Of a stretch of 64,000 nucleotides of DNA, positions 1 through 64,000 are shown in pieces (position 1 is the stretch's first letter; each line of letters opens with the position of its first letter). The DNA is taken from NCBI RefSeq assembly GCF_004803695.1, contig NZ_CP039393.1:1116001-1180000 (forward strand), given 5' to 3'. Both the position numbers and the translations under genes were made by a program. The notes below the pieces were generated by a model, which saw nothing but the letters and a program-made list of their open reading frames with translations, was not told the origin of the DNA and made no database searches. Source of the DNA: Muribaculum gordoncarteri. GTDB taxonomy: Bacteria; Bacteroidota; Bacteroidia; Bacteroidales; Muribaculaceae.

Positions 1-1
1 G

Positions 2-415
2 TCCATAGCTACGATAGCCAATGCCATGGATGTGGGCGATCCGTCCAACTTTGCACGTATTCTCGACCTTTACGGCAAGTCACACGATGCCATTGTGGGC
101 GATATAAGCGGATGCACCTATACCGACGAGCAGATTGCCGATACGATGCGTAACGTTTATGCCGAAAAGGGTTACATTCTCGATCCTCACGGAGCTGTGG
201 CCTATAGGGCGCTGGATGAGTATCTGCAGCCCGGTGAAACGGGTATATTCCTTGAAACGGCCCATCCTGCCAAATTCAAGGAAACGGTTGATTCAATCAT
301 TGACGGCAGTGTCAAGATTCCGGCACGACTTGAGGCGTTTATGCGAGGCGAGAAGTCGACTGTGCGTCTTAACAAGCAATTTCCGGCATTCAAGAAGTAT
401 CTGCTCTCATTGTAG
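2..415 (+). CDS. thrC: Threonine synthase, C-terminal part (5' truncated by window edge)
   Basis: The open frame runs from the first bases of the window to a TAG stop and encodes about 137 residues. It begins with the segment TIANAMDVGDPSNF, typical of the C-terminal half of bacterial threonine synthase, and continues through DPHGAVAYRAL and ETAHPAKF, both well conserved in the family. The enzyme is a cytosolic PLP protein that converts O-phospho-L-homoserine to L-threonine. The PLP lysine and the N-terminal half lie outside the window. The first in-frame ATG (position 26) is an internal Met, not the start. The usual partners thrA and thrB would be expected just upstream, but this cannot be seen here. 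Identification is by recalled family motifs and is secure. Confidence 0.95.
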   Translation, partial: SIATIANAMDVGDPSNFARILDLYGKSHDAIVGDISGCTYTDEQIADTMRNVYAEKGYILDPHGAVAYRALDEYLQPGETGIFLETAHPAKFKETVDSIIDGSVKIPARLEAFMRGEKSTVRLNKQFPAFKKYLLSL

Positions 416-448
416 CACGACGACCAATTTCTTGGCGAAAGATAAACA

Positions 449-479
449 TTGGTGGCTTCACATTTCGTGGAGTCACCAA
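449..479 (+). terminator. Hairpin between thrC and lon
   Basis: Arms at 449-457 (TTGGTGGCT) and 471-479 (AGTCACCAA) pair over 9 positions with one G-T wobble. No T-run follows, so this may be a weak terminator or attenuator rather than a canonical intrinsic terminator. It lies 34 bases after the thrC stop and just before the lon -7 box. Confidence 0.4.
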
Positions 480-486
480 TGTTGTG

Positions 487-494
487 TAACTTTG
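487..494 (+). promoter_or_regulatory. Bacteroidetes -7 box for lon
   Basis: TAACTTTG matches the Bacteroidetes -7 consensus TAnnTTTG and would place transcription start near 501, about 46 bases before the lon ATG. No clear -33 element is visible. Confidence 0.6.
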
Positions 495-546
495 GCACAT
501 AATTTGCTGTAAAGTGATTTCTGTAATAAATTAGCGGTATTTTTAA

Positions 547-2973
547 ATGAACAACTCCGATAAAGACAATCATAAGATAATTTCATTGGGACAAATCGAC
601 ATCGATCCTTCAAAGTTCAATGCCGAGCCTGACCTTGATGCGCTGCCACTGCTCGCCACTCAGAATCTTGTCCTTTTCCCGGGCGTTACGATACCTATTT
701 CGCTCGTCAGGATAAGCTCTCAGTTCACGGCTCAGTATGCTCTCGATTCCAAGAATCCCATAGGCATTGTGTGTCAGCGTAATCCCGAGGATGATGCTCC
801 CACTCTTGAATCTCTGTATGACTATGGAACTATTGCCGATGTAATCAAGATTTTTGACCTTCCAGACGGAGGCCACACTGCGATTATACGCGCACGTGAT
901 AAGTTCCATATCATCGGCAGCGCTGAAAACAGCAATGCCGGAGGAAATGCTCTCGCCGCAAAGGTGGAGATTGTCAAGGATGCGAAGCCTCGCCGTAACG
1001 ACAAGGACTTTGTCGCCGTTGTTCAGGCCATAAAGAATCTTACGTTGCGATTGCTCAAGGATATGGACGGAATGCAGGAATTTTTCCTGAATGTTCAGAA
1101 TTTCCCTGACCCTATAGGTCTTGTCAACATGATCTGTACGCAATCGCCGTTCCCCACCGACCAAAAGATGGCCCTTCTGCTTGAGGACAACGTGAAGGAG
1201 CGAGCTAAAGAGTTGCTTGCGCAGCTTACGCGTCAGGAGCAGATGCTGCTTGTGGCCGAAGAGATTCAGTCAAGTGCCCGTCAAAGTTTTGACCAGCAGC
1301 AGCGTCACGCTTTCCTGCAACAGCAGATGGAGGCTATACGCCAGGAACTCTACGGTGATAACGATGACGATCTGACTGTTTTCCGCCGTAAGGCTGATGA
1401 GATTGATTTCCCGGCCAATGTAGCTGCCGTGTTTGACAAGGAGCTTGACAAGCTGGGACGACTGAATCCGCAAAGCCCCGACTATTCGGTTCAATATTCC
1501 TACATAGAAACTCTGCTCGAATTGCCGTGGAACAAGTATTCCGACTTGAATACCGACCTCAATCTGGCAAAGGATATCCTTGATGCCGACCACTATGGAC
1601 TTCCCAAGGTCAAGGAGCGTATCCTTGAGCAGATAGCCGTGCTGCTCAACAATCCCGAGGGCAAGGCTCCGATTCTCTGTCTTGTAGGCCCTCCCGGAGT
1701 GGGAAAGACATCGTTGGGCCAGTCGGTGGCGCGTGCTCTCGGTCGCAAATATCAGCGTGTATCGTTGGGCGGCCTTCATGACGAGGCTGAAATACGCGGA
1801 CACCGTCGCACTTATATAGGAGCGATGCCGGGCCGTATAATCGATGCAGTAAAGCGTGTCGGTACTTCCAATCCTGTATTGCTGCTCGACGAGATCGACA
1901 AGATAGGCAGCGACTTCAAGGGCGATCCTTCAGCAGCATTGCTTGAGGTGCTTGACCCTGAACAGAATTGTCGATTCCACGACAACTATGTCGACATCGA
2001 TTACGACTTGTCAAAGGTGCTGTTTATCGCCACTGCCAACACATTGACGACATTGTCGCAGCCACTTCTCGACCGAATGGAGATTATCGACCTCTCGGGT
2101 TATCTGCTTGAGGAGAAGATTGAGATAGCCAATCGTCACATAATACCTCGCCTTCTGAAGGAGTTCAAGCTTAAGAAGTCGCAATTGTCGTTCACTCCCG
2201 AGGCCATAGCCCATATAATCGAGAACTATACCTCGGAGAGCGGTGTGCGACAACTTGAAAAGCAGATTTCCAAGATTATACGTAAGATTGTGCTTGCGTT
2301 GATGCTTAAGGAGAAATATCCCCATAAGATACAACCCAAGCATCTTAAGGGATATCTCGGACTTGAACGCTACAGCAAGGATCTCTATGAGGGCAATGAG
2401 TTTGCCGGTGTTGTCACAGGACTGGCCTGGACGGCTGTAGGCGGTGAGATTCTCTTCATCGAGTCGTCATTGTCACGAGCCAAAGGAGACAAATTGATAT
2501 TGACCGGTAATCTCGGCAACGTAATGAAGGAGTCGGCTGCGATAGCCTTGCAGTATGTAAAGAGCCATTCACGTGAGCTGGGTATTGACGACGAGTTGTT
2601 TGAGAAATATCAGCTTCACGTGCATGTCCCTGAAGGAGCCATTCCCAAGGACGGCCCGTCGGCCGGCATAACTATGGCAACATCCATTGTTTCGGCCTTT
2701 ACTCAGCGCAAGGTGCGTTCATGCCTTGCCATGACAGGTGAAATTACTCTGCGAGGCAAAGTGTTGCCTGTGGGCGGTATAAAGGAGAAGATTCTTGCCG
2801 CCAAGCGTGCCGGAATAACTGATATAATCCTTTCGGTTGAAAACCGTAAGGATGTCGAGGACATTGATGCCATGTACATATCGGGCCTTACATTCCACTA
2901 CGTTAAAACTGTGATGGAGGTTATCGATAAGGCGTTGCTGGATGAAAAAGTAGCACATTATCGCGAGTTATAG
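547..2973 (+). CDS. lon: ATP-dependent Lon protease (endopeptidase La)
   Basis: The 808-residue protein has full-length LonA architecture. An N-terminal substrate-binding LAN domain (about 35-240) is followed by a coiled-coil stretch with the QQRHAFLQQQMEAIRQEL signature. The AAA+ module carries Walker A GPPGVGKTS near residue 381 and Walker B LLLDEIDK. The C-terminal peptidase domain has the Ser-Lys dyad: Ser about 705 in KDGPSAGI and Lys about 746 in GGIKEK. Lon degrades misfolded and regulatory proteins in the cytosol. The ATG at 547 follows an A/T-rich leader and a TAACTTTG box. A strong hairpin follows the stop. All key residues are present. Confidence 0.97.
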   Translation: MNNSDKDNHKIISLGQIDIDPSKFNAEPDLDALPLLATQNLVLFPGVTIPISLVRISSQFTAQYALDSKNPIGIVCQRNPEDDAPTLESLYDYGTIADVIKIFDLPDGGHTAIIRARDKFHIIGSAENSNAGGNALAAKVEIVKDAKPRRNDKDFVAVVQAIKNLTLRLLKDMDGMQEFFLNVQNFPDPIGLVNMICTQSPFPTDQKMALLLEDNVKERAKELLAQLTRQEQMLLVAEEIQSSARQSFDQQQRHAFLQQQMEAIRQELYGDNDDDLTVFRRKADEIDFPANVAAVFDKELDKLGRLNPQSPDYSVQYSYIETLLELPWNKYSDLNTDLNLAKDILDADHYGLPKVKERILEQIAVLLNNPEGKAPILCLVGPPGVGKTSLGQSVARALGRKYQRVSLGGLHDEAEIRGHRRTYIGAMPGRIIDAVKRVGTSNPVLLLDEIDKIGSDFKGDPSAALLEVLDPEQNCRFHDNYVDIDYDLSKVLFIATANTLTTLSQPLLDRMEIIDLSGYLLEEKIEIANRHIIPRLLKEFKLKKSQLSFTPEAIAHIIENYTSESGVRQLEKQISKIIRKIVLALMLKEKYPHKIQPKHLKGYLGLERYSKDLYEGNEFAGVVTGLAWTAVGGEILFIESSLSRAKGDKLILTGNLGNVMKESAAIALQYVKSHSRELGIDDELFEKYQLHVHVPEGAIPKDGPSAGITMATSIVSAFTQRKVRSCLAMTGEITLRGKVLPVGGIKEKILAAKRAGITDIILSVENRKDVEDIDAMYISGLTFHYVKTVMEVIDKALLDEKVAHYREL

Positions 2974-2991
2974 CATCGATGATAAACATTT

Positions 2992-3030
2992 TGTAGTGTT
3001 TAAACGTATTTAAGTTAAACACTACATTTT
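2992..3030 (+). terminator. Hairpin after lon, immediately before the His-rich gene
   Basis: Perfect 11-bp arms TGTAGTGTTTA (2992-3002) and TAAACACTACA (3016-3026) are followed by TTTT. It is positioned as the lon terminator but ends 8 bases before the next ATG on the same strand, so it could equally act as an attenuator or leader structure for that gene. Confidence 0.65.
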
Positions 3031-3037
3031 ATCAAAG

Positions 3038-3244
3038 ATGAAGAAGAAATATGTGATATGGCTCATAATAGCCATCCTTGGATTGGGATCGACATCGCTT
3101 ACTTCGTGTGGCTCCATGCGCAGCTATTGGGGCATTGAGGGAGATTATGACTTTGATGATGGATATTATTACAAGCATAAGAAACACAAGAAGCATAAGA
3201 AGCCGAAAAAGCATCATCATCACCATCACGACCATGATGATTGA
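3038..3244 (+). CDS. Small His/Lys-rich lipoprotein
   Basis: This 68-residue protein begins with a lipoprotein signal peptide: MKKK, a hydrophobic core (about 5-20) and lipobox LTSC with Cys at about residue 24. The mature part is a short acidic/aromatic segment (GDYDFDDGYYY), then a lysine-histidine repeat (KHKKHKKHKKPKK), then a terminal run of six His with Asp/His. The mature peptide is probably lipid-anchored on the periplasmic or outer-membrane side, and the His/Asp tail could bind divalent metals such as Zn, Ni or Cu. That role is inference; I recognise no named family. No -7 box separates it from lon, so it may be expressed by read-through past the hairpin just upstream. The low-complexity composition calls for caution, but the signal peptide and downstream terminator support a real gene. 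Confidence 0.7.
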   Translation: MKKKYVIWLIIAILGLGSTSLTSCGSMRSYWGIEGDYDFDDGYYYKHKKHKKHKKPKKHHHHHHDHDD

Positions 3245-3254
3245 TCAATAAAAA

Positions 3255-3293
3255 AATCGGCAGAGTGATATATCAATAATCACTCTGCCGATT
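3255..3293. terminator. Bidirectional terminator, His-rich lipoprotein / DUF5606
   Basis: Perfect 15-bp arms AATCGGCAGAGTGAT (3255-3269) and ATCACTCTGCCGATT (3279-3293) with a 9-base loop lie between two convergent genes. A-rich flanks to the left give a T-run on the minus strand, and TTT follows on the plus strand. Confidence 0.9.
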
Positions 3294-3313
3294 GGTATTT
3301 TCTAAAGACTGCT

Positions 3314-3742
3314 TTATTCGCCTTTCTCTTCAGTCGCTTCTTCTTCCTCTTCCGGCGATACAAATTCGGTTATTCCGGCAGCGAGGAGCTGATTGTACCA
3401 GTTGAGCACCTTCTTTATGTCGTTGGTGTAAACGCGGTCTTCGTCAAAGTCGGGAAGCACTTCCTTGAAGTAGGCGCGTATGTCGGCATCGTCACCTATG
3501 GCTTTTACATCCACGGGCTTTCCGTCGGCTTTTGTTTTCAGTGATTCAAGCACTTTCGACAACGGAACATCTTCCTCTACGGTATATATGGCTATGTCAC
3601 CGAGCGATATCACTTTGTCGTGGGCGTAGGCAGGAGTGCGTTTGCCGGTCGAAAGTGACTCTACAATGAGCATATTCTTTCCTTGATTCACTAATTTGAA
3701 CAGTCCGGGTTTTCCCGATATTGCTAAAATTGTCTTTAACAT
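3314..3742 (-). CDS. DUF5606 family protein
   Basis: The 142-residue cytosolic protein opens with MLKTILAISGKPGLFKLVNQ and continues GKNMLIVESL, the hallmark start of the Bacteroidetes-specific DUF5606 family, whose function is unknown to me. The N-terminal half resembles a small beta barrel, the middle (about 60-125) is helical with ADIRAYFKEVLPDFDEDRVY, and the C-terminus ends in an acidic tail (EEEEEATEEKGE). No enzymatic motif is visible. It stands alone between a divergent promoter region and a convergent terminator. The -7 box TAATTTTG about 45 bases upstream supports this start. Confidence 0.85.
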   Translation of the reverse strand: MLKTILAISGKPGLFKLVNQGKNMLIVESLSTGKRTPAYAHDKVISLGDIAIYTVEEDVPLSKVLESLKTKADGKPVDVKAIGDDADIRAYFKEVLPDFDEDRVYTNDIKKVLNWYNQLLAAGITEFVSPEEEEEATEEKGE

Positions 3743-3786
3743 ATCTAAATGGCGTTTTTATGTGTATTGTAAAAATTTCGTATATG

Positions 3787-3794
3787 CAAAATTA
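3787..3794 (-). promoter_or_regulatory. -7 box for the DUF5606 gene
   Basis: On the minus strand this reads TAATTTTG, matching TAnnTTTG. Transcription would start near 3780, about 38 bases before the ATG at 3742. Confidence 0.5.
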
Positions 3795-3816
3795 CTCTTT
3801 TTTGGCGATATATTGT

Positions 3817-3824
3817 TAACTTTG
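3817..3824 (+). promoter_or_regulatory. -7 box for the membrane protein-smpB pair
   Basis: TAACTTTG lies 14 bases before the ATG at 3838. The inferred transcript start, near 3831, leaves a very short leader. Confidence 0.55.
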
Positions 3825-3837
3825 CCATTCCAAAATA

Positions 3838-4404
3838 ATGACGATGCTAAAGTTTTTAGGCTATTTGCTACAATTAATAATCTCACCGGCCCGTGGCTGG
3901 GAGGATATAGCCGCACGTGGCGAGGAGCCGCGTGCCATTGCATCGAGCGGCTTCTATCCCTTGATAGGCATAACGGCTTGCACGGTGTTCATTCAACGTT
4001 TCTACGTATCCTCCCTCTCATTGGTGACGATGATTCAGAATGCGGTAGTTATTTTTGTACAATATTTCGTGACATTTTTCTTTGCGGTGTTTCTGTTCTC
4101 ATTTTTCCTTAAGCGAATGGTCGACGGTGAGCCCAATGAAAAGAAGTACACCACCTTCATATTGTATAATCTGGGACTGCTTGCTGTTATAAACATAATA
4201 GGCAATTGCCTGCCGCCAATTGATCTGTCGATAGTGCAGTTCCTCCCGGTGGTGGTTGTGCTTGTTATGTGGATGGGAATGCGTTATTTGGCCGTCAGGG
4301 CGACATCATCGTTTGCTTTCACGGCGCTGAGTGTAGTGAGCATCCTGTTGCCTCCCTACATACTCGGCTGTTTGTTTCATTTTATAATGCAGCAATTATC
4401 ATGA
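3838..4404 (+). CDS. Multi-pass membrane protein, Yip1-like
   Basis: The 188-residue protein has a short amphipathic N-terminus ([16 protein letters not shown]) followed by about five hydrophobic segments (roughly 38-55, 62-88, 104-122, 128-147, 158-180). The opening [10 protein letters not shown], before a helical bundle, resembles Bacteroidetes Yip1-domain or DUF1282-type inner-membrane proteins. No catalytic motif is visible and the role is unknown. ATG at 3838 or 3844 could start translation; the first is used. The stop overlaps the smpB start as ATGA, indicating translational coupling. The overlap argues for co-transcription but not for a shared function, since this neighbour is not a known partner of SmpB. 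Confidence 0.75.
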
Positions 4405-4865
4405 ATTTGAAGAATAGTAAGGATATAAATATAAAAAACAAGCGTGCGACATTTGACTACGCCATATCCGACACATTTACGGCGGGCATCGTGCTTACCG
4501 GCACCGAAATCAAGTCGATACGCCTTGGCAAGGCGAGTCTTGCCGATTCATTCTGTTATGTGACCAATGGCGAGGTGTGGCTTAAGAATATGTATATAGC
4601 CGAATACTTCTACGGGACATATAACAATCATGCCGAGCGTCGCGACCGCAAGCTGCTCCTTAATAAGAAGGAGATTGCCAAGTTGGAGAAGAACGGCAAA
4701 GAGGCCGGATTTACCATCATCCCTATGCGATTGTTCATCAACGACCGCGGGCTTGCCAAGGTGGTTATAGGCATCGGTCGCGGTAAGAAGGAATATGACA
4801 AACGACAGTCCATCAAGGAGCGTGAGGATAAGCGCTCGATGGCACGATTGTTTGAAAAACGATAA
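4401..4865 (+). CDS. smpB: SsrA-binding protein SmpB
   Basis: The 154-residue protein starts at the ATG that overlaps the preceding stop; the frame is open further upstream, but that extension lies inside the neighbouring gene. Family signatures are present: [53 protein letters not shown] and a basic C-terminal tail ([17 protein letters not shown]). SmpB binds tmRNA, brings it to stalled ribosomes and drives trans-translation. The basic tail is the part that enters the vacant mRNA channel. The tmRNA gene ssrA is not in this window. Length and motifs are fully typical. Confidence 0.97.
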
Positions 4866-4886
4866 AGTGGAGAATTTTTTTGATTA

Positions 4887-6071
4887 CTAATGCTCGTCCT
4901 TACACAGAACGAGCATTATTTTTATGTCGCCTGTAAGGGTTGCTCCTATAAGTCGCTTGTCGCCTCCGTCCTTGACTTTCAGCTTGGCTTTCAGTTTGTC
5001 GGCCGACCATCCGAAATTTCTAACCGCTACGTTTATTTGTGGATATTTACGTGAGAATCGCTTCAGCTCACTCGACGCGAAGGGGATTACGCGCTCGATT
5101 TTCCATCGCTCGCCGGGGAACATGTCGACAGGTGACGACGATGTGTATAGATGTGTGTTGGGGTGGAGTTTCTTTACTCCGAACCGAGAGGACAGCAGTT
5201 TGTAGGGGGCGCATTTCATGACCGCAGGGTAGGGCTCGTAGAGATACCATCCATCTTCGGGAGTTCCGAACTCTACAGTGGCTTCGCTCTCCTGTGAAGG
5301 TGTATAGCTGAAGTCGTCGCCCGAGGTCCATGCATGTATTGTGACATCGTTGGTGTCGTTGGTGAAGTCGACAACGCTTACGAGTTCTTTACATTCACGG
5401 GTATTGCCCACGATGTATATGTCGCGTGTCATTGGCAGTTCCCTCAAGGTGTGTGTGACATCGAGCATCGGCGATGCCTTTACAATCAATTTGCGGCAAT
5501 GTGCCGATATGTCGGGCAGAAGTGCCGTTACATCGGGTCGGCAGTCGCTCAACGCAAAAAGTCGTTGGCCGGCGTCGCCTCGCCTCGCGGGATCGATGAA
5601 TATAGTGTCGAATCTTTTGTCACACTCCTTTAAATATGAAGTTGAGTCGCCATGTACTATCGCAACGTTGGATAATGACAGTGCCTTGGCGTTATGTGCT
5701 GCTGCTTCAGCTGTGTCGGGGTTAAGCTCTATAGCAGTGACCGATGACGCTTTTCGAGCAATGTGGAATGTGTCTATGCCAAGACCGCATGTCATGTCAA
5801 GCACGCTTGCGCAATCGTCGACCAATCCCGCATGGAAATCGGCCAGCATGTCGCTCGTACACTGTTCGGCCGACAATGTCGACGGGAAGAAGAAGTGCCG
5901 GCATTTTAATGTGTCGGGCAATTTGCGACTGCATCGCCTGCGACACTCTATCTGCGTTATCGCCGCATCGATCCACTCTTCCTTGCCGTGATTGCGAAGC
6001 CTAAGGCTTAGGACATCATCGTTGATGTTACGGTAAACCCATTCCCAAAATTCGTCATTGTCATGTATCAT
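4887..6071 (-). CDS. SAM-dependent methyltransferase with THUMP-like C-terminal domain
   Basis: The 394-residue protein has an N-terminal helical region (1-75), a Rossmann methyltransferase core with SAM motif I LDMTCGLGIDTF (91-102), AIELNPDT (motif II acidic residue) and IDPARRG (159-165), and a C-terminal THUMP-like domain (about 300-390, with KKLHPNTHLYTSS and GATLTGDIK). This matches a Bacteroidetes family annotated as class I SAM-dependent methyltransferase with THUMP-like domain. An RNA substrate is plausible because THUMP domains bind RNA, but it is not established. The -7 box TAATTTTG sits only four bases upstream of the ATG, implying an extremely short or absent leader. The 3' end contains the smpB terminator hairpin. 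Confidence 0.85.
   Translation of the reverse strand: MIHDNDEFWEWVYRNINDDVLSLRLRNHGKEEWIDAAITQIECRRRCSRKLPDTLKCRHFFFPSTLSAEQCTSDMLADFHAGLVDDCASVLDMTCGLGIDTFHIARKASSVTAIELNPDTAEAAAHNAKALSLSNVAIVHGDSTSYLKECDKRFDTIFIDPARRGDAGQRLFALSDCRPDVTALLPDISAHCRKLIVKASPMLDVTHTLRELPMTRDIYIVGNTRECKELVSVVDFTNDTNDVTIHAWTSGDDFSYTPSQESEATVEFGTPEDGWYLYEPYPAVMKCAPYKLLSSRFGVKKLHPNTHLYTSSSPVDMFPGERWKIERVIPFASSELKRFSRKYPQINVAVRNFGWSADKLKAKLKVKDGGDKRLIGATLTGDIKIMLVLCKDEH
4888..4923 (+). terminator. smpB terminator overlapping the 3' end of the opposing methyltransferase gene
   Basis: Arms TAATGCTCGT (4888-4897) and ACGAGCATTA (4909-4918) pair perfectly over 10 bp and are followed by TTTTTAT on the plus strand. The left arm includes the stop region of the minus-strand gene ending at 4887, so the same bases encode the last residues of that protein. 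Confidence 0.85.
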
Positions 6072-6075
6072 AGTG

Positions 6076-6083
6076 CAAAATTA
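6076..6083 (-). promoter_or_regulatory. -7 box just upstream of the THUMP-like methyltransferase
   Basis: TAATTTTG on the minus strand ends four bases before the ATG at 6071. If used, transcription would begin at or within the start codon. Confidence 0.4.
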
Positions 6084-6130
6084 ACAATTTATCTCCACAA
6101 ATTGCTCACACATAATTTTGGATTAACTCA

Positions 6131-6149
6131 TTATTGTCGTACCGGCTCT
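6131..6149 (+). repeat. 19-nt dispersed element, copy 1
   Basis: TTATTGTCGTACCGGCTCT matches 18 of 19 bases with 14856-14874. This copy runs directly into the -7 box TAACTTTG of the recombinase gene, 47 bases before its ATG. Confidence 0.6.
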
Positions 6150-6156
6150 AACTTTG
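6149..6156 (+). promoter_or_regulatory. -7 box for the tyrosine recombinase
   Basis: TAACTTTG fits the TAnnTTTG consensus. Transcription start is expected near 6163, about 33 bases before the ATG. Confidence 0.6.
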
Positions 6157-6195
6157 CCAAACTATTCAACAGAGATAATTTAATAAGTATTTAAC

Positions 6196-7122
6196 ATGAC
6201 AAATGAATCAAGGCATTTAAGACAAGAGCCGCTATTCTGTGAATTTATGGTGGATGTGCTGCAAGGAATGATTGCAGCTGACAAAAAACGTTGTTATGAA
6301 ACCTATCTTACCACGCTTAACAATTTCAAGCGTTTTTTGCAAGGGGGAGATATTGAATTCAGACAGCTCGACAGCATACGCTTGCTTTCCTATCAGGCGT
6401 GGTTGATACGTTCCGGAGTGACTTTAAACACCGTGTCGTTCTACATGCGCGTGCTCAGGGCTGTTTATAATCGGGCGGTTGACCGAAACATTACCGTACA
6501 GACTTACCCATTCAAGCATGTCTATACGGGAATCGAAAAGACGGTGAAGCGAGCCGTGTCGTTGAATAAAATCAGGGAAATATATTCGCTTGACCTGTCG
6601 CACGATCCGAAACTCGAGTATGCCCGTGACATGTTTATTCTGAGCTTCTTCTTAAGGGGTATGTCGTTTGTCGACATGGCATTCTTGAAAAAGAGCGATC
6701 TTGTGGGTGGACGACTTACTTATCGTCGACGGAAAACCAATCAATTGCTGGTGATAAAATGGGAACCCGTTATGCAACGCATCGTGCAGCGTTACGGCAA
6801 TCCGTCGTCAATCTACTTGCTCCCGATAATTGAGGACTCAACTGTGAATGTAAGGAGCAAATATAAGAATGGCCTCTACAAGATAAACTACAACTTGAAG
6901 CGGGTAGGGAGCAGGGTGCATCTGTCGTTGCCGTTGACCATGTATGTTGCCCGCCATTCATGGGCTTCTATCGCACGCTCGCGCAACATCCCGTTGTCGG
7001 TGATAAGCCAGGGCATGGGACATGATTCCGAATCAACGACCAAAATTTATCTGGCTTCACTTGAAACCAATGTAATCGATCGTGCCAATCAGACTTTGAT
7101 TAAGTTGCTTGAGGGTAATTAA
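6196..7122 (+). CDS. Tyrosine-type site-specific recombinase/integrase
   Basis: The 308-residue protein has an N-terminal SAM-like core-binding domain (about 12-105) and a C-terminal catalytic domain. Active-site residues are recognisable: Arg154 in LRGMSFVDM, a lysine around 180 in RRRKTN, Arg253 in YVARHSW, His276 in GMGHDSE and the nucleophile Tyr285 in TKIYLAS. The box II His is replaced by Tyr250, a variation I recall from many Bacteroidetes integrases. The length and the LRGMSFVDM signature fit the Bacteroides group of DNA invertases and transposon integrases. No excisionase, relaxase, phage gene or recognisable inverted repeat lies next to it, so its target is unknown. It is flanked by a strong convergent terminator. 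Confidence 0.9.
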   Translation: MTNESRHLRQEPLFCEFMVDVLQGMIAADKKRCYETYLTTLNNFKRFLQGGDIEFRQLDSIRLLSYQAWLIRSGVTLNTVSFYMRVLRAVYNRAVDRNITVQTYPFKHVYTGIEKTVKRAVSLNKIREIYSLDLSHDPKLEYARDMFILSFFLRGMSFVDMAFLKKSDLVGGRLTYRRRKTNQLLVIKWEPVMQRIVQRYGNPSSIYLLPIIEDSTVNVRSKYKNGLYKINYNLKRVGSRVHLSLPLTMYVARHSWASIARSRNIPLSVISQGMGHDSESTTKIYLASLETNVIDRANQTLIKLLEGN

Positions 7123-7126
7123 AATT

Positions 7127-7174
7127 AAGGACCGACACGGGTATTGAGTGCTACCAATACTCATGTCGGTCCTT
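7127..7174. terminator. Bidirectional terminator, recombinase / uxaA
   Basis: Twenty-base arms at 7127-7146 and 7155-7174 pair with one C-A mismatch and one G-T wobble around an 8-base loop. It lies between convergent genes. Confidence 0.9.
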
Positions 7175-7187
7175 TGCAATTACAATT

Positions 7188-8684
7188 CTATAGTGTCACT
7201 CCTGTTTTGAATATTGCGATTTCCTTGGCTCCGGTAAGTTCATGCTCTAACAACATTCCGCTGGCGGTGTCTATGATTTTGTCGAGCATTCGCTTGGAAG
7301 CGTTATTTATGGATTCGCCCTCTATTATCGTTCCTGCATTGAAGTCAATCCAGTGCTTCTTTTTCTCATAAAGAGCTGTGTTGGTCGATATTTTCATTGT
7401 GGGGACAAATGTTCCGAATGGAGTCCCTCGCCCTGTAGTGAACAGGACGATGTGACATCCTGCCAGCGCAAGTGCGGTCGAGGCTACGAGATCATTACCC
7501 GGAGCGTTGAGCAGGTTTAGTCCGGCCTTTGTGGCTTGGCGGGCATATCCGATGACATCGACAACCGGTTTTGTGCCACCTTTCTGCACGCATCCGAGCG
7601 ACTTTTCCTCAAGAGTCGTTATGCCTCCGGCTTTGTTGCCCGGTGACGGATTTTCATATATCGGTTGGCCGTAGGAGCGGAAATAGTCCTTGAAGTCGTT
7701 TATGAGCGATGTAATCTTATTGAATATTTTTCGGTCGACAGCCCGGTTCATCAATATGGTTTCGGCTCCAAACATTTCAGGGACTTCGGTCATTATGGTT
7801 GTCGCTCCGCATTCAATCAGCTTGTCCGACACCATTCCCACAAGCGGATTGGCGGTTATCCCCGACAGGCCGTCGGAACCTCCGCATTTCAATCCCACTT
7901 TCAGAAGTGACATCGGCAGGGGCTGCCTGCGGTCGTTCTTCATCGTTTCAATCAATTGCTTGCCTATTGCGACTCCCTCTTCAATCTCGTCGTCCACTTC
8001 CTGCGCTACGAGAAACTTTATTCGTGACGGGTCGTAGTCGCCCAATGTGTCACGCAACGTTGCCAATTGGTTGTTTTCGCAACCGAGGCCGAGCACAAGT
8101 ACACCGCCTGCATTGGGATGCTTTATTAGTGCAGCCAAGGCCGAGCGGGTGTTTTCATGGTCGGTGCCGAGTTGAGAGCAGCCATAATTGTGGGTGAACG
8201 CACGCACATCGTCTACATGGCATGTGTCACACTCTTCGGTCAGTCGTTTGACGATTGCCTGAGCTTGTCCGTTGACACATCCCACCGTTGGCACTATCCA
8301 CAATTCATTGCGAATACCCATCTCTCCGTTGGCTCGTAGATAGCCGTTGATTGTGGGCGGTTCACTTGACGACGGTTTGGCCTCGATTGTCACAGGATTG
8401 TAGGTGTACTCCAAGTCAAGATCGAGCGATGTCGCGAGATTGTGGGAATGTACATGTTCGCCGGCCGTTATGTGGCTTGTCGCATGGCCTATGGGATAAC
8501 CGTATTTTACGACATCGCCTCCTTGGGCTATGTCGGTTAGCGCCACTTTGTGACCTCGAATCATGTCATCCTTCAACGTTACCGTTACGCCTCCTTCGGT
8601 CAATGTTTCACCGGCTTTTATCTCGTCGGCTAAAACTACGGCTACATTGTCGGCTGGGTTTATCCTTATGATGCGTTTAGCCAT
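7188..8684 (-). CDS. uxaA: Altronate dehydratase family protein (UxaA)
   Basis: The roughly 498-residue protein begins MAKRIIRINPADNVAVVL and carries the N-terminal SAF-like domain (about 10-85, with GEHVHSHNL) followed by the large UxaA catalytic domain: GYLRANGEMGIRNELWIVPTVGC, THNYGCSQLGTDHENTR, LKCGGSDGLSGITANP and FTTGRGTPFG. UxaA is a cytosolic metal-dependent lyase converting D-altronate to 2-keto-3-deoxy-D-gluconate. The start at 8684 overlaps the uxaB stop by 8 bases (ATGGCTAA); an in-frame ATG at 8699 would lengthen the overlap without adding conserved sequence. It is the last gene of the L-galactose operon, where it performs the final dehydration. A related sugar acid is possible, but the UxaB neighbour supports altronate. 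Confidence 0.9.
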   Translation of the reverse strand: MAKRIIRINPADNVAVVLADEIKAGETLTEGGVTVTLKDDMIRGHKVALTDIAQGGDVVKYGYPIGHATSHITAGEHVHSHNLATSLDLDLEYTYNPVTIEAKPSSSEPPTINGYLRANGEMGIRNELWIVPTVGCVNGQAQAIVKRLTEECDTCHVDDVRAFTHNYGCSQLGTDHENTRSALAALIKHPNAGGVLVLGLGCENNQLATLRDTLGDYDPSRIKFLVAQEVDDEIEEGVAIGKQLIETMKNDRRQPLPMSLLKVGLKCGGSDGLSGITANPLVGMVSDKLIECGATTIMTEVPEMFGAETILMNRAVDRKIFNKITSLINDFKDYFRSYGQPIYENPSPGNKAGGITTLEEKSLGCVQKGGTKPVVDVIGYARQATKAGLNLLNAPGNDLVASTALALAGCHIVLFTTGRGTPFGTFVPTMKISTNTALYEKKKHWIDFNAGTIIEGESINNASKRMLDKIIDTASGMLLEHELTGAKEIAIFKTGVTL

Positions 8685-10134
8685 TCTTGTGCGCTTCAAT
8701 GAATTGTTTTAATGCCACTGACATGCCGTTCCGTCTGATTTCACTCAGATATCTTGCCGTGTCATCGATAAAGCCGGGAATATGCTCTTCAAAATTTTCG
8801 GTGAAAATGTTGCTGTTGACAATGGAGGCAACAGTAGAGCGATAGTCGTTGTCATTCCACACTTGATTTATCAATTCAAGATGCTCTTGGGTGTCTTGGG
8901 CGTTGAATCCCGAGCCGGGGCCGTACAGTGAGAGCAATGCGGCAAATGTGAACAGTTCAAAATCCGCTCTTTTGCCGTTACGTGAATAGTAGTCCTTTGC
9001 AGTGGGATAATTACGTGCCTCCCACTTCGACAACGAGTTTAACGCTATTGACTTGAGCTGATGTTTAATATAAGGGTTGTAGAAACGTTCAAGTATTCCT
9101 GCCGAGAATCGCTCAAGTGTTTCGCGCTCTTCGTCAATCATCGGCAGCACTTCACGCTCGACCATTGTGTTGATGAATTCGTTGACATCACGGTTGTCGA
9201 ATGCGTTCATAACCGTTTCGCATCCAAGCTGTAGAGCAACCGGCACCATTCCGGTGTGCGAGCCGTTGAGTATTCTCACCTTCTTGTCGCGGAACTTCTT
9301 TATCGAGGGCATGAACTCCACATTGAGTCCCGCCTTGTCAAGGGGCAGCTCACGTTGTGCCGTCAGATAGCCTTCACCTCCTATGGCCCATATGTGGTAA
9401 AGTTCACCCTTGACGATCTGGTTGTCATCATAACCGAGCTCCTCCTTAAGCTCGTCAATTGTGTCGTGAGGGAATCCCGACACTATGCGGTCGACAAGAG
9501 TGTCACAGAATATGCAGCTGTTTTTCACCCAGTCGATGAAATCGTTGCCAAGACCTCCTTCAGCGGCGTGACGCAGCACGAAGTCGCGTAGGGTACTTCC
9601 GTTGTCCTCGATCAGCTCGCAGCACAGGAATATCAATCCCTTGTCGTGGGCTCCGTTGAAGCGGATGAAGCGTTTGTGCAGCATCTTGGTGACTTTACCG
9701 GGAAATGTTGACTGGTTGTCGCCTGACATCTCTTCGGGCTCGTAACGTATGCCCGCTTCGGTTGTGTTTGATATTACAAATCTTAAGTCGGGCGATGTTA
9801 TGTAGCTTTCGTAACGCTCCATGTCGGCTGCCGGTGAAAAGGCGTCGGCTATCGAGGTAACCAACCGTGACTCCTTGCCGGGTTTGCCATCCTTTACACC
9901 TTCAAGGTACACATGATAGAGTCCATCCTGCTTATGTAATGTTTCCAAGGCGGGAGTAATGCGGAAACGCGGCGTCACTATGGCTATGTCGCTATCGGTA
10001 ACACCTTTTTCGTTGGCAATGTCAATCATCCAGTCGACAAATGCCCTCAGGAAGTTGCCTTCGCCGAATTGAAGTATTCTTACAGGATGGGTGGTTGTCG
10101 CCACCGTTTCCCTGTTTAATGGTCGTAAGTTCAT
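8677..10134 (-). CDS. uxaB: Tagaturonate reductase (UxaB)
   Basis: The 485-residue protein belongs to the polyol-specific long-chain (mannitol) dehydrogenase family. Its N-terminal NAD-binding domain contains ILQFGEGNFLRAFVDWMID (about 20-38), and the catalytic segment KVRILNGSHT has the conserved Lys-Asn-His set. Overall similarity to UxaB (SNTTEAGIRY, WAIGGEGYLTAQRELPLDKAGLNV) is clear. It reduces D-tagaturonate to D-altronate with NADH in the cytosol. In this operon it takes the product of the upstream Zn-dehydrogenase and passes it to UxaA. No uronate isomerase (UxaC) or pectin-degrading gene is nearby, so the feed is probably L-galactonate rather than D-galacturonate. Confidence 0.93.
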   Translation of the reverse strand: MNLRPLNRETVATTTHPVRILQFGEGNFLRAFVDWMIDIANEKGVTDSDIAIVTPRFRITPALETLHKQDGLYHVYLEGVKDGKPGKESRLVTSIADAFSPAADMERYESYITSPDLRFVISNTTEAGIRYEPEEMSGDNQSTFPGKVTKMLHKRFIRFNGAHDKGLIFLCCELIEDNGSTLRDFVLRHAAEGGLGNDFIDWVKNSCIFCDTLVDRIVSGFPHDTIDELKEELGYDDNQIVKGELYHIWAIGGEGYLTAQRELPLDKAGLNVEFMPSIKKFRDKKVRILNGSHTGMVPVALQLGCETVMNAFDNRDVNEFINTMVEREVLPMIDEERETLERFSAGILERFYNPYIKHQLKSIALNSLSKWEARNYPTAKDYYSRNGKRADFELFTFAALLSLYGPGSGFNAQDTQEHLELINQVWNDNDYRSTVASIVNSNIFTENFEEHIPGFIDDTARYLSEIRRNGMSVALKQFIEAHKNG

Positions 10135-10149
10135 TGTACGGTAGTGTTG

Positions 10150-10536
10150 TTAGTTTTCGTAAAGATAGAACATGCGTTCCATCAGCGTCCATTTTTCGGC
10201 CGATGTGCTGTCAGGATTGCATCCTTGGAATGTTGCCACGAAATTTTCCCATTCGGCCTGGCGCGGTAACGAGGCAAGTCGCTTCATTGCCGTGTCCCAG
10301 TCGAAGTCAAGAGGAGTTTCCACAATCATGAATACGCGATTGCCGGTTATGTACATCTCCATTTCAAGGATTCCCACTTCGCGTATCCCTTCACGAATCT
10401 CAGGCCAGGCATTCGCTTTGCTGTGACACTCCTTGTAGCGTTCTATCAGCTCCGGATTGTCTGACAGGTCGATTGTCTGGCAATAGCGTTTTACCGGCTG
10501 GTCGTAACGTTTTACTCTGTATCCGTTGACTGGCAT
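10150..10536 (-). CDS. L-rhamnose/L-fucose mutarotase-type aldose mutarotase (RhaM family)
   Basis: The 128-residue dimeric ferredoxin-like protein carries the RhaM/DUF718 pattern: ERYKECHSKANAWPEIREGIREVGI with the catalytic-type His, then MYITGNRVFMIVET and PRQAEWENFVATFQ. Family members interconvert alpha and beta anomers of L-rhamnose or L-fucose. Between an L-galactonate dehydrogenase and UxaB, the likely substrate is L-galactose, which is 6-hydroxy-L-fucose. That substrate is inferred from context. It is 9 bases from the upstream stop and 15 bases before uxaB, so co-transcription is near certain. Confidence 0.85.
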   Translation of the reverse strand: MPVNGYRVKRYDQPVKRYCQTIDLSDNPELIERYKECHSKANAWPEIREGIREVGILEMEMYITGNRVFMIVETPLDFDWDTAMKRLASLPRQAEWENFVATFQGCNPDSTSAEKWTLMERMFYLYEN

Positions 10537-10545
10537 TGAATCGCT

Positions 10546-11565
10546 TTAAAATTTGACTAATATTCTGAATACCTTTCCGGGATTGTCCGACCAATGCTGA
10601 AGCGCCTCTTGCGCTTTGTCGGGCGTCACTATGTCGCTGATAAGCAGGTCTACGGGGCAGTTGCCGTGTTGCATGTAACGTATCACGGCATTGAAGTCGG
10701 CCGGCAACGCATTGCGTGAACCGCGTATGTCGAGCTCTTTCTGCACAAACAGCTTTGTCTGGAACGTGACATCCGACTTTGAATAGCCGATGCACACAAC
10801 TCGTCCGGCAAATGCCACTTCCTCCACTGCCGTTACATAGGTCACGGGTGAGCCTACAGCTTCGACAACTACATCGGGACCATATCCCGCGGTTATGTCA
10901 CACAGCTTTTCGTGTATATTCTCCTTGGCCGAGTTTATGGTGTAGGTAGCTCCGAGTCGCTTTGCGAGTTCAAGTTTGTCGTCGTCAAGGTCGGTGGCTA
11001 TGACAGTGGCGCCTCTCATGGCTGCTCTCAATATTGCACCGAGTCCGATCATGCCGCATCCTATCACCATTACGGTGTCTATGTCGGTGACTGCACCTCG
11101 GTCAACGGCATGGAAGCCTACACTCATCGGTTCGATTAATGCGCAGTCGCGCGAAGAGATGCCGGGAGCCGGTATGACTTTCTCCCAAGGTATGGCGATG
11201 TATTCGCGCATGGCTCCGTGACGCTGCACACCGAGTGTTTCGTTGTGCTCGCAGGCGTTGGGGCGGCTCTTACGACAAGAAGAGCATTTGCCGCATGCCG
11301 TATAGGGATTTACAGTAACGTTCATGCCCTTGGTGAACACGCCTTCGGGTACGTTGTCGCCGATGGCTTCGATGGTTCCACCTATCTCATGTCCCGGAAT
11401 GACGGGTGATATTGCCATGAGATTTTTTCCGCGGAATGTATTGAGGTCGGAGCCGCAGAATCCCACGTAGTCAATCTTGATTAATACTTCTCCGGGACGA
11501 AGTTGAGGCATGTCGAGATCGATTACTTCGACATTGCCGGGCGATTTTATTTGAATTGCAAGCAT
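10546..11565 (-). CDS. Zinc-dependent dehydrogenase, probable L-galactonate 5-dehydrogenase
   Basis: This 339-residue MDR-superfamily enzyme has catalytic zinc ligands Cys37 (GFCGSD) and His59-Glu60 (PGHEIGG), a four-cysteine structural zinc site (CGKCSSCRKSRPNAC, about 93-107) and a GCGMIGLGA Rossmann loop for NAD. Position and type match the L-galactonate dehydrogenase of Bacteroides vulgatus (Bvu0222, recalled from published work by Hobbs and colleagues), which oxidises L-galactonate to D-tagaturonate. The downstream UxaB/UxaA pair consumes exactly that product. Without context it could be any secondary-alcohol dehydrogenase such as a gulonate or galactitol-phosphate enzyme. It lies 45 bases after the permease. 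Confidence 0.85.
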   Translation of the reverse strand: MLAIQIKSPGNVEVIDLDMPQLRPGEVLIKIDYVGFCGSDLNTFRGKNLMAISPVIPGHEIGGTIEAIGDNVPEGVFTKGMNVTVNPYTACGKCSSCRKSRPNACEHNETLGVQRHGAMREYIAIPWEKVIPAPGISSRDCALIEPMSVGFHAVDRGAVTDIDTVMVIGCGMIGLGAILRAAMRGATVIATDLDDDKLELAKRLGATYTINSAKENIHEKLCDITAGYGPDVVVEAVGSPVTYVTAVEEVAFAGRVVCIGYSKSDVTFQTKLFVQKELDIRGSRNALPADFNAVIRYMQHGNCPVDLLISDIVTPDKAQEALQHWSDNPGKVFRILVKF

Positions 11566-11610
11566 AATTATATTCAGTTACTTGTTGGTTATATTTTGAA
11601 TGAATGGTTG

Positions 11611-12861
11611 TCAGTTGATTATTTTGTGCCCGCGGAATCCGTAATAGGCGCACACCATGAAGCATATCATGGGAACGACATAGGCAATGTGATACCACAT
11701 CGGGTCGAGCATCATGATGAATGCGGTGAGCTGCGGCAGACAGGCGTTACCCACAATGGCCATTACCAGGAATGCCGAGCCGCTCTTTGTGTCATCACCA
11801 AGATTGGTTATCGCGAGTGAAAATTGGGTGGGGTAGATGATCGACATGAAGAACGACACCGCTATCATGGCATATAGTCCCACCATGCCTCCAAACAGCG
11901 TTATCACAATACACAGCACTACATTGGCGAGAGAGTAGACGGTGAGCATGTTGCTCGCTTTGAACTTGCTCATCAACATGGTTCCCACCCATCGGCCAAG
12001 CAGGAATGCAAGCATGTAGATGCCGAAGAATGTAGTCGCGGTGGATTCGCTTATGCCTGCATAGGAGCAGCAGTAGACAAGGAAGAGGCTGTTGATTGCC
12101 GTTTGTCCTCCGTTATAGAAGAACTGAGCCACTACGCCTTTAGCGAGGTGAGAGCGTTTGAATACACCGAAATTAATAAGCTTTCCCGAACTGCTGTGAC
12201 CTTCGTTTATTTTGGGCAGTTTTGAGAAGATGAATATCACTGCTATTATTACAAGCATAAGGGCAAGAGCCGCATAGGGGCCTTTCATGGCGCTGGTTTC
12301 AGCCTCGATATATGCTTCCCATCCGCCGGTGAAGTTGGCCGGCAGTGTGTCACGTGTATATGAATCGCCGCTGAGTATTATCTTGCTGATGAACATTGCC
12401 GATATGAAAGCACCAAGTCCGTTGAACGACTGGGCGAGATTTAGTCGGCGATGAGCCGATTCAGGTGCGCCGAGAACCGTTACGTAAGGATTGGCGGCTG
12501 TTTCAAGGAAGCACATTCCGGTAGCGATGACAAAGAATACGCACAGGTAGAACCAATACTCTTTTATCACAGCCGCAGGGAAGAACAGCAATGCACCGGC
12601 TGCAGCCATGAGCAGGCCGAATATTATGCCGGCCTTGTAGGTGTAACGCTTCATGAACATCGCAATCGGTATGGGGCAGATGAAGTATGCGAGCCAATAG
12701 GCGGTTTCGGTAAATGACGCTTCAAAGGGTGTCAGTTCGCAAGTCTTCATCAGCTGCCTTATCATTGTTGGCAGCAGGTTGGCGCTGATTGCCCAGACGA
12801 AGAAGAGGCATATCACGAGCGATAGCGGTACAATGTATCGATTTCTGGTTGTAGGATTCAT
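11611..12861 (-). CDS. fucP: FucP-type sugar:H+ symporter (L-fucose/L-galactose permease)
   Basis: This 416-residue, roughly 12-helix inner-membrane protein belongs to the FHS family of the major facilitator superfamily. FucP landmarks are visible: the first helix SLVICLFFVWAISANLLPTM, the CFLETAANPYVTVLG segment in helices 4-5 and LAQSFNGLGAFIS. E. coli FucP transports L-fucose and L-galactose with protons, which suits the proposed pathway. The ATG overlaps the amidohydrolase stop as ATGA, so the two are translationally coupled. The exact sugar cannot be read from sequence. Confidence 0.88.
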   Translation of the reverse strand: MNPTTRNRYIVPLSLVICLFFVWAISANLLPTMIRQLMKTCELTPFEASFTETAYWLAYFICPIPIAMFMKRYTYKAGIIFGLLMAAAGALLFFPAAVIKEYWFYLCVFFVIATGMCFLETAANPYVTVLGAPESAHRRLNLAQSFNGLGAFISAMFISKIILSGDSYTRDTLPANFTGGWEAYIEAETSAMKGPYAALALMLVIIAVIFIFSKLPKINEGHSSSGKLINFGVFKRSHLAKGVVAQFFYNGGQTAINSLFLVYCCSYAGISESTATTFFGIYMLAFLLGRWVGTMLMSKFKASNMLTVYSLANVVLCIVITLFGGMVGLYAMIAVSFFMSIIYPTQFSLAITNLGDDTKSGSAFLVMAIVGNACLPQLTAFIMMLDPMWYHIAYVVPMICFMVCAYYGFRGHKIIN

Positions 12862-13793
12862 TCCGACATGTTTTTGATGTAAGGTAACTCTATAAGATTC
12901 TTAAAACCGTAAAAACGTTTTGCGTTTTCACCGAGGAATGCACGTTTTTCATCGGTAGTCATGAGGGGTGACTTTATAATGAAGTCGTAGGACATGCGGT
13001 AGGTTATGGCCGTTATCGTGCGAGGATAATCAGAGCCCCACATGAGCTTATCCATACCTACGGCATCGGCAGCTTTGCGTATGGCGCGCACGGCTCCGTC
13101 AAAGGGATAAAATTCAGAATTGAAGAGCCATGTTATGCCTCCTGATTCAATCATGACATTTTTATGTCGTGCCAGCTTTATCTGTTCCATCCAGTCGGGC
13201 ATAGTCACCATTCCGAAATGTCCTATCGCTATTTTAAGATCGGGACATTCGCTGATGACATCTTCCATCTCGGGCACTTGCAATGCTCCGTCGGCCAGTG
13301 TTATCGACAATATTATGCCGTGCTTCTCCATGTACTTGAACATCTCCATCATTTCGGAAGAGTTGAGCCAAACCCGGTCGTCGCCGAGCGGAAGTCGGTG
13401 AGCAGGTATGGCCAATCCGCGGAATCCGCGTGCTATCAGCTCTTTTGCATCGGGGAGAAAACCCGGTTTGCGAAATTCACACATGCCGAAAACGAAAAAC
13501 CTGTCGGGGTATCGCTTTACTACATCGGCAAGATACTCATTCTGATTTCCGTCGATGAACTCCTGAGTGACCACGGCTGCCGAAACTTGTGCATAATCCA
13601 TGTTTGACAGGAATACTTCGGCCGAGTTGCGTCCGTCGATCATGAACGGCGGCAGCATCTGCCTCTCTTCGCCCAGGAATATCGAGCGTCCGCGGTCGAT
13701 GGTGCGTACCGGCAATCCGTTGACGATTGTGTCTTGATTCAGCCACAAATGCGAGTGTGCATCGATTATTGTGTAATCCATGTCGGCGGTCAT
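12858..13793 (-). CDS. Amidohydrolase-family lactonase, probable L-galactono-1,5-lactonase
   Basis: The 311-residue TIM-barrel amidohydrolase_2 (COG3618-like) protein has metal ligands His13 and His15 in DAHSHLW, His in AIGHFGM and Asp in WGSDYPR. COG3618 contains characterised L-fucono-1,5-lactonases and the L-galactono-1,5-lactonase Bvu0220 of Bacteroides vulgatus (recalled). Located between the putative L-galactose dehydrogenase and the permease, it should hydrolyse the lactone to L-galactonate. The start ATG shares its A with the upstream stop (TAATG). An in-frame Met5 (MDYTIIDAHSHL) is an alternative start. Cytosolic: there is no signal peptide. Confidence 0.87.
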   Translation of the reverse strand: MTADMDYTIIDAHSHLWLNQDTIVNGLPVRTIDRGRSIFLGEERQMLPPFMIDGRNSAEVFLSNMDYAQVSAAVVTQEFIDGNQNEYLADVVKRYPDRFFVFGMCEFRKPGFLPDAKELIARGFRGLAIPAHRLPLGDDRVWLNSSEMMEMFKYMEKHGIILSITLADGALQVPEMEDVISECPDLKIAIGHFGMVTMPDWMEQIKLARHKNVMIESGGITWLFNSEFYPFDGAVRAIRKAADAVGMDKLMWGSDYPRTITAITYRMSYDFIIKSPLMTTDEKRAFLGENAKRFYGFKNLIELPYIKNMSE

Positions 13794-14725
13794 TAAGAGT
13801 TGGCCCAGCTTACTCGCTGCTGGTTTCCTATTATGTCACGCACCTCCTCAACGAGTGTCATGTCGATGGGCTCGTCGACGAATGCTATGTTGTTAGCCAC
13901 ATTGTCGGGATTGGCCGAGCTGAACAGCGTAGTCGCGATCCTCGGATTTCCGGTTGAGAATTGTATTGCGAGTTTCTCAATCGGGTATCCCTTGGCGTTG
14001 CAATGCTCCACGGCCTTGCGGCAGGCATCGACAAGCGACTTGGGTGCGGGATGCCAGTCGGGCACGCCTCTATTGGACAACAGTCCCATCGAGAGTGGCG
14101 AGGCGTTGATGACACCGATGCCGTGCTGCTCGAAATAGTCGAGGAAATCGAGCAACTTGTCGTCGTTGAGCGTATAGTGACAGAAATTGAGCACGCTTTC
14201 GACTGTGCCTTCGGGTACGCGATCGATTACCCACTTGAGATTCTCCAGCTGGAGATCGGTTATGCCCACATGTCCCACGACACCTTTTTCGCGAAGCTCC
14301 ACAAGTGCCGGCAGAGTTTCATTGACCACCTGATTGAGGTCGGCAAATTCGATGTCGTGTACGTTTATCAAATCGATGTAGTCGACGCCGATGCGTTCCA
14401 TGCTTTCAAATACGCTCTCAGTGGCGCGTTTTGCCGAGTAATCCCATGTGTTGACACCGTCCTTGCCGTAGCGGCCTACCTTGGTCGAGAGATAATATTT
14501 GCTTCGATCGATGCCCTTTAAAGCCTTGCCGAGCACTGTTTCGGCTTTGTAATGACCGTAGTAGGGCGATACATCGATGAAATTCATGCCACCTTCAATG
14601 GCTGTTTCCACTGCTTTGATTGCCGATGCCTGATTTATGTCGCGGAACACTCCGCCGAGCGACGAGGCTCCAAAACTGAGCGACGACACTACCATTCCAG
14701 TTTTCCCGATTTTGTTGTATTTCAT
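13793..14725 (-). CDS. Aldo/keto reductase, probable L-galactose 1-dehydrogenase
   Basis: This 310-residue AKR barrel has the expected tetrad Asp51, Tyr56, Lys82 and His123. Several stretches strongly recall plant L-galactose dehydrogenase: GFGAS/LSFGASSLGGVF, FIDVSPYYG, NVHDIEFADL, ESVLNFCHYTLNDDKLLD, VINASPLSMGLL and VPDWHPAPKSL. The Bacteroides vulgatus enzyme Bvu0219 of this type oxidises L-galactose to the 1,5-lactone with NAD. It is the first gene of the minus-strand operon and catalyses the first intracellular step. L-fucose is an alternative substrate for close relatives, since it differs only at C6. Confidence 0.88.
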   Translation of the reverse strand: MKYNKIGKTGMVVSSLSFGASSLGGVFRDINQASAIKAVETAIEGGMNFIDVSPYYGHYKAETVLGKALKGIDRSKYYLSTKVGRYGKDGVNTWDYSAKRATESVFESMERIGVDYIDLINVHDIEFADLNQVVNETLPALVELREKGVVGHVGITDLQLENLKWVIDRVPEGTVESVLNFCHYTLNDDKLLDFLDYFEQHGIGVINASPLSMGLLSNRGVPDWHPAPKSLVDACRKAVEHCNAKGYPIEKLAIQFSTGNPRIATTLFSSANPDNVANNIAFVDEPIDMTLVEEVRDIIGNQQRVSWANS

Positions 14726-14753
14726 GTAATGATTTAATAATTACTATTTCATG

Positions 14754-14761
14754 CAAAATAA
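14754..14761 (-). promoter_or_regulatory. Candidate -7 element for the L-galactose operon
   Basis: On the minus strand this reads TTATTTTG, one mismatch from TAnnTTTG, 28 bases before the ATG at 14725. It is the best candidate in this leader but is weak. Confidence 0.3.
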
Positions 14762-14840
14762 AGAAATAAATTTCGTTTGCAATAGGAATATTTCGCGATA
14801 AAGTAGGACAAAATCGAGATTTTTTCGCAGTCGCAATTTT

Positions 14841-14875
14841 AAGAGCCGTTAATATTTATTGTCGAACCGGCTCTT
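14841..14875. promoter_or_regulatory. Inverted repeat in the divergent intergenic region
   Basis: AAGAGCCG (14841-14848) and CGGCTCTT (14868-14875) are perfect 8-bp arms separated by 19 bases, midway between the L-galactose operon and the GH2 gene. It could be an operator for both transcripts or the arms of a cruciform or recombination site. The right arm lies in copy 2 of the 19-nt dispersed element. The rest of the 294-base intergenic region is A/T-rich without other obvious structure. Confidence 0.45.
14856..14874 (+). repeat. 19-nt dispersed element, copy 2
   Basis: TTATTGTCGAACCGGCTCT matches 18 of 19 bases with 6131-6149, in the same orientation relative to the downstream plus-strand gene. 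Unlike copy 1, it is not followed by TAnnTTTG. Confidence 0.6.
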
Positions 14876-14924
14876 ATTAAGATATATTATGTAGCATGTT
14901 TCATGTCTGTTGGATTATTTTTTG

Positions 14925-14932
14925 TATTTTTG
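14925..14932 (+). promoter_or_regulatory. Candidate -7 box for the GH2 gene
   Basis: TATTTTTG fits TAnnTTTG and predicts a start near 14939, giving a leader of about 80 bases before the ATG at 15020. Confidence 0.45.
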
Positions 14933-15019
14933 TATGTATAATGTAATGACACAATGTCATCGATTTACCATGACCCGAATTTTAAGTATTACCAATAACT
15001 AAATTCCATCCATAATTAA

Positions 15020-17455
15020 ATGAACAAGCACTATTTCCCCCGGATTGCCATGATGGTAATGACCGGTGTGATTGCGGTCAGTCTTAATGCGGAGCGTCAT
15101 ACGACTACGTTGAATGAAGGCTGGCAGTTTACAAAGGGTGTCCATTCGGCCGACACGCAGTGGCAGAATGTAAGAATACCTCATGATTGGGCCATATACG
15201 GGCCTTTCGACCGAAATAACGACCTTCAGGTTGTTGCCGTAGAGCAGAACGGAGAAACAGAAAAGACAGAAAAGACCGGCCGTACCGGCGGCCTTCCTTT
15301 TATAGGAAAAGGTTCCTACCGCACGGTTATTGATGTTCCCGACACTACAGGCAGGACATTTACCCTTGTATTTGACGGAGCGATGAGCAATGCGCATGTC
15401 AAAGTCAACGGCAAGGAACTTGCATATTGGCCTTATGGCTACAACTCATTCTATGTCGACATCACTGACGCGGTACATCCCGGCAAGAACGATGTCGAGG
15501 TCGATCTTGAAAACTTTGAAAGGGCATCGCGCTGGTATCCCGGAGCCGGACTTTACCGTAACGTGCATCTTGTAAATACCGATAAAGTACACATCCCCGT
15601 TTGGGGCACATACGTTACGACACCCAAGGTGACCAAGGATTATGCATCGGTGCGCCTTGAGGTGAAGATAGCCGGTCTTAATGACGGCCAAAAGGCTATG
15701 GTGGCTACCGAAATTCTGTCGCCTGCAGGCGATGTGGTTGCAAAGAATTCATCGGAATTTGTGTATCACGGACAGAAGGATTTCCAGAATTTCCTTGTAA
15801 ACCGACCTGAATTGTGGTCGCCGAAGTCGCCAAAGCTGTACACGGCACGCACTACTGTCAGCGTCGACGGCAAGGTTGTCGACAGTTATGACACCCGATT
15901 CGGTATACGCAGTATCGAGTATGTTCCCGAAAAGGGATTTTTCCTTAACGGGGAGCTTACCAAGTTCCGCGGAGTGTGCAATCATCATGACCTCGGCCCG
16001 TTGGGCGCGGCAGTCAACCGCTCGGCGTTGCGTCATCAGATAGAACTGCTCAAGGATATGGGAGTAAATGCCATACGTACATCTCATAACATGCCGGCTC
16101 CCGAACTTGTCGAGCTGTGCGACGAAATGGGCGTGATGTTGATGATTGAGCCCTTTGACGATTGGAGCTTCCGTCCGAAGTCGCCTAACGGTTATGGCTC
16201 ATACTTCAACGGATGGGCCGAGCGTGACATCACCAACATGGTTGAGCATTACCGCAACAGCCCGTCGGTGCTCATGTGGTCGATAGGCAACGAGGTGCCG
16301 AGCCAGTGGGGCCCCGGAGGAGTAAAGGAGCTTACAATGCTTCAGGATCTTGTGCATAAGCTTGACCCGACCCGTCCCGTGACATGCGGTATGGATCAGA
16401 TAAGGGCGGTGCTTGACAATGGCTTTGCTGCCGCTCTCGACATTCCCGGCTTCAATTACAAGCCTCAGTTCTATGAAGAAGCCTATGAAAAGCTTCCGCA
16501 GAAACTGATTCTCGGTTCGGAAACCGCTTCGACCGTTTCATCGCGTGGAGTTTATCATTTCCCTATCGAATTTAAGGAACACAATCACGTGACGCACCCC
16601 GACCATCAGTCGTCGAGCTATGACAATGAGTCATGTATATGGTCCAACACTCCCGATATAGACTTTGCTATGGACGATGACAAGGACTATGTAATAGGTC
16701 AGTTTGTGTGGACCGGATTTGACTATCTTGGCGAGCCTTCGCCTTACGATACCGATGCATGGCCCAACCATAGCTCAGTGTTCGGTATCATCGACCTTGC
16801 GTCACTTCCCAAGGACCGTTATTACCTCTATCGCTCAAAGTGGAACGAGGAGTCGCCGACACTTCACATTCTGCCTCACTGGAACTGGAAAGGCCGTGAA
16901 GGCAAGGTGACACCTATATTTGTCTACACCAGCTATCCCAAAGCCGAGTTGTTTATAAACGGAAAGAGTCAGGGCGTTCGCGAGAAGAACGACTCCACCT
17001 ATCAGAATCGTTACAGGCTGATGTGGAACGAAACCGTGTACGAACCGGGTGAGGTAAAGGTAGTGGCTTACGATGACAAGGGCAATGCCGTTGCCGAGGA
17101 GTCGATAAAAACCGCAGGCAAGCCGCATCATCTTGTTGTCACACCCAATCGTGAATCGTTGAAGGCCGATGGTGACGATCTTGTCTATTTCACGGTACAA
17201 GTCGCCGACAAGAATGACAATATCGTGCCTACCGATGATCGTCTTGTCAAATTTAAAGTAGACGGAGCCGGTGCATTTGAGGCTACTGCAAATGGCGACC
17301 CGACATGCTTGTTGCCGTTCCAGAATCCTGAGATGAAGCTATTCAGTGGTGCTGCCACAGCGATAGCCCGTAGCGGCAAGACTCCGGGAACTCTTCGTTT
17401 CCGCGTGACGGCCAAAGGCGTGGCTCCTGCCGAAGTTGAAATTCCCGTTCGTTGA
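15020..17455 (+). CDS. Secreted glycoside hydrolase family 2 (beta-galactosidase-like)
   Basis: The 811-residue protein has an N-terminal signal sequence (hydrophobic core about 10-23), a GH2 sugar-binding jelly roll (about 30-190, with RWYPGAGLYRNVHL), an immunoglobulin-like domain (about 195-300), a TIM barrel (about 305-590) and C-terminal DUF4982/Ig-like domains (about 640-811). The acid/base is Glu425 in WSIGNE and the nucleophile is Glu501 in LGSETAST. FRGVCNHHDLGPLG and the pattern overall match Bacteroidetes periplasmic beta-galactosidases. It diverges from the L-galactose operon, suggesting it trims an L-galactose-containing glycan; the linkage cut is unknown. A short polar insert at about 77-90 (ETEKTEKTGRTGG) is encoded by a 9-bp direct repeat and looks recently expanded. 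Confidence 0.9.
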   Translation: MNKHYFPRIAMMVMTGVIAVSLNAERHTTTLNEGWQFTKGVHSADTQWQNVRIPHDWAIYGPFDRNNDLQVVAVEQNGETEKTEKTGRTGGLPFIGKGSYRTVIDVPDTTGRTFTLVFDGAMSNAHVKVNGKELAYWPYGYNSFYVDITDAVHPGKNDVEVDLENFERASRWYPGAGLYRNVHLVNTDKVHIPVWGTYVTTPKVTKDYASVRLEVKIAGLNDGQKAMVATEILSPAGDVVAKNSSEFVYHGQKDFQNFLVNRPELWSPKSPKLYTARTTVSVDGKVVDSYDTRFGIRSIEYVPEKGFFLNGELTKFRGVCNHHDLGPLGAAVNRSALRHQIELLKDMGVNAIRTSHNMPAPELVELCDEMGVMLMIEPFDDWSFRPKSPNGYGSYFNGWAERDITNMVEHYRNSPSVLMWSIGNEVPSQWGPGGVKELTMLQDLVHKLDPTRPVTCGMDQIRAVLDNGFAAALDIPGFNYKPQFYEEAYEKLPQKLILGSETASTVSSRGVYHFPIEFKEHNHVTHPDHQSSSYDNESCIWSNTPDIDFAMDDDKDYVIGQFVWTGFDYLGEPSPYDTDAWPNHSSVFGIIDLASLPKDRYYLYRSKWNEESPTLHILPHWNWKGREGKVTPIFVYTSYPKAELFINGKSQGVREKNDSTYQNRYRLMWNETVYEPGEVKVVAYDDKGNAVAEESIKTAGKPHHLVVTPNRESLKADGDDLVYFTVQVADKNDNIVPTDDRLVKFKVDGAGAFEATANGDPTCLLPFQNPEMKLFSGAATAIARSGKTPGTLRFRVTAKGVAPAEVEIPVR
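15257..15274 (+). repeat. Two 9-bp direct repeats inside the GH2 gene
   Basis: ACAGAAAAG occurs twice head to tail and encodes a T-E-K/T-E-K motif in a surface-like loop of the N-terminal domain. The period is a multiple of three, so changes in copy number keep the frame. Confidence 0.6.
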
Positions 17456-17476
17456 CAGTTATAACAATCGAGAGAT

Positions 17477-18433
17477 ATGAAATACCGATTCTGTGGCAAT
17501 AGTGGATTGCAGCTACCGATGATATCACTCGGCTTGTGGCATAATTTCGGATATGTCGACAATTATGCCACGGCTCGTGACATCATATTCCACGCATTTG
17601 ACAAGGGTATAACCCACTTCGACATCGCCAATAATTACGGCCCGCCTCCCGGTAGCGCCGAGGCCAATTTCGGGCGAATGCTGAGCGAGGGGCTTAAGAA
17701 TCATCGAGATGAAATCATCGTCACCTCCAAAGCCGGTCACCTCATGTGGGACGGCCCCTATGGCGACGGCGGTTCGCGCAAATATATAATGGCAAGCATA
17801 AATCAGAGCCTTAAGCGCACCGGTCTTGAATACTTCGACATATTTTACAGCCATCGTTATTGTAGCGAAACACCGCTTGAAGAAACTGTTCAGGCTCTTA
17901 TCGACATCGTGAAGCAGGGTAAGGCCCTTTATGTGGGATTGTCAAAGTATCCTGTGGATAAAGCAGCGGAGGCGTGTGAGATGATGCGACAGCAGAATGT
18001 GAGGTGCCTCATATATCAGGACCGTTACAGCATGTTGAGCCGAAAGCCCGAGGGCGCCCACTTTGCCATGTGTCGTGAGCAGGGTCTTGGATTCATAGCT
18101 TTTTCGCCGTTGGCACAGGGGTTGCTTACCAATCGCTATATCAACGGAATTCCCGAAGGTTCAAGAGCCGCACGTGACGGAGGTTTCCTACATCGTGAGG
18201 ACATAACGCCCGAATTGGTTGAAAAAATCAAGTTGCTTGACGCAATGGCGGCCCGTCGAGGACAGTCGTTGGCTCAAATGGCCATAGCATGGCTGCTTGC
18301 CAAGCCGGGAATGACATCGGTTATTGTGGGTGCAAGCTCGGTGGGGCAGCTCGATAATAATATCGCTGCAGTCGACAACATTGAGTTTACTATTGAGGAG
18401 CTTGCCGAGATAGATGCCATACTGAATCAATAG
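17477..18433 (+). CDS. Aldo/keto reductase, L-glyceraldehyde-3-phosphate reductase (YghZ/Gpr)-like
   Basis: This 318-residue AKR barrel carries the tetrad Asp49, Tyr54 (FDIANNYGPPPGSAE), Lys85 (VTSKAGHLM) and His in FYSHRYC. The GPPPGSAE and YDLYQ/YQDRYSMLSRKPEG-type segments fit the AKR14/YghZ group, which reduces short aldehydes such as L-glyceraldehyde-3-phosphate or methylglyoxal with NADPH. It follows the GH2 gene by 21 bases and shares its terminator, so the two form an operon. The physiological substrate is unknown. It is clearly distinct from the putative L-galactose dehydrogenase at 13793-14725, which belongs to another AKR group. Confidence 0.8.
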   Translation: MKYRFCGNSGLQLPMISLGLWHNFGYVDNYATARDIIFHAFDKGITHFDIANNYGPPPGSAEANFGRMLSEGLKNHRDEIIVTSKAGHLMWDGPYGDGGSRKYIMASINQSLKRTGLEYFDIFYSHRYCSETPLEETVQALIDIVKQGKALYVGLSKYPVDKAAEACEMMRQQNVRCLIYQDRYSMLSRKPEGAHFAMCREQGLGFIAFSPLAQGLLTNRYINGIPEGSRAARDGGFLHREDITPELVEKIKLLDAMAARRGQSLAQMAIAWLLAKPGMTSVIVGASSVGQLDNNIAAVDNIEFTIEELAEIDAILNQ

Positions 18434-18457
18434 CAGTCACACAGCACATATATAAAG

Positions 18458-18492
18458 AATCAGCCATTTAGCATTGCGCTAAATGGCTGATT
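18458..18492. terminator. Bidirectional terminator, aldo/keto reductase / pgk
   Basis: Perfect 15-bp arms AATCAGCCATTTAGC (18458-18472) and GCTAAATGGCTGATT (18478-18492) surround a 5-base loop; TATTTTATT follows on the plus strand. The genes converge here. Confidence 0.93.
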
Positions 18493-18520
18493 TATTTTAT
18501 TGATTAAAACAGGTTGTCGA

Positions 18521-19780
18521 TTACTTGCCCTGAACGGCAGCAACGCCGGGGAGAATCTTACCTTCGATGGCCTCAAGAAGTGCGCCGCCACCGGTTGATA
18601 CGTAAGAAACTTCATCGGCAAGACCGAACTTGTTTACACATGCAACCGAGTCACCGCCGCCAACGAGTGAGAATGCACCATTATTGGTAGCTTCTACGAT
18701 AGCATCGGCGATTGCACGAGAACCACCTGTGAAGTTGTCAAACTCGAATACACCTGCAGGGCCGTTCCAAAGGATAGTCTTGGAAGGAACGATGGCTGCT
18801 GCAAAAAGCTTGCGGGTTTCGGGACCTGCATCGAGGCCTTCCCATCCGTCGGGGATGTTGTTGGCGGGGCAAACCATAGTCTTGGCATCGTTGCTGAATG
18901 AATCGGCAGCAATGCAGTCGGTGCCGAGGATGAGGTTTACACCCTTCTCCTTAGCCTTCTTGATGATGTCAAGAGCAAGGTCAAGCTTGTCGTCCTCAAC
19001 GATTGAGTTACCGATCTTGCCGCCCTGAGCCTTGGCAAATGTATATGTCATACCGCCGCAGAGGATGAGGTTGTCAACCTTGTCCATGAGGTTTTCGATG
19101 ATGCCGATTTTGGTTGAAACCTTAGAACCACCCATGATTGCGGTGAAGGGACGCTTGATGTCGCTGAGGATGTTGTCAACGGCCTGAACTTCCTTCTCCA
19201 TGAGGTAGCCGAGCATCTTGTCGTCAGCTCCGAAATAGTCGGCGATAACGGCTGTTGAAGCGTGCTTGCGGTGAGCTGTACCGAATGCGTCGTTAACATA
19301 TACATCGGCATAGCTTGCGAGCTGCTTTGCAAATTCTTTCTGTTTTTCCTTCATCTCTTTCTTAGCTGCGTCGTAAGCGGGATCGGCTTTGTCGATGCCT
19401 ACGGGCTTGCCTTCTTCTTCGGGGTGGAAACGAAGGTTTTCAAGCAGAAGCACTTCGCCGGGCTTGAGGTTGGCTGCGGCTTCAGCTGCTTCGGGACCTA
19501 CGCAGTCAGATACAAACTTTACATCATGGCCGAGAGCCTTGGCTACATCGTCCTTGATCTGGCTAAGTGAGAACTTAGGATTTACCTTGCCTTTGGGCTT
19601 GCCCATGTGTGACATGATGATGAGGCTGCCACCGTCGTTGAGGATTTTCTTGAGGGTGGGGAGGGCGCCACGGATACGGGTGTCATCGGTAATCTTACCG
19701 TTTTCATCCAGAGGCACATTGAAGTCAACACGGACAATGGCCTTCTTTCCGGCAAAGTTGTAGTTGTCTATTTTCTGCAT
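18521..19780 (-). CDS. pgk: Phosphoglycerate kinase
   Basis: The 419-residue cytosolic glycolytic enzyme transfers phosphate from 1,3-bisphosphoglycerate to ADP. Family signatures include [13 protein letters not shown] at the N-terminus, [45 protein letters not shown] and the C-terminal nucleotide loop [14 protein letters not shown] with STGGGALLE. The length fits. It is transcribed alone from its own promoter (TATATTTG about 58 bases upstream) and ends in a strong shared terminator. Confidence 0.98.
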
Positions 19781-19837
19781 TTTGGTTAATATTTAGTTGG
19801 TTAATCGAAATAGTCTGTAACAATGAAATATTTACGG

Positions 19838-19845
19838 CAAATATA
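19838..19845 (-). promoter_or_regulatory. -7 box for pgk
   Basis: TATATTTG on the minus strand, with start expected near 19831, leaves a leader of about 50 bases. Confidence 0.65.
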
Positions 19846-19850
19846 GCGGA

Positions 19851-19862
19851 AATTCGCGAATT
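19851..19862. promoter_or_regulatory. 12-bp perfect palindrome in the pgk promoter
   Basis: AATTCGCGAATT lies five bases upstream of the pgk -7 box, within the spacer to -33. The same CGCGAATT-N5-TATATTTG layout recurs at 59608-59628. Confidence 0.5.
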
Positions 19863-19878
19863 ATGCTGCTAAATTTGC

Positions 19879-20709
19879 TTAAATGATGTGAGATGACTTC
19901 AATAATGCCGACATCTGGTCGCGAAGCTTTTCAGCCTCCTTGCCTGCGGCTTCGGCGAAGTCTTCACCCGACGATGCGTATATGATGCCTCGCGATGAGT
20001 TGACGAGCAATCCGCAGTCGGGAATCATGCCGTAACGTGCCACTTCCTCAAGGCTGCCTCCCTGTGCGCCTACACCGGGAACAAGCAGGAAGCTTTGTGG
20101 TGCAACGTTGCGAATGTCCTTGAACATGCTGCCCTGTGTAGCACCCACTACATACATCATTTCATCGGGAGTGGCCCATTTCTGTGATGTGGTGATTACG
20201 TGCTCGAAGAGTCGCTTGCCGTTTTTGTCCTCGATCAACTGGAAGTCATGAGATCCCTTGTTGGATGTGAGGGCCAGCAGAATCACCCATTTGCCCTCAT
20301 ATCCGAGAAACGGTGTCACGCTGTCCTCGCCCATGTAGGGTGCCACGGTTATGGCATCGACATCGAGATGCTCGAAGAAGCTGCGGGCATAGAGCATCGA
20401 GGTGTTGCCTATGTCGCCTCGCTTGGCATCGGCGATTATGAATTGGTCGGGATGATTCTCCTTCAGATATTTTACGGTGCGCTCAAGAGCAATCCATCCC
20501 TCCACACCGAGGCTTTCGTAGAATGCGAGATTGGGCTTGTAGGCTACGCAATAGGGCGCTGTGGCATCGATTATCGCTTTGTTGAAGGCAAATAACGGAT
20601 TTTCCTCGCGCAGCAGATGCTGAGGTATTTTCTTTATGTCGGGATCAAGTCCCACGCATAGAAATGACTCTTTACGCTTTATGTTCTCAACTAATTCAGT
20701 TCTTTTCAT
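19879..20709 (-). CDS. pyrF: Orotidine 5'-phosphate decarboxylase
   Basis: The 276-residue protein converts orotidine 5'-phosphate to UMP, the last step of pyrimidine synthesis. The type 2 family pattern is clear: [14 protein letters not shown] at the N-terminus, the catalytic [14 protein letters not shown] (Lys/Asp set), [10 protein letters not shown] and the phosphate loop [10 protein letters not shown]. The start [14 protein letters not shown] at 20709 is chosen because the frame upstream overlaps prfA and carries no conserved residues. It follows prfA by 20 bases in one operon, a translation/nucleotide pairing with no obvious functional link. Confidence 0.96.
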
Positions 20710-20729
20710 CGGTCTATGTTGATTGAGGG

Positions 20730-21839
20730 TTATAATTCTGACTCTTTTAGCTTCTCGGCATTCTCGGCGATTATCAGGTGGTCGATGCAATCCTGTATGT
20801 CACCATCCATGAATGCCGCAAGATTGTAGATTGTGTAGTTGATGCGGTGATCGGTGATGCGTCCCTGCGGATAGTTGTAGGTGCGTATCTTGGCCGAGCG
20901 GTCGCCGGTCGACACCATAGTCTTTCGGCGTGACGCTATGTCGTCGAGGTACTTTTGGTGCTCCTTGTCGTAGATGAATGTACGCAGTCGGCTTAGGGCG
21001 CGCTCCTTGTTCTTGGGCTGGTCGCGTGTTTCGGTACACTCGATCAGTATTTCCTCGGTTTCGCCTGTATTGGGGTTCTTCCACATGTAGCGAAGTCTTA
21101 CGCCCGATTCCACCTTGTTTACGTTCTGGCCTCCGGCACCTCCGCTTCGGAATGTGTCCCACTTTATTTCACCTTCGTTGATTTCTACATCAAATTCCTC
21201 GGCCTCGGGCAGCACGGCCACTGTGGCCGCCGATGTGTGCACACGGCCCTGGGTTTCGGTAGCCGGCACTCGTTGTACACGGTGTACGCCGCTTTCATAC
21301 TTCAGGATACCGTACACGCCTTCGCCCGTTACCGAGAATACTATCTCCTTGAATCCTCCGGCTGTTCCTTCGTTGAAGCTTGTCACGGCTACATTCCAGC
21401 CCTTTGACTCACAATATTTGCTGTACATCTTGAACAGGTCGCCTGCGAATATTGCAGCCTCGTCGCCTCCTGTGCCTCCTCTTATTTCAACGATTGCATT
21501 CTTGCCGTCCTCGGGGTCGGCCGGGATGAGAAGCAACTTTATCTCCTCTTCAAGCTGCGGTATTCGTGCCGTGGCGTCATCAAGTTCCTCCTTGGCAAGC
21601 GAACGCATCTCTTCGTCACTCTCGGAGTCGAGAACTTCACGTGCTTCATTTATGTTGTCGAGCAGATTGCGGTAACAGCGGGTGGCATTGGTCAACTTTT
21701 CAAGCTCTTTATACTCCTTGGTCAGTCGTACATAGCGCTTCATGTCTGAAATAACTGCCGGGTCGGTTATCAATGTGCTCACTTCCTCAAAACGCGCTTC
21801 AATGCCGTCGAGGCGTGAGAGTAGGGAATTTTCTGACAT
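20730..21839 (-). CDS. prfA: Peptide chain release factor 1
   Basis: The 369-residue class I release factor has the catalytic GGQ motif in [14 protein letters not shown], which positions water for peptidyl-tRNA hydrolysis, and the preceding [13 protein letters not shown] segment. The codon-recognition region around [14 protein letters not shown] and the C-terminal [14 protein letters not shown] element agree with RF1 rather than RF2; RF1 reads UAA and UAG. Length is normal. It heads a two-gene operon with pyrF. A near-consensus -7 box (TAACTTCG) lies at 21867-21874 on the minus strand. Confidence 0.97.
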
Positions 21840-21979
21840 AAGTGACTATTGTGTTGTAATTTTTCGCGAAGTTACAAATTTTTCGCCATATTTTTATGCA
21901 TTGTGGCGAGTAAAACATCAAAACCTATATTTTAATGTTTTTAACTTTTATGTGCTTAATTATGGCGCATGGTGAGGAC

Positions 21980-21987
21980 TATCTTTG
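21980..21987 (+). promoter_or_regulatory. -7 box for a small hypothetical gene
   Basis: TATCTTTG predicts a start near 21994, which supports the ATG at 22018 and excludes an in-frame upstream start at 21985. Confidence 0.6.
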
Positions 21988-22017
21988 CAACGTGTTCAAC
22001 TAATAAATCTTATTGCT

Positions 22018-22230
22018 ATGTTACAGCCGATAGTTATCACTCCTAAAGTGATAAGCACAATCCAGTCACTTCCGGAGGAAGAACGAGTTACGATAGCAGG
22101 AGCTATCGCGAAAGAGATGATTTTGGGTGACAGCGATGTTTCGCTATCCCCTGTACAGAGGATTATCTATGCTATGATACAGAGTTATATCCGACATGAC
22201 TCTCACCGATTCAATAAGGAAAATATTTAG
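22018..22230 (+). CDS. Small conserved-looking protein of unknown function
   Basis: The 70-residue soluble protein begins MLQPIVITPKVISTIQSLPEEERVTIAGAIAKEMIL and ends in a basic segment (SYIRHDSHRFNKEN). The centre is predicted helical and no cysteine, catalytic motif or membrane segment is present. I do not recognise the family. A good -7 box 31 bases upstream and typical codon use support expression. It stands alone: 197 A/T-rich bases separate it from the next gene and show no recognisable structure apart from that gene's promoter. Confidence 0.6.
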   Translation: MLQPIVITPKVISTIQSLPEEERVTIAGAIAKEMILGDSDVSLSPVQRIIYAMIQSYIRHDSHRFNKENI

Positions 22231-22353
22231 GGCACTATGCGATAATACTATGAAAAACACACATTTTTCAAAATGTTGATGTCAAAAAGTGTATTAAACA
22301 ATGCACAAAGGTTTAAATATGTGAAATTGTTTGGATGATTACTATTAGTGTTG

Positions 22354-22361
22354 TAAATTTG
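22354..22361 (+). promoter_or_regulatory. -7 box for the aguA/aguB operon
   Basis: TAAATTTG with start near 22368 gives a leader of about 60 bases before the small gene at 22428. Confidence 0.5.
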
Positions 22362-22427
22362 AAACAGTAATTTGCCTATCTGTTTTTAGTGAACGTATCA
22401 TTTCTTCTTAGACTCAAATATTGAATT

Positions 22428-22661
22428 ATGAGAGATATAACTGATGTCTTCCTTCATATACTCCATCAATACGGAAGTGTGGATATGGCCGAAGCGGAGT
22501 TCAAAAAAATGATAAACGAGGATTCGGAGCTGCGAACCGAGTACCGTGAATGGTGCGATGCTGTGGGAAGTAGTGAAAAGAACGGATTCCTTGATTTTTG
22601 TGAAGAGTACATGGATTCGCAGGAGTCCATCTACGATACATTGAACGATTATGATGAGTGA
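22428..22661 (+). CDS. Small acidic protein preceding agmatine deiminase
   Basis: The 77-residue protein is rich in Asp and Glu (MRDITDVFLHILHQYGSVDMAEAEFKKMINED, ending YDTLNDYDE), is predicted to be all helical, and has two cysteines (EWCDA, DFCEE) but no known motif. Its stop overlaps the agmatine deiminase start by 11 bases, so the two are translationally linked. I recall similar small genes upstream in other Bacteroidales but know no function. It could be a regulator or partner of the polyamine enzymes; that is speculation from coupling alone. Confidence 0.7.
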   Translation: MRDITDVFLHILHQYGSVDMAEAEFKKMINEDSELRTEYREWCDAVGSSEKNGFLDFCEEYMDSQESIYDTLNDYDE

Positions 22662-23691
22662 TCGTGCGACAAGGCTTCCTGCCGAGTGGGAGCCTCACGG
22701 AGCTGTGATGCTTTCGTGGCCCCACAAGGACACCGACTGGGCTCCGGTGCTCGATGACGCAATCGACTGTTTCGTCGAGATAGCCAAGGCCATTGCCCGG
22801 GAGGAAACGCTGATCGTTGTAGCTCCCGATGTCGAGGAGCCGCGACGGGTGCTTGATTGTGAGAAACTGCCTAATCGCATACTCTATCTCACGGTTCCGA
22901 CCAATGACACGTGGGCCCGTGATTTCGGCCCTATAACCGTAGAGCGTGACGGTAATCCGGTGATATGCGATTTCAAGTTCAACGGGTGGGGACTTAAGTT
23001 TCCCGCCGACAAGGACAACCTCATAACCCGCGCTATGTGCAATGCCGGTTTGCTGAGAGGTTGTTACAGCAATGAACTGTCATTTGTGCTCGAAGGCGGC
23101 TCAATCGAGAGTGACGGGCAGGGAACTTTGATGACTACATCGCAATGCCTGCTTTCGCCCAATCGCAATGGAGCGATGTCGCGTGATGAAATCGAGGAGT
23201 ACCTTAAGTCGCGATTCGGTCTTGACCGGGTGCTGTGGCTTGATTACGGTGCGCTTGAAGGCGATGATACCGACAGCCACATCGACACACTTGCCCGCTT
23301 GGCACCAAATGATACCATCCTGTATGTAGGCACTGACGATGTCACCGACAGCCACTATGATGAACTGAACAAGATGAAGCTTCAGCTTCAGTCGTTTGTG
23401 ACCGCTTTGGGACAGCCTTACAACCTGATAGAACTGCCACTGCCCGATGCCGTGTATGACGAAGATGGAAACAGATTGCCTGCTACCTATGCCAATTTCT
23501 TGATTATGAATCATTCGATATTGATGCCTGTCTACCGACAGCCGCAGAAGGATGAACTTGCAGCACAGATAATCAAGATTGCATTCCCCGACCATCAGGT
23601 GGTGAAAATCGATTGCAGTGTATTGATAAAACAACACGGCTCGCTGCATTGTGTGACGATGCAGGTGCCTGAAACGATATTACCTATATGA
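22651..23691 (+). CDS. aguA: Agmatine deiminase
   Basis: The 346-residue pentein-fold protein (PAD_porph family) hydrolyses agmatine to N-carbamoylputrescine and ammonia. Motifs include RLPAEWEPHGAVMLSWPH, TNDTWARDFGPI with substrate-binding Asp, the catalytic His in DTDSHIDTLAR and the nucleophile Cys near the C-terminus in HGSLHCVTMQ. It overlaps the amidase start by 4 bases (ATGA). Together the two enzymes give the two-step agmatine route to putrescine. M1 or M2 could be the start; both fall inside the upstream overlap. Cytosolic. Confidence 0.95.
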   Translation: MMSDRATRLPAEWEPHGAVMLSWPHKDTDWAPVLDDAIDCFVEIAKAIAREETLIVVAPDVEEPRRVLDCEKLPNRILYLTVPTNDTWARDFGPITVERDGNPVICDFKFNGWGLKFPADKDNLITRAMCNAGLLRGCYSNELSFVLEGGSIESDGQGTLMTTSQCLLSPNRNGAMSRDEIEEYLKSRFGLDRVLWLDYGALEGDDTDSHIDTLARLAPNDTILYVGTDDVTDSHYDELNKMKLQLQSFVTALGQPYNLIELPLPDAVYDEDGNRLPATYANFLIMNHSILMPVYRQPQKDELAAQIIKIAFPDHQVVKIDCSVLIKQHGSLHCVTMQVPETILPI

Positions 23692-24575
23692 GCAATATTT
23701 TGAAAGTAGGAATTATACAGCAAGCCAATACGGGCGACATTGACAACAATCGCAATCGACTTGCCGAGAAGATGAGGCGCCTTGCCGAAAACGGTGCCCG
23801 ACTCATAGTGAATCAGGAGTTGCATGATTCGCTCTATTTTTGTCAGACTGAATCGACCGACTTGTGCGGGCTTGCCGTGGGATTCCCTTCAAAGACCACC
23901 GAATTCTACTCGGCACTTGCCCGTGAGCTCGGAGTCGTAATAGTCACTTCGTTGTTTGAACGCAGGGCTCCGGGACTGTATCATAATACGGCTGTAGTGT
24001 TTGAGGCCGACGGCTCGATTGCAGGAAAATACCGTAAGATGCACATTCCCGACGATCCTGCCTACTATGAGAAATTTTACTTCACTCCCGGTGACCTCGG
24101 TTTTGAACCGATCGACACATCGGTAGGACGACTTGGCGTGCTTGTATGCTGGGACCAGTGGTACCCCGAGGCTGCACGCCTTATGGCGTTGCGTGGAGCC
24201 GAGATGCTCATCTATCCCACCGCAATAGGATGGGAGAGCAGCGACGCCGACGATGAGAAATCGCGTCAGCGTGAGGCATGGATTACCGTGCAGCGCGGCC
24301 ATGCAATAGCCAACGGACTTCCGCTTATAGCTGTAAATAGAGTGGGACATGAGGACGACCCGTCGAATGTCACGGGAGGAATTCAGTTCTGGGGTAGCTC
24401 GTTTGTTGCTGGGCCGCAGGGTGAATTCCTGTTCAAGGCTCCTGACGATAAAGAATGCGAAGCTGTGGTCGAAATCGACCTTTCCCGCTCGGAAAATGTG
24501 CGCCGTTGGTGGCCCTTCCTCCGTGACAGGCGCATTGATGCCTACGGGGGCTTGACAAGCCGTTTCCTTGACTAA
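23688..24575 (+). CDS. aguB: N-carbamoylputrescine amidase
   Basis: The 295-residue carbon-nitrogen hydrolase (nitrilase superfamily) protein has the Glu-Lys-Cys triad: Glu in NQELHDSLYF, Lys in KYRKMHIPDD and Cys in LVCWDQWYPE. The sequence HIPDDPAYYEKFYFTPGD is typical of carbamoylputrescine amidases. It releases putrescine, CO2 and ammonia from the AguA product. A strong terminator follows. Arginine decarboxylase, which would supply agmatine, is not in the window. Confidence 0.95.
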   Translation: MSNILKVGIIQQANTGDIDNNRNRLAEKMRRLAENGARLIVNQELHDSLYFCQTESTDLCGLAVGFPSKTTEFYSALARELGVVIVTSLFERRAPGLYHNTAVVFEADGSIAGKYRKMHIPDDPAYYEKFYFTPGDLGFEPIDTSVGRLGVLVCWDQWYPEAARLMALRGAEMLIYPTAIGWESSDADDEKSRQREAWITVQRGHAIANGLPLIAVNRVGHEDDPSNVTGGIQFWGSSFVAGPQGEFLFKAPDDKECEAVVEIDLSRSENVRRWWPFLRDRRIDAYGGLTSRFLD

Positions 24576-24583
24576 TTCGTATA

Positions 24584-24631
24584 CCACTTCGGCGGTGATG
24601 CTAAATGATATCACCGCTGAAGTGGCATTTT
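24584..24631. terminator. Bidirectional terminator, aguB / flavin reductase
   Basis: Sixteen-base arms 24584-24599 and 24610-24625 pair with one mismatch or wobble and are followed by CATTTTTTAATC on the plus strand. Confidence 0.9.
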
Positions 24632-24654
24632 TTAATCTTTATGTGTAAGAGCGG

Positions 24655-25227
24655 TTATTTTTTCGGATAATCCTTACCGTCGTAGAAAGCTTTGCCTACT
24701 TTTTCGCCGATTATGCGATAAGAATTGGTTTCCGAATCAAAGGATATCGGCTGAAGTTTGTTGTAGTCCACGGCTCCCTTTTCGTCAACTATTGAGTCGT
24801 CGACTATTGTGTTTATAATTTCTCCCACTACACGGGTTTCTCCAAGTTCCTCGTTTATTGAAATCACCCGGCACTCCATTGTCAACGAATACTCCTCGAT
24901 GATGGGTGCGTCGACATTTTCCGATTTGACAACGGTCACTCCTGCGTCGGCAACCTTGTCGGGATTCTTATTGCCTGAAACTATTCCGAAGTAATCTGAC
25001 AGTTTCAGTGTGTCGACTGTGCCGAGGCTTACAGTGAATGCTCCACGACTGCGTATGTTGCGTGTTGTCTTATGGGTCGATGACAGATTGAGTGCTATAT
25101 TGGTATATCCGCATTGTCCGCCCCATGCGGCATTCATGGCATCGGGTACTCCGTTTTCGTCATAGGTACACACGATAAGCACCGGCAGGGGTGCAATCAC
25201 GGCTTTGTTGTTAATGCTTTTTTTCAT
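24655..25227 (-). CDS. Flavin reductase-like (flavoredoxin) FMN-binding protein
   Basis: The 190-residue split-barrel protein shows the Flavin_Reduct/flavoredoxin pattern: PLPVLIVCTYDENGVPDAMNAAWGG, the SSTHKTTRNIRSRGAFTVSL phosphate-binding region and KLSDYFGIVSG. Such proteins bind FMN and transfer electrons between pyridine nucleotides and other acceptors; the partner here is unknown. It lies 72 bases downstream of the K+/H+ antiporter in the same direction and may share its transcript. Cytosolic, no signal peptide. Confidence 0.85.
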   Translation of the reverse strand: MKKSINNKAVIAPLPVLIVCTYDENGVPDAMNAAWGGQCGYTNIALNLSSTHKTTRNIRSRGAFTVSLGTVDTLKLSDYFGIVSGNKNPDKVADAGVTVVKSENVDAPIIEEYSLTMECRVISINEELGETRVVGEIINTIVDDSIVDEKGAVDYNKLQPISFDSETNSYRIIGEKVGKAFYDGKDYPKK

Positions 25228-25299
25228 GATTATGATGTGTTTGTGAGTTATGGTTTTCCTATATTAATCTGTTTTTGCGTGTTAATGTTCACTGAAATG

Positions 25300-26787
25300 T
25301 CACATCTTGTCCTCTTTTATTATAAGGAGTACATCATTGGGCTTCAGTTGCAATTGACCGTTAGGCACAATATAGCGGTCGTTGCGCTTAATCATCATGA
25401 CAAGCGAGCCCGGTGCGAGGTTCATGTCACGCAGTGTGTTTCCGCCTGACAATCGCTCTTCGGTCAATGTAAGCGTTTCCAGCGAAGTGGGAAGCTCGTC
25501 GGCGAGTTCGACACCGAAATCGTTGTCCTCGACGCCTTCGTTGGTGGTAAGCTTCAGTTTACGGGCGCACGTAATCACCGATGTGCCTTGCAGGAGTAGC
25601 GACAGCAATGTCACGAAGAACACGATGTTGAATATCTGCGATGCTCCATCGATATTGGCGATTACGGGATAGGTGGCGAATATGATCGGAACGGCTCCGC
25701 GTAATCCCACCCACGATATGAAGCATTTTGCGTTAATCGATATTTTGCTGAGCGGCGAAAGACTAAGGAATACACTCAGTGGTCGTCCGATTATGATCAT
25801 GAACATTCCTATAAGCAGTGACACCGGTGCCACTTCGAGCATTTCGTGGGGATTTACAAGCAATCCAAGCATCAGGAACACCACAATCTGAGCAAGCCAA
25901 GTCATGCCGTTCATGAATTTGCCTATGGCACGATGGTTGGGGATTGTGGCGTTACCCACAACTATTCCACAGATATATACGGCAAGGTATCCGTTGCCGG
26001 TGAGCGCGGTAGTAGCTGCAAAGGTGAAAAATACCGATGCGAGCAGCAATATGGAGGTCATGGAAGCGGCTTGATCGGCATCCTCCTTGATTGACGAGTC
26101 GTTGCCTATGCGGCGATAGGTTTTGATGAGCCATTTTGTGAATCGTCCCATCATCAGTCCCATTGCGCCACCAATGCCGAATTGCAGTGCAAGTTGCACT
26201 ATAATCTGTGTAACCGAAAGATTTCCGCCAAGGGTTATCGTTTCAATCAATATTATTGTGAGCATGTAGGCCATCGGGTCATTGGAACCGCTTTCAAGCT
26301 CAAGCATGGGGCGCAGATTCTCTCTAAGATTGACCTTCTGACTGCCGAGAATGCCGAAAACTGAAGCAGAGTCGGTTGATGACATTGTGGCCGCAAGCAG
26401 CAGCGACGGCAGAAAAGCGAAGTGGATGTTGGTCCATGACATCCCTGACAGCCACCACACGAAAACACCGGTGAGCAAAGCCGTTAGCAGTACGCCGACA
26501 GTCGAGAGTATCAATCCCGGTACTATGACAGGGCGTATCGACGATAGTTTTGTATCCATTCCTCCCGAGAAAAGGATTATACACAAAGCGATCATGCCTA
26601 TGAACTGTGCGGTGTGCATGTCGCTGAACTGTATGCCAAGTCCGTCGGTGCCGAATCCCATGCCTACAATCAGGAAGATTAACAGCAACGGCAGTCCTAT
26701 GCGATAGCTTGATTTGCCGATAAGCACTCCGGCTACTAAAAGAGTCGAGCCGATAAGCAATATGTTTTCCGATGTTATGTAATTCAT
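25300..26787 (-). CDS. K+/H+ antiporter of the CPA1 family with RCK C-terminal domain
   Basis: The 495-residue inner-membrane protein has about 12 membrane segments, the ion-exchange region ATMSSTDSASVFGIL and LELESGSNDPMAYML with its conserved Asp, and a cytosolic TrkA_C (RCK_C) domain at about 410-495 ending in LKPNDVLLIIKED. This is the NhaP2/CvrA layout, which exchanges K+ or Na+ for H+ and is gated by a ligand-binding RCK domain. The -7 box TAACTTTG gives a short leader. Cation selectivity cannot be read directly. Confidence 0.9.
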   Translation of the reverse strand: MNYITSENILLIGSTLLVAGVLIGKSSYRIGLPLLLIFLIVGMGFGTDGLGIQFSDMHTAQFIGMIALCIILFSGGMDTKLSSIRPVIVPGLILSTVGVLLTALLTGVFVWWLSGMSWTNIHFAFLPSLLLAATMSSTDSASVFGILGSQKVNLRENLRPMLELESGSNDPMAYMLTIILIETITLGGNLSVTQIIVQLALQFGIGGAMGLMMGRFTKWLIKTYRRIGNDSSIKEDADQAASMTSILLLASVFFTFAATTALTGNGYLAVYICGIVVGNATIPNHRAIGKFMNGMTWLAQIVVFLMLGLLVNPHEMLEVAPVSLLIGMFMIIIGRPLSVFLSLSPLSKISINAKCFISWVGLRGAVPIIFATYPVIANIDGASQIFNIVFFVTLLSLLLQGTSVITCARKLKLTTNEGVEDNDFGVELADELPTSLETLTLTEERLSGGNTLRDMNLAPGSLVMMIKRNDRYIVPNGQLQLKPNDVLLIIKEDKM

Positions 26788-26812
26788 GCAATGATAACAA
26801 TATTATTAAATC

Positions 26813-26820
26813 CAAAGTTA
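26813..26820 (-). promoter_or_regulatory. -7 box for the antiporter
   Basis: TAACTTTG on the minus strand, with start near 26806 about 19 bases before the ATG. Confidence 0.6.
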
Positions 26821-26975
26821 CAATTAAAATTCAGAATTTGTGATAAATCGAAAGGCGGTTAATGCCGTGAATGGAATAAATTTATTGTTTTCTTAACATT
26901 TTGGACTGCATGAGGATCGGGTGGTGTGACATCAAATTGTTTAGGCCGGATGTGGATGTTATTACGAAAATTTTT

Positions 26976-26983
26976 TATTTTTG
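26976..26983 (+). promoter_or_regulatory. -7 box for the PH-domain gene
   Basis: TATTTTTG predicts a start near 26990, downstream of the in-frame ATG at 26981, so the ATG at 27008 is the likely start codon. The 220-base intergenic region otherwise shows only the divergent antiporter promoter. Confidence 0.55.
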
Positions 26984-27007
26984 CATCATGTCAAAGGCGA
27001 AGTAAAT

Positions 27008-27451
27008 ATGGAAAAATATAACGGCACAAGATACAATTCGTTGTGGGACAGCTCTACATGGTCGATAATATCCTTAGTAATGGTGTGTTGTGTAATACCT
27101 TGCTTTTCGGGCGACGGCATCTGGCCTATCATAATCTGCTTGTTTATGTTGGCGTTTATATTGGTTACTTTCATCGGAATATATTATCGAATCGACGGCG
27201 ATAAACTTGTAGTGTACACATTCTTTATTCCTACCGCATATCCCATTGACAAGATAAAAGATATCAAGCCTACAAAGAGTGTGCTTTCCGCTCCGGCAAC
27301 ATCGCTCTCTCAACGATTGGCTATAACTTTCACCGACAGGAAGATTCTGAAAAGTTTTATGCCGCTTTTAATTTCGCCGGTGCGTCAGCAGGAGTTTATT
27401 GAGCAGCTTCTTTCCATAAATCCTGAAATAGTAGTTGAAAACGGTCGATAA
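27008..27451 (+). CDS. Membrane protein with bacterial PH-like domain (bPH_4 type)
   Basis: The 147-residue protein has two N-terminal membrane segments (about 15-33 and 38-58) followed by a compact beta-rich domain (about 62-130): YYRIDGDKLVVYTFFIPTAYPIDKIKDIKPTKS, then AITFTDRKI and SPVRQQEFIEQL. This resembles YokE/DUF1200-like bacterial PH domains, thought to bind membranes or proteins. No catalytic residue is visible. It stands alone between promoters. Confidence 0.75.
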   Translation: MEKYNGTRYNSLWDSSTWSIISLVMVCCVIPCFSGDGIWPIIICLFMLAFILVTFIGIYYRIDGDKLVVYTFFIPTAYPIDKIKDIKPTKSVLSAPATSLSQRLAITFTDRKILKSFMPLLISPVRQQEFIEQLLSINPEIVVENGR

Positions 27452-27568
27452 TATGAATTTTCCGACAATTATTTAGCCTATATTGCCAAAAACAGGGACA
27501 ATTATTTTGATTCGTTGAATTTACTTTTTTGAGTTAATTGTGTCATATAAGTATAAACCGTTACTTAT

Positions 27569-28183
27569 ATGAAGAAAATAGTATTCATTATCATTCTTGG
27601 ACTGCTTTGGACTACGATTCCTGTAGAAGCGCAGCATCGTCGCGGACACCGTGATCGGTATGAATATGCTCAAGGACGGCCCCGATTGCAATATGTAATA
27701 GGACATAACGCGGTCTTATTTGACGGAAAGGTCATAAAGGGCGCTTCTCCGGCATATTTCAAAGTGTTGCGTGACGGTTATGCACGTGACGATTGGAAAG
27801 TCTATTACATGGGGAAGGCGATAAAGGGTGCCAACAGCAACTCTTTTAAAGTTTTGGACAACGGTTACGCTAAAGATTCCTGGGATGTATATTATCACGG
27901 GAGCAAAATAAAGGGAGCCAACTCCGGAAGCTTCAAAGTGCTTAACGGCCGTTATGCACGTGATGCTTGGGATGTATATTTCAAGGGAATGAAGATAAAG
28001 GGTGCATCGCCGGGAAGTTTCAAGGTGTTGCGTGACGGTTACGCATGTGACGCATGGAATGTATATTACAATGGCGATAAAATAAAGGGTGCGTCACCTG
28101 AGAGATTCCGAATTTTGCGTGACGGATACGCTGAGGACGGCAGAAACACTTATTATCTCGGTCGCAAAGTATCGCGTCGTTAA
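27569..28183 (+). CDS. Secreted DKNYY-repeat protein
   Basis: The 204-residue protein has an N-terminal signal peptide (MKKIVFIIILGLLWTTIPVEAQ, cleavage near 22), a basic linker (HRRGHRDRYEYAQGRPR), then about five tandem repeats of about 31 residues. Each repeat reads roughly DGYARDxWxVYYxGxKIKGAxxxSFKVL, the signature of the DKNYY family. Repeats start near residues 42, 72, 103, 134 and 165. The family is secreted or periplasmic in Bacteroidetes and of unknown role; the repeats may form a beta solenoid or a binding surface. A strong terminator follows. Confidence 0.85.
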   Translation: MKKIVFIIILGLLWTTIPVEAQHRRGHRDRYEYAQGRPRLQYVIGHNAVLFDGKVIKGASPAYFKVLRDGYARDDWKVYYMGKAIKGANSNSFKVLDNGYAKDSWDVYYHGSKIKGANSGSFKVLNGRYARDAWDVYFKGMKIKGASPGSFKVLRDGYACDAWNVYYNGDKIKGASPERFRILRDGYAEDGRNTYYLGRKVSRR

Positions 28184-28211
28184 TCCGTTAGTATTTATCA
28201 TATATTAAATT

Positions 28212-28247
28212 AATAAGGCCATTTGTCATTTGACAGATGGCCTTATT
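28212..28247. terminator. Bidirectional terminator, DKNYY protein / kdsA
   Basis: Arms 28212-28227 (AATAAGGCCATTTGTC) and 28232-28247 pair over 16 positions with one G-T wobble; ATTTGT follows. The genes converge. Confidence 0.9.
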
Positions 28248-28259
28248 ATTTGTACGATA

Positions 28260-29069
28260 TTAAAATTGGTTTATTGTCATCCTGATTGCTGTCAGATGCT
28301 CAAGCAGTGTGGCGAGTTGGTCGAGAGGCAGCATATTGGCTCCGTCGCTTTTGGCCTTTGACGGTTCTCGGTGGGTTTCGATGAAAAGTCCGTCGACACC
28401 TACAGCTATTCCCGCACGTGCCACTGTTTCTATGAGGTCGGGACGACCGCCCGTTACTCCTGCCGCCTGATTGGGCTGTTGCAGCGAGTGGGTTGCATCA
28501 AGAATCACGGGTACGCCGCTCTTCTGCATTGTGGGTATGCCTCGGTAGTCGACAATAAGGTCCTGATAGCCGAATGTGGTGCCGCGTTCGGTTATTGCAA
28601 CCTGATTGTTGCCCGCATCGATTACCTTGCGCACTGCAAACTCCATTGCTTCGGGCGAAAGGAACTGACCTTTCTTTATGTTTACCATTTTGCCGGTCTT
28701 TGCCGCTGCTACAAGCAGTTCGGTCTGTCGGCACAGGAAAGCCGGAATCTGGAGTATGTCGACATATTCGGCAGCGATCGCCGCTTCTTCCGATGTGTGT
28801 ATGTCGGTTACTACCGGGATATTAAATGTTTCACGCACTTTGCGCAATATTTTCAACGCTTTTTCATCGCCTATTCCGGTGAATGAGTCGATGCGTGAGC
28901 GATTGGCTTTGCGATATGAGCCCTTGAATACGTAGGGTATGTTAAGACGGGCTGTGATATTGGCAATGTTTTCAGCTATGTCGAGAGCCATCTCCTCGCC
29001 TTCGATTACACAAGGGCCGGCAAGAAGAAAGAAATTGCCTGTCGATGATGACTTTAAATAATTAAGCAT
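28260..29069 (-). CDS. kdsA: 3-deoxy-8-phosphooctulonate (KDO-8-P) synthase
   Basis: This 269-residue TIM-barrel enzyme condenses phosphoenolpyruvate and arabinose-5-phosphate for lipopolysaccharide inner-core synthesis. Motifs: LLAGPCVIEGEEMA, VFKGSYRKANRSR, TDIHTSEEA, IKKGQFLSPEAM, ERGTTFGYQDL, DATHSLQQP and FIETHREPSKAKSDGANML. The Cys at about 20 (GPCV) is the residue I associate with the metal-dependent class, in place of the Asn of the metal-independent E. coli type. It is the last gene of a seven-gene minus-strand operon. Confidence 0.97.
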   Translation of the reverse strand: MLNYLKSSSTGNFFLLAGPCVIEGEEMALDIAENIANITARLNIPYVFKGSYRKANRSRIDSFTGIGDEKALKILRKVRETFNIPVVTDIHTSEEAAIAAEYVDILQIPAFLCRQTELLVAAAKTGKMVNIKKGQFLSPEAMEFAVRKVIDAGNNQVAITERGTTFGYQDLIVDYRGIPTMQKSGVPVILDATHSLQQPNQAAGVTGGRPDLIETVARAGIAVGVDGLFIETHREPSKAKSDGANMLPLDQLATLLEHLTAIRMTINQF

Positions 29070-29085
29070 TTCGTGTTCAGGTGTT

Positions 29086-29799
29086 TTATTGAGTTAATTG
29101 ACTTATTATGTGGAATGTGTCGCAGGCTACAAGGGCTGCGGTTTCGGTGCGCAGTCGATTGTCGCCGAGTGTTACCGGACAGTATCCGGCATCGATGGCC
29201 GCCTTTATCTCTTCGGGAGCGAAATCGCCCTCGGGGCCAATGAGTATGACCACGCTCTCGCTTTGGGGATTGTATTCCTTGGCAAGTGACAGGCGGGGTA
29301 TTGTGGGATCGCAATAGGCTACAAAGCGTTGTGTCGCGTTCAGTTCTGAAATTACTTTGTCGATGGGAGTCATAGGCCATATTTCAGGCAAGGTGGCTTT
29401 CAACGACTGTTTCATTGCTGAAACGGCGATGCGTTCAAGTCGTTCGATTTTGATCTCCTTGCGTTCGGAATGACGACATTTGACGGGGATTATTCGGTTT
29501 ACGCCTATTTCAGTGAGTTTTTCGACTACCCATTCCATGCGGTCGATGTTTTTAGTGGGGGCGATGGCTACTGTTATGTGACATCGCCACACCGGAAGCA
29601 CCGGGAAGCGCTCGATAATCTCGACCGATGCGTGACGGGGCTTGTCGTCAAGAAGGCGGCAAGTGTAACGCATTCCCTTTCCGTCAATCACCTCAATAGT
29701 GTCGCCTATGCGTGTGCGCAACACTTTGATGCAGTGCTGTGCCTCGCTCTCGGGCAAGGTAAGGGTTTCGTTTATGTCGGGAGCATAGAATTGAATCAT
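29086..29799 (-). CDS. rsmE: 16S rRNA m3U1498 methyltransferase RsmE
   Basis: The 237-residue SPOUT-fold methyltransferase starts MIQFYAPDINETLTLPESEAQHCIKVLR (the PUA-like N-terminal part). It carries the knot region with VVILIGPEGDFAPEEI and VTLGDNRLRTETAALVA, which binds S-adenosylmethionine. It methylates N3 of U1498 in 16S rRNA. It lies 4 bases after the nucleoside permease and 16 before kdsA, so it is within the operon. Length is typical. Confidence 0.95.
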   Translation of the reverse strand: MIQFYAPDINETLTLPESEAQHCIKVLRTRIGDTIEVIDGKGMRYTCRLLDDKPRHASVEIIERFPVLPVWRCHITVAIAPTKNIDRMEWVVEKLTEIGVNRIIPVKCRHSERKEIKIERLERIAVSAMKQSLKATLPEIWPMTPIDKVISELNATQRFVAYCDPTIPRLSLAKEYNPQSESVVILIGPEGDFAPEEIKAAIDAGYCPVTLGDNRLRTETAALVACDTFHIISQLTQ

Positions 29800-29803
29800 T
29801 GTA

Positions 29804-31132
29804 TCACTCTCTTACGTGCTTGTATTTGAACAATATCTTGAAAAGAATAGCCACGACAAGCGAATAGCCTGCGAATATGAGCCAAGGCGTACTCCAGTCG
29901 CCGAGCATGTAGCTGTGTCCGTCGACTTCCTGCCATGAGCAGTAGCGGTTTACGATGCCGCCTGCTATCAATGTACCTATCGAGGCTCCCACGCCGTTGG
30001 TCATCAGCATGAACAGGCCCTGTGCCGAAGCCTTGATGTTGTCGTGCGTTTCCTGCTCGACGAAGAGCGCGCCTGACACATTGAAGAAGTCAAATGCCAC
30101 ACCGTAGACAATCATTGACAGGATGAACATCCACAATCCTGATCCGGGATTGCCTATGCCGAAGAAGCCGAATCGCAGGACCCAGGCAATCATGGCTATC
30201 AGCATGACATTCTTGATGCCGTAACGCTTCAGGAAGAATGGTATCATGAGTATGCACAACGCCTCGGAAATCTGCGATAGCGATGTTAGCAATGTCGCAT
30301 TGTTGGCTCCGAAAGTGTTGGCATATTCGGCAATACCCTTGAAGCTTGTAATGAATGTCGTCGCAAATCCGTTGGTAATCTGAAGTGCTACACCAAGGAG
30401 CATGGAGAAGAAGAAGAAAACGAACATGCGCTGGTCCTTGAAAAGCTTGAAAGCGTCAAGACCAAGTATCGACATGATGCCCTTGTTCTTGTCATTCTTT
30501 CCACCCACAGGAACGTTGGGCAGGAAGAAGCTGTAGGCTGCAAGCAACAGTCCCGTGATTCCGCTCACGAGCAATTGCATATCGGTGTATTGAAATCGGA
30601 AATCGGCAAACGGATTCTCGTCGGAAATAGTGAATCCGAAATGTCCGTCGTGATAGTAGGCGCAATTTACAAACCACATCGCAACGATGAATCCCACTGT
30701 GCCGAGAACCCTTATGGGCGGGAAATCCTTAACCGTGTCACCGCCTTTGCTCTTGAGTATCGAAAACGACACACTGTTGGAAAGTGCGATGGTGGGCATA
30801 TAGAACGCCACGCTCAATGTGTATAAGGTGAAGAAAGGTGTAAATTCAAGGGTGGGGTGGCTCTGACCGTAATTCCATGCGAGAATCATGAATACGGCGG
30901 CGAGAAAGTGGCATATACCGAGCAGCTTTTGTCCCGGAATCCAACGGTCGGCAATCACGCCAATGACAGCCGGCATGAATATCGACACGAATCCCACCAC
31001 AGAATAGAACCATGCGATGTCGCTTCCAAGTCCTGCCGGTCCGAGGTATTGTCCGAGGCACACGAGATAGCTTCCCCATACTGCAAATTGCAGGAAGCTT
31101 AATATTGACAGCCTTATCTTAGTCGAGTTCAT
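29804..31132 (-). CDS. nupG: NupG-type nucleoside:H+ symporter
   Basis: This 442-residue, 12-helix inner-membrane protein of the nucleoside:H+ symporter family of the major facilitator superfamily begins MNSTKIRLSILSFLQFAVWGSYLVCLGQYL and contains WFYSVVGFVSIFMPAVIGVIADRWIPGQK. These are recognisable NupG/XapB traits. It probably imports purine and pyrimidine nucleosides with protons; the preference between nucleosides and xanthosine cannot be told. It follows the bifunctional nuclease gene by 39 bases in the operon. Confidence 0.9.
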   Translation of the reverse strand: MNSTKIRLSILSFLQFAVWGSYLVCLGQYLGPAGLGSDIAWFYSVVGFVSIFMPAVIGVIADRWIPGQKLLGICHFLAAVFMILAWNYGQSHPTLEFTPFFTLYTLSVAFYMPTIALSNSVSFSILKSKGGDTVKDFPPIRVLGTVGFIVAMWFVNCAYYHDGHFGFTISDENPFADFRFQYTDMQLLVSGITGLLLAAYSFFLPNVPVGGKNDKNKGIMSILGLDAFKLFKDQRMFVFFFFSMLLGVALQITNGFATTFITSFKGIAEYANTFGANNATLLTSLSQISEALCILMIPFFLKRYGIKNVMLIAMIAWVLRFGFFGIGNPGSGLWMFILSMIVYGVAFDFFNVSGALFVEQETHDNIKASAQGLFMLMTNGVGASIGTLIAGGIVNRYCSWQEVDGHSYMLGDWSTPWLIFAGYSLVVAILFKILFKYKHVRE

Positions 31133-31171
31133 AATAGATGTTTTTATGGTTATGTGGTTTTATGATAGATA

Positions 31172-31786
31172 TCAATCGTTGCCTCGCTTGCGTTTCAATA
31201 TTTCGCTCACTTTTGCCGCCTCCTCGTAATTTTCCTCTCTTATAAGTCGGTCGAGGGTGCGTTCAAGCTCTTCTATTGAGTAGTTTTCGATTTTGGGCTC
31301 ATCATTGGTCTGCGCTCCGCTATTCTGCCGTGCTTCGGCCGATGCTTCATCGTCGGTGATGTCATGCTCCTCCATAATGAATCCCGTTTCATCGATAATC
31401 TCACGTGTCGTGTATATGGGTGCTTTGGAACGCATCGCTATTCCGATTGCGTCGGATGTGCGTGAATCGAGTACTATCTGCCTTTCTCCGTCGGAGAATG
31501 TCAGCTCCGAAGAGAATATGCCGTCTTCAAATTTGTATATGAACACCTCCTTGAGCTTGACCCCGAATGCATGGGCGAAACTCACGAAAAGGTCGTGGGT
31601 CATGGGGCGTGGAGGTATGATGTTCTCCATTCTGATTGCAATGGATTGGGCTTCAGTCGCACCTATCACTACCGGTATTCGATACGGACCGTCGATTTGG
31701 GCGAGTATGAGCGCATAGGCTCCTGTCTGTATCTGACTGTAAGATATTCCCAGTACTTTCAGTTGTATGCGGTTGTCGTTGTCCAT
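31172..31786 (-). CDS. Bifunctional nuclease family protein (DUF151) with UVR motif
   Basis: The 204-residue protein has an N-terminal bifunctional nuclease domain (about 8-135: LKVLGISYSQIQTGAYALILAQ, PVVIGATEAQSIAI, RPMTHDLFVSFAHAFGVKL, LDSRTSDAIGIAMRSKAPIY), an acidic linker and a C-terminal UVR-like helix pair (EELERTLDRLIREENYEEAAKVSEIL). Plant and Thermotoga relatives have reported DNase/RNase activity; the role in Bacteroidetes is not clear to me. UVR motifs also occur in ClpC and UvrB and mediate protein contacts. It begins 4 bases after mnmA. Confidence 0.9.
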   Translation of the reverse strand: MDNDNRIQLKVLGISYSQIQTGAYALILAQIDGPYRIPVVIGATEAQSIAIRMENIIPPRPMTHDLFVSFAHAFGVKLKEVFIYKFEDGIFSSELTFSDGERQIVLDSRTSDAIGIAMRSKAPIYTTREIIDETGFIMEEHDITDDEASAEARQNSGAQTNDEPKIENYSIEELERTLDRLIREENYEEAAKVSEILKRKRGND

Positions 31787-31790
31787 TATT

Positions 31791-32870
31791 TCACAATATT
31801 ACGTTTTGTCCGGTTATTATTCCACTGCCGTAGCAGAGGTGGCCTTTTGCATCGTATATTACGGCAAACTGTCCCGGGGCTATTCCCTGAACACGGTTCT
31901 GCGATTCGATTACATATTCCCTGTCGTTCAACCGTGTCAATGTGCCGGGCTGGAACTCGGGAGCGTGACGGTTCTTGAACGTTATAGGTGTCTTGTTGCA
32001 CTCTTCGCCCCAAGGATTACCTGAGATGAAGTGCATTTCGTCGAGATGCAAGGTGTTGCCATATTGCTTCTCGGTGTCGTAGCCGTTGCTTACATAGATT
32101 ACATTGTCATGAACGTTCTTCTTGACAACATACCATGGGCCGCCGCTAAGTCCGAGTCCTTTGCGTTGGCCTATTGTGTGAAACCAGAATCCGTTGTGTT
32201 CGCCTATTTTTCGTCCGGTTTCAAGTTCGATGATTGCCCCCTTCTTTATTCCGAGGTGGCGTTTTATAAAATCGTTGTAGTTTATCTTGCCGAGGAAACA
32301 TATTCCCTGGCTGTCCTTGCGGAATGCATTCGGCATTCGGGCGGCAATGGCTGTTTCCCTGACAGCTGCCTTGGGCATGTTGCCCAACGGGAACATCAGA
32401 TGACACAGCTGCTCGTAGCTTATGCGGGCGAGGAAGTCGGTCTGGTCCTTTACGGGATCGACTGCCGTTGCAAGATAGGTGGTGTTGCCGATGATATCGG
32501 TCGATGCATAGTGTCCTGTGGCCGTCTTGTCGAATTCATGTCCCCAACGCTGTTCAAAATAGCCGAATTTTATCATCTTGTTACACATGATGTCGGGGTT
32601 GGGAGTCAATCCCTGTCGCACGGTGTTCAATGCGTATTCCATGACATTGTCCCAATATTCCTGATGCAGTGACACTACATCAAACGGGCATCCGTATTTG
32701 CGGGCGATCAGAGTACACATTTCAATGTCCTCTTCGGCCGAACAGTCACCTTCGTCGGTGTCAAGGCCGATGCGGATGTAAAAAAGATGCAGGTCATGAC
32801 CCTCTTCTTTCAGCTTGTGTACGACTACCGCGCTGTCAACTCCTCCTGAGATTAAAACGGCTATGTTCAT
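31791..32870 (-). CDS. mnmA: tRNA-specific 2-thiouridylase MnmA
   Basis: The 359-residue enzyme activates U34 of Lys, Glu and Gln tRNAs with ATP and inserts sulfur. The PP-loop reads [16 protein letters not shown] (about 5-20). The catalytic cysteine pair is Cys in [14 protein letters not shown] and Cys in SQGICFLGK. The C-terminal beta-barrel contains PWYVVKKN and [15 protein letters not shown]. All key residues are present. Bacteroidetes often carry a second mnmA paralog; only one is seen here. Confidence 0.96.
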
Positions 32871-32903
32871 TAACAGTATTAAAAATGGTAATGGGGTTAA
32901 TTG

Positions 32904-33413
32904 CTATACTTCGTCCAACTCTTCAGATTCGTCCTTGCCATGTTGTGAAATAAGGAAGATGGAAATGAAGTAGTCGAGCGATATCTTGCCGGGCCCGGCC
33001 AACAGGAGGAAGAGAAATATGCCTATGAACATTATTGGCAGGTAGCCCGGTTGTGTACTCGATATTGAATAGGTGAATACATCCGACAACAGGTCGTGAA
33101 GCAGGTAATATTCCGCGATTATCATTGATATGACAGGCGGTATCACCGCAAGACGGGTTAGGAAACCCACCATGATGAAGAGCGAACACACAAGCTCAAT
33201 CGTTATCATGACGATGAGCGAGGTTTCGCTGCTCCAGCCCAGAACCGAGGGAAACGTATAGCGCAACGTTGAGAATGTCATGAGATGGCGTATGCCAAAC
33301 TGCAAGAACATTATTCCTACAAACAGCCTCATAAACAGTCGGGCCAGATTGCTGTAGGTGTATCCTGTGCAACGTATGAACAGGCTTTCGATATGGTGGG
33401 TCAGTTTTCGCAT
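32904..33413 (-). CDS. DoxX family inner-membrane protein
   Basis: The 169-residue protein has four membrane segments (about 22-42, 64-85, 90-110, 125-148). It shows the DoxX pattern RLFMRLFVGIMFLQFGIRHL near the N-terminus and CSLFIMVGFLTRLAVIPPVISM in the middle. DoxX proteins are small redox- or respiration-associated membrane proteins; the precise role is unknown. The ATG shares one base with the stop of the upstream DUF5106/thioredoxin-like gene, suggesting the pair acts together in envelope redox chemistry. That is inference. Confidence 0.87.
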   Translation of the reverse strand: MRKLTHHIESLFIRCTGYTYSNLARLFMRLFVGIMFLQFGIRHLMTFSTLRYTFPSVLGWSSETSLIVMITIELVCSLFIMVGFLTRLAVIPPVISMIIAEYYLLHDLLSDVFTYSISSTQPGYLPIMFIGIFLFLLLAGPGKISLDYFISIFLISQHGKDESEELDEV

Positions 33414-34321
33414 TACTCTTTAGTTGTAGTGTTTTGTTGCAGGTTCAAGTTCTCACATATTCTCAACAATTGGTCTACCGACATATTGCGTAGAACAACC
33501 TTGTGTTCGTTGTCGAGTAGATATATGTTGGGCATATTGCGAAGGTCGATATATTTTGCCGCATCGGGAGCACTTCCCACTTCCCACTCATAGGGGTAGT
33601 CGGCAACCTCTTCCTTCCATTTGGGAGTGGCTTCGCCTACATTTATCACTACTATTTTCAGCTTTCCGCTCTTTACGAGATTGGTGACGGCGACATCGGT
33701 TTCAAGTCGCAACATGATTATGGAGCAGTCGGCGCAACTTTCATCGACAAATATCATAGCGATGAATTCACCGTTTTGGTTGTAAAGGTCGTGAGTGGCT
33801 CCGTGTCGGGTGGTATAGGACAGCTGATTTACATTTGCGCCTACCTGCGAAGAGTTGAGCATCTTCACTTTTTCCATATAAGGAGCCTTATCGGCATTGC
33901 TTATCTTTTTATTGGCAAGTACCGAACGTGCAAACATGATGAACACTTCGTCGCTCCAGAACGGGGCTTCGGGACCGAAGAGATTGCGGTCGGCCTGCTC
34001 GGCTATCTGAAGTATTGCCTTGGGGTTGTCCTTGAATCGGTTGAGCAGTGCGTTGGCCGATTTGCGGATGCTGTCGGTGTAGGCATAGGGTACAAATGAG
34101 ATGTAGTCGCGGAACGCCCTGTTGAATTTTGCCGTGTCAGGCATCACCTTCTTGAAGTCGCAGTTGTCCCAAAACTTCATTATAACGTAACTTGTGCGGT
34201 CCTCGAGGGTTGACAATGTGTCAGGCGCCTGAGGATAGGCAAATGGCGTTTCAATCTGTTGTGCATTCATGGCAAGTGACATGGTCATTGCCGTGATTAA
34301 CGAAAGTATGATTTTTTTCAT
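33413..34321 (-). CDS. Periplasmic DUF5106 / thioredoxin-like protein
   Basis: The 302-residue protein begins with a signal peptide (MKKIILSLITAMTMSLAMNAQ). It then has a DUF5106 region (about 30-150: TLEDRTSYVIMKFWDNCDF, FNRAFRDYISFVPYAYTD) and a thioredoxin-like C-terminal half (about 165-295). In the thioredoxin part the segment IFVDESCADCSIIML contains a CxxC (CADC) at the usual active-site position, so it may be redox active. It is the first gene of the operon ending at kdsA. The -7 box TATCTTTG at 34352-34359 fixes the start at 34321; the frame is open further upstream but lies before the promoter. Confidence 0.85.
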   Translation of the reverse strand: MKKIILSLITAMTMSLAMNAQQIETPFAYPQAPDTLSTLEDRTSYVIMKFWDNCDFKKVMPDTAKFNRAFRDYISFVPYAYTDSIRKSANALLNRFKDNPKAILQIAEQADRNLFGPEAPFWSDEVFIMFARSVLANKKISNADKAPYMEKVKMLNSSQVGANVNQLSYTTRHGATHDLYNQNGEFIAMIFVDESCADCSIIMLRLETDVAVTNLVKSGKLKIVVINVGEATPKWKEEVADYPYEWEVGSAPDAAKYIDLRNMPNIYLLDNEHKVVLRNMSVDQLLRICENLNLQQNTTTKE

Positions 34322-34351
34322 TTTATGGCTGTTGGCATAATTTTTGATTAA

Positions 34352-34359
34352 CAAAGATA
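34352..34359 (-). promoter_or_regulatory. -7 box for the DUF5106-to-kdsA operon
   Basis: TATCTTTG on the minus strand. Predicted start near 34345, about 24 bases before the ATG. Confidence 0.65.
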
Positions 34360-34435
34360 ATGAAAGCTCTCGTGAGTACAAAATTAAGAGTAGCTTAAAA
34401 TTTTTTTGTGATGTTAAAATATATGGTTTTTAACC

Positions 34436-34443
34436 TAACTTTA
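34436..34443 (+). promoter_or_regulatory. Near-consensus -7 box for clpB
   Basis: TAACTTTA, one mismatch from TAnnTTTG, about 54 bases before the clpB ATG. No heat-shock (CIRCE-like) inverted repeat is visible in the leader. Confidence 0.4.
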
Positions 34444-34496
34444 TGGTTGCATATATTGTTTATTTATTGGTATTAAAATATTAACACTAACATATT

Positions 34497-37085
34497 ATGA
34501 ATTTCAACAACTTTACTATTAAGTCGCAAGAAGCCATTCAGAAGGCTGTTGAGATAGCCAAAGGTTCAGGCAATCAGGCCATAGAACCGGTGCATTTGCT
34601 TAAAGGGCTTATGACTGAAGGCGATTCGTTGATGCAGTTCATCTTTCAGAAGGTAGGCGCCAACATGGGAGTTGTGATGTCGCAGGTCGACCGTGGCATC
34701 GCTTCCGAGCCGAAAGTTTCGGGCGGCGAGCCTTACCTCAGCCGTACATCCAACGATGTGCTGCAGAAAGCTCTTGACATTGCCAAGAAACAGGGCGACC
34801 AATACGTGACGCTTGAGGCGATATTGCTTGCAATATTCTCGATCAAGAGTCAGGCATCGCAGATTCTTAAGGATGCGGGCCTTACCGAGCATGAGCTTGC
34901 CGCCGCCATCGAGGAGTTGCGCAAGGGCAAGAAGGCTAACGATCAAAGCGCCGAGGACACTTATAACGCTCTCAGCAAATATGCCGTTAACCTTAATGAA
35001 CGTGCTCGCTCGGGAAAGCTTGACCCGGTTATTGGCCGTGACGATGAAATACGCCGCGTGCTGCAGATTCTTAGCCGACGCACCAAGAACAACCCGATGC
35101 TTATCGGTGAACCCGGTACCGGTAAAACCGCTATTGCCGAAGGTCTTGCCCACCGTATAGTGCGTGGCGATGTCCCCGAGAATCTGAAAAACAAGCAGAT
35201 TTTCTCGCTTGACATGGGTGCGCTTGTTGCAGGTGCCAAGTATAAGGGTGAGTTTGAGGAACGATTGAAGGCTATAGTCAATGAAGTGACTCAGAGCGAT
35301 GGCGACATCATTCTGTTTATCGATGAGATTCACACATTGGTTGGTGCCGGAAAGGGTGAAGGCGCGATGGATGCCGCTAACATATTAAAACCTGCACTTG
35401 CACGTGGTGAATTGCGAAGCATCGGTGCCACTACGCTTGACGAGTATCAGAAATATTTTGAAAAGGACAAGGCTCTTGAACGCCGATTCCAAAAAGTAAT
35501 GGTCAACGAGCCCGATGAGATGAGTGCTATATCGATTCTTCGTGGATTGAAGGAGCGTTATGAAAATCACCATCAGGTGCGCATCCGCGATGAGGCGATT
35601 ATAGCCGCCGTTCAGCTTTCGGAGCGTTACATAACCGACCGTTTCCTCCCCGACAAGGCTATCGACCTTATCGACGAGGCTGCGTCGAAGTTGCGACTTG
35701 AACGCGACTCGGTGCCTCAGGCTCTTGACGAGATTACGCGTAAGATTGCCCAGCTTGAGATTGAGCGTGAGGCAATTAAGCGTGAAGGCGATAAAGTAAA
35801 GATAAAGGATATCGAGAAGGAGCTTGCCGACCTGCGTGATGTCGAGAAGGATTTCAAGGCTAAATGGCAGTCGCAGAAGGAGCTCATAAATCGCATCCAG
35901 CAGAATAAAATCGACATGGAGCAACTCAAGTTTGAGGCCGACAAGGCTGAACGTGAGGGCGATTATGCAAAGGTTGCCGAAATCCGTTACTCCAAGATTC
36001 AGGAGAAGGAGAAGGAAAACGAGCGCATTCAGCTTGAGTTGAATGAGATGTCGGGCGAAAAGTCGTTGATTAAGGAGGAGGTTGACTCCGACGATATTGC
36101 CGATGTCGTTTCGCGCTGGACCGGAATTCCTGTAAGCAAGATGGTGCAGAGTGAGAAGGAGAAATTGCTGCATCTTGAAGAGGAACTGCACAAGCGTGTC
36201 GTAGGACAGGAAGAGGCCATTGCCGCCATTGCCGATGCCGTGCGTCGCAGTCGTGCCGGACTTAACGACCCCCGTCGTCCTATCGGATCATTCATATTCC
36301 TTGGTACCACCGGTGTGGGAAAGACGGAGCTTGCAAAGGCACTTGCCGAATATCTGTTTGATGACGAGAACATGATGACCCGTATCGACATGAGTGAGTA
36401 TCAGGAGAAGCACACTGTGTCGCGACTCGTTGGAGCGCCTCCGGGATACGTTGGATATGATGAAGGCGGACAACTCACTGAGGCAGTGCGTCGCAAACCA
36501 TACTCAGTCGTGCTGTTTGACGAGATAGAGAAGGCTCATCCCGATGTGTTCAACATCCTGTTGCAGGTTCTTGACGACGGTCGATTGACCGATAACAAGG
36601 GTCGTCTTGTCAATTTCAAGAATACGATAATCATCATGACCTCCAATATGGGTTCGCAGGTTATTCGTGAGAACTTTGCCGATATCAACGATGACAACAG
36701 GCAGGAGGTTATTGAGAAGACCAAGGTTGAGGTTCTCGACATGCTTAAGCAGACAATTCGTCCTGAATTCCTTAACCGTATCGATGAGATAATCATGTTC
36801 ACGCCTCTTAACGAGCGTGAGATTGAGGAGATTGTCGGTATTCAGGTGAGTGGCATCAGAAAGATGCTTGCCAAGAATGGCGTTCAGCTTGAAGTGACTC
36901 CCGAAGCATTGTCGTTCCTTGCCAAGGAGGGATATAATCCTGAATTCGGTGCCCGTCCTGTGAAGCGAGTGCTTCAGCGCATGGTGCTCAACCGTCTTTC
37001 AAAGGACATACTTGCTCAGAAGGTCGACCGCGAGCATCCTATAATTATCGATTACAAGGATGACGATCTCGTGTTCCGCAATTGA
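34497..37085 (+). CDS. clpB: ATP-dependent disaggregase ClpB
   Basis: The 862-residue Hsp100 protein has an N-terminal double Clp_N repeat (about 1-145), a first AAA+ domain with Walker [10 protein letters not shown] (near 204) and Walker [10 protein letters not shown], a long middle coiled coil (about 400-525, characteristic of ClpB), a second AAA+ domain with GTTGVGKTE (near 605) and [11 protein letters not shown], and the C-terminal ClpB D2-small domain. No IGF-type loop for ClpP docking is evident. With DnaK/DnaJ/GrpE it rescues aggregated proteins in the cytosol. It is monocistronic with its own terminator. Confidence 0.98.
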
Positions 37086-37106
37086 TTAAAATAAATCAGT
37101 GATATG

Positions 37107-37147
37107 AAAATGCCGGCACGGTCTTGAAAAGATTGCGCCGGCATTTT
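37107..37147 (+). terminator. clpB terminator
   Basis: Perfect 11-bp arms AAAATGCCGGC (37107-37117) and GCCGGCATTTT (37137-37147), with the stem itself providing the T-run. Confidence 0.85.
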
Positions 37148-37257
37148 ATGTTTACAGGCTAATCTTTTAATGTTTTGAAATAAGGATTGATTGTTTAAAC
37201 ATAATTATATCTGGATTGTTCTAAGTATATGAAATTCACTATTTAATGCTAACTATT

Positions 37258-37716
37258 ATGAAAAAATTGTTTTATTTGTTGTTCGCTTTGCCGTTGTTGC
37301 TGATATCTTGTGACGACGACAACAAGCTTCCCGACATTCAGATGAATGTGGAAATTTCAGGGGCAACCAAGTCTGACGGGGTTTTGTATATTGTGCAGGG
37401 AGAAACACTAACAATCGACAAGATCACTGTTTCGTCAACATCAGCCACTAAAGGCATAGCGCTTGGCGGAGCCACATACTACTGGGACTACTATCCTGTA
37501 GCCACTACTAACACCGTACCTTATACGATGTCTATCGAAACCGGTAATGCACCTGTCGGTAATCACCTTCTTCAGATTGAGTGCCCGGTATTTGCCGTTG
37601 ACTACAGCGCAGCTGTAGCTGTATTGACTTATAAAGTTAAGATTGTTGAGTCGGCCGATGAGATTCCTTCGCCTGATGCACCAGCACCCGAAACTCCTGA
37701 GGTAAAGGCTCAATAA
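37258..37716 (+). CDS. Putative lipoprotein of unknown function
   Basis: The 152-residue protein starts MKKLFYLLFALPLLLISCDDDNK; the lipobox LISC puts the acylated Cys near residue 18, and the following Asp residues fit surface- or periplasm-directed lipoproteins in Bacteroidetes. The mature part is beta-rich and immunoglobulin-like (VNVEISGATKSDG, VGNHLLQIECPVFAVDYSAAVAVLTYKVKIV) and ends in a Pro/Asp/Glu-rich tail (SPDAPAPETPE). I do not recognise a family. The start at 37258 is preferred over the ATG at 37246 because it gives a clean signal peptide. A hairpin follows 38 bases after the stop. Confidence 0.72.
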   Translation: MKKLFYLLFALPLLLISCDDDNKLPDIQMNVEISGATKSDGVLYIVQGETLTIDKITVSSTSATKGIALGGATYYWDYYPVATTNTVPYTMSIETGNAPVGNHLLQIECPVFAVDYSAAVAVLTYKVKIVESADEIPSPDAPAPETPEVKAQ

Positions 37717-37754
37717 GAACTGATTGCTACTTAATTAGACTATAATGTCACAGA

Positions 37755-37780
37755 GGGTCGGCATAATGATTGCCGGCCCT
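37755..37780 (+). terminator. Hairpin after the lipoprotein gene
   Basis: AGGGTCGGCA (37755-37764) and TGCCGGCCCT (37771-37780) pair over 10 bp with one wobble; TTGTGTTAT follows. The right arm overlaps the first unit of the tandem duplication. Confidence 0.7.
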
Positions 37781-37872
37781 TTGTGTTATATGGGGAGTTG
37801 CGACTTTATTTCGTCGAGTTTCCCGGCCCTTTGTGTTATATGGGAAGTTGCGACTTTATTTCGTCGAGCTTC
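37773..37872. repeat. 50-bp tandem duplication at the 3' end of the LuxR-type gene
   Basis: 37773-37822 and 37823-37872 are direct repeats with a 50-base period and only two differences (near 37795/37845 and 37819/37869). The second unit contains the last 11 codons and the stop of the minus-strand regulator gene. The first unit is a non-translated copy of that tail beyond the stop. Confidence 0.93.
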
Positions 37873-38429
37873 ACAAGTTTGCTTACTATTGCGTAGATGG
37901 TAAGGCCCGCCGGAGAGTGAATCTGCAATTTTGAAGCAATATTGCGGCGGTGGGTCATGACTGTATTTACCGATACATTCATCTCGGTGGCAATCTCCTT
38001 GTTTGACAACCCTTTGACGATGCCAGTCACGACATCCTTTTCACGTTGGCTGAGAACCTTTTGTCCTTCATCGCTTTCATCCTCAAGAAGTTGCGACAGG
38101 GTGGCCGTTATCGTGTCGATTGAGTCGTAAATCGATATGGTCTTGTCGTAGACTCGGGCTGTGCCTATGGGGAGGGCCGTGGTGTAGACGGCTATGATGA
38201 ACATTCTCGATGGTGATGTCGATTTAAGCTCCTTGACTTTTTGTGCGTCTATCGTCAGCGGATCGACTATCAGAATCAAAGGCATCAGTTTACCGAGCTG
38301 CTCATCAATCCTTTCCGGATCGATCTCCTTTGCGGTTACATGTATGTCACGCAGCTTGGCGAGAATTGCGGCAAGTCCGGTCGTGACTATGACCGATGAT
38401 GATGCTATGGCTATGTCAACGTGCTTCAT
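37836..38429 (-). CDS. LuxR/NarL-type transcription factor with degenerate receiver domain
   Basis: The 197-residue protein has an N-terminal receiver-like domain (about 1-118) and a C-terminal LuxR HTH (about 128-190: LSQREKDVVTGIVKGLSNKEIATEMN, VSVNTVMTHRRNIASKL). The receiver keeps an Asp in LILIVDPLT but lacks the acidic pair at the N-terminal strand (AIASSSVIV) and the conserved Lys, so phosphorylation by a kinase is unlikely. The start at 38429 overlaps the hemerythrin gene stop by 14 bases; an upstream ATG at 38456 would extend the overlap. Coupling suggests it is controlled with, or responds to, the hemerythrin protein. Confidence 0.85.
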   Translation of the reverse strand: MKHVDIAIASSSVIVTTGLAAILAKLRDIHVTAKEIDPERIDEQLGKLMPLILIVDPLTIDAQKVKELKSTSPSRMFIIAVYTTALPIGTARVYDKTISIYDSIDTITATLSQLLEDESDEGQKVLSQREKDVVTGIVKGLSNKEIATEMNVSVNTVMTHRRNIASKLQIHSPAGLTIYAIVSKLVKLDEIKSQLPI

Positions 38430-39120
38430 CGCGGTTGTGCTGTTGTTGCAGTTCAATCATTGTCACCAACGGTATGAGTATGTGGTTCTCAATGTCCTTG
38501 TGAGTGTCCAAATCCTCCTCGGCGTTGTATATGTCGACAAGCACATCATACATTCGGTTAGGCATCGAAGTGGTGTAGAAGCGGAGTATGATGTTTTTCA
38601 GCTCGCTTAGCTTTTCACCCACTTCGTCGTGGTTACGTTGAAATGTGTGTATGCTGTAGTTTGATTTTTCCCCTGCCATTAGAGCCTTTATGTGGGGGAA
38701 AACCTTGGTTTCTTCATATTTGAAGTGCTTCTTCACCTCTTCGATATAACTGTCAAAGAATGAAATAATGGCAGGGTTTATGTCATTATGACACTCGTCG
38801 AGAGCGTTGAGCAGATTCTGCCTGATGTGCGGGAACTTGTAGCCGAGGAAATAGTCGTGACTGTTGTGCAGAAAATCGACAATTGCAGTGGGCGACACCT
38901 TTTCAAGTCGCTCCGAGTCAATTTTGCCGGTCATTATGAAGTTGATTATGAATAGAAAGACATCGGTGTCGATGTCGTTTTCACGGCACACTTCGTCAAT
39001 GTGCTTGCTTTGGAACCCGAGCGGAATTCCGAATCGGCTTAGGATGGGCAGGATGTTGTAATCTTCCTTGACAAGGTCTATAACACTGTCTTTTCCTGTA
39101 AATTGTCTTACGAGTTTCAT
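38416..39120 (-). CDS. Hemerythrin (HHE) domain protein, RIC-like
   Basis: The 234-residue protein has an N-terminal helical region with the RIC/ScdA-type motif (SRFGIPLGFQSKHIDEVCREN) but no CxxC. A four-helix hemerythrin domain (about 78-225) has putative di-iron ligands in NSHDYFLGYKFPHIR, HFKYEETKVFPHI, FQRNHDEVGEKL and THKDIENHILIPL. Family members bind non-haem di-iron and either sense O2 or NO or repair damaged iron-sulfur clusters. A -7 box (TAACTTTG) ends eight bases before the ATG, so the leader is nearly absent. It is operonic with the downstream regulator. Confidence 0.87.
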   Translation of the reverse strand: MKLVRQFTGKDSVIDLVKEDYNILPILSRFGIPLGFQSKHIDEVCRENDIDTDVFLFIINFIMTGKIDSERLEKVSPTAIVDFLHNSHDYFLGYKFPHIRQNLLNALDECHNDINPAIISFFDSYIEEVKKHFKYEETKVFPHIKALMAGEKSNYSIHTFQRNHDEVGEKLSELKNIILRFYTTSMPNRMYDVLVDIYNAEEDLDTHKDIENHILIPLVTMIELQQQHNRDEAR

Positions 39121-39127
39121 AACGGCT

Positions 39128-39135
39128 CAAAGTTA
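39128..39135 (-). promoter_or_regulatory. -7 box for the hemerythrin-regulator operon
   Basis: TAACTTTG on the minus strand; the predicted start falls at or one base before the ATG at 39120. Confidence 0.5.
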
Positions 39136-39216
39136 GCAATAAATCATGACCGCAGCAAATTTTATTAAGAAAGATTCTAAATAACGGTGAAGGCCGGGAA
39201 TGTCGTAAAAATGAAT

Positions 39217-39224
39217 TATCTTTG
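39217..39224 (+). promoter_or_regulatory. -7 box for the AmgK-RapZ fusion gene
   Basis: TATCTTTG, start expected near 39231. It lies inside the longer open frame that begins at 39187 and so fixes the true start at 39250. Confidence 0.6.
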
Positions 39225-39249
39225 CTTTAGCAATTTATATTTAACAGTC

Positions 39250-40686
39250 ATGGTCGAAGATAAGTTAAGTGAACTTTATTGCAGTTATTCGGGGCATCGT
39301 CCCGACTCGGTAGTGCTGCTTCCCGGTGCCGGATCCAATAGGCGTTACTATCGTCTTGGCCCTGATCCGTCGCTTATAGGAGTGGCCGGAACTTCGAGGG
39401 ATGAGAATGAGGCGTTCATATATCTGAGCAAACACTTTTCGGAAAAAGGATTGCCGGTGCCGCGTGTATATGGTCACAGCGACGACATGATGATCTACAT
39501 TCAGGATGACCTGGGCTCATCCTCGTTGTTTGATTTCATCGCCCCGGGACGGTTAAACGGAGAGTGGAATGACGGGATTGTGTCGCTTCTTGAGAGAACC
39601 GTAAGGGTTCTTCCCGATTTTCAGTGGAAGGGTGCCGAGGGACTCGACTTCAGCCGATGCTATCCTGTAGACTCAATGAACAAGCGGGCTGTAATGTGGG
39701 ACTTGAATTATTTGAAGTACTATTTTCTAAAAACCTCGGGAGTAGAGTTTGACGAGGACAAGCTTGAGGACGATTTCGACCGATTGGCATCCTATATAGT
39801 TTCACTTGATACCGGCACGTTCATGTATCGTGACTTTCAGTCGCGCAACGTGATGACTCTTGACGGTCAACCATGGTTTATTGACTTTCAGGGAGGCCGA
39901 CGGGGGCCGTATCATTACGACATAGTGTCGTTCCTTTGGCAGGCCAAGGCCAATTTCCCCGATTGGCTTCGCGAGCGACTGCTTGATGTCTATATTGAAT
40001 CGGCGTCGCGTTACATCGCGATTGACAGGCGTCGTTTTGATGAAGAGTTGCGTTACGTGAGGTTGCTGAGGATTCTTCAGGTGCTGGGCGCTTACGGATT
40101 CCGTGGGCGTATAGAGCGCAAGCCTCATTTCCTGCAGAGCATTCCCAAGGCTCTTGAAAACTTGCGTGAGCTGTTGACCGAGCCGCTTGATGAATATGCT
40201 TATCTTAACAGCGTGCTTAACGAGCTGGTAAAGGAGGAAGCGTCAGATGAGGCTTGCGATGGATTGACAGTGAAGGTGGCGAGCTTCGGATTTCGCAAGC
40301 ATGGCATTCCTGAGGATAATTCGGGTAATGGAGGCGGATTTGTGTTTGATTGCCGAGCCATCCACAACCCCGGCCGTTACGATGATTACAAGTCGTTGAC
40401 AGGTCTTGACCGAGAGGTGATTGAGTTCCTTGAACGGGAGGACGACATGCACCGCTTCCTGGAGCATGCTTTTGCACTTGTCGATGCATCGGTTGAGCGT
40501 TACATCAAACGTGGCTTTCAACATCTGATGGTGAGCTTCGGATGCACCGGCGGCCAACACCGTTCGGTCTACAGCGCCGAGCGCATGGTCCGTCATCTTC
40601 ATGAGAAGTATAATGTCAGGGTTGTGGTCGACCATGTAGAGCAGAATATGCATAAAGTGATAAATCCGAAACAGATTAATCGATGA
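39250..40686 (+). CDS. AmgK-like amino-sugar kinase fused to a RapZ C-terminal domain
   Basis: The 478-residue protein has two parts. Residues 1-330 form an aminoglycoside-phosphotransferase-fold kinase: GSNRRYYRL nucleotide loop (28-36), catalytic YRDFQSRN with Asp195 and Asn200, metal-binding Asp212 in IDFQGGRRGPYHYDI. This pattern matches AmgK, the anomeric N-acetylmuramate/N-acetylglucosamine kinase of cell-wall recycling. Residues about 338-478 match the C-terminal domain of RapZ: VASFGFRKHGIP, FVFDCRAIHNPGRYDD, TGLDREVIEFLE and FGCTGGQHRSVYSAE. In E. coli RapZ that domain binds glucosamine-6-phosphate and RNA. The stop overlaps the MurU-like gene by 4 bases. The kinase assignment rests on motifs plus the neighbour; the sensory role of the RapZ part is inference. 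Confidence 0.88.
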   Translation: MVEDKLSELYCSYSGHRPDSVVLLPGAGSNRRYYRLGPDPSLIGVAGTSRDENEAFIYLSKHFSEKGLPVPRVYGHSDDMMIYIQDDLGSSSLFDFIAPGRLNGEWNDGIVSLLERTVRVLPDFQWKGAEGLDFSRCYPVDSMNKRAVMWDLNYLKYYFLKTSGVEFDEDKLEDDFDRLASYIVSLDTGTFMYRDFQSRNVMTLDGQPWFIDFQGGRRGPYHYDIVSFLWQAKANFPDWLRERLLDVYIESASRYIAIDRRRFDEELRYVRLLRILQVLGAYGFRGRIERKPHFLQSIPKALENLRELLTEPLDEYAYLNSVLNELVKEEASDEACDGLTVKVASFGFRKHGIPEDNSGNGGGFVFDCRAIHNPGRYDDYKSLTGLDREVIEFLEREDDMHRFLEHAFALVDASVERYIKRGFQHLMVSFGCTGGQHRSVYSAERMVRHLHEKYNVRVVVDHVEQNMHKVINPKQINR

Positions 40687-41426
40687 AAGCTATGATATTT
40701 GCGGCGGGGCTTGGAACACGCCTGCGTCCGATCACCGATAATAAGCCCAAAGCTCTTGTAGAGGTTGGGGGAGTGCCCATGTTGCGTCGTGTAATTGAGA
40801 ATTTGAAGCGTTACGGAATTGATGAGATTGTAGTCAATGTGCATCATTTTCCCGATCAGATAAAAGAGTATCTTTCAGTTAACGATAACTTTGGTGTCAA
40901 GTTGCACATAAGCGATGAAAGCGACATGCTGTTGGATACCGGAGGCGGCATATTGAAAGCTCGTGAGTGGCTTGACGGCGATGAACCTTTTCTTGTACAT
41001 AACGCCGACATATTGACCGATGTCGACCTGGGAGAGATGATTCAGCGTCATCGCGAATCGGATGCTGATGCAACGCTCCTTGTCGCACAACGCACGACAT
41101 CAAGATATTTGTTGATGGACAATGTTATGAGGATGCATGGATGGACCAATGTTAAAACCGGCGAGGTGAAGCCCGCCGGAATCGATATAGCCGATTACAG
41201 GGCCTATGCATTCGGAGGGATACACATTGTGTCGCCGTTGCTGTTTGACGACTTGGAGCGATACGGGCGCAAAGCCGATGTTTTTTCAATAATGCCTTTC
41301 TACATCGAAGCTTGTGACACAAAAAAAATAGCAGGTTATGAACCTGCTATTGACCATAATTGGTTTGATATAGGCAAGCCTGGAACATTAAAGGCGGCTT
41401 GCGAATGGGTCAAAGATTCTCTTTAA
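40683..41426 (+). CDS. murU: MurU-like nucleotidyltransferase
   Basis: The 247-residue sugar-nucleotidyltransferase has the signature MKAMIFAAGLGTRLRPITDNKPKALVEVGG, and VNVHHFPDQI, LLDTGGGILKA, VHNADILTDVD and WFDIGKPGTL. MurU couples N-acetylmuramate-1-phosphate to UDP in the AmgK-MurU recycling route to UDP-MurNAc. The 4-base overlap with the AmgK-like gene strongly supports that partnership over a generic glucose-1-phosphate enzyme. Its last 17 bases overlap the end of the convergent thioredoxin gene, and its coding sequence contains that gene's terminator hairpin (41327-41351). Confidence 0.85.
   Translation: MKAMIFAAGLGTRLRPITDNKPKALVEVGGVPMLRRVIENLKRYGIDEIVVNVHHFPDQIKEYLSVNDNFGVKLHISDESDMLLDTGGGILKAREWLDGDEPFLVHNADILTDVDLGEMIQRHRESDADATLLVAQRTTSRYLLMDNVMRMHGWTNVKTGEVKPAGIDIADYRAYAFGGIHIVSPLLFDDLERYGRKADVFSIMPFYIEACDTKKIAGYEPAIDHNWFDIGKPGTLKAACEWVKDSL
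41321..41351 (-). terminator. Terminator of the thioredoxin-like gene, embedded in murU
   Basis: Perfect 11-bp arms AATAGCAGGTT (41327-41337) and AACCTGCTATT (41341-41351) with a 3-base loop are followed on the minus strand by an eight-T run (41328-41321 region). It sits 59 bases beyond the stop of the minus-strand gene and inside murU codons for about residues 215-223. Confidence 0.87.
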
Positions 41427-43017
41427 GATATTTGGCCACTTTATCGGGAGTGGGGTTCACGGCAACAATTATGCCGTTGGCATCGATGAGATATGTGCCT
41501 CCGGCCGCATTGGAGATGCGATACTTTGTCCATATCTGATTCTTGTCGTTGAGCTCGACGAGATTGATCCACGGGTAACCGTCCTTCGCGATAGCCTTTT
41601 CCATATCCTCGGTGTTATTCTCCTCGCGGGCTACTCCCACAACAGTGAAACCTTTGTCCTTATAAGCTTCATATAGTGGAATTATTTGCTTTGAGTTTAC
41701 GCGACAAGGACCGCACCATGAAGCCCAAAGGTCAAGCAATGTGACTTTGCCTTTGGCAAGCGAGGAGAGTGTCATCTCTTTTCCGTTAAGGTCGGGTGCC
41801 GAGAAGTCGATGAAATGCGTTCCGGGGTTAATGCTTCCGGCCGATGCGATTGTAGCCAGTTCCAATGAATAGGGATGTTCGGGTTCCCATCCGGCATAGC
41901 ACTCATTGTAGGCCTCGACTATATCGTCAATTTTGTTTCCGCTATATATCGCGAGGCTCTTCAATATGCTTAGTCCGGGAATCGACTTATGTGTTTTGGC
42001 ATAGTCGATCTTCCATTTGCGAATATTGTCACTGATGGCAAATGCTTGGTCATTGATTGCATTGCCTTCGGGGGTGTACTGTTTCTTGATGTTTTCCAAT
42101 GAATCACGTTTATGATATAACGCATTACGCATCTCAGGCGTTGTGTCATCCCGCGACAGTTGATTCATAAGCTCCATGTATTCGTCGGTGAACAATTTAT
42201 TCTCATTGAATAATGAATCCATCAGAGCGTTTGTAGAGTCAAAGGCATTGGCGAAAAGAGTGTGGCGCTTATTATTATAATCATTCAGGATTTCGTTCAT
42301 TTCGCCTCCCTTTATATCTATTTTAGGCTGTTCGCCATCATGGGTGACAGCTATGTCGATATCGTTGTTCTCGGCAATGAAATCGAGGCTGTGAAAAGCG
42401 GATTGACGGTATTCATTACCATCGATAAGATTATATGTTTCAGGCCAATCGCAATACAGGTCATAGTGGAATTTGCCGTTGTTGACGGGAATTACTACAA
42501 ACATTGATATCGGCATTTCTCCTTCTTTCTTCAATATGAAGTTTGAGCAGTTGGCGTCGTCGGTTGTGCCGGATATGTGGCAGTGTATTTTGCTCTTGAT
42601 CGGATTTTGGCCCAATTGAATTCCCGATATTTTGAATCCGTTTTCACTGCCCTCGGCAAAATTTATTATTGAATCATTGGCTTCAAGAGGTGCAAATTTC
42701 AAGACCAATGGAACGGAACCGGATTCAGGCATATAACATTCTTCGCCGAGTGTATATCCATAGGACGCCAATACCGGATATTCCCGACCCGATTGTTGTC
42801 CGATTATCTTAGTGCCTTTATCAAGCGCCACCCAGTAATTGGGTCGGCTATAGAAGCTTCCGTTTATTATAGTAGCCGTGTCGCTCAATAATATCGAATT
42901 TATATTGAATGACATTGTATTCTTTTCGGAATATCGCGGCTGATCAATCAATTTCGTTTCAGCAGATGCATTTGCTGTTAATGACGCCAAGGCCAGTGAA
43001 ATCAATAATGTTTTCAT
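41410..43017 (-). CDS. Secreted TlpA-type thiol-disulfide oxidoreductase with large N-terminal domain
   Basis: The 535-residue protein has a signal peptide (MKTLLISLALASLTANASA), a long N-terminal region (about 20-390) with beta-rich DUF4369-like and helical parts, and a C-terminal AhpC/TSA-thioredoxin domain (about 395-535: FIDFSAPDLNGKEMTLSSLAKGKVTLLDLWASWCGPC). The active site is Cys435-Cys438 (WCGPC) and the cis-Pro region reads ISNAAGGTYLID. It is probably a periplasmic or membrane-associated thiol reductase of the Bacteroidetes TlpA group. Its gene end overlaps murU by 17 bases on the opposite strand. Confidence 0.87.
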   Translation of the reverse strand: MKTLLISLALASLTANASAETKLIDQPRYSEKNTMSFNINSILLSDTATIINGSFYSRPNYWVALDKGTKIIGQQSGREYPVLASYGYTLGEECYMPESGSVPLVLKFAPLEANDSIINFAEGSENGFKISGIQLGQNPIKSKIHCHISGTTDDANCSNFILKKEGEMPISMFVVIPVNNGKFHYDLYCDWPETYNLIDGNEYRQSAFHSLDFIAENNDIDIAVTHDGEQPKIDIKGGEMNEILNDYNNKRHTLFANAFDSTNALMDSLFNENKLFTDEYMELMNQLSRDDTTPEMRNALYHKRDSLENIKKQYTPEGNAINDQAFAISDNIRKWKIDYAKTHKSIPGLSILKSLAIYSGNKIDDIVEAYNECYAGWEPEHPYSLELATIASAGSINPGTHFIDFSAPDLNGKEMTLSSLAKGKVTLLDLWASWCGPCRVNSKQIIPLYEAYKDKGFTVVGVAREENNTEDMEKAIAKDGYPWINLVELNDKNQIWTKYRISNAAGGTYLIDANGIIVAVNPTPDKVAKYLKENL

Positions 43018-43123
43018 TTGTGATGATATTAATGATTGGGATTATATTATTGTAGACGCATACTCAGGCATAATGTTACAGAGATTTTTACATGCGAGGG
43101 ATTTTTAACAACATTTAACTCTA

Positions 43124-45907
43124 TTATCTTACGACCACTTTGTTGCTTGTGCCGTCGACAATTACAATGTATATTGTTGCCGGAAGCCCCGATGTGCCAT
43201 GAATGCGTTGTCCCGAGATGTTGAATATGTCAAGCTCCCGGTAATCGCCTTCGATGATTATTTCTCCTATTCCGCCATAGACATTGATTTGCGGCGTTAC
43301 ATCATCGATTATATCTTCAATGTCGGTCATGCCCGCTGTTCCGTATACGGCGTATGCTCCGGCGGGTAGCGTAACGCTTTTGCCCGACAGTGACGGTTCT
43401 ACACCATAGCTTGCGCTGAGCAGATGATATTGAGCCGCATCCTTGGTAAAGGGTACCTCGATGGCCTTGCTTCCCGAGATGTTGGGGTTCACTATGCAGT
43501 AGAGCTCATCGGTGCCGTTGGATAGTTTTATGGTTCGTCCGTTGGCCCAATTACTTTCGTCGCATGACATGACTGTGGTTACGCCTTCTTTAAACATCTG
43601 CGGGTTGCCGTTGCGTATTGCACACAGTTCGCTGTAGGATTGCTTCAATCCGGCACGGTCGGGGTCGTTGAGATAGTTCCACACCACTTTCTTGGGTGAT
43701 GTGTTGTTAGAGCCGTCGCCGTTCTTGGTGGTTTCATCGGCTCCGAACTCCTGGAACTGCCATATCATGTGTGCTCCTGGCGACATCAGCATCATTGCCG
43801 CCACCGAGCCGAGTCTTCGCATTGTCATGGCGACATTGCCTTTTATGCCGGTGTTGCCCCATTGTGCGCACTTGTAGGCCATGCGCTCTTCGTCATGGCT
43901 TTCGGAATAGGATACGGTTGAGCCCCAGATGCGGTTATCGTCGAGCGGAGCGTAGAATCGGTTGAGATTGGAACCGCTTTGCCATCCCATTGCAAATTGA
44001 CATGAGGCATTGTTGATATTGGCCCAGTTGGTTTCCTTGTCCTCAGCCATTTCATTCTCCTCCTTAGCTCCTGCGAGATCCTCGTTGATGAAGTAGGCGT
44101 CGGGCTTTACTGTTCGCATTGCATCGTGAAGCTCCTTCATGCGTGCTACTCGGCTGGCGTTGTAGGCATTGGTCTTATCTTCAGTTACGCCCGACCATGT
44201 GTTGGTCGACTGATTGTAGGTGGCGTTGTAGCTTTGGTTGGAGCCAAGACCCTTCACGAGGTCAAATCGGAATCCGTCGACATTATAGCTGGTGAGCCAG
44301 TAGATGAGCGCATCCTTGAATTGCTGCTGCACAAGCTGATTGTCCTGGTTCCAGTCGTTGAGAACACTGTAGGAGTGGGGTGCAGTTCCGTTGTAGAACG
44401 GATTGCGGTCTATGTCATACATGCGGTACCAAGGGTGAAGTCCGTCACTTTGATTGAACACGACATCGAGAATCACCGCCATGCCACGTTCATGTATGGC
44501 GTCCACGAGTTTTCGATAGTCATCGGGTGTCCCGTAGGCTTTGTCAGGAGCGAAATAGAAATTAGGGTTATATCCCCAGGAGTTGTTGCCGTTGAACTCC
44601 ATTACGGGCAGAAGTTCTATGGCATTCACGCCAAGCTCCTTAAGATAATCGAGCTTTTCCATGACTCCGGCTATCGTGCCGTTGCCGAGCGATTGACCTT
44701 CCGAGCCGTTGAAGTCGCGAATAAGAAGCTCGTATATGACCAATGCGCTTTGGTCGACGCCTTTGAAATTCTTTATCTTCCATTCATAGTCGTTTATTGA
44801 CGAATTGTAGACGGCAAGAGGCACATCGTTAACTTTGTCCGATGGATAGGGCGGCATGTCGGGAAATACGGTAGGGGAGATGTAACGGTCGTTCCACGGG
44901 TCGAGGACAAGATTGGCATACGGGTCGCCCACCTTGTATTGTCCGTCGACAAGATAGTAGTAGGGATAATCGGTGTCGGCGGCGAGTCCGCTTACGGTAG
45001 CCCAGAAGTAGCGATTACCGTTATAGTCCTGATAGTGCATCGGTAAGGAAGTGGCTATGTCGTAGTCGTTCCACGAGCCAACGATCAATACATTGGATTT
45101 GTCAGGTGCTGCAAGACAGAATGTCACGCTGCCGTCAGAGTTGGCTTTTGCTCCCATTTGCGGTATGCCGCCTGGATAATCGGTTTGAGTAGATTGACCG
45201 AGATAGGTTATCGTGGAGGTCTGCGTTGCGGTCTTTGTGCCTGAAGTTGCGCGGGCGATTATATTATATGTGCCCGGAGTGTTTATTGCAATCGTTTTAG
45301 TCAGTGCCGTAGTGCTTTTTGCCGACGCTACGGGCGTGGATGTCATTGAATTCAGGTATATGTCGATGTCGGCCGACGATGTAGTAGTTGCCGTGAATGT
45401 TATGTCACGTGCCTGTGTTATGTATTCACTTTCGGCCGATGATGTAAGTGTAAGCTCAAATTCATTGTCTTGAACCACATTTACAAATATGTCACCGCCG
45501 TCGGCCGTTTTTCCTTCTTTTGAGCCGTTGGCGTTACGGAACACAAATGCGAGTTTCTCTACCTCAACGGCATCGGTTATTCCGTAATACTCGTTGATTC
45601 CCGGTATTGTCAGCTGCCATGTGTTGGCCGACACATAGGATAGCTTGTATTTGGCGCTATTGTCAAGCCATTGTGGAGCGTATTCCCATTTTGTAGAGCC
45701 TTTTCTTATAATTCCGGTGTGGGCATATACAGGCGTTGACGAAGTGAGTCCCATCAGGCCTTTGTTGCCTTGATCGGCATGAAATGTGATTACAATCGGA
45801 TTGCTTGAACGTTGCACGATTGCCGGCGAAGTGGTTATGAGCTGAGCGTTTGCAGCATGGCAGGGCAATAATATTATTGCCAGAAGCAGATAGTAGAGAT
45901 GTTTCAT
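43124..45907 (-). CDS. Secreted GH13 alpha-amylase family enzyme with C-terminal sorting-like tail
   Basis: The 927-residue protein has a signal peptide (MKHLYYLLLAIILLPCHAANAQ), Ig-like/CBM domains (about 25-240), a CBM48-like early-set domain (about 250-365: VTFCLAAPDKSNVLIVGSWNDY) and a GH13 barrel. Catalytic residues are nucleophile Asp549 in DGFRFDLVKG, acid/base Glu609 in FINEDLAG and Asp672 in SESHDEER. The C-terminal 80 residues (LDIFNISGQRIHG, GLPATIYIVIVDG, KVVVR) resemble type IX secretion type A sorting domains. It probably acts on starch or glycogen-like alpha-glucans outside the cell. No SusC/SusD pair or regulator flanks it. Confidence 0.9.
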   Translation of the reverse strand: MKHLYYLLLAIILLPCHAANAQLITTSPAIVQRSSNPIVITFHADQGNKGLMGLTSSTPVYAHTGIIRKGSTKWEYAPQWLDNSAKYKLSYVSANTWQLTIPGINEYYGITDAVEVEKLAFVFRNANGSKEGKTADGGDIFVNVVQDNEFELTLTSSAESEYITQARDITFTATTTSSADIDIYLNSMTSTPVASAKSTTALTKTIAINTPGTYNIIARATSGTKTATQTSTITYLGQSTQTDYPGGIPQMGAKANSDGSVTFCLAAPDKSNVLIVGSWNDYDIATSLPMHYQDYNGNRYFWATVSGLAADTDYPYYYLVDGQYKVGDPYANLVLDPWNDRYISPTVFPDMPPYPSDKVNDVPLAVYNSSINDYEWKIKNFKGVDQSALVIYELLIRDFNGSEGQSLGNGTIAGVMEKLDYLKELGVNAIELLPVMEFNGNNSWGYNPNFYFAPDKAYGTPDDYRKLVDAIHERGMAVILDVVFNQSDGLHPWYRMYDIDRNPFYNGTAPHSYSVLNDWNQDNQLVQQQFKDALIYWLTSYNVDGFRFDLVKGLGSNQSYNATYNQSTNTWSGVTEDKTNAYNASRVARMKELHDAMRTVKPDAYFINEDLAGAKEENEMAEDKETNWANINNASCQFAMGWQSGSNLNRFYAPLDDNRIWGSTVSYSESHDEERMAYKCAQWGNTGIKGNVAMTMRRLGSVAAMMLMSPGAHMIWQFQEFGADETTKNGDGSNNTSPKKVVWNYLNDPDRAGLKQSYSELCAIRNGNPQMFKEGVTTVMSCDESNWANGRTIKLSNGTDELYCIVNPNISGSKAIEVPFTKDAAQYHLLSASYGVEPSLSGKSVTLPAGAYAVYGTAGMTDIEDIIDDVTPQINVYGGIGEIIIEGDYRELDIFNISGQRIHGTSGLPATIYIVIVDGTSNKVVVR

Positions 45908-46003
45908 TCAAAAAAATCGCTATAAGAAAATAATTTACAAAATTGCACATATTTTTTGACTTGTCAAGACCAATGCGATGTGTTATTGAGCATATAAGGC
46001 ATG

Positions 46004-46034
46004 AAAAAAGGAGGCAACCATAGGCGCCTCCTTT
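46004..46034 (-). terminator. htpG terminator
   Basis: AAAGGAGGC (46007-46015) and GCCTCCTTT (46026-46034) pair over 9 bp; on the minus strand the stem is followed by a T-run (46009-46004). Confidence 0.88.
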
Positions 46035-46058
46035 ATATTTATCAAGTTTGTGTCGTTG

Positions 46059-48107
46059 TTACAGAAGATTTATCGAGCGTTTTATGAATTCGCTCAAGTC
46101 ATGACCCTTCAGAAGTCCGTTGCCGAGCAGGGCAAGGTCGATAAGCTGCTTTACTATCGGTTGAGTTGCCGCATATTGGCCTATCATTTCGGTTTCCTCT
46201 TTGCGCAGTTTGTCGGCTTCGCCTTCAAGTTCCGAAACCTTCTTGTTGTCATCGTCGCTTAATTTGCCATCCTTTGCAGCTTCACGTATTGTCGTGATTT
46301 CGGCATTTGTCTTGTCGATTGACGAGGTTATCGGGCTAATCTTTTCGGCGATTGATTTGTCGGCATCGTCACGAATCTGCTTGATGAGCTTATGCTCGGT
46401 GTTGACAATCAGGTTGTAGCTGTCGGGGAGTTCGCTGTAGAAACTCATTCCGGGCTGCATTGCCGCCATGTCCTTCATGCGTCGCATATACTCGTTCTGA
46501 GTGATGACGAGCGGAGCAGCGTCGGCTGAAAGCGATTCAAATGAAACGAGGAATTCAGCCTTGTCGACAGCGGGAATCTGTGAACGGAATACATTTGTAA
46601 GGATGTTGCGTTGTGCGGCTGTCAAGTCATCGGCCTTCTTATCTTCCTTGCGGATAAGATTGTCGATTACATCAGAGTCGACACGCACAAAGTGTGACTT
46701 CTCAAGCTTCTGCTCAAGCAATCCTATGAAGTGACTGTCGAGCTGTCCGTCCATTAGCAATACATCGTAGCCCTTGTCGGTTGCTGCAGTGATGTAGTTG
46801 TACTGAGCCGTCTTGTCGGTGGCATAAAGGTAGATGATGTTACCCTCCTTGTCGGTCTGGTTGGCCTCGATGAGAGTCTTGTATTCGTCAAGGGTGTAGT
46901 ATTTGTCGTCGGTGTCCTTGACGAGGACAAATTTCATAGCGGCATCGCGGAACTTTTCATCAGTCAGCATGCCATACTCGATGAATACCTTTATATCGTC
47001 CCACTTGCTTTCGTATTCTTCACGATTGTTCTTGAATATCTCCTCAAGGCGTTGAGCGACTTTCTTGGTGATGTAGGATGATATCTTCTTCACCGCAGTG
47101 TCACTTTGCAGATAAGAACGTGAAACGTTCAGCGGTATGTCGGGAGAGTCGATCACACCCTGCATCAGCATCATGAATTCAGGAACTACGCCTTCAACCG
47201 AGTCGGTCACAAACACCTGATTGCAATAGAGCTGGATGCGGTTGCGCGAGATGTCGATGTTGTTCTTGATTTTCGGGAAGTAGAGTATTCCAGTCAAAGT
47301 GAAGGGGTAGTCTACATTCAGGTGAATCCAGAACAGAGGATCGTCCTGACCGGGATAGAGCTCGCGATAGAAGTTGCGGTAGTCATCGTCGGTAAGGTCG
47401 GCCGGTTTTTTAGTCCATGCGGGTTCGGTGTTGTTGATGACTTTGTCGCGGTCGGTGTCGACATATTTTCCGTCCTTCCACTCCTGTTCCTTTCCTGAAA
47501 TTACGGGCACGGGCAGGAATCGGCAGTACTTCTTCAACAGAGTGTCGATGCGTGATTGCTCAAGGAACTCCTTGTTTTCGTCGTCGATATAAAGCACGAT
47601 GTCGGTACCGCGCTCCTTCTTCTCAATCGGCTCCATTGAGTATTCGGGAGAACCGTCGCATACCCAGCTTACGGCTTCGGCACCTTCCTTATAGGAGAGT
47701 GTGCGTATTTCCACCTTCTTGGCCACCATGAAAGCCGAATAGAATCCGAGTCCGAAGTGTCCGATTATATTTTCGGCCTTGTCCTTGTACTTGGCAAGGA
47801 ACTCCTCGGCTCCCGAGAATGCTATCTGGTTTATATATTTTTCGATGTCGTCGGCTGTCATGCCTATACCGTGGTCGCTTACGGTCAGTGTTCCGGCTTC
47901 CTTGTCGACAGTCACTTTTACATTCATATCGCCAAGCTCGCCTTTGAATTCACCGAATGACGACAGTGTTTTCAGCTTGTTGGTGGCATCGATGGCGTTG
48001 CTCACGAGTTCGCGGAGGAATATCTCATGGTCGCTATAGAGAAACTTTTTGATTACGGGGAAAATATTTTCGGTAGTTACCCCGATTTTACCTTTCTGAG
48101 TACTCAT
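46059..48107 (-). CDS. htpG: Molecular chaperone HtpG (Hsp90)
   Basis: The 682-residue Hsp90 has the N-terminal GHKL ATPase domain with FLRELVSNAIDATNKL (Glu and Asn of the ATP site), VSDHGIGMTADDI and IGHFGLGFYSAFMVA. A middle client-binding domain follows (about 230-480, with DNIDISRNRIQLYCNQVFVTD and LNVSRSYLQ), then a C-terminal dimerisation domain. The charged stretch at about 610-640 (KDGKLSDDDNKKVSELEGEADKLRKEE) is family-typical for Bacteroidetes. It assists folding in the cytosol with ATP. The gene is monocistronic with its own terminator. Confidence 0.98.
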   Translation of the reverse strand: MSTQKGKIGVTTENIFPVIKKFLYSDHEIFLRELVSNAIDATNKLKTLSSFGEFKGELGDMNVKVTVDKEAGTLTVSDHGIGMTADDIEKYINQIAFSGAEEFLAKYKDKAENIIGHFGLGFYSAFMVAKKVEIRTLSYKEGAEAVSWVCDGSPEYSMEPIEKKERGTDIVLYIDDENKEFLEQSRIDTLLKKYCRFLPVPVISGKEQEWKDGKYVDTDRDKVINNTEPAWTKKPADLTDDDYRNFYRELYPGQDDPLFWIHLNVDYPFTLTGILYFPKIKNNIDISRNRIQLYCNQVFVTDSVEGVVPEFMMLMQGVIDSPDIPLNVSRSYLQSDTAVKKISSYITKKVAQRLEEIFKNNREEYESKWDDIKVFIEYGMLTDEKFRDAAMKFVLVKDTDDKYYTLDEYKTLIEANQTDKEGNIIYLYATDKTAQYNYITAATDKGYDVLLMDGQLDSHFIGLLEQKLEKSHFVRVDSDVIDNLIRKEDKKADDLTAAQRNILTNVFRSQIPAVDKAEFLVSFESLSADAAPLVITQNEYMRRMKDMAAMQPGMSFYSELPDSYNLIVNTEHKLIKQIRDDADKSIAEKISPITSSIDKTNAEITTIREAAKDGKLSDDDNKKVSELEGEADKLRKEETEMIGQYAATQPIVKQLIDLALLGNGLLKGHDLSEFIKRSINLL

Positions 48108-48327
48108 ATATAATTATGATTTAAAACAATTCTATTACAATAACACATTACAAATAAAATGCCACTTTTATAATGTGACATTTTATCATATAAATTGTTA
48201 AGTGATGTGACATTTTTGCACTGTCACTATGACCGGTTTATCATTGCTGTGGTGAAATTGAGTGTTTAAATTCATAACGGCGACTGTTAACGATGCATTG
48301 AAGCTATTGTAAATCGGTTTTTATGTT

Positions 48328-48335
48328 TATCTTTG
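48328..48335 (+). promoter_or_regulatory. -7 box for the histidine-kinase-like gene
   Basis: TATCTTTG predicts a start near 48342 and excludes the in-frame ATG at 48323. The 263-base region between htpG and this gene is A/T-rich with no other clear structure. Confidence 0.6.
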
Positions 48336-48370
48336 TACGGAAAAATGTAAACAAAGCTCAAAAATATCTT

Positions 48371-49876
48371 ATGAAAATTTATTCAGCCATAGTGCTTGCT
48401 GTCGGTATCGTGTTCGGGGGAGCTGTCAATGCCCAGACGAATGCGAATAAAATGATGATTGATGCGAATAAAAATCTTGACGCCAAGGAGTATGTAACGG
48501 CACGTTATAGATATGTCCAGGCCTGCAATGCCTACCTGACATCCAATAATATGCCCGGGGCTGTGAAGGCGGCAGTGAATGCCAGCGCGTTGTATCACCG
48601 TGAAAATTATTACAAGGAGGCGTTTGAACTGCTCGGACGAGTGGAGATGTCGCTTAACAAGCTTGAACAGGACAATGGTCGGCCGATGCCTGCCGAACAT
48701 TATGACTTGAACAAGGAGCGGTTTAAAATGTACATGAAGCTTAAGAATTCGGCCCGTGCACGTGAGCAGCTCGATAAGATGGAGGGCAACCTTAAGGGAC
48801 TTTCCAACGACTCTCTTATGACCGACCTCATGTCGGAGCAGGCCGGATACTACTATACATTCGGACAGAATGACCGAGGTGACGCTGCAATGAAGAAACT
48901 GATAGCACGCTATCAGGGTCAGAAGGATTATGACAAGATTGCCGAGTGCTACCGAAATCTGATTGGCACGGCATTGAAGTCGGGCAACTCGCGGCTTGTG
49001 GCACGAAGCTACGACAATTACATGCTGTGGACCGATTCGGTCAATAAGATCAAGTCAAATGAAGAGCTTGCCGAATTACAGGCAAAATATAACAGCGCAC
49101 TTGAAGAGATAGATGAGAAGGAGAGTGCCATAATTTCGCGCAAGGCCGTTATCGTGACATTGTGCATAGCGCTCGCCATTCTTGCCGCAGCACTTGTTTT
49201 CGGTGCCATAATCCTGTTGCGTTACATTGCGCTTACCCGCAAGCAGAAGAAAGCTATAATTGTGGCAAATGAACATAACGAGCTGAAGACCCGATTCATA
49301 AGCAATATATCGGCACAAATGGAGCCTACACTCGACACTCTTGATCAGAAGCAGCCCGGTGTCAAGGCTCTACATGAATTCTCGGAACACATTCAGGAGT
49401 TGTCGTCGCTTGAATCATCACTTGGCGAGGCCTACGAATTGCAGGATGTCAATATATTGAATTTCTGTGAGGAGATAATGGATGGAATTCGTGACCGCAT
49501 TAAGCCCGGTGTAACACTTAGCGTCAATGCTCCTAAGATGAATATCAAGATCGCTCTGGAGCCGCTGACCCATGTGTTGAATCACCTGCTTAACAATGCC
49601 GCTCTTTACACTCCCGAGGGAGGCAAGATATCGCTTGAATTTAAAAAGCGCGGTGCTCACACCCATCAGTTCATCGTAACCGACAACGGTGCCGGAATTC
49701 CCGAGGAGATACGCCAGCAGATTTTCCGCCCGTTCAGCGAAGTGCGCAATCTCACCGAAGGCGATGGACTGGGTCTGCCCATCTGCTCGTTGATGGCAAT
49801 AAAGATGAACGGCAAGTTATCGCTTGACGATTCGTTTAACCATGGCGCAAGATTTGTGCTTGAACTCCATTCATGA
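48371..49876 (+). CDS. TPR sensor protein with histidine-kinase ATPase domain but no phosphoacceptor His
   Basis: The 501-residue protein has a signal peptide (to AQ near 22), a periplasmic helical/TPR-like region (about 25-245), one membrane segment (about 259-287), a DHp-like helix pair and a C-terminal HATPase_c domain (about 385-500: HVLNHLLNNAALYTP N-box, DNGAGIPEEI G1 box, GDGLGLPIC G2 box). The H-box position reads FISNISAQMEPTL: Ala315-Gln316 replace the usual His-Glu. With an intact ATP site but no acceptor His it may be a pseudokinase, a regulator of another kinase, or a phosphorelay partner. No response regulator adjoins it. A tiny membrane protein gene overlaps its end. Confidence 0.85.
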   Translation: MKIYSAIVLAVGIVFGGAVNAQTNANKMMIDANKNLDAKEYVTARYRYVQACNAYLTSNNMPGAVKAAVNASALYHRENYYKEAFELLGRVEMSLNKLEQDNGRPMPAEHYDLNKERFKMYMKLKNSARAREQLDKMEGNLKGLSNDSLMTDLMSEQAGYYYTFGQNDRGDAAMKKLIARYQGQKDYDKIAECYRNLIGTALKSGNSRLVARSYDNYMLWTDSVNKIKSNEELAELQAKYNSALEEIDEKESAIISRKAVIVTLCIALAILAAALVFGAIILLRYIALTRKQKKAIIVANEHNELKTRFISNISAQMEPTLDTLDQKQPGVKALHEFSEHIQELSSLESSLGEAYELQDVNILNFCEEIMDGIRDRIKPGVTLSVNAPKMNIKIALEPLTHVLNHLLNNAALYTPEGGKISLEFKKRGAHTHQFIVTDNGAGIPEEIRQQIFRPFSEVRNLTEGDGLGLPICSLMAIKMNGKLSLDDSFNHGARFVLELHS

Positions 49877-50082
49877 TGAAGGCCGGTGAAGCGGGGCGAT
49901 TCCTGCAGTGGAGTCTTGTGGTGCTATTCTGCACACTGACTCTAATGACAATGGGGCTCACGGAGCTTGTCCCGCTCTCCGATTGGATGATAAGAGCCCT
50001 CGGCATAGTTGCTTTAGTGGCATTGCCGGCAACAGCTTACGGATTTGTGAGGGTATATAAAGAAAAACGCGATTCTCGATGA
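49873..50082 (+). CDS. Small two-helix membrane protein
   Basis: The 69-residue protein has two hydrophobic segments (about 12-32 and 40-60) and a basic C-terminus (VYKEKRDSR), predicting an inner-membrane hairpin. Its ATG overlaps the stop of the histidine-kinase-like gene as ATGA, so translation is coupled. A partnership with that protein is plausible but unproven. No family is recognised. The terminator hairpin begins inside its last codons. Confidence 0.7.
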   Translation: MMKAGEAGRFLQWSLVVLFCTLTLMTMGLTELVPLSDWMIRALGIVALVALPATAYGFVRVYKEKRDSR

Positions 50083-50098
50083 CGGGAATCGCGCTTTT
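50068..50098. terminator. Bidirectional terminator overlapping the small membrane protein stop / clpC
   Basis: CGCGATTC (50068-50075) and GAATCGCG (50086-50093), extended inward by CG/CG, are followed by CTTTTTAT on the plus strand and preceded by AAAAA (a T-run on minus). The stop codon lies in the loop. Confidence 0.88.
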
Positions 50099-50117
50099 TA
50101 TGCAGGATTGTAATGTA

Positions 50118-52661
50118 CTATTCGTTTGTCGAGTCAGATGACGACGGTTCTTCGGTGCGAATTTCGGTTACAATCTTGTCATTGTCTTTGTCGTAAGTGA
50201 CATAGATGAGATTGCCCGGATTGACCGATGCGTTGATTATCATCTCGGCAAGTTCGTCTTCAAGATATTTCTGGATGGCACGCTTCAGCGGACGAGCTCC
50301 AAACTGAGTGTCGTAACCTTTTGAGGCGATGAAATTCTTGGCCTCCTCGGTAATCATCAATCGGTAACCCAACGATTCGACACGCTTATAGAATCCGGCG
50401 AGTTCGATGTCGATAATCTTGAATATCGCCTCCTTGTCGAGCGCGTCAAACATCACAATGTCATCGACTCGGTTCAGGAATTCAGGCGAGAAGGCTTTGT
50501 TCAGGGCTTTCTGTATTATGCCGTGTGAAAACTCCTTGTCGACTTCGCGGGTTGTGAATCCTACGCCCGAACCGAAATCCTTCAACTGTCGGCTTCCGAT
50601 GTTGGAGGTCATGATGATTATTGTGTTCTTGAAGTCGACACGGCGGCCGAGGCTGTCGGTAAGACGACCTTCGTCAAGAACCTGCAACAAAAGATTGAAC
50701 ACATCGGGGTGTGCCTTCTCGATCTCATCCAGCAGGACGACAGAGTAGGGGTGTGTGCGAACCTTCTCGGTGAGTTGTCCGCCCTCCTCGTATCCAACGT
50801 ATCCCGGAGGTGCTCCCACGAGTCGTGACACAGTGAATTTCTCCATGTATTCGCTCATGTCGACGCGAATCAGCGTGTCGGCTGAATCAAACAGATATTC
50901 GGCCAACTTCTTGGCAAGGTGGGTCTTTCCGACTCCGGTGGGGCCAAGGAACATGAACGTGCCTATGGGCTTGTTGGGGTCCTTGAGGCCTACGCGGTTT
51001 CGCTGTATCGCTTTTACAATCTTGTCTATAGCGGCATCCTGACCGATGATTGCTCCTTTCAGTTTCGGACCCATTTCACGTAATCTTATGCCTTCAGCCT
51101 GAGCTATGCGCTGCACCGGTACACCGGTCATCATGGCCACAACTTCGGCCACACGCTCCTCATCGACAGTTTCGCGCTGAGAGTTCATCTGGGCTTCCCA
51201 TTTACGCTTGGCTTCATCAAGCTCAAGCTTTAGGCGATGCTCCTTGTCGCGGAATGATGCTGCATTCTCGAAGTTCTGTGACTGTGCGGCCTTAAGTTTG
51301 TTGGCATTGGCCTCGGCAATCTGCTCTTCAAGACGCTCTATCTCCTTGGGCACAACGATGTTGGTGACATGCACGCGTGAACCGGCCTCGTCAAGCGCGT
51401 CGATGGCCTTGTCGGGGAAATTTCGATCGCTCACATAGCGGTCGGTTAACTTTACACATGCCTCGATTGCATCGGGTGTGTAATTGACATTGTGATGCTC
51501 CTCATATTTATCCTTAATGTTGTTGAGGATGGTCAATGTTTCTTCGGGCGAAGTTGGTTCAACCATCACCTTCTGGAAACGACGCTCAAGAGCACCGTCC
51601 TTTTCTATGTTTTTGCGATATTCGTCAATTGTCGTCGCACCTATGCACTGGATTTCTCCTCGGGCGAGGGCGGGTTTCAGCAAATTGGCGGCATCCATCG
51701 AGCCCGATGCGTTGCCAGCACCCACTATAGTGTGCAGCTCGTCGATGAACAGGATTATGTCCTTGTTCTTTGAAAGCTCGTTGAGTATCGCCTTTATGCG
51801 CTCCTCAAATTGTCCGCGGTATTTCGTGCCTGCTACGATTGACGCCATGTCAAGTGATATCACACGTTTGTCAAACAGGATGCGTGACACTTTACGCTGC
51901 ACGATGCGCAGAGCGAGTCCTTCGACGATGGCTGATTTACCCACACCGGGTTCGCCTATAAGCACGGGGTTATTTTTCTTGCGGCGGCTGAGAATCTGGG
52001 CGAGGCGTTCAATCTCCACCTCTCGTCCGATTACCGGATCAAGACGGCCCTCTTCGGCGGCGCGTGTCATGTCATTGCCAAATTTGTCAAGGACAGGGGT
52101 GTCATTTCCACGCTTTGGTGCTGATGACGGGCGCTGCGGAGCCTCGGGGCGGTCGCTGCTGAAGGGCTCTTCCTCGTCATCGTCGTCATCATCGGTGAAC
52201 GATGCTCCCATCTGAGGCGCATCGGCCACATTGGCGAGAAGACGGTAGAGAGCCTCATAGGTTACGCCCGCGTCGCGGAACATACCCATGATTTCAAGAT
52301 TCTGAACTTCACTGTTGTGAAATATGGCGAGAAGCAAGTGCTCCGAATCGACTATGTTGCTTTTCAGCATTCGAGCTTCAAGTACGCTCAATTTGATTAT
52401 GCGGTTGGCCAAGTCGCTGACTGTGAGCATCTCGGTGCTGCCCGGTTGCTCGTAAAGGCTGTTGTCGAGAGCATCGCGCAGCTGATACATCATGTCGGCG
52501 CTCAACAGCTTCTGGAGCGTCTGGAATGCGTGGCTTTCATTCTTGGACATGATTGCAAGCAAGAGATGCTCGGCCTTTATCATTGAGCAGTTGTGGCGTG
52601 TAGCTTCAATGCGACTTTGGTCAAGCACGTACTTTAATTCATTAGAAAAATTAGTGTCCAT
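50118..52661 (-). CDS. clpC: Clp protease ATP-binding subunit ClpC
   Basis: The 847-residue Hsp100 ATPase has an N-terminal Clp_N double repeat, an acidic/Pro-rich linker (about 152-185, with [14 protein letters not shown]), and a first AAA+ domain with Walker [11 protein letters not shown] short UVR motif follows ([23 protein letters not shown] region, about 425-470) in place of the long ClpB coiled coil, then a second AAA+ domain with GPTGVGKTH and [11 protein letters not shown]. ClpC unfolds substrates for ClpP, normally with an adaptor. A near-consensus -7 box (TAACTTTA) lies at 52685-52692 on the minus strand. It is monocistronic. Confidence 0.95.
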
Positions 52662-52798
52662 GTAATAAATCAGTATATTTTCATTAAAGTTACTACAATA
52701 ATTGTGCCAAAAACGACTACTTCAGGCAAATTATAGCACTTCAACATAATTTAAACAATCACTGAATTAAAATTACTCATTTTCTCGTAAAAAATATT

Positions 52799-52806
52799 TA
52801 TCTTTG
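52799..52806 (+). promoter_or_regulatory. -7 box for gyrA
   Basis: TATCTTTG with start near 52813 gives a leader of about 86 bases. The 237-base clpC-gyrA region is otherwise A/T-rich without further recognisable elements. Confidence 0.65.
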
Positions 52807-52898
52807 TATAAAATTTAACGTATATACCCTTAACGGGCGTAAAGCGATTCTATTCGTTGTGGCTCGGGTATTATGCATATTATTAATAAGACTTTTAT

Positions 52899-55487
52899 AT
52901 GCTGGACGAAGACAGAATTCTGAAAATTGATATCGAAAGTGAAATGAAGTCGGCCTACATTGACTATTCAATGTCGGTGATTGTGTCACGTGCGCTGCCC
53001 GATGTCAGGGACGGCTTGAAGCCGGTACAGCGTCGTGTGCTATATGGGATGAACGAGATGGGTAATACATCGGATCATCCTCATAAGAAGTCGGCCAACT
53101 GTGTAGGTGAGGTTATGGGTAAATATCACCCTCACGGTGACTCATCAATCTACGGTACGGTTGTGCGAATGGCTCAGGATTGGGCTATGCGTTATCGATT
53201 GGTCGACGGTCACGGAAACTTCGGCTCCATCGACGGTGACGGAGCGGCCGCAATGCGTTACACCGAGGTTAGGCTCGAGCGCATAGGCGAAGAGATGTTG
53301 AGTGACATAAATTCGGAAACGGTAGATTTTCAGCCAAACTATGACAATTCACGACTTGAGCCTACAGTGCTTCCTACACGTATCCCCAACTTGCTCGTAA
53401 ACGGAACATCGGGTATTGCCGTAGGTATGGCTACCAATATGCCGCCTCACAATCTTACCGAGTCATTGAATGCGGCAGTGGCATTGATTGACGACCCCGA
53501 GCTTTCAATTGAGGGACTGATGCACTACATCAAGGCTCCCGATTTCCCCACCGGCGGTACGATATACGGATACAACGGTGTCAAGGAGGCTTTTGAAACG
53601 GGTCGTGGACGAATCGTGATTCGCGCAAAGGCTGAAATTGAGTCGGAGGCCAATCACGAGGACATTATCATAACCGAGCTTCCTTATAATGTAAACCGCG
53701 CCGAACTTATTGAGTATATAGCCAATCTTGTCAATGAAAAGAAGATTGACGGCATTGCCGATATAAACGATGAGAGCGACTATAAGGGAATGCGCATTGT
53801 GATTCGCCTGAAGAGCGATGCCAACTCAAACGTTGTCCTTAATAAGCTTTATAAGATGACGGCTTTGCAGTCATCGTTCAGCGTCAACAATGTGGCAATT
53901 GTTAACGGTCGCCCCAAGACATTGAATCTTAAGCAAATTCTTGAGGCGTTCATTGCCCATCGTCACGATGTGGTAATCCGTCGCACAAAATTTGAACTCC
54001 GAAAAGCCGAAGAGCGCGCTCATATATTAAAGGGCCTTATTATCGCATCGCAGAATATCGATGAGGTGATAAGCATAATCAAGGCTTCGGCCAATCAGGA
54101 TGCGGCTCGACAGGCTCTTGCCGAACGATTTGACCTTTCGGAACCCCAGACTGCTGCAATCGTCGCCATGCGACTTGGCCAGTTGAGCGGACTGGAGCAG
54201 GATAAGCTTCATGCCGCCTATGATGAAATCATTGCCCGCATCGCTGAATTGAACCTTATATTGAGCGATGACCACGTGTGTCGTGAACTTATAAAGAAGG
54301 AGCTCATAGAGATACGTGACAAATACGGTGACAAGCGTCGTACCGATATTGACTACATGGCAGGTGACTTCAATGCCGAGGATTTCTATGCCGATGACGA
54401 CATGATAATCACCATATCGCACATGGGTTACATAAAGCGAACCGCATTGAGTGAATTCCGCGCACAGAACCGTGGCGGTGTGGGTTCACGAGGCAGCGAT
54501 ACACGTGACGAGGATTTCATTGAGCACATATATCCTGCTTCGATGCACAATTATCTGCTGTTCTTCACGCAGAAGGGACGCTGTTACTGGCTTAAAGTTT
54601 ACGACCTGCCCGAAGGTGCAAAGAACGCCAAGGGTCGTGCCATACAGAATTTGCTCAACATCGAGCCTGATGATGCTGTAAATGCTGTAATCCGAATCAA
54701 GAAGCTCGACGATAAGGACTACGTGACATCGCACAACCTCGTGTTTGCGACAAAGCGCGGTATAATCAAGAAGACAAGTCTTGAGGCTTACTCCCGTCCG
54801 CGTGCCAATGGCGTGAATGCAATCATAATCCGTGAAGGCGACCAGCTGATCGGCGTTGAATTGACCAATGGAAATTCGGAAGTGCTTCTTGCCAACAGAA
54901 ACGGCCGTGCGATCCGATTCCCGGAAAATAAGGTGCGTGAGATGGGCCGTATGTCGACCGGTGTAAGAGGAATGACCCTTGACGGTGATGACGATGAGGT
55001 TGTAGGCATGATTTGCATGAACGCTGACACCACTAATAACGTTATGGTAATATCGGAAAAGGGCTACGGCAAACGTTCGCCTCTTGAAGATTATCGCGTT
55101 ACCAACCGAGGTGGAAAGGGTGTAAAGACTATCAACGTTACCGAAAAGACCGGTAAACTTGTAGCCATAGATGCTGTTAATGATGATAACGACCTTGTTA
55201 TTATCAACAAATCGGGAATAACACTCCGCATCAAGGTTGCCGACATCAGAGTTCAGGGCCGTGCCACCCAGGGTGTAAGGCTCATAAATCTTGAGAAACG
55301 TAACGATGAGATAGCTTCGGTGTGCTGCGTTGACTCTGATCCTGAGGAGGAGATAAATGAAAACGTACTTGTCGACGAGTCGGAACAGACTCCGATTCCC
55401 GTCGATATCGAGGAGATAACCGATATCGATGAGCCGGTTGACGACGAGGACGAGTTCACTGAAGAACTTCCCGATGACGAACAATAA
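52899..55487 (+). CDS. gyrA: DNA gyrase subunit A
   Basis: The 862-residue type II topoisomerase subunit has the N-terminal winged-helix/tower region with catalytic Tyr121 in [10 protein letters not shown] and two GyrA-box-like motifs ([16 protein letters not shown]) in the C-terminal beta-pinwheel (about 500-820). An acidic tail follows ([19 protein letters not shown]). It introduces negative supercoils together with GyrB. In the quinolone region Ser82 is retained, but residue 86 (E. coli Asp87) is Gly in [11 protein letters not shown]. The gene is followed after 38 bases by a TPR protein, a Bacteroidales-conserved pairing as far as I recall. GyrA rather than ParC is indicated by the pinwheel boxes. 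Confidence 0.95.
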
Positions 55488-55525
55488 AAATGAATACTTT
55501 TTACTAACAAACCATTAATACAAGT

Positions 55526-56773
55526 ATGAAAAAATTAAGTATCTTAGGTCTTTGCCTATTAGCCGTTGCTTCAGCATCGGCTCAGAAGAGCCTTGTAAAG
55601 GAGGTTGAAGGTAAGGCAAAAGGTTTCAATGCCGATTATGCCGCAGCTCGCGATCAGTTGAAGCCCGCTTTGACTAACCCTGAATCCAAGGATGAAGCTC
55701 AAACATGGTATGTAGCTGGTACAATTGAGTTTGGCGATTATGACGCTATGCTCGGAAAGAAAGCCGTAGGTCAGCAGGTTGATGAACCGAAGATGGGCCG
55801 TGCGCTTCTTGACGGTTACAAGTATTACATGACTGCATTCCCTCTCGACACTGTAGTTGAAAAGGATAAAAACGGTTCTCCGAAACTTAACAAGGACGGA
55901 AGCCCCAAGACCAAGACCAAATATTCCAAGGACATGGCCAAGAAGCTTGCCGCTCACTATAACGACTATGTAACAGGCGGACAGCTGCTTTGGGATGCCA
56001 AGGACTATGCAGGCGCTTATGATGCATGGAACATATACACAACAATGCCCGAAAATAAATCGCTCGGCGAAGAAGCTCCCAAGGCTCCTGCCGACTCGAT
56101 AGTAGGTGAAATCCTCTATTTCCAGGGCCTTGCAGCATGGCAGGCTGAAAAGCTCCCCGTTGCTCTTGAATCGTTCAATGCCGCTCGTGCAAAGGGTTAC
56201 AATACACCTTCCCTCTATGACTATGCAATCAGTGTGGCTGCTCAATCGCAGGACAATGATGCAGTAGTTGCTCTTGCACAGGCTGCCAATGACCTTTATG
56301 GTGAAACCGATTCAAAGTATCTGACAATCATCATCAACGACAAGATTAACAACGAGAAGTATGATGAGGCTCAGACTCTGTTGGAGAAGGCAATCGCAGT
56401 TTCTCCCCAGAATGCCGAACTTTACGATGTTATGGGTATTTTGTATCAGAGCAAGAAGAACTATGACAAGGCTCGCGAATATATCTCGAAGGCTGTTGAA
56501 CTTGCTCCCGACAATGCAAAGGCTCACCTCGACCTCGGACGAGTTATCTATGCTCAGGCTGTGACAATCGACGAGGAGAACCAGAACCTCGAGCAGGCCG
56601 AATACAACAAGCTTAGAGCCGAGAAGATCGACCCGATGCTTAAGGAAGCCGCTCCCTATCTTGAAAAGGCTCTTAGCGACGAGAACACCGAGAGCGAAGC
56701 TCGCCGTCTGCTCCGCAGCCTCTACTATAGCCTTGGTGACGAAACCAATCTCAAGCGTATCGAGGCTATGTAA
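55526..56773 (+). CDS. Periplasmic TPR protein downstream of gyrA
   Basis: The 415-residue protein has a signal peptide (MKKLSILGLCLLAVASASAQ), a helical region, and at least three tetratricopeptide-like repeats in the C-terminal half (ILYFQGLAAWQAEKLPVALESFNAARAKG; KYDEAQTLLEKAIAVSPQNAELYDVMG; KNYDKAREYISKAVELAPDNAKAHLDLG). An internal low-complexity segment KDKNGSPKLNKDGSPKTK (about 113-132) forms a loop. TPRs mediate protein contacts; the partner is unknown. It shares the gyrA transcript and ends in a strong terminator. Confidence 0.88.
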   Translation: MKKLSILGLCLLAVASASAQKSLVKEVEGKAKGFNADYAAARDQLKPALTNPESKDEAQTWYVAGTIEFGDYDAMLGKKAVGQQVDEPKMGRALLDGYKYYMTAFPLDTVVEKDKNGSPKLNKDGSPKTKTKYSKDMAKKLAAHYNDYVTGGQLLWDAKDYAGAYDAWNIYTTMPENKSLGEEAPKAPADSIVGEILYFQGLAAWQAEKLPVALESFNAARAKGYNTPSLYDYAISVAAQSQDNDAVVALAQAANDLYGETDSKYLTIIINDKINNEKYDEAQTLLEKAIAVSPQNAELYDVMGILYQSKKNYDKAREYISKAVELAPDNAKAHLDLGRVIYAQAVTIDEENQNLEQAEYNKLRAEKIDPMLKEAAPYLEKALSDENTESEARRLLRSLYYSLGDETNLKRIEAM

Positions 56774-56804
56774 TAAGCGTGTCATTGATTGACATTATAA
56801 TATC

Positions 56805-56838
56805 AGGGGAATCGCAATCGTGCGGTTCCCCTTTTTTA
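56805..56838 (+). terminator. gyrA-TPR operon terminator
   Basis: Twelve-base arms AGGGGAATCGCA (56805-56816) and TGCGGTTCCCCT (56821-56832) pair with one wobble, a 4-base loop, and are followed by TTTTT. Confidence 0.93.
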
Positions 56839-56862
56839 TTTCGTGATGTTGCGAATAAATAG

Positions 56863-56870
56863 TAACTTTG
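56863..56870 (+). promoter_or_regulatory. -7 box for the DUF1599 gene
   Basis: TAACTTTG with start near 56877, about 28 bases before the ATG. Confidence 0.6.
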
Positions 56871-56904
56871 TGCTTAAACAATATCATATTAGAATTATAG
56901 AGAG

Positions 56905-57444
56905 ATGGCTGACACTATTGCACAATTTGACAACGCTTTGGCTATGTGCCGCGATGTATTCGTCAAGAAACTCAAGGACTACGGTGCTTCATGGCGCATA
57001 ATGCGACCCGAATCGGTGACCGATCAGATATTCATCAAGGCTACACGTATACGCTCGCTTGAAACCAAAAAGACTTCAAAGGTGGGTGAGGGTATTTTGC
57101 CTGAATTCATCGCAATCGTTAATTATGGAGCCATTGGCCTTATTCAGCTTGAACTCGGTTACTGCGACACCGACGACATGGATGTCGACAAGGCCATAGC
57201 ATTGTATGACCGTCACGTAAGGCGCACGCGCGAACTGATGATTGCCAAGAATCATGACTATGACGAGGCCTGGCGGGGAATGAGGGTTCACTCCTATACC
57301 GATATAATACTACAGAAACTTATGCGTACCAAGCAGATTGAGGATAATAACGGTGTCACCATCATGTCGGAGGGCGTCGATGCCAATTACCAGGATATGA
57401 TGAATTATGCAGTGTTTGCAATAATTAAGCTTACTGAAGATTAA
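56905..57444 (+). CDS. DUF1599 family protein with internal duplication
   Basis: The 179-residue soluble all-helical protein is made of two similar halves. KKLKDYGASWRIMRPESVTDQIFIKATRIRSLE (about 21-53) aligns with AKNHDYDEAWRGMRVHSYTDIILQKLMRTKQIE (about 113-145). Each half carries the DY..SWR/AWR..R..S.TD pattern of DUF1599, a Bacteroidetes family that looks like an all-alpha nucleotide pyrophosphohydrolase relative. Enzymatic activity is not established. The next gene starts on the last base of its stop (TAATG), so the two are tightly coupled. Confidence 0.87.
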   Translation: MADTIAQFDNALAMCRDVFVKKLKDYGASWRIMRPESVTDQIFIKATRIRSLETKKTSKVGEGILPEFIAIVNYGAIGLIQLELGYCDTDDMDVDKAIALYDRHVRRTRELMIAKNHDYDEAWRGMRVHSYTDIILQKLMRTKQIEDNNGVTIMSEGVDANYQDMMNYAVFAIIKLTED

Positions 57445-58715
57445 TGGTTATGGACATCAGGACATTCTTTGATCGGCACAGGACCGCAATTGTATGGATT
57501 TTCCGTCTGATTGTCGGCGGCACGTTTATCATTTCAGGTCTTGCCAAGATGATAGATGTGTGGGGTTCCATCTACAAGATTGAGCAGTATCTTAATGTGT
57601 GGGGAGTGCCTCAACCGCGTTCGATAGTATTCTTTGTGGCGTTGATGCTGTCGGGTGTCGAATTCATACTCGGATGCATGCTTGCGACAGGAAGCTACAA
57701 GCGGGTTTCCGTTTGGGCCATGACTGCACTTATGGCATTCATGTTGCCGTTGACGCTCTACATTGCCATTGATGACCCGGTGCCTGATTGCGGATGTTTC
57801 GGCGACTTCCTCGTAATATCCAACACGGCTACGTTCCTGAAAAACGTATTGCTCGTAGCCATGTTGGTCTATCTGCTGTTCAACAATAATAAGGTTAGCG
57901 GCCTCTTTTCCACCTATACGCAATGGCTTGAAGGATTCTTGTGTGTCATATATGTGGCTGTCATAGGATTCTTCGGTTACTCGGTTCAACCCCTTGTCGA
58001 TTTTCGACCTTATAAGGTGGGAACATCATTGGTGGTTGATGAAGAGAGCGACGACACCGGGCTTGATATTATTTTCGTATATGAGAAGGACGGAAATAGA
58101 CAGTCATTTTCGGCTGACAATCTGCCCGACAGCACATGGACATTTGTCGACCGTGAAATCGGCTCAAGCAATCTTGTGCACGAGCATGGCGATGGCATAG
58201 TGATATATGATGGCGATGACGATGTGACAAGCGAGGTGATACTCGGTGACGGTGAACAGATACTGCTGCTGATACCCGAGATGAACAATATCGACATATC
58301 GTCGACCTATCTAATTAATGAAATCGAGCGTTACATCGTTTCTCGCGGAGGTGAGATGATAGGCGTGCTTGGAACCAATGATGACGGTCTTGAACAGTGG
58401 CGTGACCTGTCGATGGCCACCTATCCGCTATATACGGCCGATGACACATCGATAAAGGAGCTGGCACGCGGTAATGTCGCCATGGTATACCTTAAGGATG
58501 GTATAATTCAATGGAAGCGCACGCTTGTGTCGATTGACAGCGACCTGTTTGCAAGTCCCGACGACAATACACTCGACAACCTGCGCTATTCAGGAACAAC
58601 CTACTTCTGGTTGTTTACGCTAATTTTCATCGGTCTTGAATTGATTCTGTGGGGAATCGACCGTAGCGGTCACGCAGTTAAATTGCATTTTGCGCGACGG
58701 AATCGAAAAAAATGA
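57444..58715 (+). CDS. BT_3928-type DoxX/MauE-like membrane protein
   Basis: The 423-residue inner-membrane protein has four N-terminal helices of the DoxX/MauE type (about 17-35, 60-80, 90-110, 125-150). A conserved cysteine pair PDCGCFGDF lies between helices 3 and 4. A further helix follows near 165-182, then a soluble beta-rich domain (about 190-385) and a C-terminal helix (about 390-410). The CGCFGD motif suggests a redox role similar to MauE or vitamin K epoxide reductase-like proteins. It matches a Bacteroidales-conserved family next to DUF1599 and tpiA, as far as I recall. Function is unproven. Confidence 0.85.
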   Translation: MVMDIRTFFDRHRTAIVWIFRLIVGGTFIISGLAKMIDVWGSIYKIEQYLNVWGVPQPRSIVFFVALMLSGVEFILGCMLATGSYKRVSVWAMTALMAFMLPLTLYIAIDDPVPDCGCFGDFLVISNTATFLKNVLLVAMLVYLLFNNNKVSGLFSTYTQWLEGFLCVIYVAVIGFFGYSVQPLVDFRPYKVGTSLVVDEESDDTGLDIIFVYEKDGNRQSFSADNLPDSTWTFVDREIGSSNLVHEHGDGIVIYDGDDDVTSEVILGDGEQILLLIPEMNNIDISSTYLINEIERYIVSRGGEMIGVLGTNDDGLEQWRDLSMATYPLYTADDTSIKELARGNVAMVYLKDGIIQWKRTLVSIDSDLFASPDDNTLDNLRYSGTTYFWLFTLIFIGLELILWGIDRSGHAVKLHFARRNRKK

Positions 58716-58716
58716 G

Positions 58717-58724
58717 TAAATTTG
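58717..58724 (+). promoter_or_regulatory. -7 box for tpiA
   Basis: TAAATTTG starts one base after the stop of the upstream gene and predicts transcription from near 58731, about 34 bases before the tpiA ATG. It gives tpiA its own promoter within the cluster. Confidence 0.6.
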
Positions 58725-58764
58725 CACAATCATATACCAAAATACTTCAAAATATAATATAACA

Positions 58765-59520
58765 ATGAGAAAGAAAATCGTAGCCGGAAACTGGAAGATG
58801 AACACAAATCTCCAGGAAGGTGTGGCTCTTGCCAAGGAAATCAACGAAGCTCTCAAGGCTGCACAGCCCAAGTGTGATGTAATCATCGCTGTTCCTTTCA
58901 CCCATCTTGCATCTATCAATGCAGTAATCGACCCCGCCAAGCTTGGCCTTGGTGCTGAAAACTGCGCAAATCACAAGTCAGGTGCCTACACAGGTGAAGT
59001 TTCAGCTCCCATGGTTGCTTCTACCGGAGCTACTTACGTTATCCTCGGTCACTCGGAGCGTCGTCAATATTACGGTGAAACTTCCGAAATCCTGAAGGAG
59101 AAAGTTGCTCTTGCTCTTGAGAACAATCTTACTCCCATCTTCTGCATCGGCGAGGTGCTTGAGGAGCGCGAAAACGGAACTTACAACGAAGTTGTTAAGA
59201 AGCAGATCGAAGAGGCTCTCTTCAATCTTTCGGCTGAGGATTTCGGCAAGATCATCCTTGCTTACGAACCCGTTTGGGCAATCGGTACAGGCAAGACTGC
59301 AACCGACGACCAGGCCGAGGATATGCACGCATTCATCCGTGGCGTGATTGCCGATCGTTACGGAAAGGAAGTTGCTGAAAACACTTCAATCCTTTACGGT
59401 GGAAGCTGCAAGCCTTCAAATGCTCCCCAGCTCTTTGCAAAGCCCGATGTTGACGGTGGTCTTATCGGTGGCGCATCACTTGAATGTGGCTCATTCATGG
59501 GCATTGTAAATGCTTTCTAA
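58765..59520 (+). CDS. tpiA: Triosephosphate isomerase
   Basis: The 251-residue TIM barrel interconverts dihydroxyacetone phosphate and glyceraldehyde-3-phosphate. Active-site residues lie in VAGNWKMNT (Asn, Lys), ILGHSERR (His) and [13 protein letters not shown] (Glu), with the phosphate-binding YGGSCKPSN and GLIGGASLE loops. Codon use is the optimised type of highly expressed genes. It is cytosolic and glycolytic, and is transcribed from its own promoter downstream of DUF1599 and the DoxX-like protein. Confidence 0.98.
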
Positions 59521-59607
59521 TCGTTGACGCGATAAACTTTATCAAGCCTCCTGTAGAGCACCGCTTTGCAGGAGGCTTACTTTATTCCCGAAACTGTGCC
59601 GTAATCT

Positions 59608-59628
59608 CGCGAATTCTCCGTATATTTG
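59608..59628 (+). promoter_or_regulatory. Promoter of the SPOR gene with CGCGAATT element
   Basis: CGCGAATT (59608-59615), five bases, then -7 box TATATTTG (59621-59628). The same arrangement, with identical spacing, is found at the pgk promoter on the minus strand. Transcription start is expected near 59635. Confidence 0.6.
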
Positions 59629-59654
59629 CAACCTAATTATAATTGAGAAATAAA

Positions 59655-60140
59655 GTGAAGCTACGCACTTACATATCAATGATTATGCTTGGCGGAATCA
59701 TTACGGCGGCAAATGCCGACAATGATGCTCCGGTGAACCAGGCGCCTATTGTCGGTCACATAGTTTCCGACAGTACCGTAACTCTTACCATGCCTGACGC
59801 GCTTTTACAGCGGTTGCAGCCGGTTGAGTCACATGAAAGCGAAACCGTGCGTCCCGTTAACGGGAAAATGGGTGGTTATCGTATTCAGGTGTTTTCCGAC
59901 AACAATGCACGCACGGCTAAGAGTGAGGCTCGTACCCGAGCCAGAAATGTGAATGCCCGCTTCCCACAGTATCCTACCTATGTCGTCTACAACTCTCCGT
60001 TCTGGCGATTGAGGGTGGGGAACTTCCGCACGCAGGAGGAAGCCAACGAAGCGGCTCGGGAACTGAAGGAAGCTTTTCCGAGCTACATGCGTGAAATCCG
60101 TGTGGTCCGTGACCGCATAGTTGTATCGTCGGGCGAATAA
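59655..60140 (+). CDS. SPOR-domain protein, probably exported
   Basis: The protein has about 161 residues. No ATG gives a full signal peptide. A GTG at 59655 (VKLRTYISMIMLGGIITAANA) provides a good one with cleavage after ANA and follows an A-rich stretch 20 bases after the predicted transcript start; a TTG at 59643 or the ATG at 59679 are alternatives. After a short linker, the C-terminal half (about 78-155) is a SPOR domain: YRIQVFSDNNARTAKSEA, YVVYNSPFWRLRVGNFRTQEEANEAAREL. SPOR domains bind denuded peptidoglycan at division sites. It precedes folE by 11 bases. Confidence 0.85.
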   Translation: MKLRTYISMIMLGGIITAANADNDAPVNQAPIVGHIVSDSTVTLTMPDALLQRLQPVESHESETVRPVNGKMGGYRIQVFSDNNARTAKSEARTRARNVNARFPQYPTYVVYNSPFWRLRVGNFRTQEEANEAARELKEAFPSYMREIRVVRDRIVVSSGE

Positions 60141-60151
60141 ATATTGTTTCA

Positions 60152-60724
60152 ATGGACAAGGAACAAGTCATCAGTGCTCTGGCTGAGCATTACAGGGCAA
60201 TTATTGAGCTTATCGGAGAGAATCCTGACCGTGAAGGATTGGTGAAGACTCCCGTTCGTGCCGCCAAGGCTCTCTATTATGCCACTCAAGGTTATCGTGA
60301 AAGTGCCGATGAAGTGATGAGGTCGGCTATATTTGATTATTCAGGTTCACAGATTATAATCGTAAAGGATATTGAGTTCTATTCATTCTGTGAGCATCAC
60401 ATATTACCGTTTTTCGGAAAGGTGTCGATTGGTTATCTGCCAAACGGCAATATGATCGGTCTTTCAAAGTTGGCCCGTGTCGTCAACATATATGCACGCC
60501 GTCTGCAGGTGCAGGAACGATTCACCGCTGAAGTGTGCCGTGAGGTCTATGACACGCTTAGCGCACATGGTGTGATGGTTGTGTGCAATGCCGAGCATCT
60601 GTGCATGAAGATGCGCGGTGTGGAGAAGCAGGATTCATCTACAACAACTATGGAATATATGGGGCGTTTTGCCGAAGATGCCTCGTTGAGAGCCGAATTC
60701 CTGTCGTTGCTGAAATCAATGTAA
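60152..60724 (+). CDS. folE: GTP cyclohydrolase I
   Basis: The 190-residue homodecameric zinc enzyme converts GTP to 7,8-dihydroneopterin triphosphate, the first step of folate synthesis. Motifs: NPDREGLVKTPVRAAKAL, FYSFCEHHILPFFGKVSIGYLP with zinc ligands Cys and His, KLARVVNIYARRLQVQERFT and AEHLCMKMRGVEKQDSSTTT with the third ligand Cys. The stop is one base from the convergent purN stop, leaving no room for a separate terminator. Confidence 0.97.
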   Translation: MDKEQVISALAEHYRAIIELIGENPDREGLVKTPVRAAKALYYATQGYRESADEVMRSAIFDYSGSQIIIVKDIEFYSFCEHHILPFFGKVSIGYLPNGNMIGLSKLARVVNIYARRLQVQERFTAEVCREVYDTLSAHGVMVVCNAEHLCMKMRGVEKQDSSTTTMEYMGRFAEDASLRAEFLSLLKSM

Positions 60725-60725
60725 G

Positions 60726-61316
60726 TCATTTAATGCCGGCTACAACCGATTCGATTACTTGGGGAAAGTGAGTTTTCTCAAGTGAATGTATTTTGTCTTC
60801 TATCGATTCGGGAGTGTCGTCGGCTGTCAGCTTGACGGTGGCTTGGAATATTATTTCTCCCTTATCATACTCCTCGTTGACATAGTGTATTGTTATGCCG
60901 GTTTCCGGTTCTCGTGCAGCATACACCGCTTCGTGAACGTGACGGCCATACATTCCCTTGCCGCCATATTTGGGCAGTAGCGATGGATGCACGTTTATTA
61001 TCCTGTCGGGGTAGGCTTGTATAAGGAAATCAGGAAGCATCATCATGAATCCGGCAAGGATTATGTGGCTTATTCCATATTGGCGCAGTGTATTGAGCAT
61101 TGTGTCGCGATCGTTTATTTCAGCTCTTGTCATCATGGCCACGGGGATGTCGTGATTTTCTCCCCGCTGTATCACCTTTGCCTGAGGGCGGTTGCATACT
61201 ATCAGGCTCACTTTGACAGGTGCGTGACCGTCACTGAAATGCCGTATTATATTTTCGGCATTTGAACCATTGCCTGATGCAAATATGGCGATGTTGTATA
61301 TGGTGGATTGCGTCAT
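60726..61316 (-). CDS. purN: Phosphoribosylglycinamide formyltransferase
   Basis: The 196-residue enzyme transfers the formyl group from 10-formyl-tetrahydrofolate to GAR in purine synthesis. Motifs: NIAIFASGNGSNAENII at the N-terminus, HIILAGFMMMLPDFLI, the catalytic INVHPSLLPKYGGKGMYG (Asn-His) and ETGITIHYVNEEYDKGEII with the catalytic Asp. The start at 61316 is chosen because the frame upstream overlaps the fabI terminator and its gene end without conserved residues. A near-consensus -7 box (TACCTTTA, 61321-61328 on the minus strand) would give almost no leader. Confidence 0.95.
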   Translation of the reverse strand: MTQSTIYNIAIFASGNGSNAENIIRHFSDGHAPVKVSLIVCNRPQAKVIQRGENHDIPVAMMTRAEINDRDTMLNTLRQYGISHIILAGFMMMLPDFLIQAYPDRIINVHPSLLPKYGGKGMYGRHVHEAVYAAREPETGITIHYVNEEYDKGEIIFQATVKLTADDTPESIEDKIHSLEKTHFPQVIESVVAGIK

Positions 61317-61330
61317 AGCGTAAAGGTAAT

Positions 61331-61361
61331 AAAAAATCCCGACTATGACAAGCCGGGATTT
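61331..61361 (-). terminator. fabI terminator in front of purN
   Basis: AAATCCCG (61334-61341) and CGGGATTT (61354-61361) pair over 8 bp; on the minus strand a T-run (61336-61331) follows. It lies between fabI and purN, which point the same way, so purN would need read-through or its own promoter. Confidence 0.85.
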
Positions 61362-61383
61362 CAATGTTATAGTGTTGTGACGA

Positions 61384-62241
61384 TTAACCGTATTGTATTG
61401 TTCCGTCGGGATTGCGATACAGGTCGAAGCTCTTCTCATACTGGTCCATGGCGCGAAGGCTCATACCCATGCTTGAGAATCCGCCGTCATGATAGAGATT
61501 CTGCATCGTTACCTTGCGGGTCAGGTCGCTGAACATTACAATGCAATAGTCGGCGCACTCATCGGCGTTTGCATTGCCGAGTGGCGACATGCGGTTGGCG
61601 AAGTCCATAAGCGATTCCATGCCTTTTACGCCGCTTCCGGCTGTGGTGACAGTGGGTGACTGCGATATAGTATTGATGCGCACGTGCTTCTCTCGACCGT
61701 ATATGTAGCCGAAGCTGCGGGCTATTGATTCGAGAAGAGCCTTTGCATCGGCCATGTCGTTGTAGCCGAACATAGTGCGTTGTGCTGCGATGTACGACAG
61801 TGCGAGTATGCTTCCGTAATCGCTTATTGCATCGAGCTTCTTAGCAACCTGAATCATCTTGTGGAACGACACTGCCGAAATGTCGAGTGTCTTGTTCAGC
61901 AAATCGTAATCAAGGTCGTCATACAGGCGTTTTTTGCGCACATTGGGCGACATGCCTATTGAGTGAAGTACGAAGTCTATTTTACCTCCCAGAATCTCCA
62001 TCGACTTGGTAAATACCATTTCGAGGTCTTCGATGTTGGTGGCGTCGGCAGGAATTACTTCAGCGTTTAGTTTCTCGCCGAGTTTGCTCACGTCACCCAT
62101 TCTTACAGCAACGGGGGTGTTTGACAGAGTGATGACAGCGCCTTCTTCAACAGCCTTCTCGGCGACTTTCCAGGCGATACTCATGTCGTTAAGCGCTCCG
62201 AATATAATACCGCGCTTACCTTTCAATAAGTTATAACTCAT
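61384..62241 (-). CDS. fabI: Enoyl-[acyl-carrier-protein] reductase FabI
   Basis: The 285-residue short-chain dehydrogenase-fold enzyme reduces enoyl-ACP with NADH in fatty acid elongation. The NAD site reads KGKRGIIFGALNDMSIAWKVA, with the family-specific NDMSIAW segment. The catalytic Tyr and Lys are in LSYIAAQRTMFGYNDMADAKALL (Tyr-x6-Lys), and the segment RINTISQSPTVTTAGSGVKG is the substrate loop. Length is slightly above E. coli FabI because of a C-terminal extension (YEKSFDLYRNPDG). The -7 box TAACTTTG at 62271-62278 on the minus strand gives a leader of about 23 bases. Confidence 0.95.
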   Translation of the reverse strand: MSYNLLKGKRGIIFGALNDMSIAWKVAEKAVEEGAVITLSNTPVAVRMGDVSKLGEKLNAEVIPADATNIEDLEMVFTKSMEILGGKIDFVLHSIGMSPNVRKKRLYDDLDYDLLNKTLDISAVSFHKMIQVAKKLDAISDYGSILALSYIAAQRTMFGYNDMADAKALLESIARSFGYIYGREKHVRINTISQSPTVTTAGSGVKGMESLMDFANRMSPLGNANADECADYCIVMFSDLTRKVTMQNLYHDGGFSSMGMSLRAMDQYEKSFDLYRNPDGTIQYG

Positions 62242-62270
62242 TAGAATCTATAAATTGTGATTTATGCCTG

Positions 62271-62278
62271 CAAAGTTA
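62271..62278 (-). promoter_or_regulatory. -7 box for fabI
   Basis: TAACTTTG on the minus strand; predicted start near 62264. Confidence 0.65.
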
Positions 62279-62333
62279 GCTATTTTTTCCGAAATATATA
62301 GACATTCAGGGCCGTTACATAGCATTATTGGCG

Positions 62334-62996
62334 TTATTTGGCCTTTTTTAGCTTGAATCCGGCCTGCAATCCGTCGTAGCTTTGGAGCATTGAGTTGATG
62401 CTGTTTAGTGTCGAGTTGCCCGAGAATGACGCAAGTCGGTCGACAATTGTCATCAGTTTTGAAATGTCGAATGTCAATGTCAACTGGTTGCCTGCGAGTG
62501 ACACGGCTGTGTTCGTGCTGCCTATGTTCACCTTGCCGGCGGCCTTGAACTTGAATATCAGAATACCTTTTTCAGTGCCTTGAGATATTGAACCCGATAG
62601 TGATCCGCGTTTGAGCTTCATCGTGAAAGTGCTGTCGCTTGCCACTGTCAATACGAGATTCTCAAGTCCGGCACGTTGGTAGTAGGGCTTTATTTTGTTC
62701 TCTATGGTTGCTGACGCAGCGGCGCCTCCGGCTTTCTTCAATAGATTTTCGCTCTTGAAAGTTACGGCAGGGGCGGTGTAGTTCCAGGTTCCTTCAAGAT
62801 CGGCCGGTGTGACATCCGATTTTCCGAGTACATTTCCGAGAATCGAACCAAGAGCCGAGCCGGTTGAACCTTTGTCGGTATTGGTCGTGTCGTTCTTTGA
62901 CGCAAGTCCTCTCAACGCCTCTTTCAGGTCGAATGACTGAGCTGAAAGTGACATGGAACACAATAATAATGCAACAATAGTGTAAATAGTCTTCAT
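62334..62996 (-). CDS. DUF4923 family exported protein
   Basis: The 220-residue protein has a signal peptide (MKTIYTIVALLLCSMSLSAQ), a Ser/Thr/Gly-rich linker, then a beta-rich lipocalin-like domain (about 60-215: LEGTWNYTAPAVTFKSENLLKKAGG, DSTFTMKLKRGSLSGSI, KGILIFKFKAAGKVNIG). This matches DUF4923 of Bacteroidetes, which is periplasmic and of unknown function. It lies 15 bases downstream of the CBM9-like gene and probably shares its transcript. Confidence 0.85.
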   Translation of the reverse strand: MKTIYTIVALLLCSMSLSAQSFDLKEALRGLASKNDTTNTDKGSTGSALGSILGNVLGKSDVTPADLEGTWNYTAPAVTFKSENLLKKAGGAAASATIENKIKPYYQRAGLENLVLTVASDSTFTMKLKRGSLSGSISQGTEKGILIFKFKAAGKVNIGSTNTAVSLAGNQLTLTFDISKLMTIVDRLASFSGNSTLNSINSMLQSYDGLQAGFKLKKAK

Positions 62997-63011
62997 TTTC
63001 GATCAAATAAT

Positions 63012-63677
63012 TTATGATAGTATAATATTCCCAAACGATTCGGGCTGGTGAAATGTTCTTTTTGTCGTGTCAAGCGGCATCCAGCTTAGGAAGTGGGGTT
63101 GCGATGTGCCTGATGCGCATTTGTAGAAGTTGCCTTTTATTGTCAGGGGAGTTCCGTCATACTTCAGTCCGAGCATATCGAGAGGAATGGCAATGAGTAC
63201 ATTCCAGGTGAAGAGTCCCTCCAGTTCGCGGAACGGACGATTGCCGCACGATGCGTAACACTTGATGCGTCCTATTGTCGACTCATCGATAAAAGAGCAG
63301 GCATTGTCACCGTCGCCCTCACAAATCATGCCTGATATGGTCCCGATACAATTTATCTCAAATGCATAGTATCGGTTGCTTTTGCTGTCAGGCTGCAGAT
63401 ATACGGCTACGCACGAATCTTCATGGACCGGTGTGTTGGGACGGTCGTTGATTGCACGCAGATAATTGCACCTGACGAAGAAGTCGATATAGAGCATGTC
63501 ATCGGAGTGGGCCATCGAGAAGGTTGTCAAGGGATGGTAGGGAAACTCCTTGTAGTCGATATTGTCGATTGGACGGCGTACACCGTTATCATCAAGAGCG
63601 TTTATAATTCCGTCGGTGCTCATTTCCCCCAAATTATCGATGCGGGGTACGATTAGATTGTCGATATTGCTGTTCAT
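63012..63677 (-). CDS. CBM9-like carbohydrate-binding family protein
   Basis: The 221-residue protein has no signal peptide and shows the Bacteroidetes carbohydrate-binding family 9-like pattern: DDMLYIDFFVRCNYLRAINDRPNTPVHEDSCVAVYLQ, YYAFEINCIGTISG, FTWNVLIAIPLDMLGL and LKGNFYKCASGTSQPHFLSWMPL. The C-terminal Trp/His cluster is typical of the fold. Substrate is unknown. The ATG overlaps the LysE-family gene stop by 4 bases; the longer upstream frame would cover that gene and is not conserved. Confidence 0.85.
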   Translation of the reverse strand: MNSNIDNLIVPRIDNLGEMSTDGIINALDDNGVRRPIDNIDYKEFPYHPLTTFSMAHSDDMLYIDFFVRCNYLRAINDRPNTPVHEDSCVAVYLQPDSKSNRYYAFEINCIGTISGMICEGDGDNACSFIDESTIGRIKCYASCGNRPFRELEGLFTWNVLIAIPLDMLGLKYDGTPLTIKGNFYKCASGTSQPHFLSWMPLDTTKRTFHQPESFGNIILS

Positions 63678-64000
63678 TGTATAACGGTTATATAGTCTTT
63701 TATGCCCATGATTAATCCGATTATTGCCATGATCAACAGAATGCCTCCTATGATGCGGTTTATCAACCACAGTGAACGCACATTGAAGTGAGAACGCACC
63801 TTGTTTACGAAAAATGTAATGGTGAACCACCACAACAAGGCTCCCGAGAATATGGCGATATATCCCGAAATGTAGTGATAATACTTAAATTCAGGCAACA
63901 GGAAGTTGAAGCGGGCAAAAAGACCGATTATGAAAAATAGAATAAGCGGGTTGGAGAATGTGAGAAGGAATCCGGTTACGAAGTCCTTCCAGTAGGTGTT
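63674..64000 (-). CDS. LysE-family transporter, partial (5' end beyond the window)
   Basis: The frame runs uninterrupted to the right edge and encodes about 108 C-terminal residues with three hydrophobic segments. The visible part includes GFLLTFSNPLILFFIIGLF, a LysE/RhtB-type signature (the conserved NP), then GYIAIFSGALLWWFTITFF and IIGGILLIMAIIGLIMGIKDY. LysE proteins export amino acids or related metabolites across the inner membrane. The N-terminus lies beyond position 64000. The gene is coupled to the CBM9-like gene by a 4-base overlap. Confidence 0.85.
   Translation of the reverse strand, partial: NTYWKDFVTGFLLTFSNPLILFFIIGLFARFNFLLPEFKYYHYISGYIAIFSGALLWWFTITFFVNKVRSHFNVRSLWLINRIIGGILLIMAIIGLIMGIKDYITVIQ

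Follow-up and report, generated by a model that had tools for sequence, protein, structure and literature searches.

The gene starting at position 39250 of the window, i.e. the whole stretch of 64,000 nucleotides analysed here, encodes an AmgK-type sugar kinase fused to the C-terminal domain of RapZ (RapZ_C) and overlaps with a downstream gene for a MurU-like uridylyltransferase (Table 1). We tentatively read this arrangement as a salvage kinase standing, in cis or in trans, under the control of a RapZ_C domain which senses amino-sugar phosphates, and not as an RNase adapter. Anatomy, conservation, gene order and co-occurrence are the observations on which this reading is based, and from them we infer substrate, ligand and direction of control. 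Roughly 80% of the genomes sampled from the window's order (309/392) contain the domain; we identify this order as Bacteroidales since the named relatives belong to Bacteroides, Parabacteroides and Prevotella. Members of the Bacteroidales are prominent in the human gut. If the reading is true, the fusion equips a kinase of cell-wall recycling with its own sensor of, or enzyme for, sugar phosphates and may let recycling respond to sugar supply. A search of the open-access literature, outside of which subscription papers mostly lie, yielded no published description of a kinase-RapZ_C fusion.

Results

Architecture of the fusion gene and its neighbour

The sequence-only reading had described a reading frame of 478 residues beginning with ATG 39250, three RapZ motifs therein and an overlap of four bases with the next reading frame. 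All of this was confirmed, the shared bases being ATGA, and the start is consistent with the nearest relatives in alignment A1. That the protein joins an AmgK-type kinase to the C-terminal half of RapZ, as likewise claimed, is borne out by Pfam (APH and PapZ_C, the latter with 115 bits at a cut-off of 27; no further domain at E 0.001) as well as by solved structures, among which the APH-fold kinase 3csv matches residues 15-313 (E 3.7e-11) and E. coli RapZ residues 334-452 (E 4.6e-16 to 1.5e-15). Of RapZ, the C-terminal domain is thus present in the fusion and the N-terminal Walker-type nucleotide-binding domain is absent according to Pfam and NF003828; the latter model, which describes full RapZ, covers residues 300-462 only and reaches 110 bits versus a cut-off of 244. 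Upstream of the gene, TATCTTTG resembles the -7 motif of Bacteroidetes promoters.

Table 1. Positions within the window of the fusion gene, its functional parts and its surroundings.
Feature	Position	Strand	Basis
Fusion gene (478 aa + stop): AmgK-type kinase + RapZ C-terminal domain	39250..40686	+	ORF, Pfam, NCBIfam, solved structures
APH/AmgK-type kinase domain, residues 24-256	39319..40017	+	PF01636, E 4.3e-11
Kinase catalytic loop R194-D195-FQSR-N200	39829..39849	+	alignment of fusions
D212, 3' of the kinase catalytic loop	39883-39885	+	alignment of fusions
RapZ C-terminal domain (Pfam PapZ_C), residues 340-463	40267..40638	+	E 2.5e-33
CTGGQHRS (C432-S439), CX5RS anion loop, equivalent to E. 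coli C247-S254	40543..40566	+	conservation
MurU-like sugar-1-phosphate uridylyltransferase, 247 aa	40683..41426	+	NCBIfam, Pfam, nearest solved structures
TATCTTTG, resembling the -7 element of Bacteroidetes promoters, 25 bases 5' of the ATG	39217..39224	+	consensus match only

The kinase half is recognised by the AmgK models NF045759 and NF045698 (E 4.9e-10 and 5e-9) and displays the AmgK feature of an APH-fold sugar kinase with D195 and N200 and a second aspartate, D212. Together with R194 these residues are invariant (20 and 41 aligned fusions); their roles in the kinase (catalytic Asp and Asn, second Asp) are presumed. For the 247-residue product of the downstream gene, MurU NF045761 is the top NCBIfam model (E 9.2e-43) and MurU-type transferases come closest among solved structures (4y7t, E 3.5e-24; 8hhd, E 1.6e-22), in agreement with its earlier designation as MurU-like. 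Both "AmgK" and "MurU" are to be understood as family-level names since the two proteins score far under the NCBIfam equivalog cut-offs, the MurU-like protein with 146.7 versus 250 and 121.6 versus 370 bits and the kinase with 35.9 versus 500 and 39 versus 550 bits. This last value also sets the kinase apart from the AmgK-MurU salvage system of Pseudomonas, which the pair otherwise resembles in that an APH-fold sugar kinase is followed by a MurU-like uridylyltransferase and in that the kinase occurs where MurQ is missing. AmgK of Pseudomonas is not known to carry a RapZ_C domain. A further difference concerns AnmK, which the Pseudomonas route employs along with MupP (excerpts of PMC5371407) and which, like MurQ, was not found in whole-genome searches of the window genome.

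Distribution and gene order

Within a sample of the phylum, RapZ_C is present in 36 of 296 genomes, 27 times fused to the kinase and nine times encoded by a separate gene whose product comprises 133-139 residues. In a scan of genome contigs, where loci are retained for their similarity to the fusion, 79 of the 80 retained loci contain it; its recurrence in both collections rules out a chance or assembly join. Related genomes contribute to these counts, which are therefore not made up of independent cases. The whole-genome search for RapZ_C (PF22740) represents a loose first look: its control matched six of 14 named genomes and failed to match Bacillus subtilis, which possesses the RapZ homologue YvcJ (PMC7525490), so that the genomes scored as lacking RapZ_C may be too many. 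Another control genome, that of Bacteroides ihuae, gave matches for AnmK and NamZ and none for RapZ_C. Of 13 genomes congeneric with a "Tannerella sp." bin, three contain the domain. The AmgK- and MurU-containing pathway of Tannerella forsythia, for which no AnmK ortholog is predicted, is described in the excerpts of PMC7670621, and those of PMC5790795 and PMC10465942 treat 6-kinases of this organism without naming AmgK; as far as the searches go, RapZ is not mentioned in any of these three papers.

The association of the kinase and RapZ_C with MurU, a central claim of the sequence-only reading, is evident from gene order and co-occurrence across the phylum sample. A MurU gene lies downstream on the same strand, at a distance of -55 to +419 bases, in 21 of the 27 fused and seven of the nine separate cases, and in seven of these nine the order is kinase - RapZ_C - MurU. 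All 36 genomes with RapZ_C contain an AmgK-type kinase (at least 258 bits) and MurU (at least 193 bits), and RapZ_C is present in 36 of the 37 genomes with this kinase, the next kinase matches amounting to at most 146 bits. It has to be considered that nearly all genomes used to build profiles A2 and A3 harbour RapZ_C, by which the scores of those genomes are favoured. In two of the 36 genomes (G180 and G271), RapZ_C is not located near kinase or MurU genes. One genome (G009) holds adjacent kinase and MurU genes and lacks the domain, and 63 genomes of another family contain more distant AmgK-like kinases without RapZ_C, flanked by MurU-like neighbours in two of two genomes examined; salvage may therefore run without the domain.

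AmgK-type kinases are found in 84 of the 86 genomes of the phylum sample which lack MurQ versus 16 of the 210 which possess it, and thus occur where salvage of MurNAc would be anticipated. Backed by this split and by the genomic context, the fusion kinase probably acts on the anomeric position of MurNAc/GlcNAc.

Conservation of the RapZ C-terminal domain

The description of the domain as nearly identical in pattern to RapZ proved too strong. It shares 34% identity with E. coli RapZ over 125 residues aligned in the structural comparison, contains a glycine-rich insertion (SGNGGG) and carries glycine in place of H190, while its predicted model equals the E. coli RapZ-CTD in the same comparison. 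The Cys, Thr, both Gly, His, Arg and Ser of the CTGGxHRS loop are invariant in all 36 phylum sequences, and the loop reads CTGG[QR]HRS in 79/79 fused loci of the contig scan and CTGG[QKR]HRS in 30/30 further loci of the window's order. Position 190 is glycine in 36/36, 79/79 and 28/30 sequences of these three sets, respectively. The two exceptions, both fused and from the window's order, carry Tyr (L181) and His (L187), so that the exchange is not absolute. Among 41 fusions RapZ_C is more conserved than its own kinase, with a mean pairwise identity of 0.594 versus 0.503 and the higher value in 759 of 820 pairs.

Compared with the E. coli RapZ CTD (5o5s, 5o5q), the fusion family thus differs by the insertion and by a position 190 which is mostly glycine, and additionally by an APH-type kinase as partner instead of the RapZ N-terminal domain, by an aromatic residue at the R238 position (36/36 phylum sequences) and by a basic RNA-binding tail (positions 270 and 281-283, KRK) which is not conserved in seven aligned sequences. 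B. subtilis YvcJ belongs to the same C-terminal family; its RNA-binding consensus is likewise not conserved and it is tied to UDP-GlcNAc metabolism (excerpts of PMC7525490). YvcJ differs from the fusion in possessing Walker A and B motifs and in working with GlmR/YvcK, not with AmgK/MurU.

Three points had escaped the sequence-only reading: the arrangement is widespread in the order, RapZ_C also exists as a separate gene located between those for kinase and MurU, and CTGGQHRS is a loop of the cysteine-phosphatase type.

Discussion

Possible sensing of an amino-sugar phosphate

In the reading proposed here, the salvage kinase would make MurNAc-1-phosphate and probably GlcNAc-1-phosphate too, and MurU would turn MurNAc-1-phosphate into UDP-MurNAc. 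Kinase activity would change upon binding of GlcN6P or a closely related amino-sugar phosphate, whose phosphate group would occupy the CTGGxHRS loop. RapZ_C would act in cis where it is fused and in trans where it is a separate protein, and salvage would thereby be matched to amino-sugar supply. Slow hydrolysis of the ligand by the loop cysteine, a mechanism already suggested in the literature on E. coli RapZ, may reset the sensor.

According to excerpts of the respective papers, the E. coli RapZ-CTD binds GlcN6P with a KD of 10 nM (PMC7073468) and accommodates anions in its CTGGxHRS-type loop (PMC5737377). As judged from the sequence, the anion pocket is kept and sensing of GlcN6P by the fusion is plausible. 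H190, however, which is essential in E. coli RapZ (excerpts of PMC9841335), is mostly replaced by glycine, so that RapZ_C may bind its ligand through other contacts or bind a different one, and GlcN6P may not be the ligand. AnmK is present in 25 of the 36 genomes with RapZ_C (one of these matches, in G216, being weak with E 1e-10) versus 181 of the 260 without it. RapZ_C is thus independent of AnmK, and one would expect a ligand which both routes have available. GlcN6P, as precursor of UDP-GlcNAc, is such a metabolite.

The rival reading as a phosphatase

The invariant Cys, Arg and Ser and a conservation exceeding that of the kinase would suit an enzyme no less than a sensor, and hydrolysis by RapZ_C is a serious rival to sensing, albeit on balance a rather unlikely one. 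RapZ_C would then be a cysteine-dependent sugar-phosphate phosphatase of 133-140 residues feeding or trimming the substrates of the kinase. It might replace MupP in dephosphorylating MurNAc-6P to MurNAc or act on GlcNAc-6P or GlcN6P, and fusion or operon would join the consecutive steps of phosphatase, kinase and uridylyltransferase. At C432-S439, RapZ_C has the CX5R(S/T) loop of Cys-dependent phosphatases, flanked by a strand and a helix; in the predicted model its Cys ends strand 91-98 and its Arg starts helix 104-120. This strand - CX5RS - helix anion loop is shared with phosphatases of the PTP and LMW-PTP type, from which RapZ_C differs in that Gly instead of His precedes the Cys and that a general acid was not identified. 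For E. coli RapZ, Khan and Gorke (2020; PMC7199280) have already pointed out that the loop is homologous to the phosphatase loop of PTPs, which are Cys-dependent, and a phosphatase activity has been attributed to YvcJ (excerpts of PMC7525490, citing another paper). On the other hand, no PTP is among the 50 matches listed in the structural comparison, by which a PTP is not excluded.

The genomic setting points in both directions. A MurNAc-6P phosphatase would be needed in 12 of the 36 RapZ_C genomes, which possess AnmK and lack MurQ, and RapZ_C persists as a separate small gene, in two genomes away from kinase and MurU. Yet the domain does not track AnmK, and eight of the 36 genomes, that of the window included, lack both AnmK and MurQ and keep the loop intact, while the NamZ-type muramidase of the window genome would presumably, going by its family name, release unphosphorylated MurNAc. 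A role as MurNAc-6P phosphatase serving AnmK in place of MupP is disfavoured by these findings, except that MurNAc-6P might arise from an unrecognised kinase; a HAD-type phosphatase domain as in MupP was not detected in the fusion by Pfam.

It is conceivable, though unlikely, that RapZ_C is an overlooked small Cys-dependent sugar-phosphate phosphatase which originally served amino-sugar salvage, remained in this metabolic setting in Bacteroidota, whether as a fusion or located between AmgK and MurU, and was later re-used in the RNA-adapter RapZ of enterobacteria. The fusion family offers a simple test bed for whether the C-terminal domain of E. coli RapZ hydrolyses GlcN6P. Most RNA-binding features are missing from RapZ_C here, and some genomes encode it as a free protein of 133 residues. 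If the phosphatase reading is true, these separate proteins would be the cleanest place to see the activity.

Less probable readings: structural role and RNA binding

Still less probable is a mainly structural role, in which RapZ_C would join two kinase molecules into a dimer or tether the kinase to MurU, the anion pocket being a relic. The E. coli RapZ-CTD dimerises on its own (excerpts of PMC7073468) and the frequent position of MurU just downstream of fused and separate RapZ_C genes would suit such a role; a relic pocket, however, would drift, whereas its loop is among the most conserved parts, and two genomes hold RapZ_C away from kinase and MurU.

We regard as very improbable that the domain is a RapZ-like RNA-binding adapter controlling glmS or murU mRNA via a small RNA, even though R184 is kept in 36/36 and K170 as Lys or Arg in 34/36 phylum sequences and RNA binding by the E. 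coli CTD does not require the N-terminal domain (excerpts of PMC7073468), because N-terminal domain and conserved basic tail are missing, H190 is mostly glycine, K251 is glutamine in 35/36 and K194 kept in 5/36 of these sequences, R238 is replaced as described, and GlmZ (RF00083) gave no match in the window genome while the E. coli control was matched. The single exchange H190A suffices to abolish cleavage of GlmZ in E. coli (excerpts of PMC9841335). Of the overall interpretation given by the sequence-only reading, the coupling of kinase, RapZ_C and MurU hence stands and RNA binding does not. Two annotated copies bear the name "RNase adapter RapZ", which is misleading.

Architecture and genomic context of the fusion gene

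The sequence-only reading had proposed an AmgK-type kinase joined to the C-terminal domain of RapZ (RapZ_C) and followed by a MurU-like gene, and both points are borne out. A Pfam search assigns residues 24-256 of one and the same 478-residue protein to APH (E 4.3e-11) and residues 340-463 to RapZ_C (E 2.5e-33), while the next gene, whose nearest named relatives are MurU, shares an ATGA overlap with the fusion gene. Since the neighbours upstream (a hemerythrin-like protein and a LuxR-type regulator) and downstream (a thioredoxin-fold protein) are encoded on the opposite strand, the two genes most likely constitute an operon of their own. Kinase and uridylyltransferase both score under the NCBI equivalog cut-offs, and the names AmgK and MurU therefore rest on family and context.

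Coordinates of the features and loci discussed
Feature	Location	Positions	Strand	Remarks
Fusion gene	window	39250-40686	+	ORF, ATG to TGA
MurU-like gene	window	40683-41426	+	
Terminator-like hairpin	window	41327-41351	-	11 pairs, perfect, with T-run
Thioredoxin-fold gene	window	41410-43017	-	
Distant AmgK-like kinase locus	L171	3415-5462	-	family f18
Distant AmgK-like kinase locus	L177	3798-8351	+	family f18
Free-standing RapZ_C	L164	1956-2498		
Free-standing RapZ_C	L165	2001-2483		
rapZ	L166	1567-2171		two short pieces

The motif TAWNTTTG, which we take to resemble the Bacteroidetes -7 promoter element, occurs 25 bases upstream of the fusion gene ATG; the whole window holds 34 copies against 21 expected, a number reached by no shuffle. 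The hairpin falls near the 3' end of the coding sequence of the MurU-like gene, inside it, and is 58 bases past the point where the convergent thioredoxin-fold gene ends; these two genes overlap by 17 bases.

Distribution and arrangement

The window's genome encodes a single RapZ_C. Whole-genome searches reveal the domain in 36 of 296 genomes sampled across the phylum and in 309 of 392 genomes (175 of 204 genera) of the window's order, Bacteroidales; absences are possibly overstated, as a control search gave no match in Bacillus subtilis, which according to PMC7525490 possesses the RapZ homologue YvcJ. A scan of genome contigs confirmed at least 585 relatives, the best 80 of which were kept and include Bacteroides, Parabacteroides, Phocaeicola, Prevotella, Paludibacter and Muribaculum as well as Ignavibacteriales and Calditrichia. 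Two copies, from Parabacteroides distasonis and Bacteroides finegoldii, are annotated as "RNase adapter RapZ", the former being followed by a gene annotated "nucleotidyltransferase family protein".

Among the 36 RapZ_C genomes of the phylum sample, the domain is fused in 27 and a separate protein of 133-139 residues in nine. MurU follows downstream on the same strand at -55 to +419 bases in 21 of the 27 fused and seven of the nine separate cases, and these seven share the gene order kinase, RapZ_C, MurU. Two genomes (G180 and G271) encode all three, yet apart from one another. In the 79 fused contig-scan loci, some of whose contigs end early, MurU is on the same strand within the available sequence in 60, with a spacing of -181 to +326 bases in 57, and on the opposite strand in two. 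In a tree of 83 RapZ_C domains, which is built on few columns and whose bootstrap is not settled, all 71 domains from Bacteroidota and neighbours lie behind one 100/100 branch, the other 12 being canonical or actinobacterial, and the starred branches require a minimum of two switches between the separate and the fused form.

The kinase-RapZ_C fusion is a new, widespread architecture built of known parts; no earlier description was found in the open-access literature searched. Its interest lies in a corrected name for a common Bacteroidota protein and in a clean system for asking what chemical activity the RapZ C-terminal domain has.

Co-occurrence with MurNAc-pathway genes

The kinase profile A3 matches 37 of the 296 genomes at 258 bits or more, namely the 36 with RapZ_C and G009, in which the kinase adjoins MurU without RapZ_C; the remaining matches (at most 146 bits) come from 63 genomes, all belonging to a single other family. 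With the MurU profile A2, 38 genomes reach at least 193 bits: these 37 and G231, which lacks both kinase and RapZ_C. Both profiles were built almost only from RapZ_C genomes and their scores lean towards these; the score gap is nonetheless wide.

MurQ, counted as missing where no match is better than E 5e-12 (203 genomes exceed the curated cut-off), is missing in 86 of the 296 genomes. An AmgK-type kinase is present in 84 of these 86 and in 16 of the 210 with a strong MurQ match. This split supports a role of the kinase in MurNAc salvage, the cases not being independent as 63 of the 84 genomes belong to one family. AnmK shows no association with RapZ_C in the phylum sample (25 of 36 genomes with the domain vs 181 of 260 without).

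The AmgK-like kinase of the 63 genomes (of 296) that form the other family is more distant; all 63 lack RapZ_C and MurQ, and the 206 AnmK genomes include none of them. In both loci inspected (L171 and L177) a MurU-like gene adjoins this kinase. The L171 MurU-like protein bears a C-terminal hexapeptide part; the next genes at L177 encode a NamZ exo-muramidase and a sodium:solute symporter, forming a compact cluster for the salvage of free MurNAc.

The anion pocket and the role of RapZ_C

In E. coli numbering, D182, R184, N188, P189, C247, T248, G249, G250, H252, R253, S254 and V255 are invariant in all 36 phylum sequences. The loop reads CTGG[QR]HRS in 79/79 fused contig-scan loci and CTGG[QKR]HRS in 30/30 additional loci from the order, taken as the top scorers among its 309 RapZ_C genomes. 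Mean pairwise identity across 41 fusions, one from the window and 40 drawn from the 79 contig-scan loci, is higher for RapZ_C (0.594) than for the kinase domain (0.503). Position 190 is glycine in 36/36, 79/79 and 28/30 sequences of these three sets, whereas ten canonical RapZ and two actinobacterial plasmid proteins carry H, Y or F; R238 is R/K in 10/10 canonical RapZ but aromatic in 36/36 phylum sequences.

Published work on the E. coli RapZ C-terminal domain describes malonate and sulfate bound in its pocket (PMC5737377) and GlcN6P binding with a KD of 10 nM, the full-length protein binding GlcN6P and neither Glc6P nor GlcN (PMC7073468).

The window's genome encodes MurA and a NamZ-type muramidase; searches of it found neither AnmK nor MurQ. 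Free MurNAc would receive a phosphate at C1 from the kinase of the fusion, and the MurU-like enzyme would convert the product to UDP-MurNAc. A MurNAc-6P phosphatase has no evident place in this genome; the pocket is nonetheless intact, and GlcN6P should occur in any such cell. For these reasons we tentatively favour RapZ_C as a control domain responding to an amino-sugar phosphate. Second, and less likely though a serious rival, RapZ_C may itself be an enzyme: Khan and Gorke (2020) point out that the RapZ pocket is homologous to the loop found in Cys-dependent protein-tyrosine phosphatases, and propose that GlcN6P is hydrolysed by RapZ (PMC7199280). The phosphatase idea is hence already in print, the new element being its extension to the kinase fusion and to free-standing relatives. 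A structural role comes third and appears improbable; RNA binding ranks last and is very improbable.

Within the window's order, the fusions L181 and L187 carry Tyr or His at the H190 position (NPYW, NPHH) and, as in canonical RapZ, LR further downstream; they are possible intermediates. Linear plasmids from Planobispora and Streptomyces (L164 and L165) carry genes for free-standing RapZ_C proteins annotated as RNase adapter RapZ; the proteins retain the CX5RS loop, and no amino-sugar gene is annotated within 2 kb. On a plasmid of Desulfosarcina ovata (L166) the rapZ gene looks broken.
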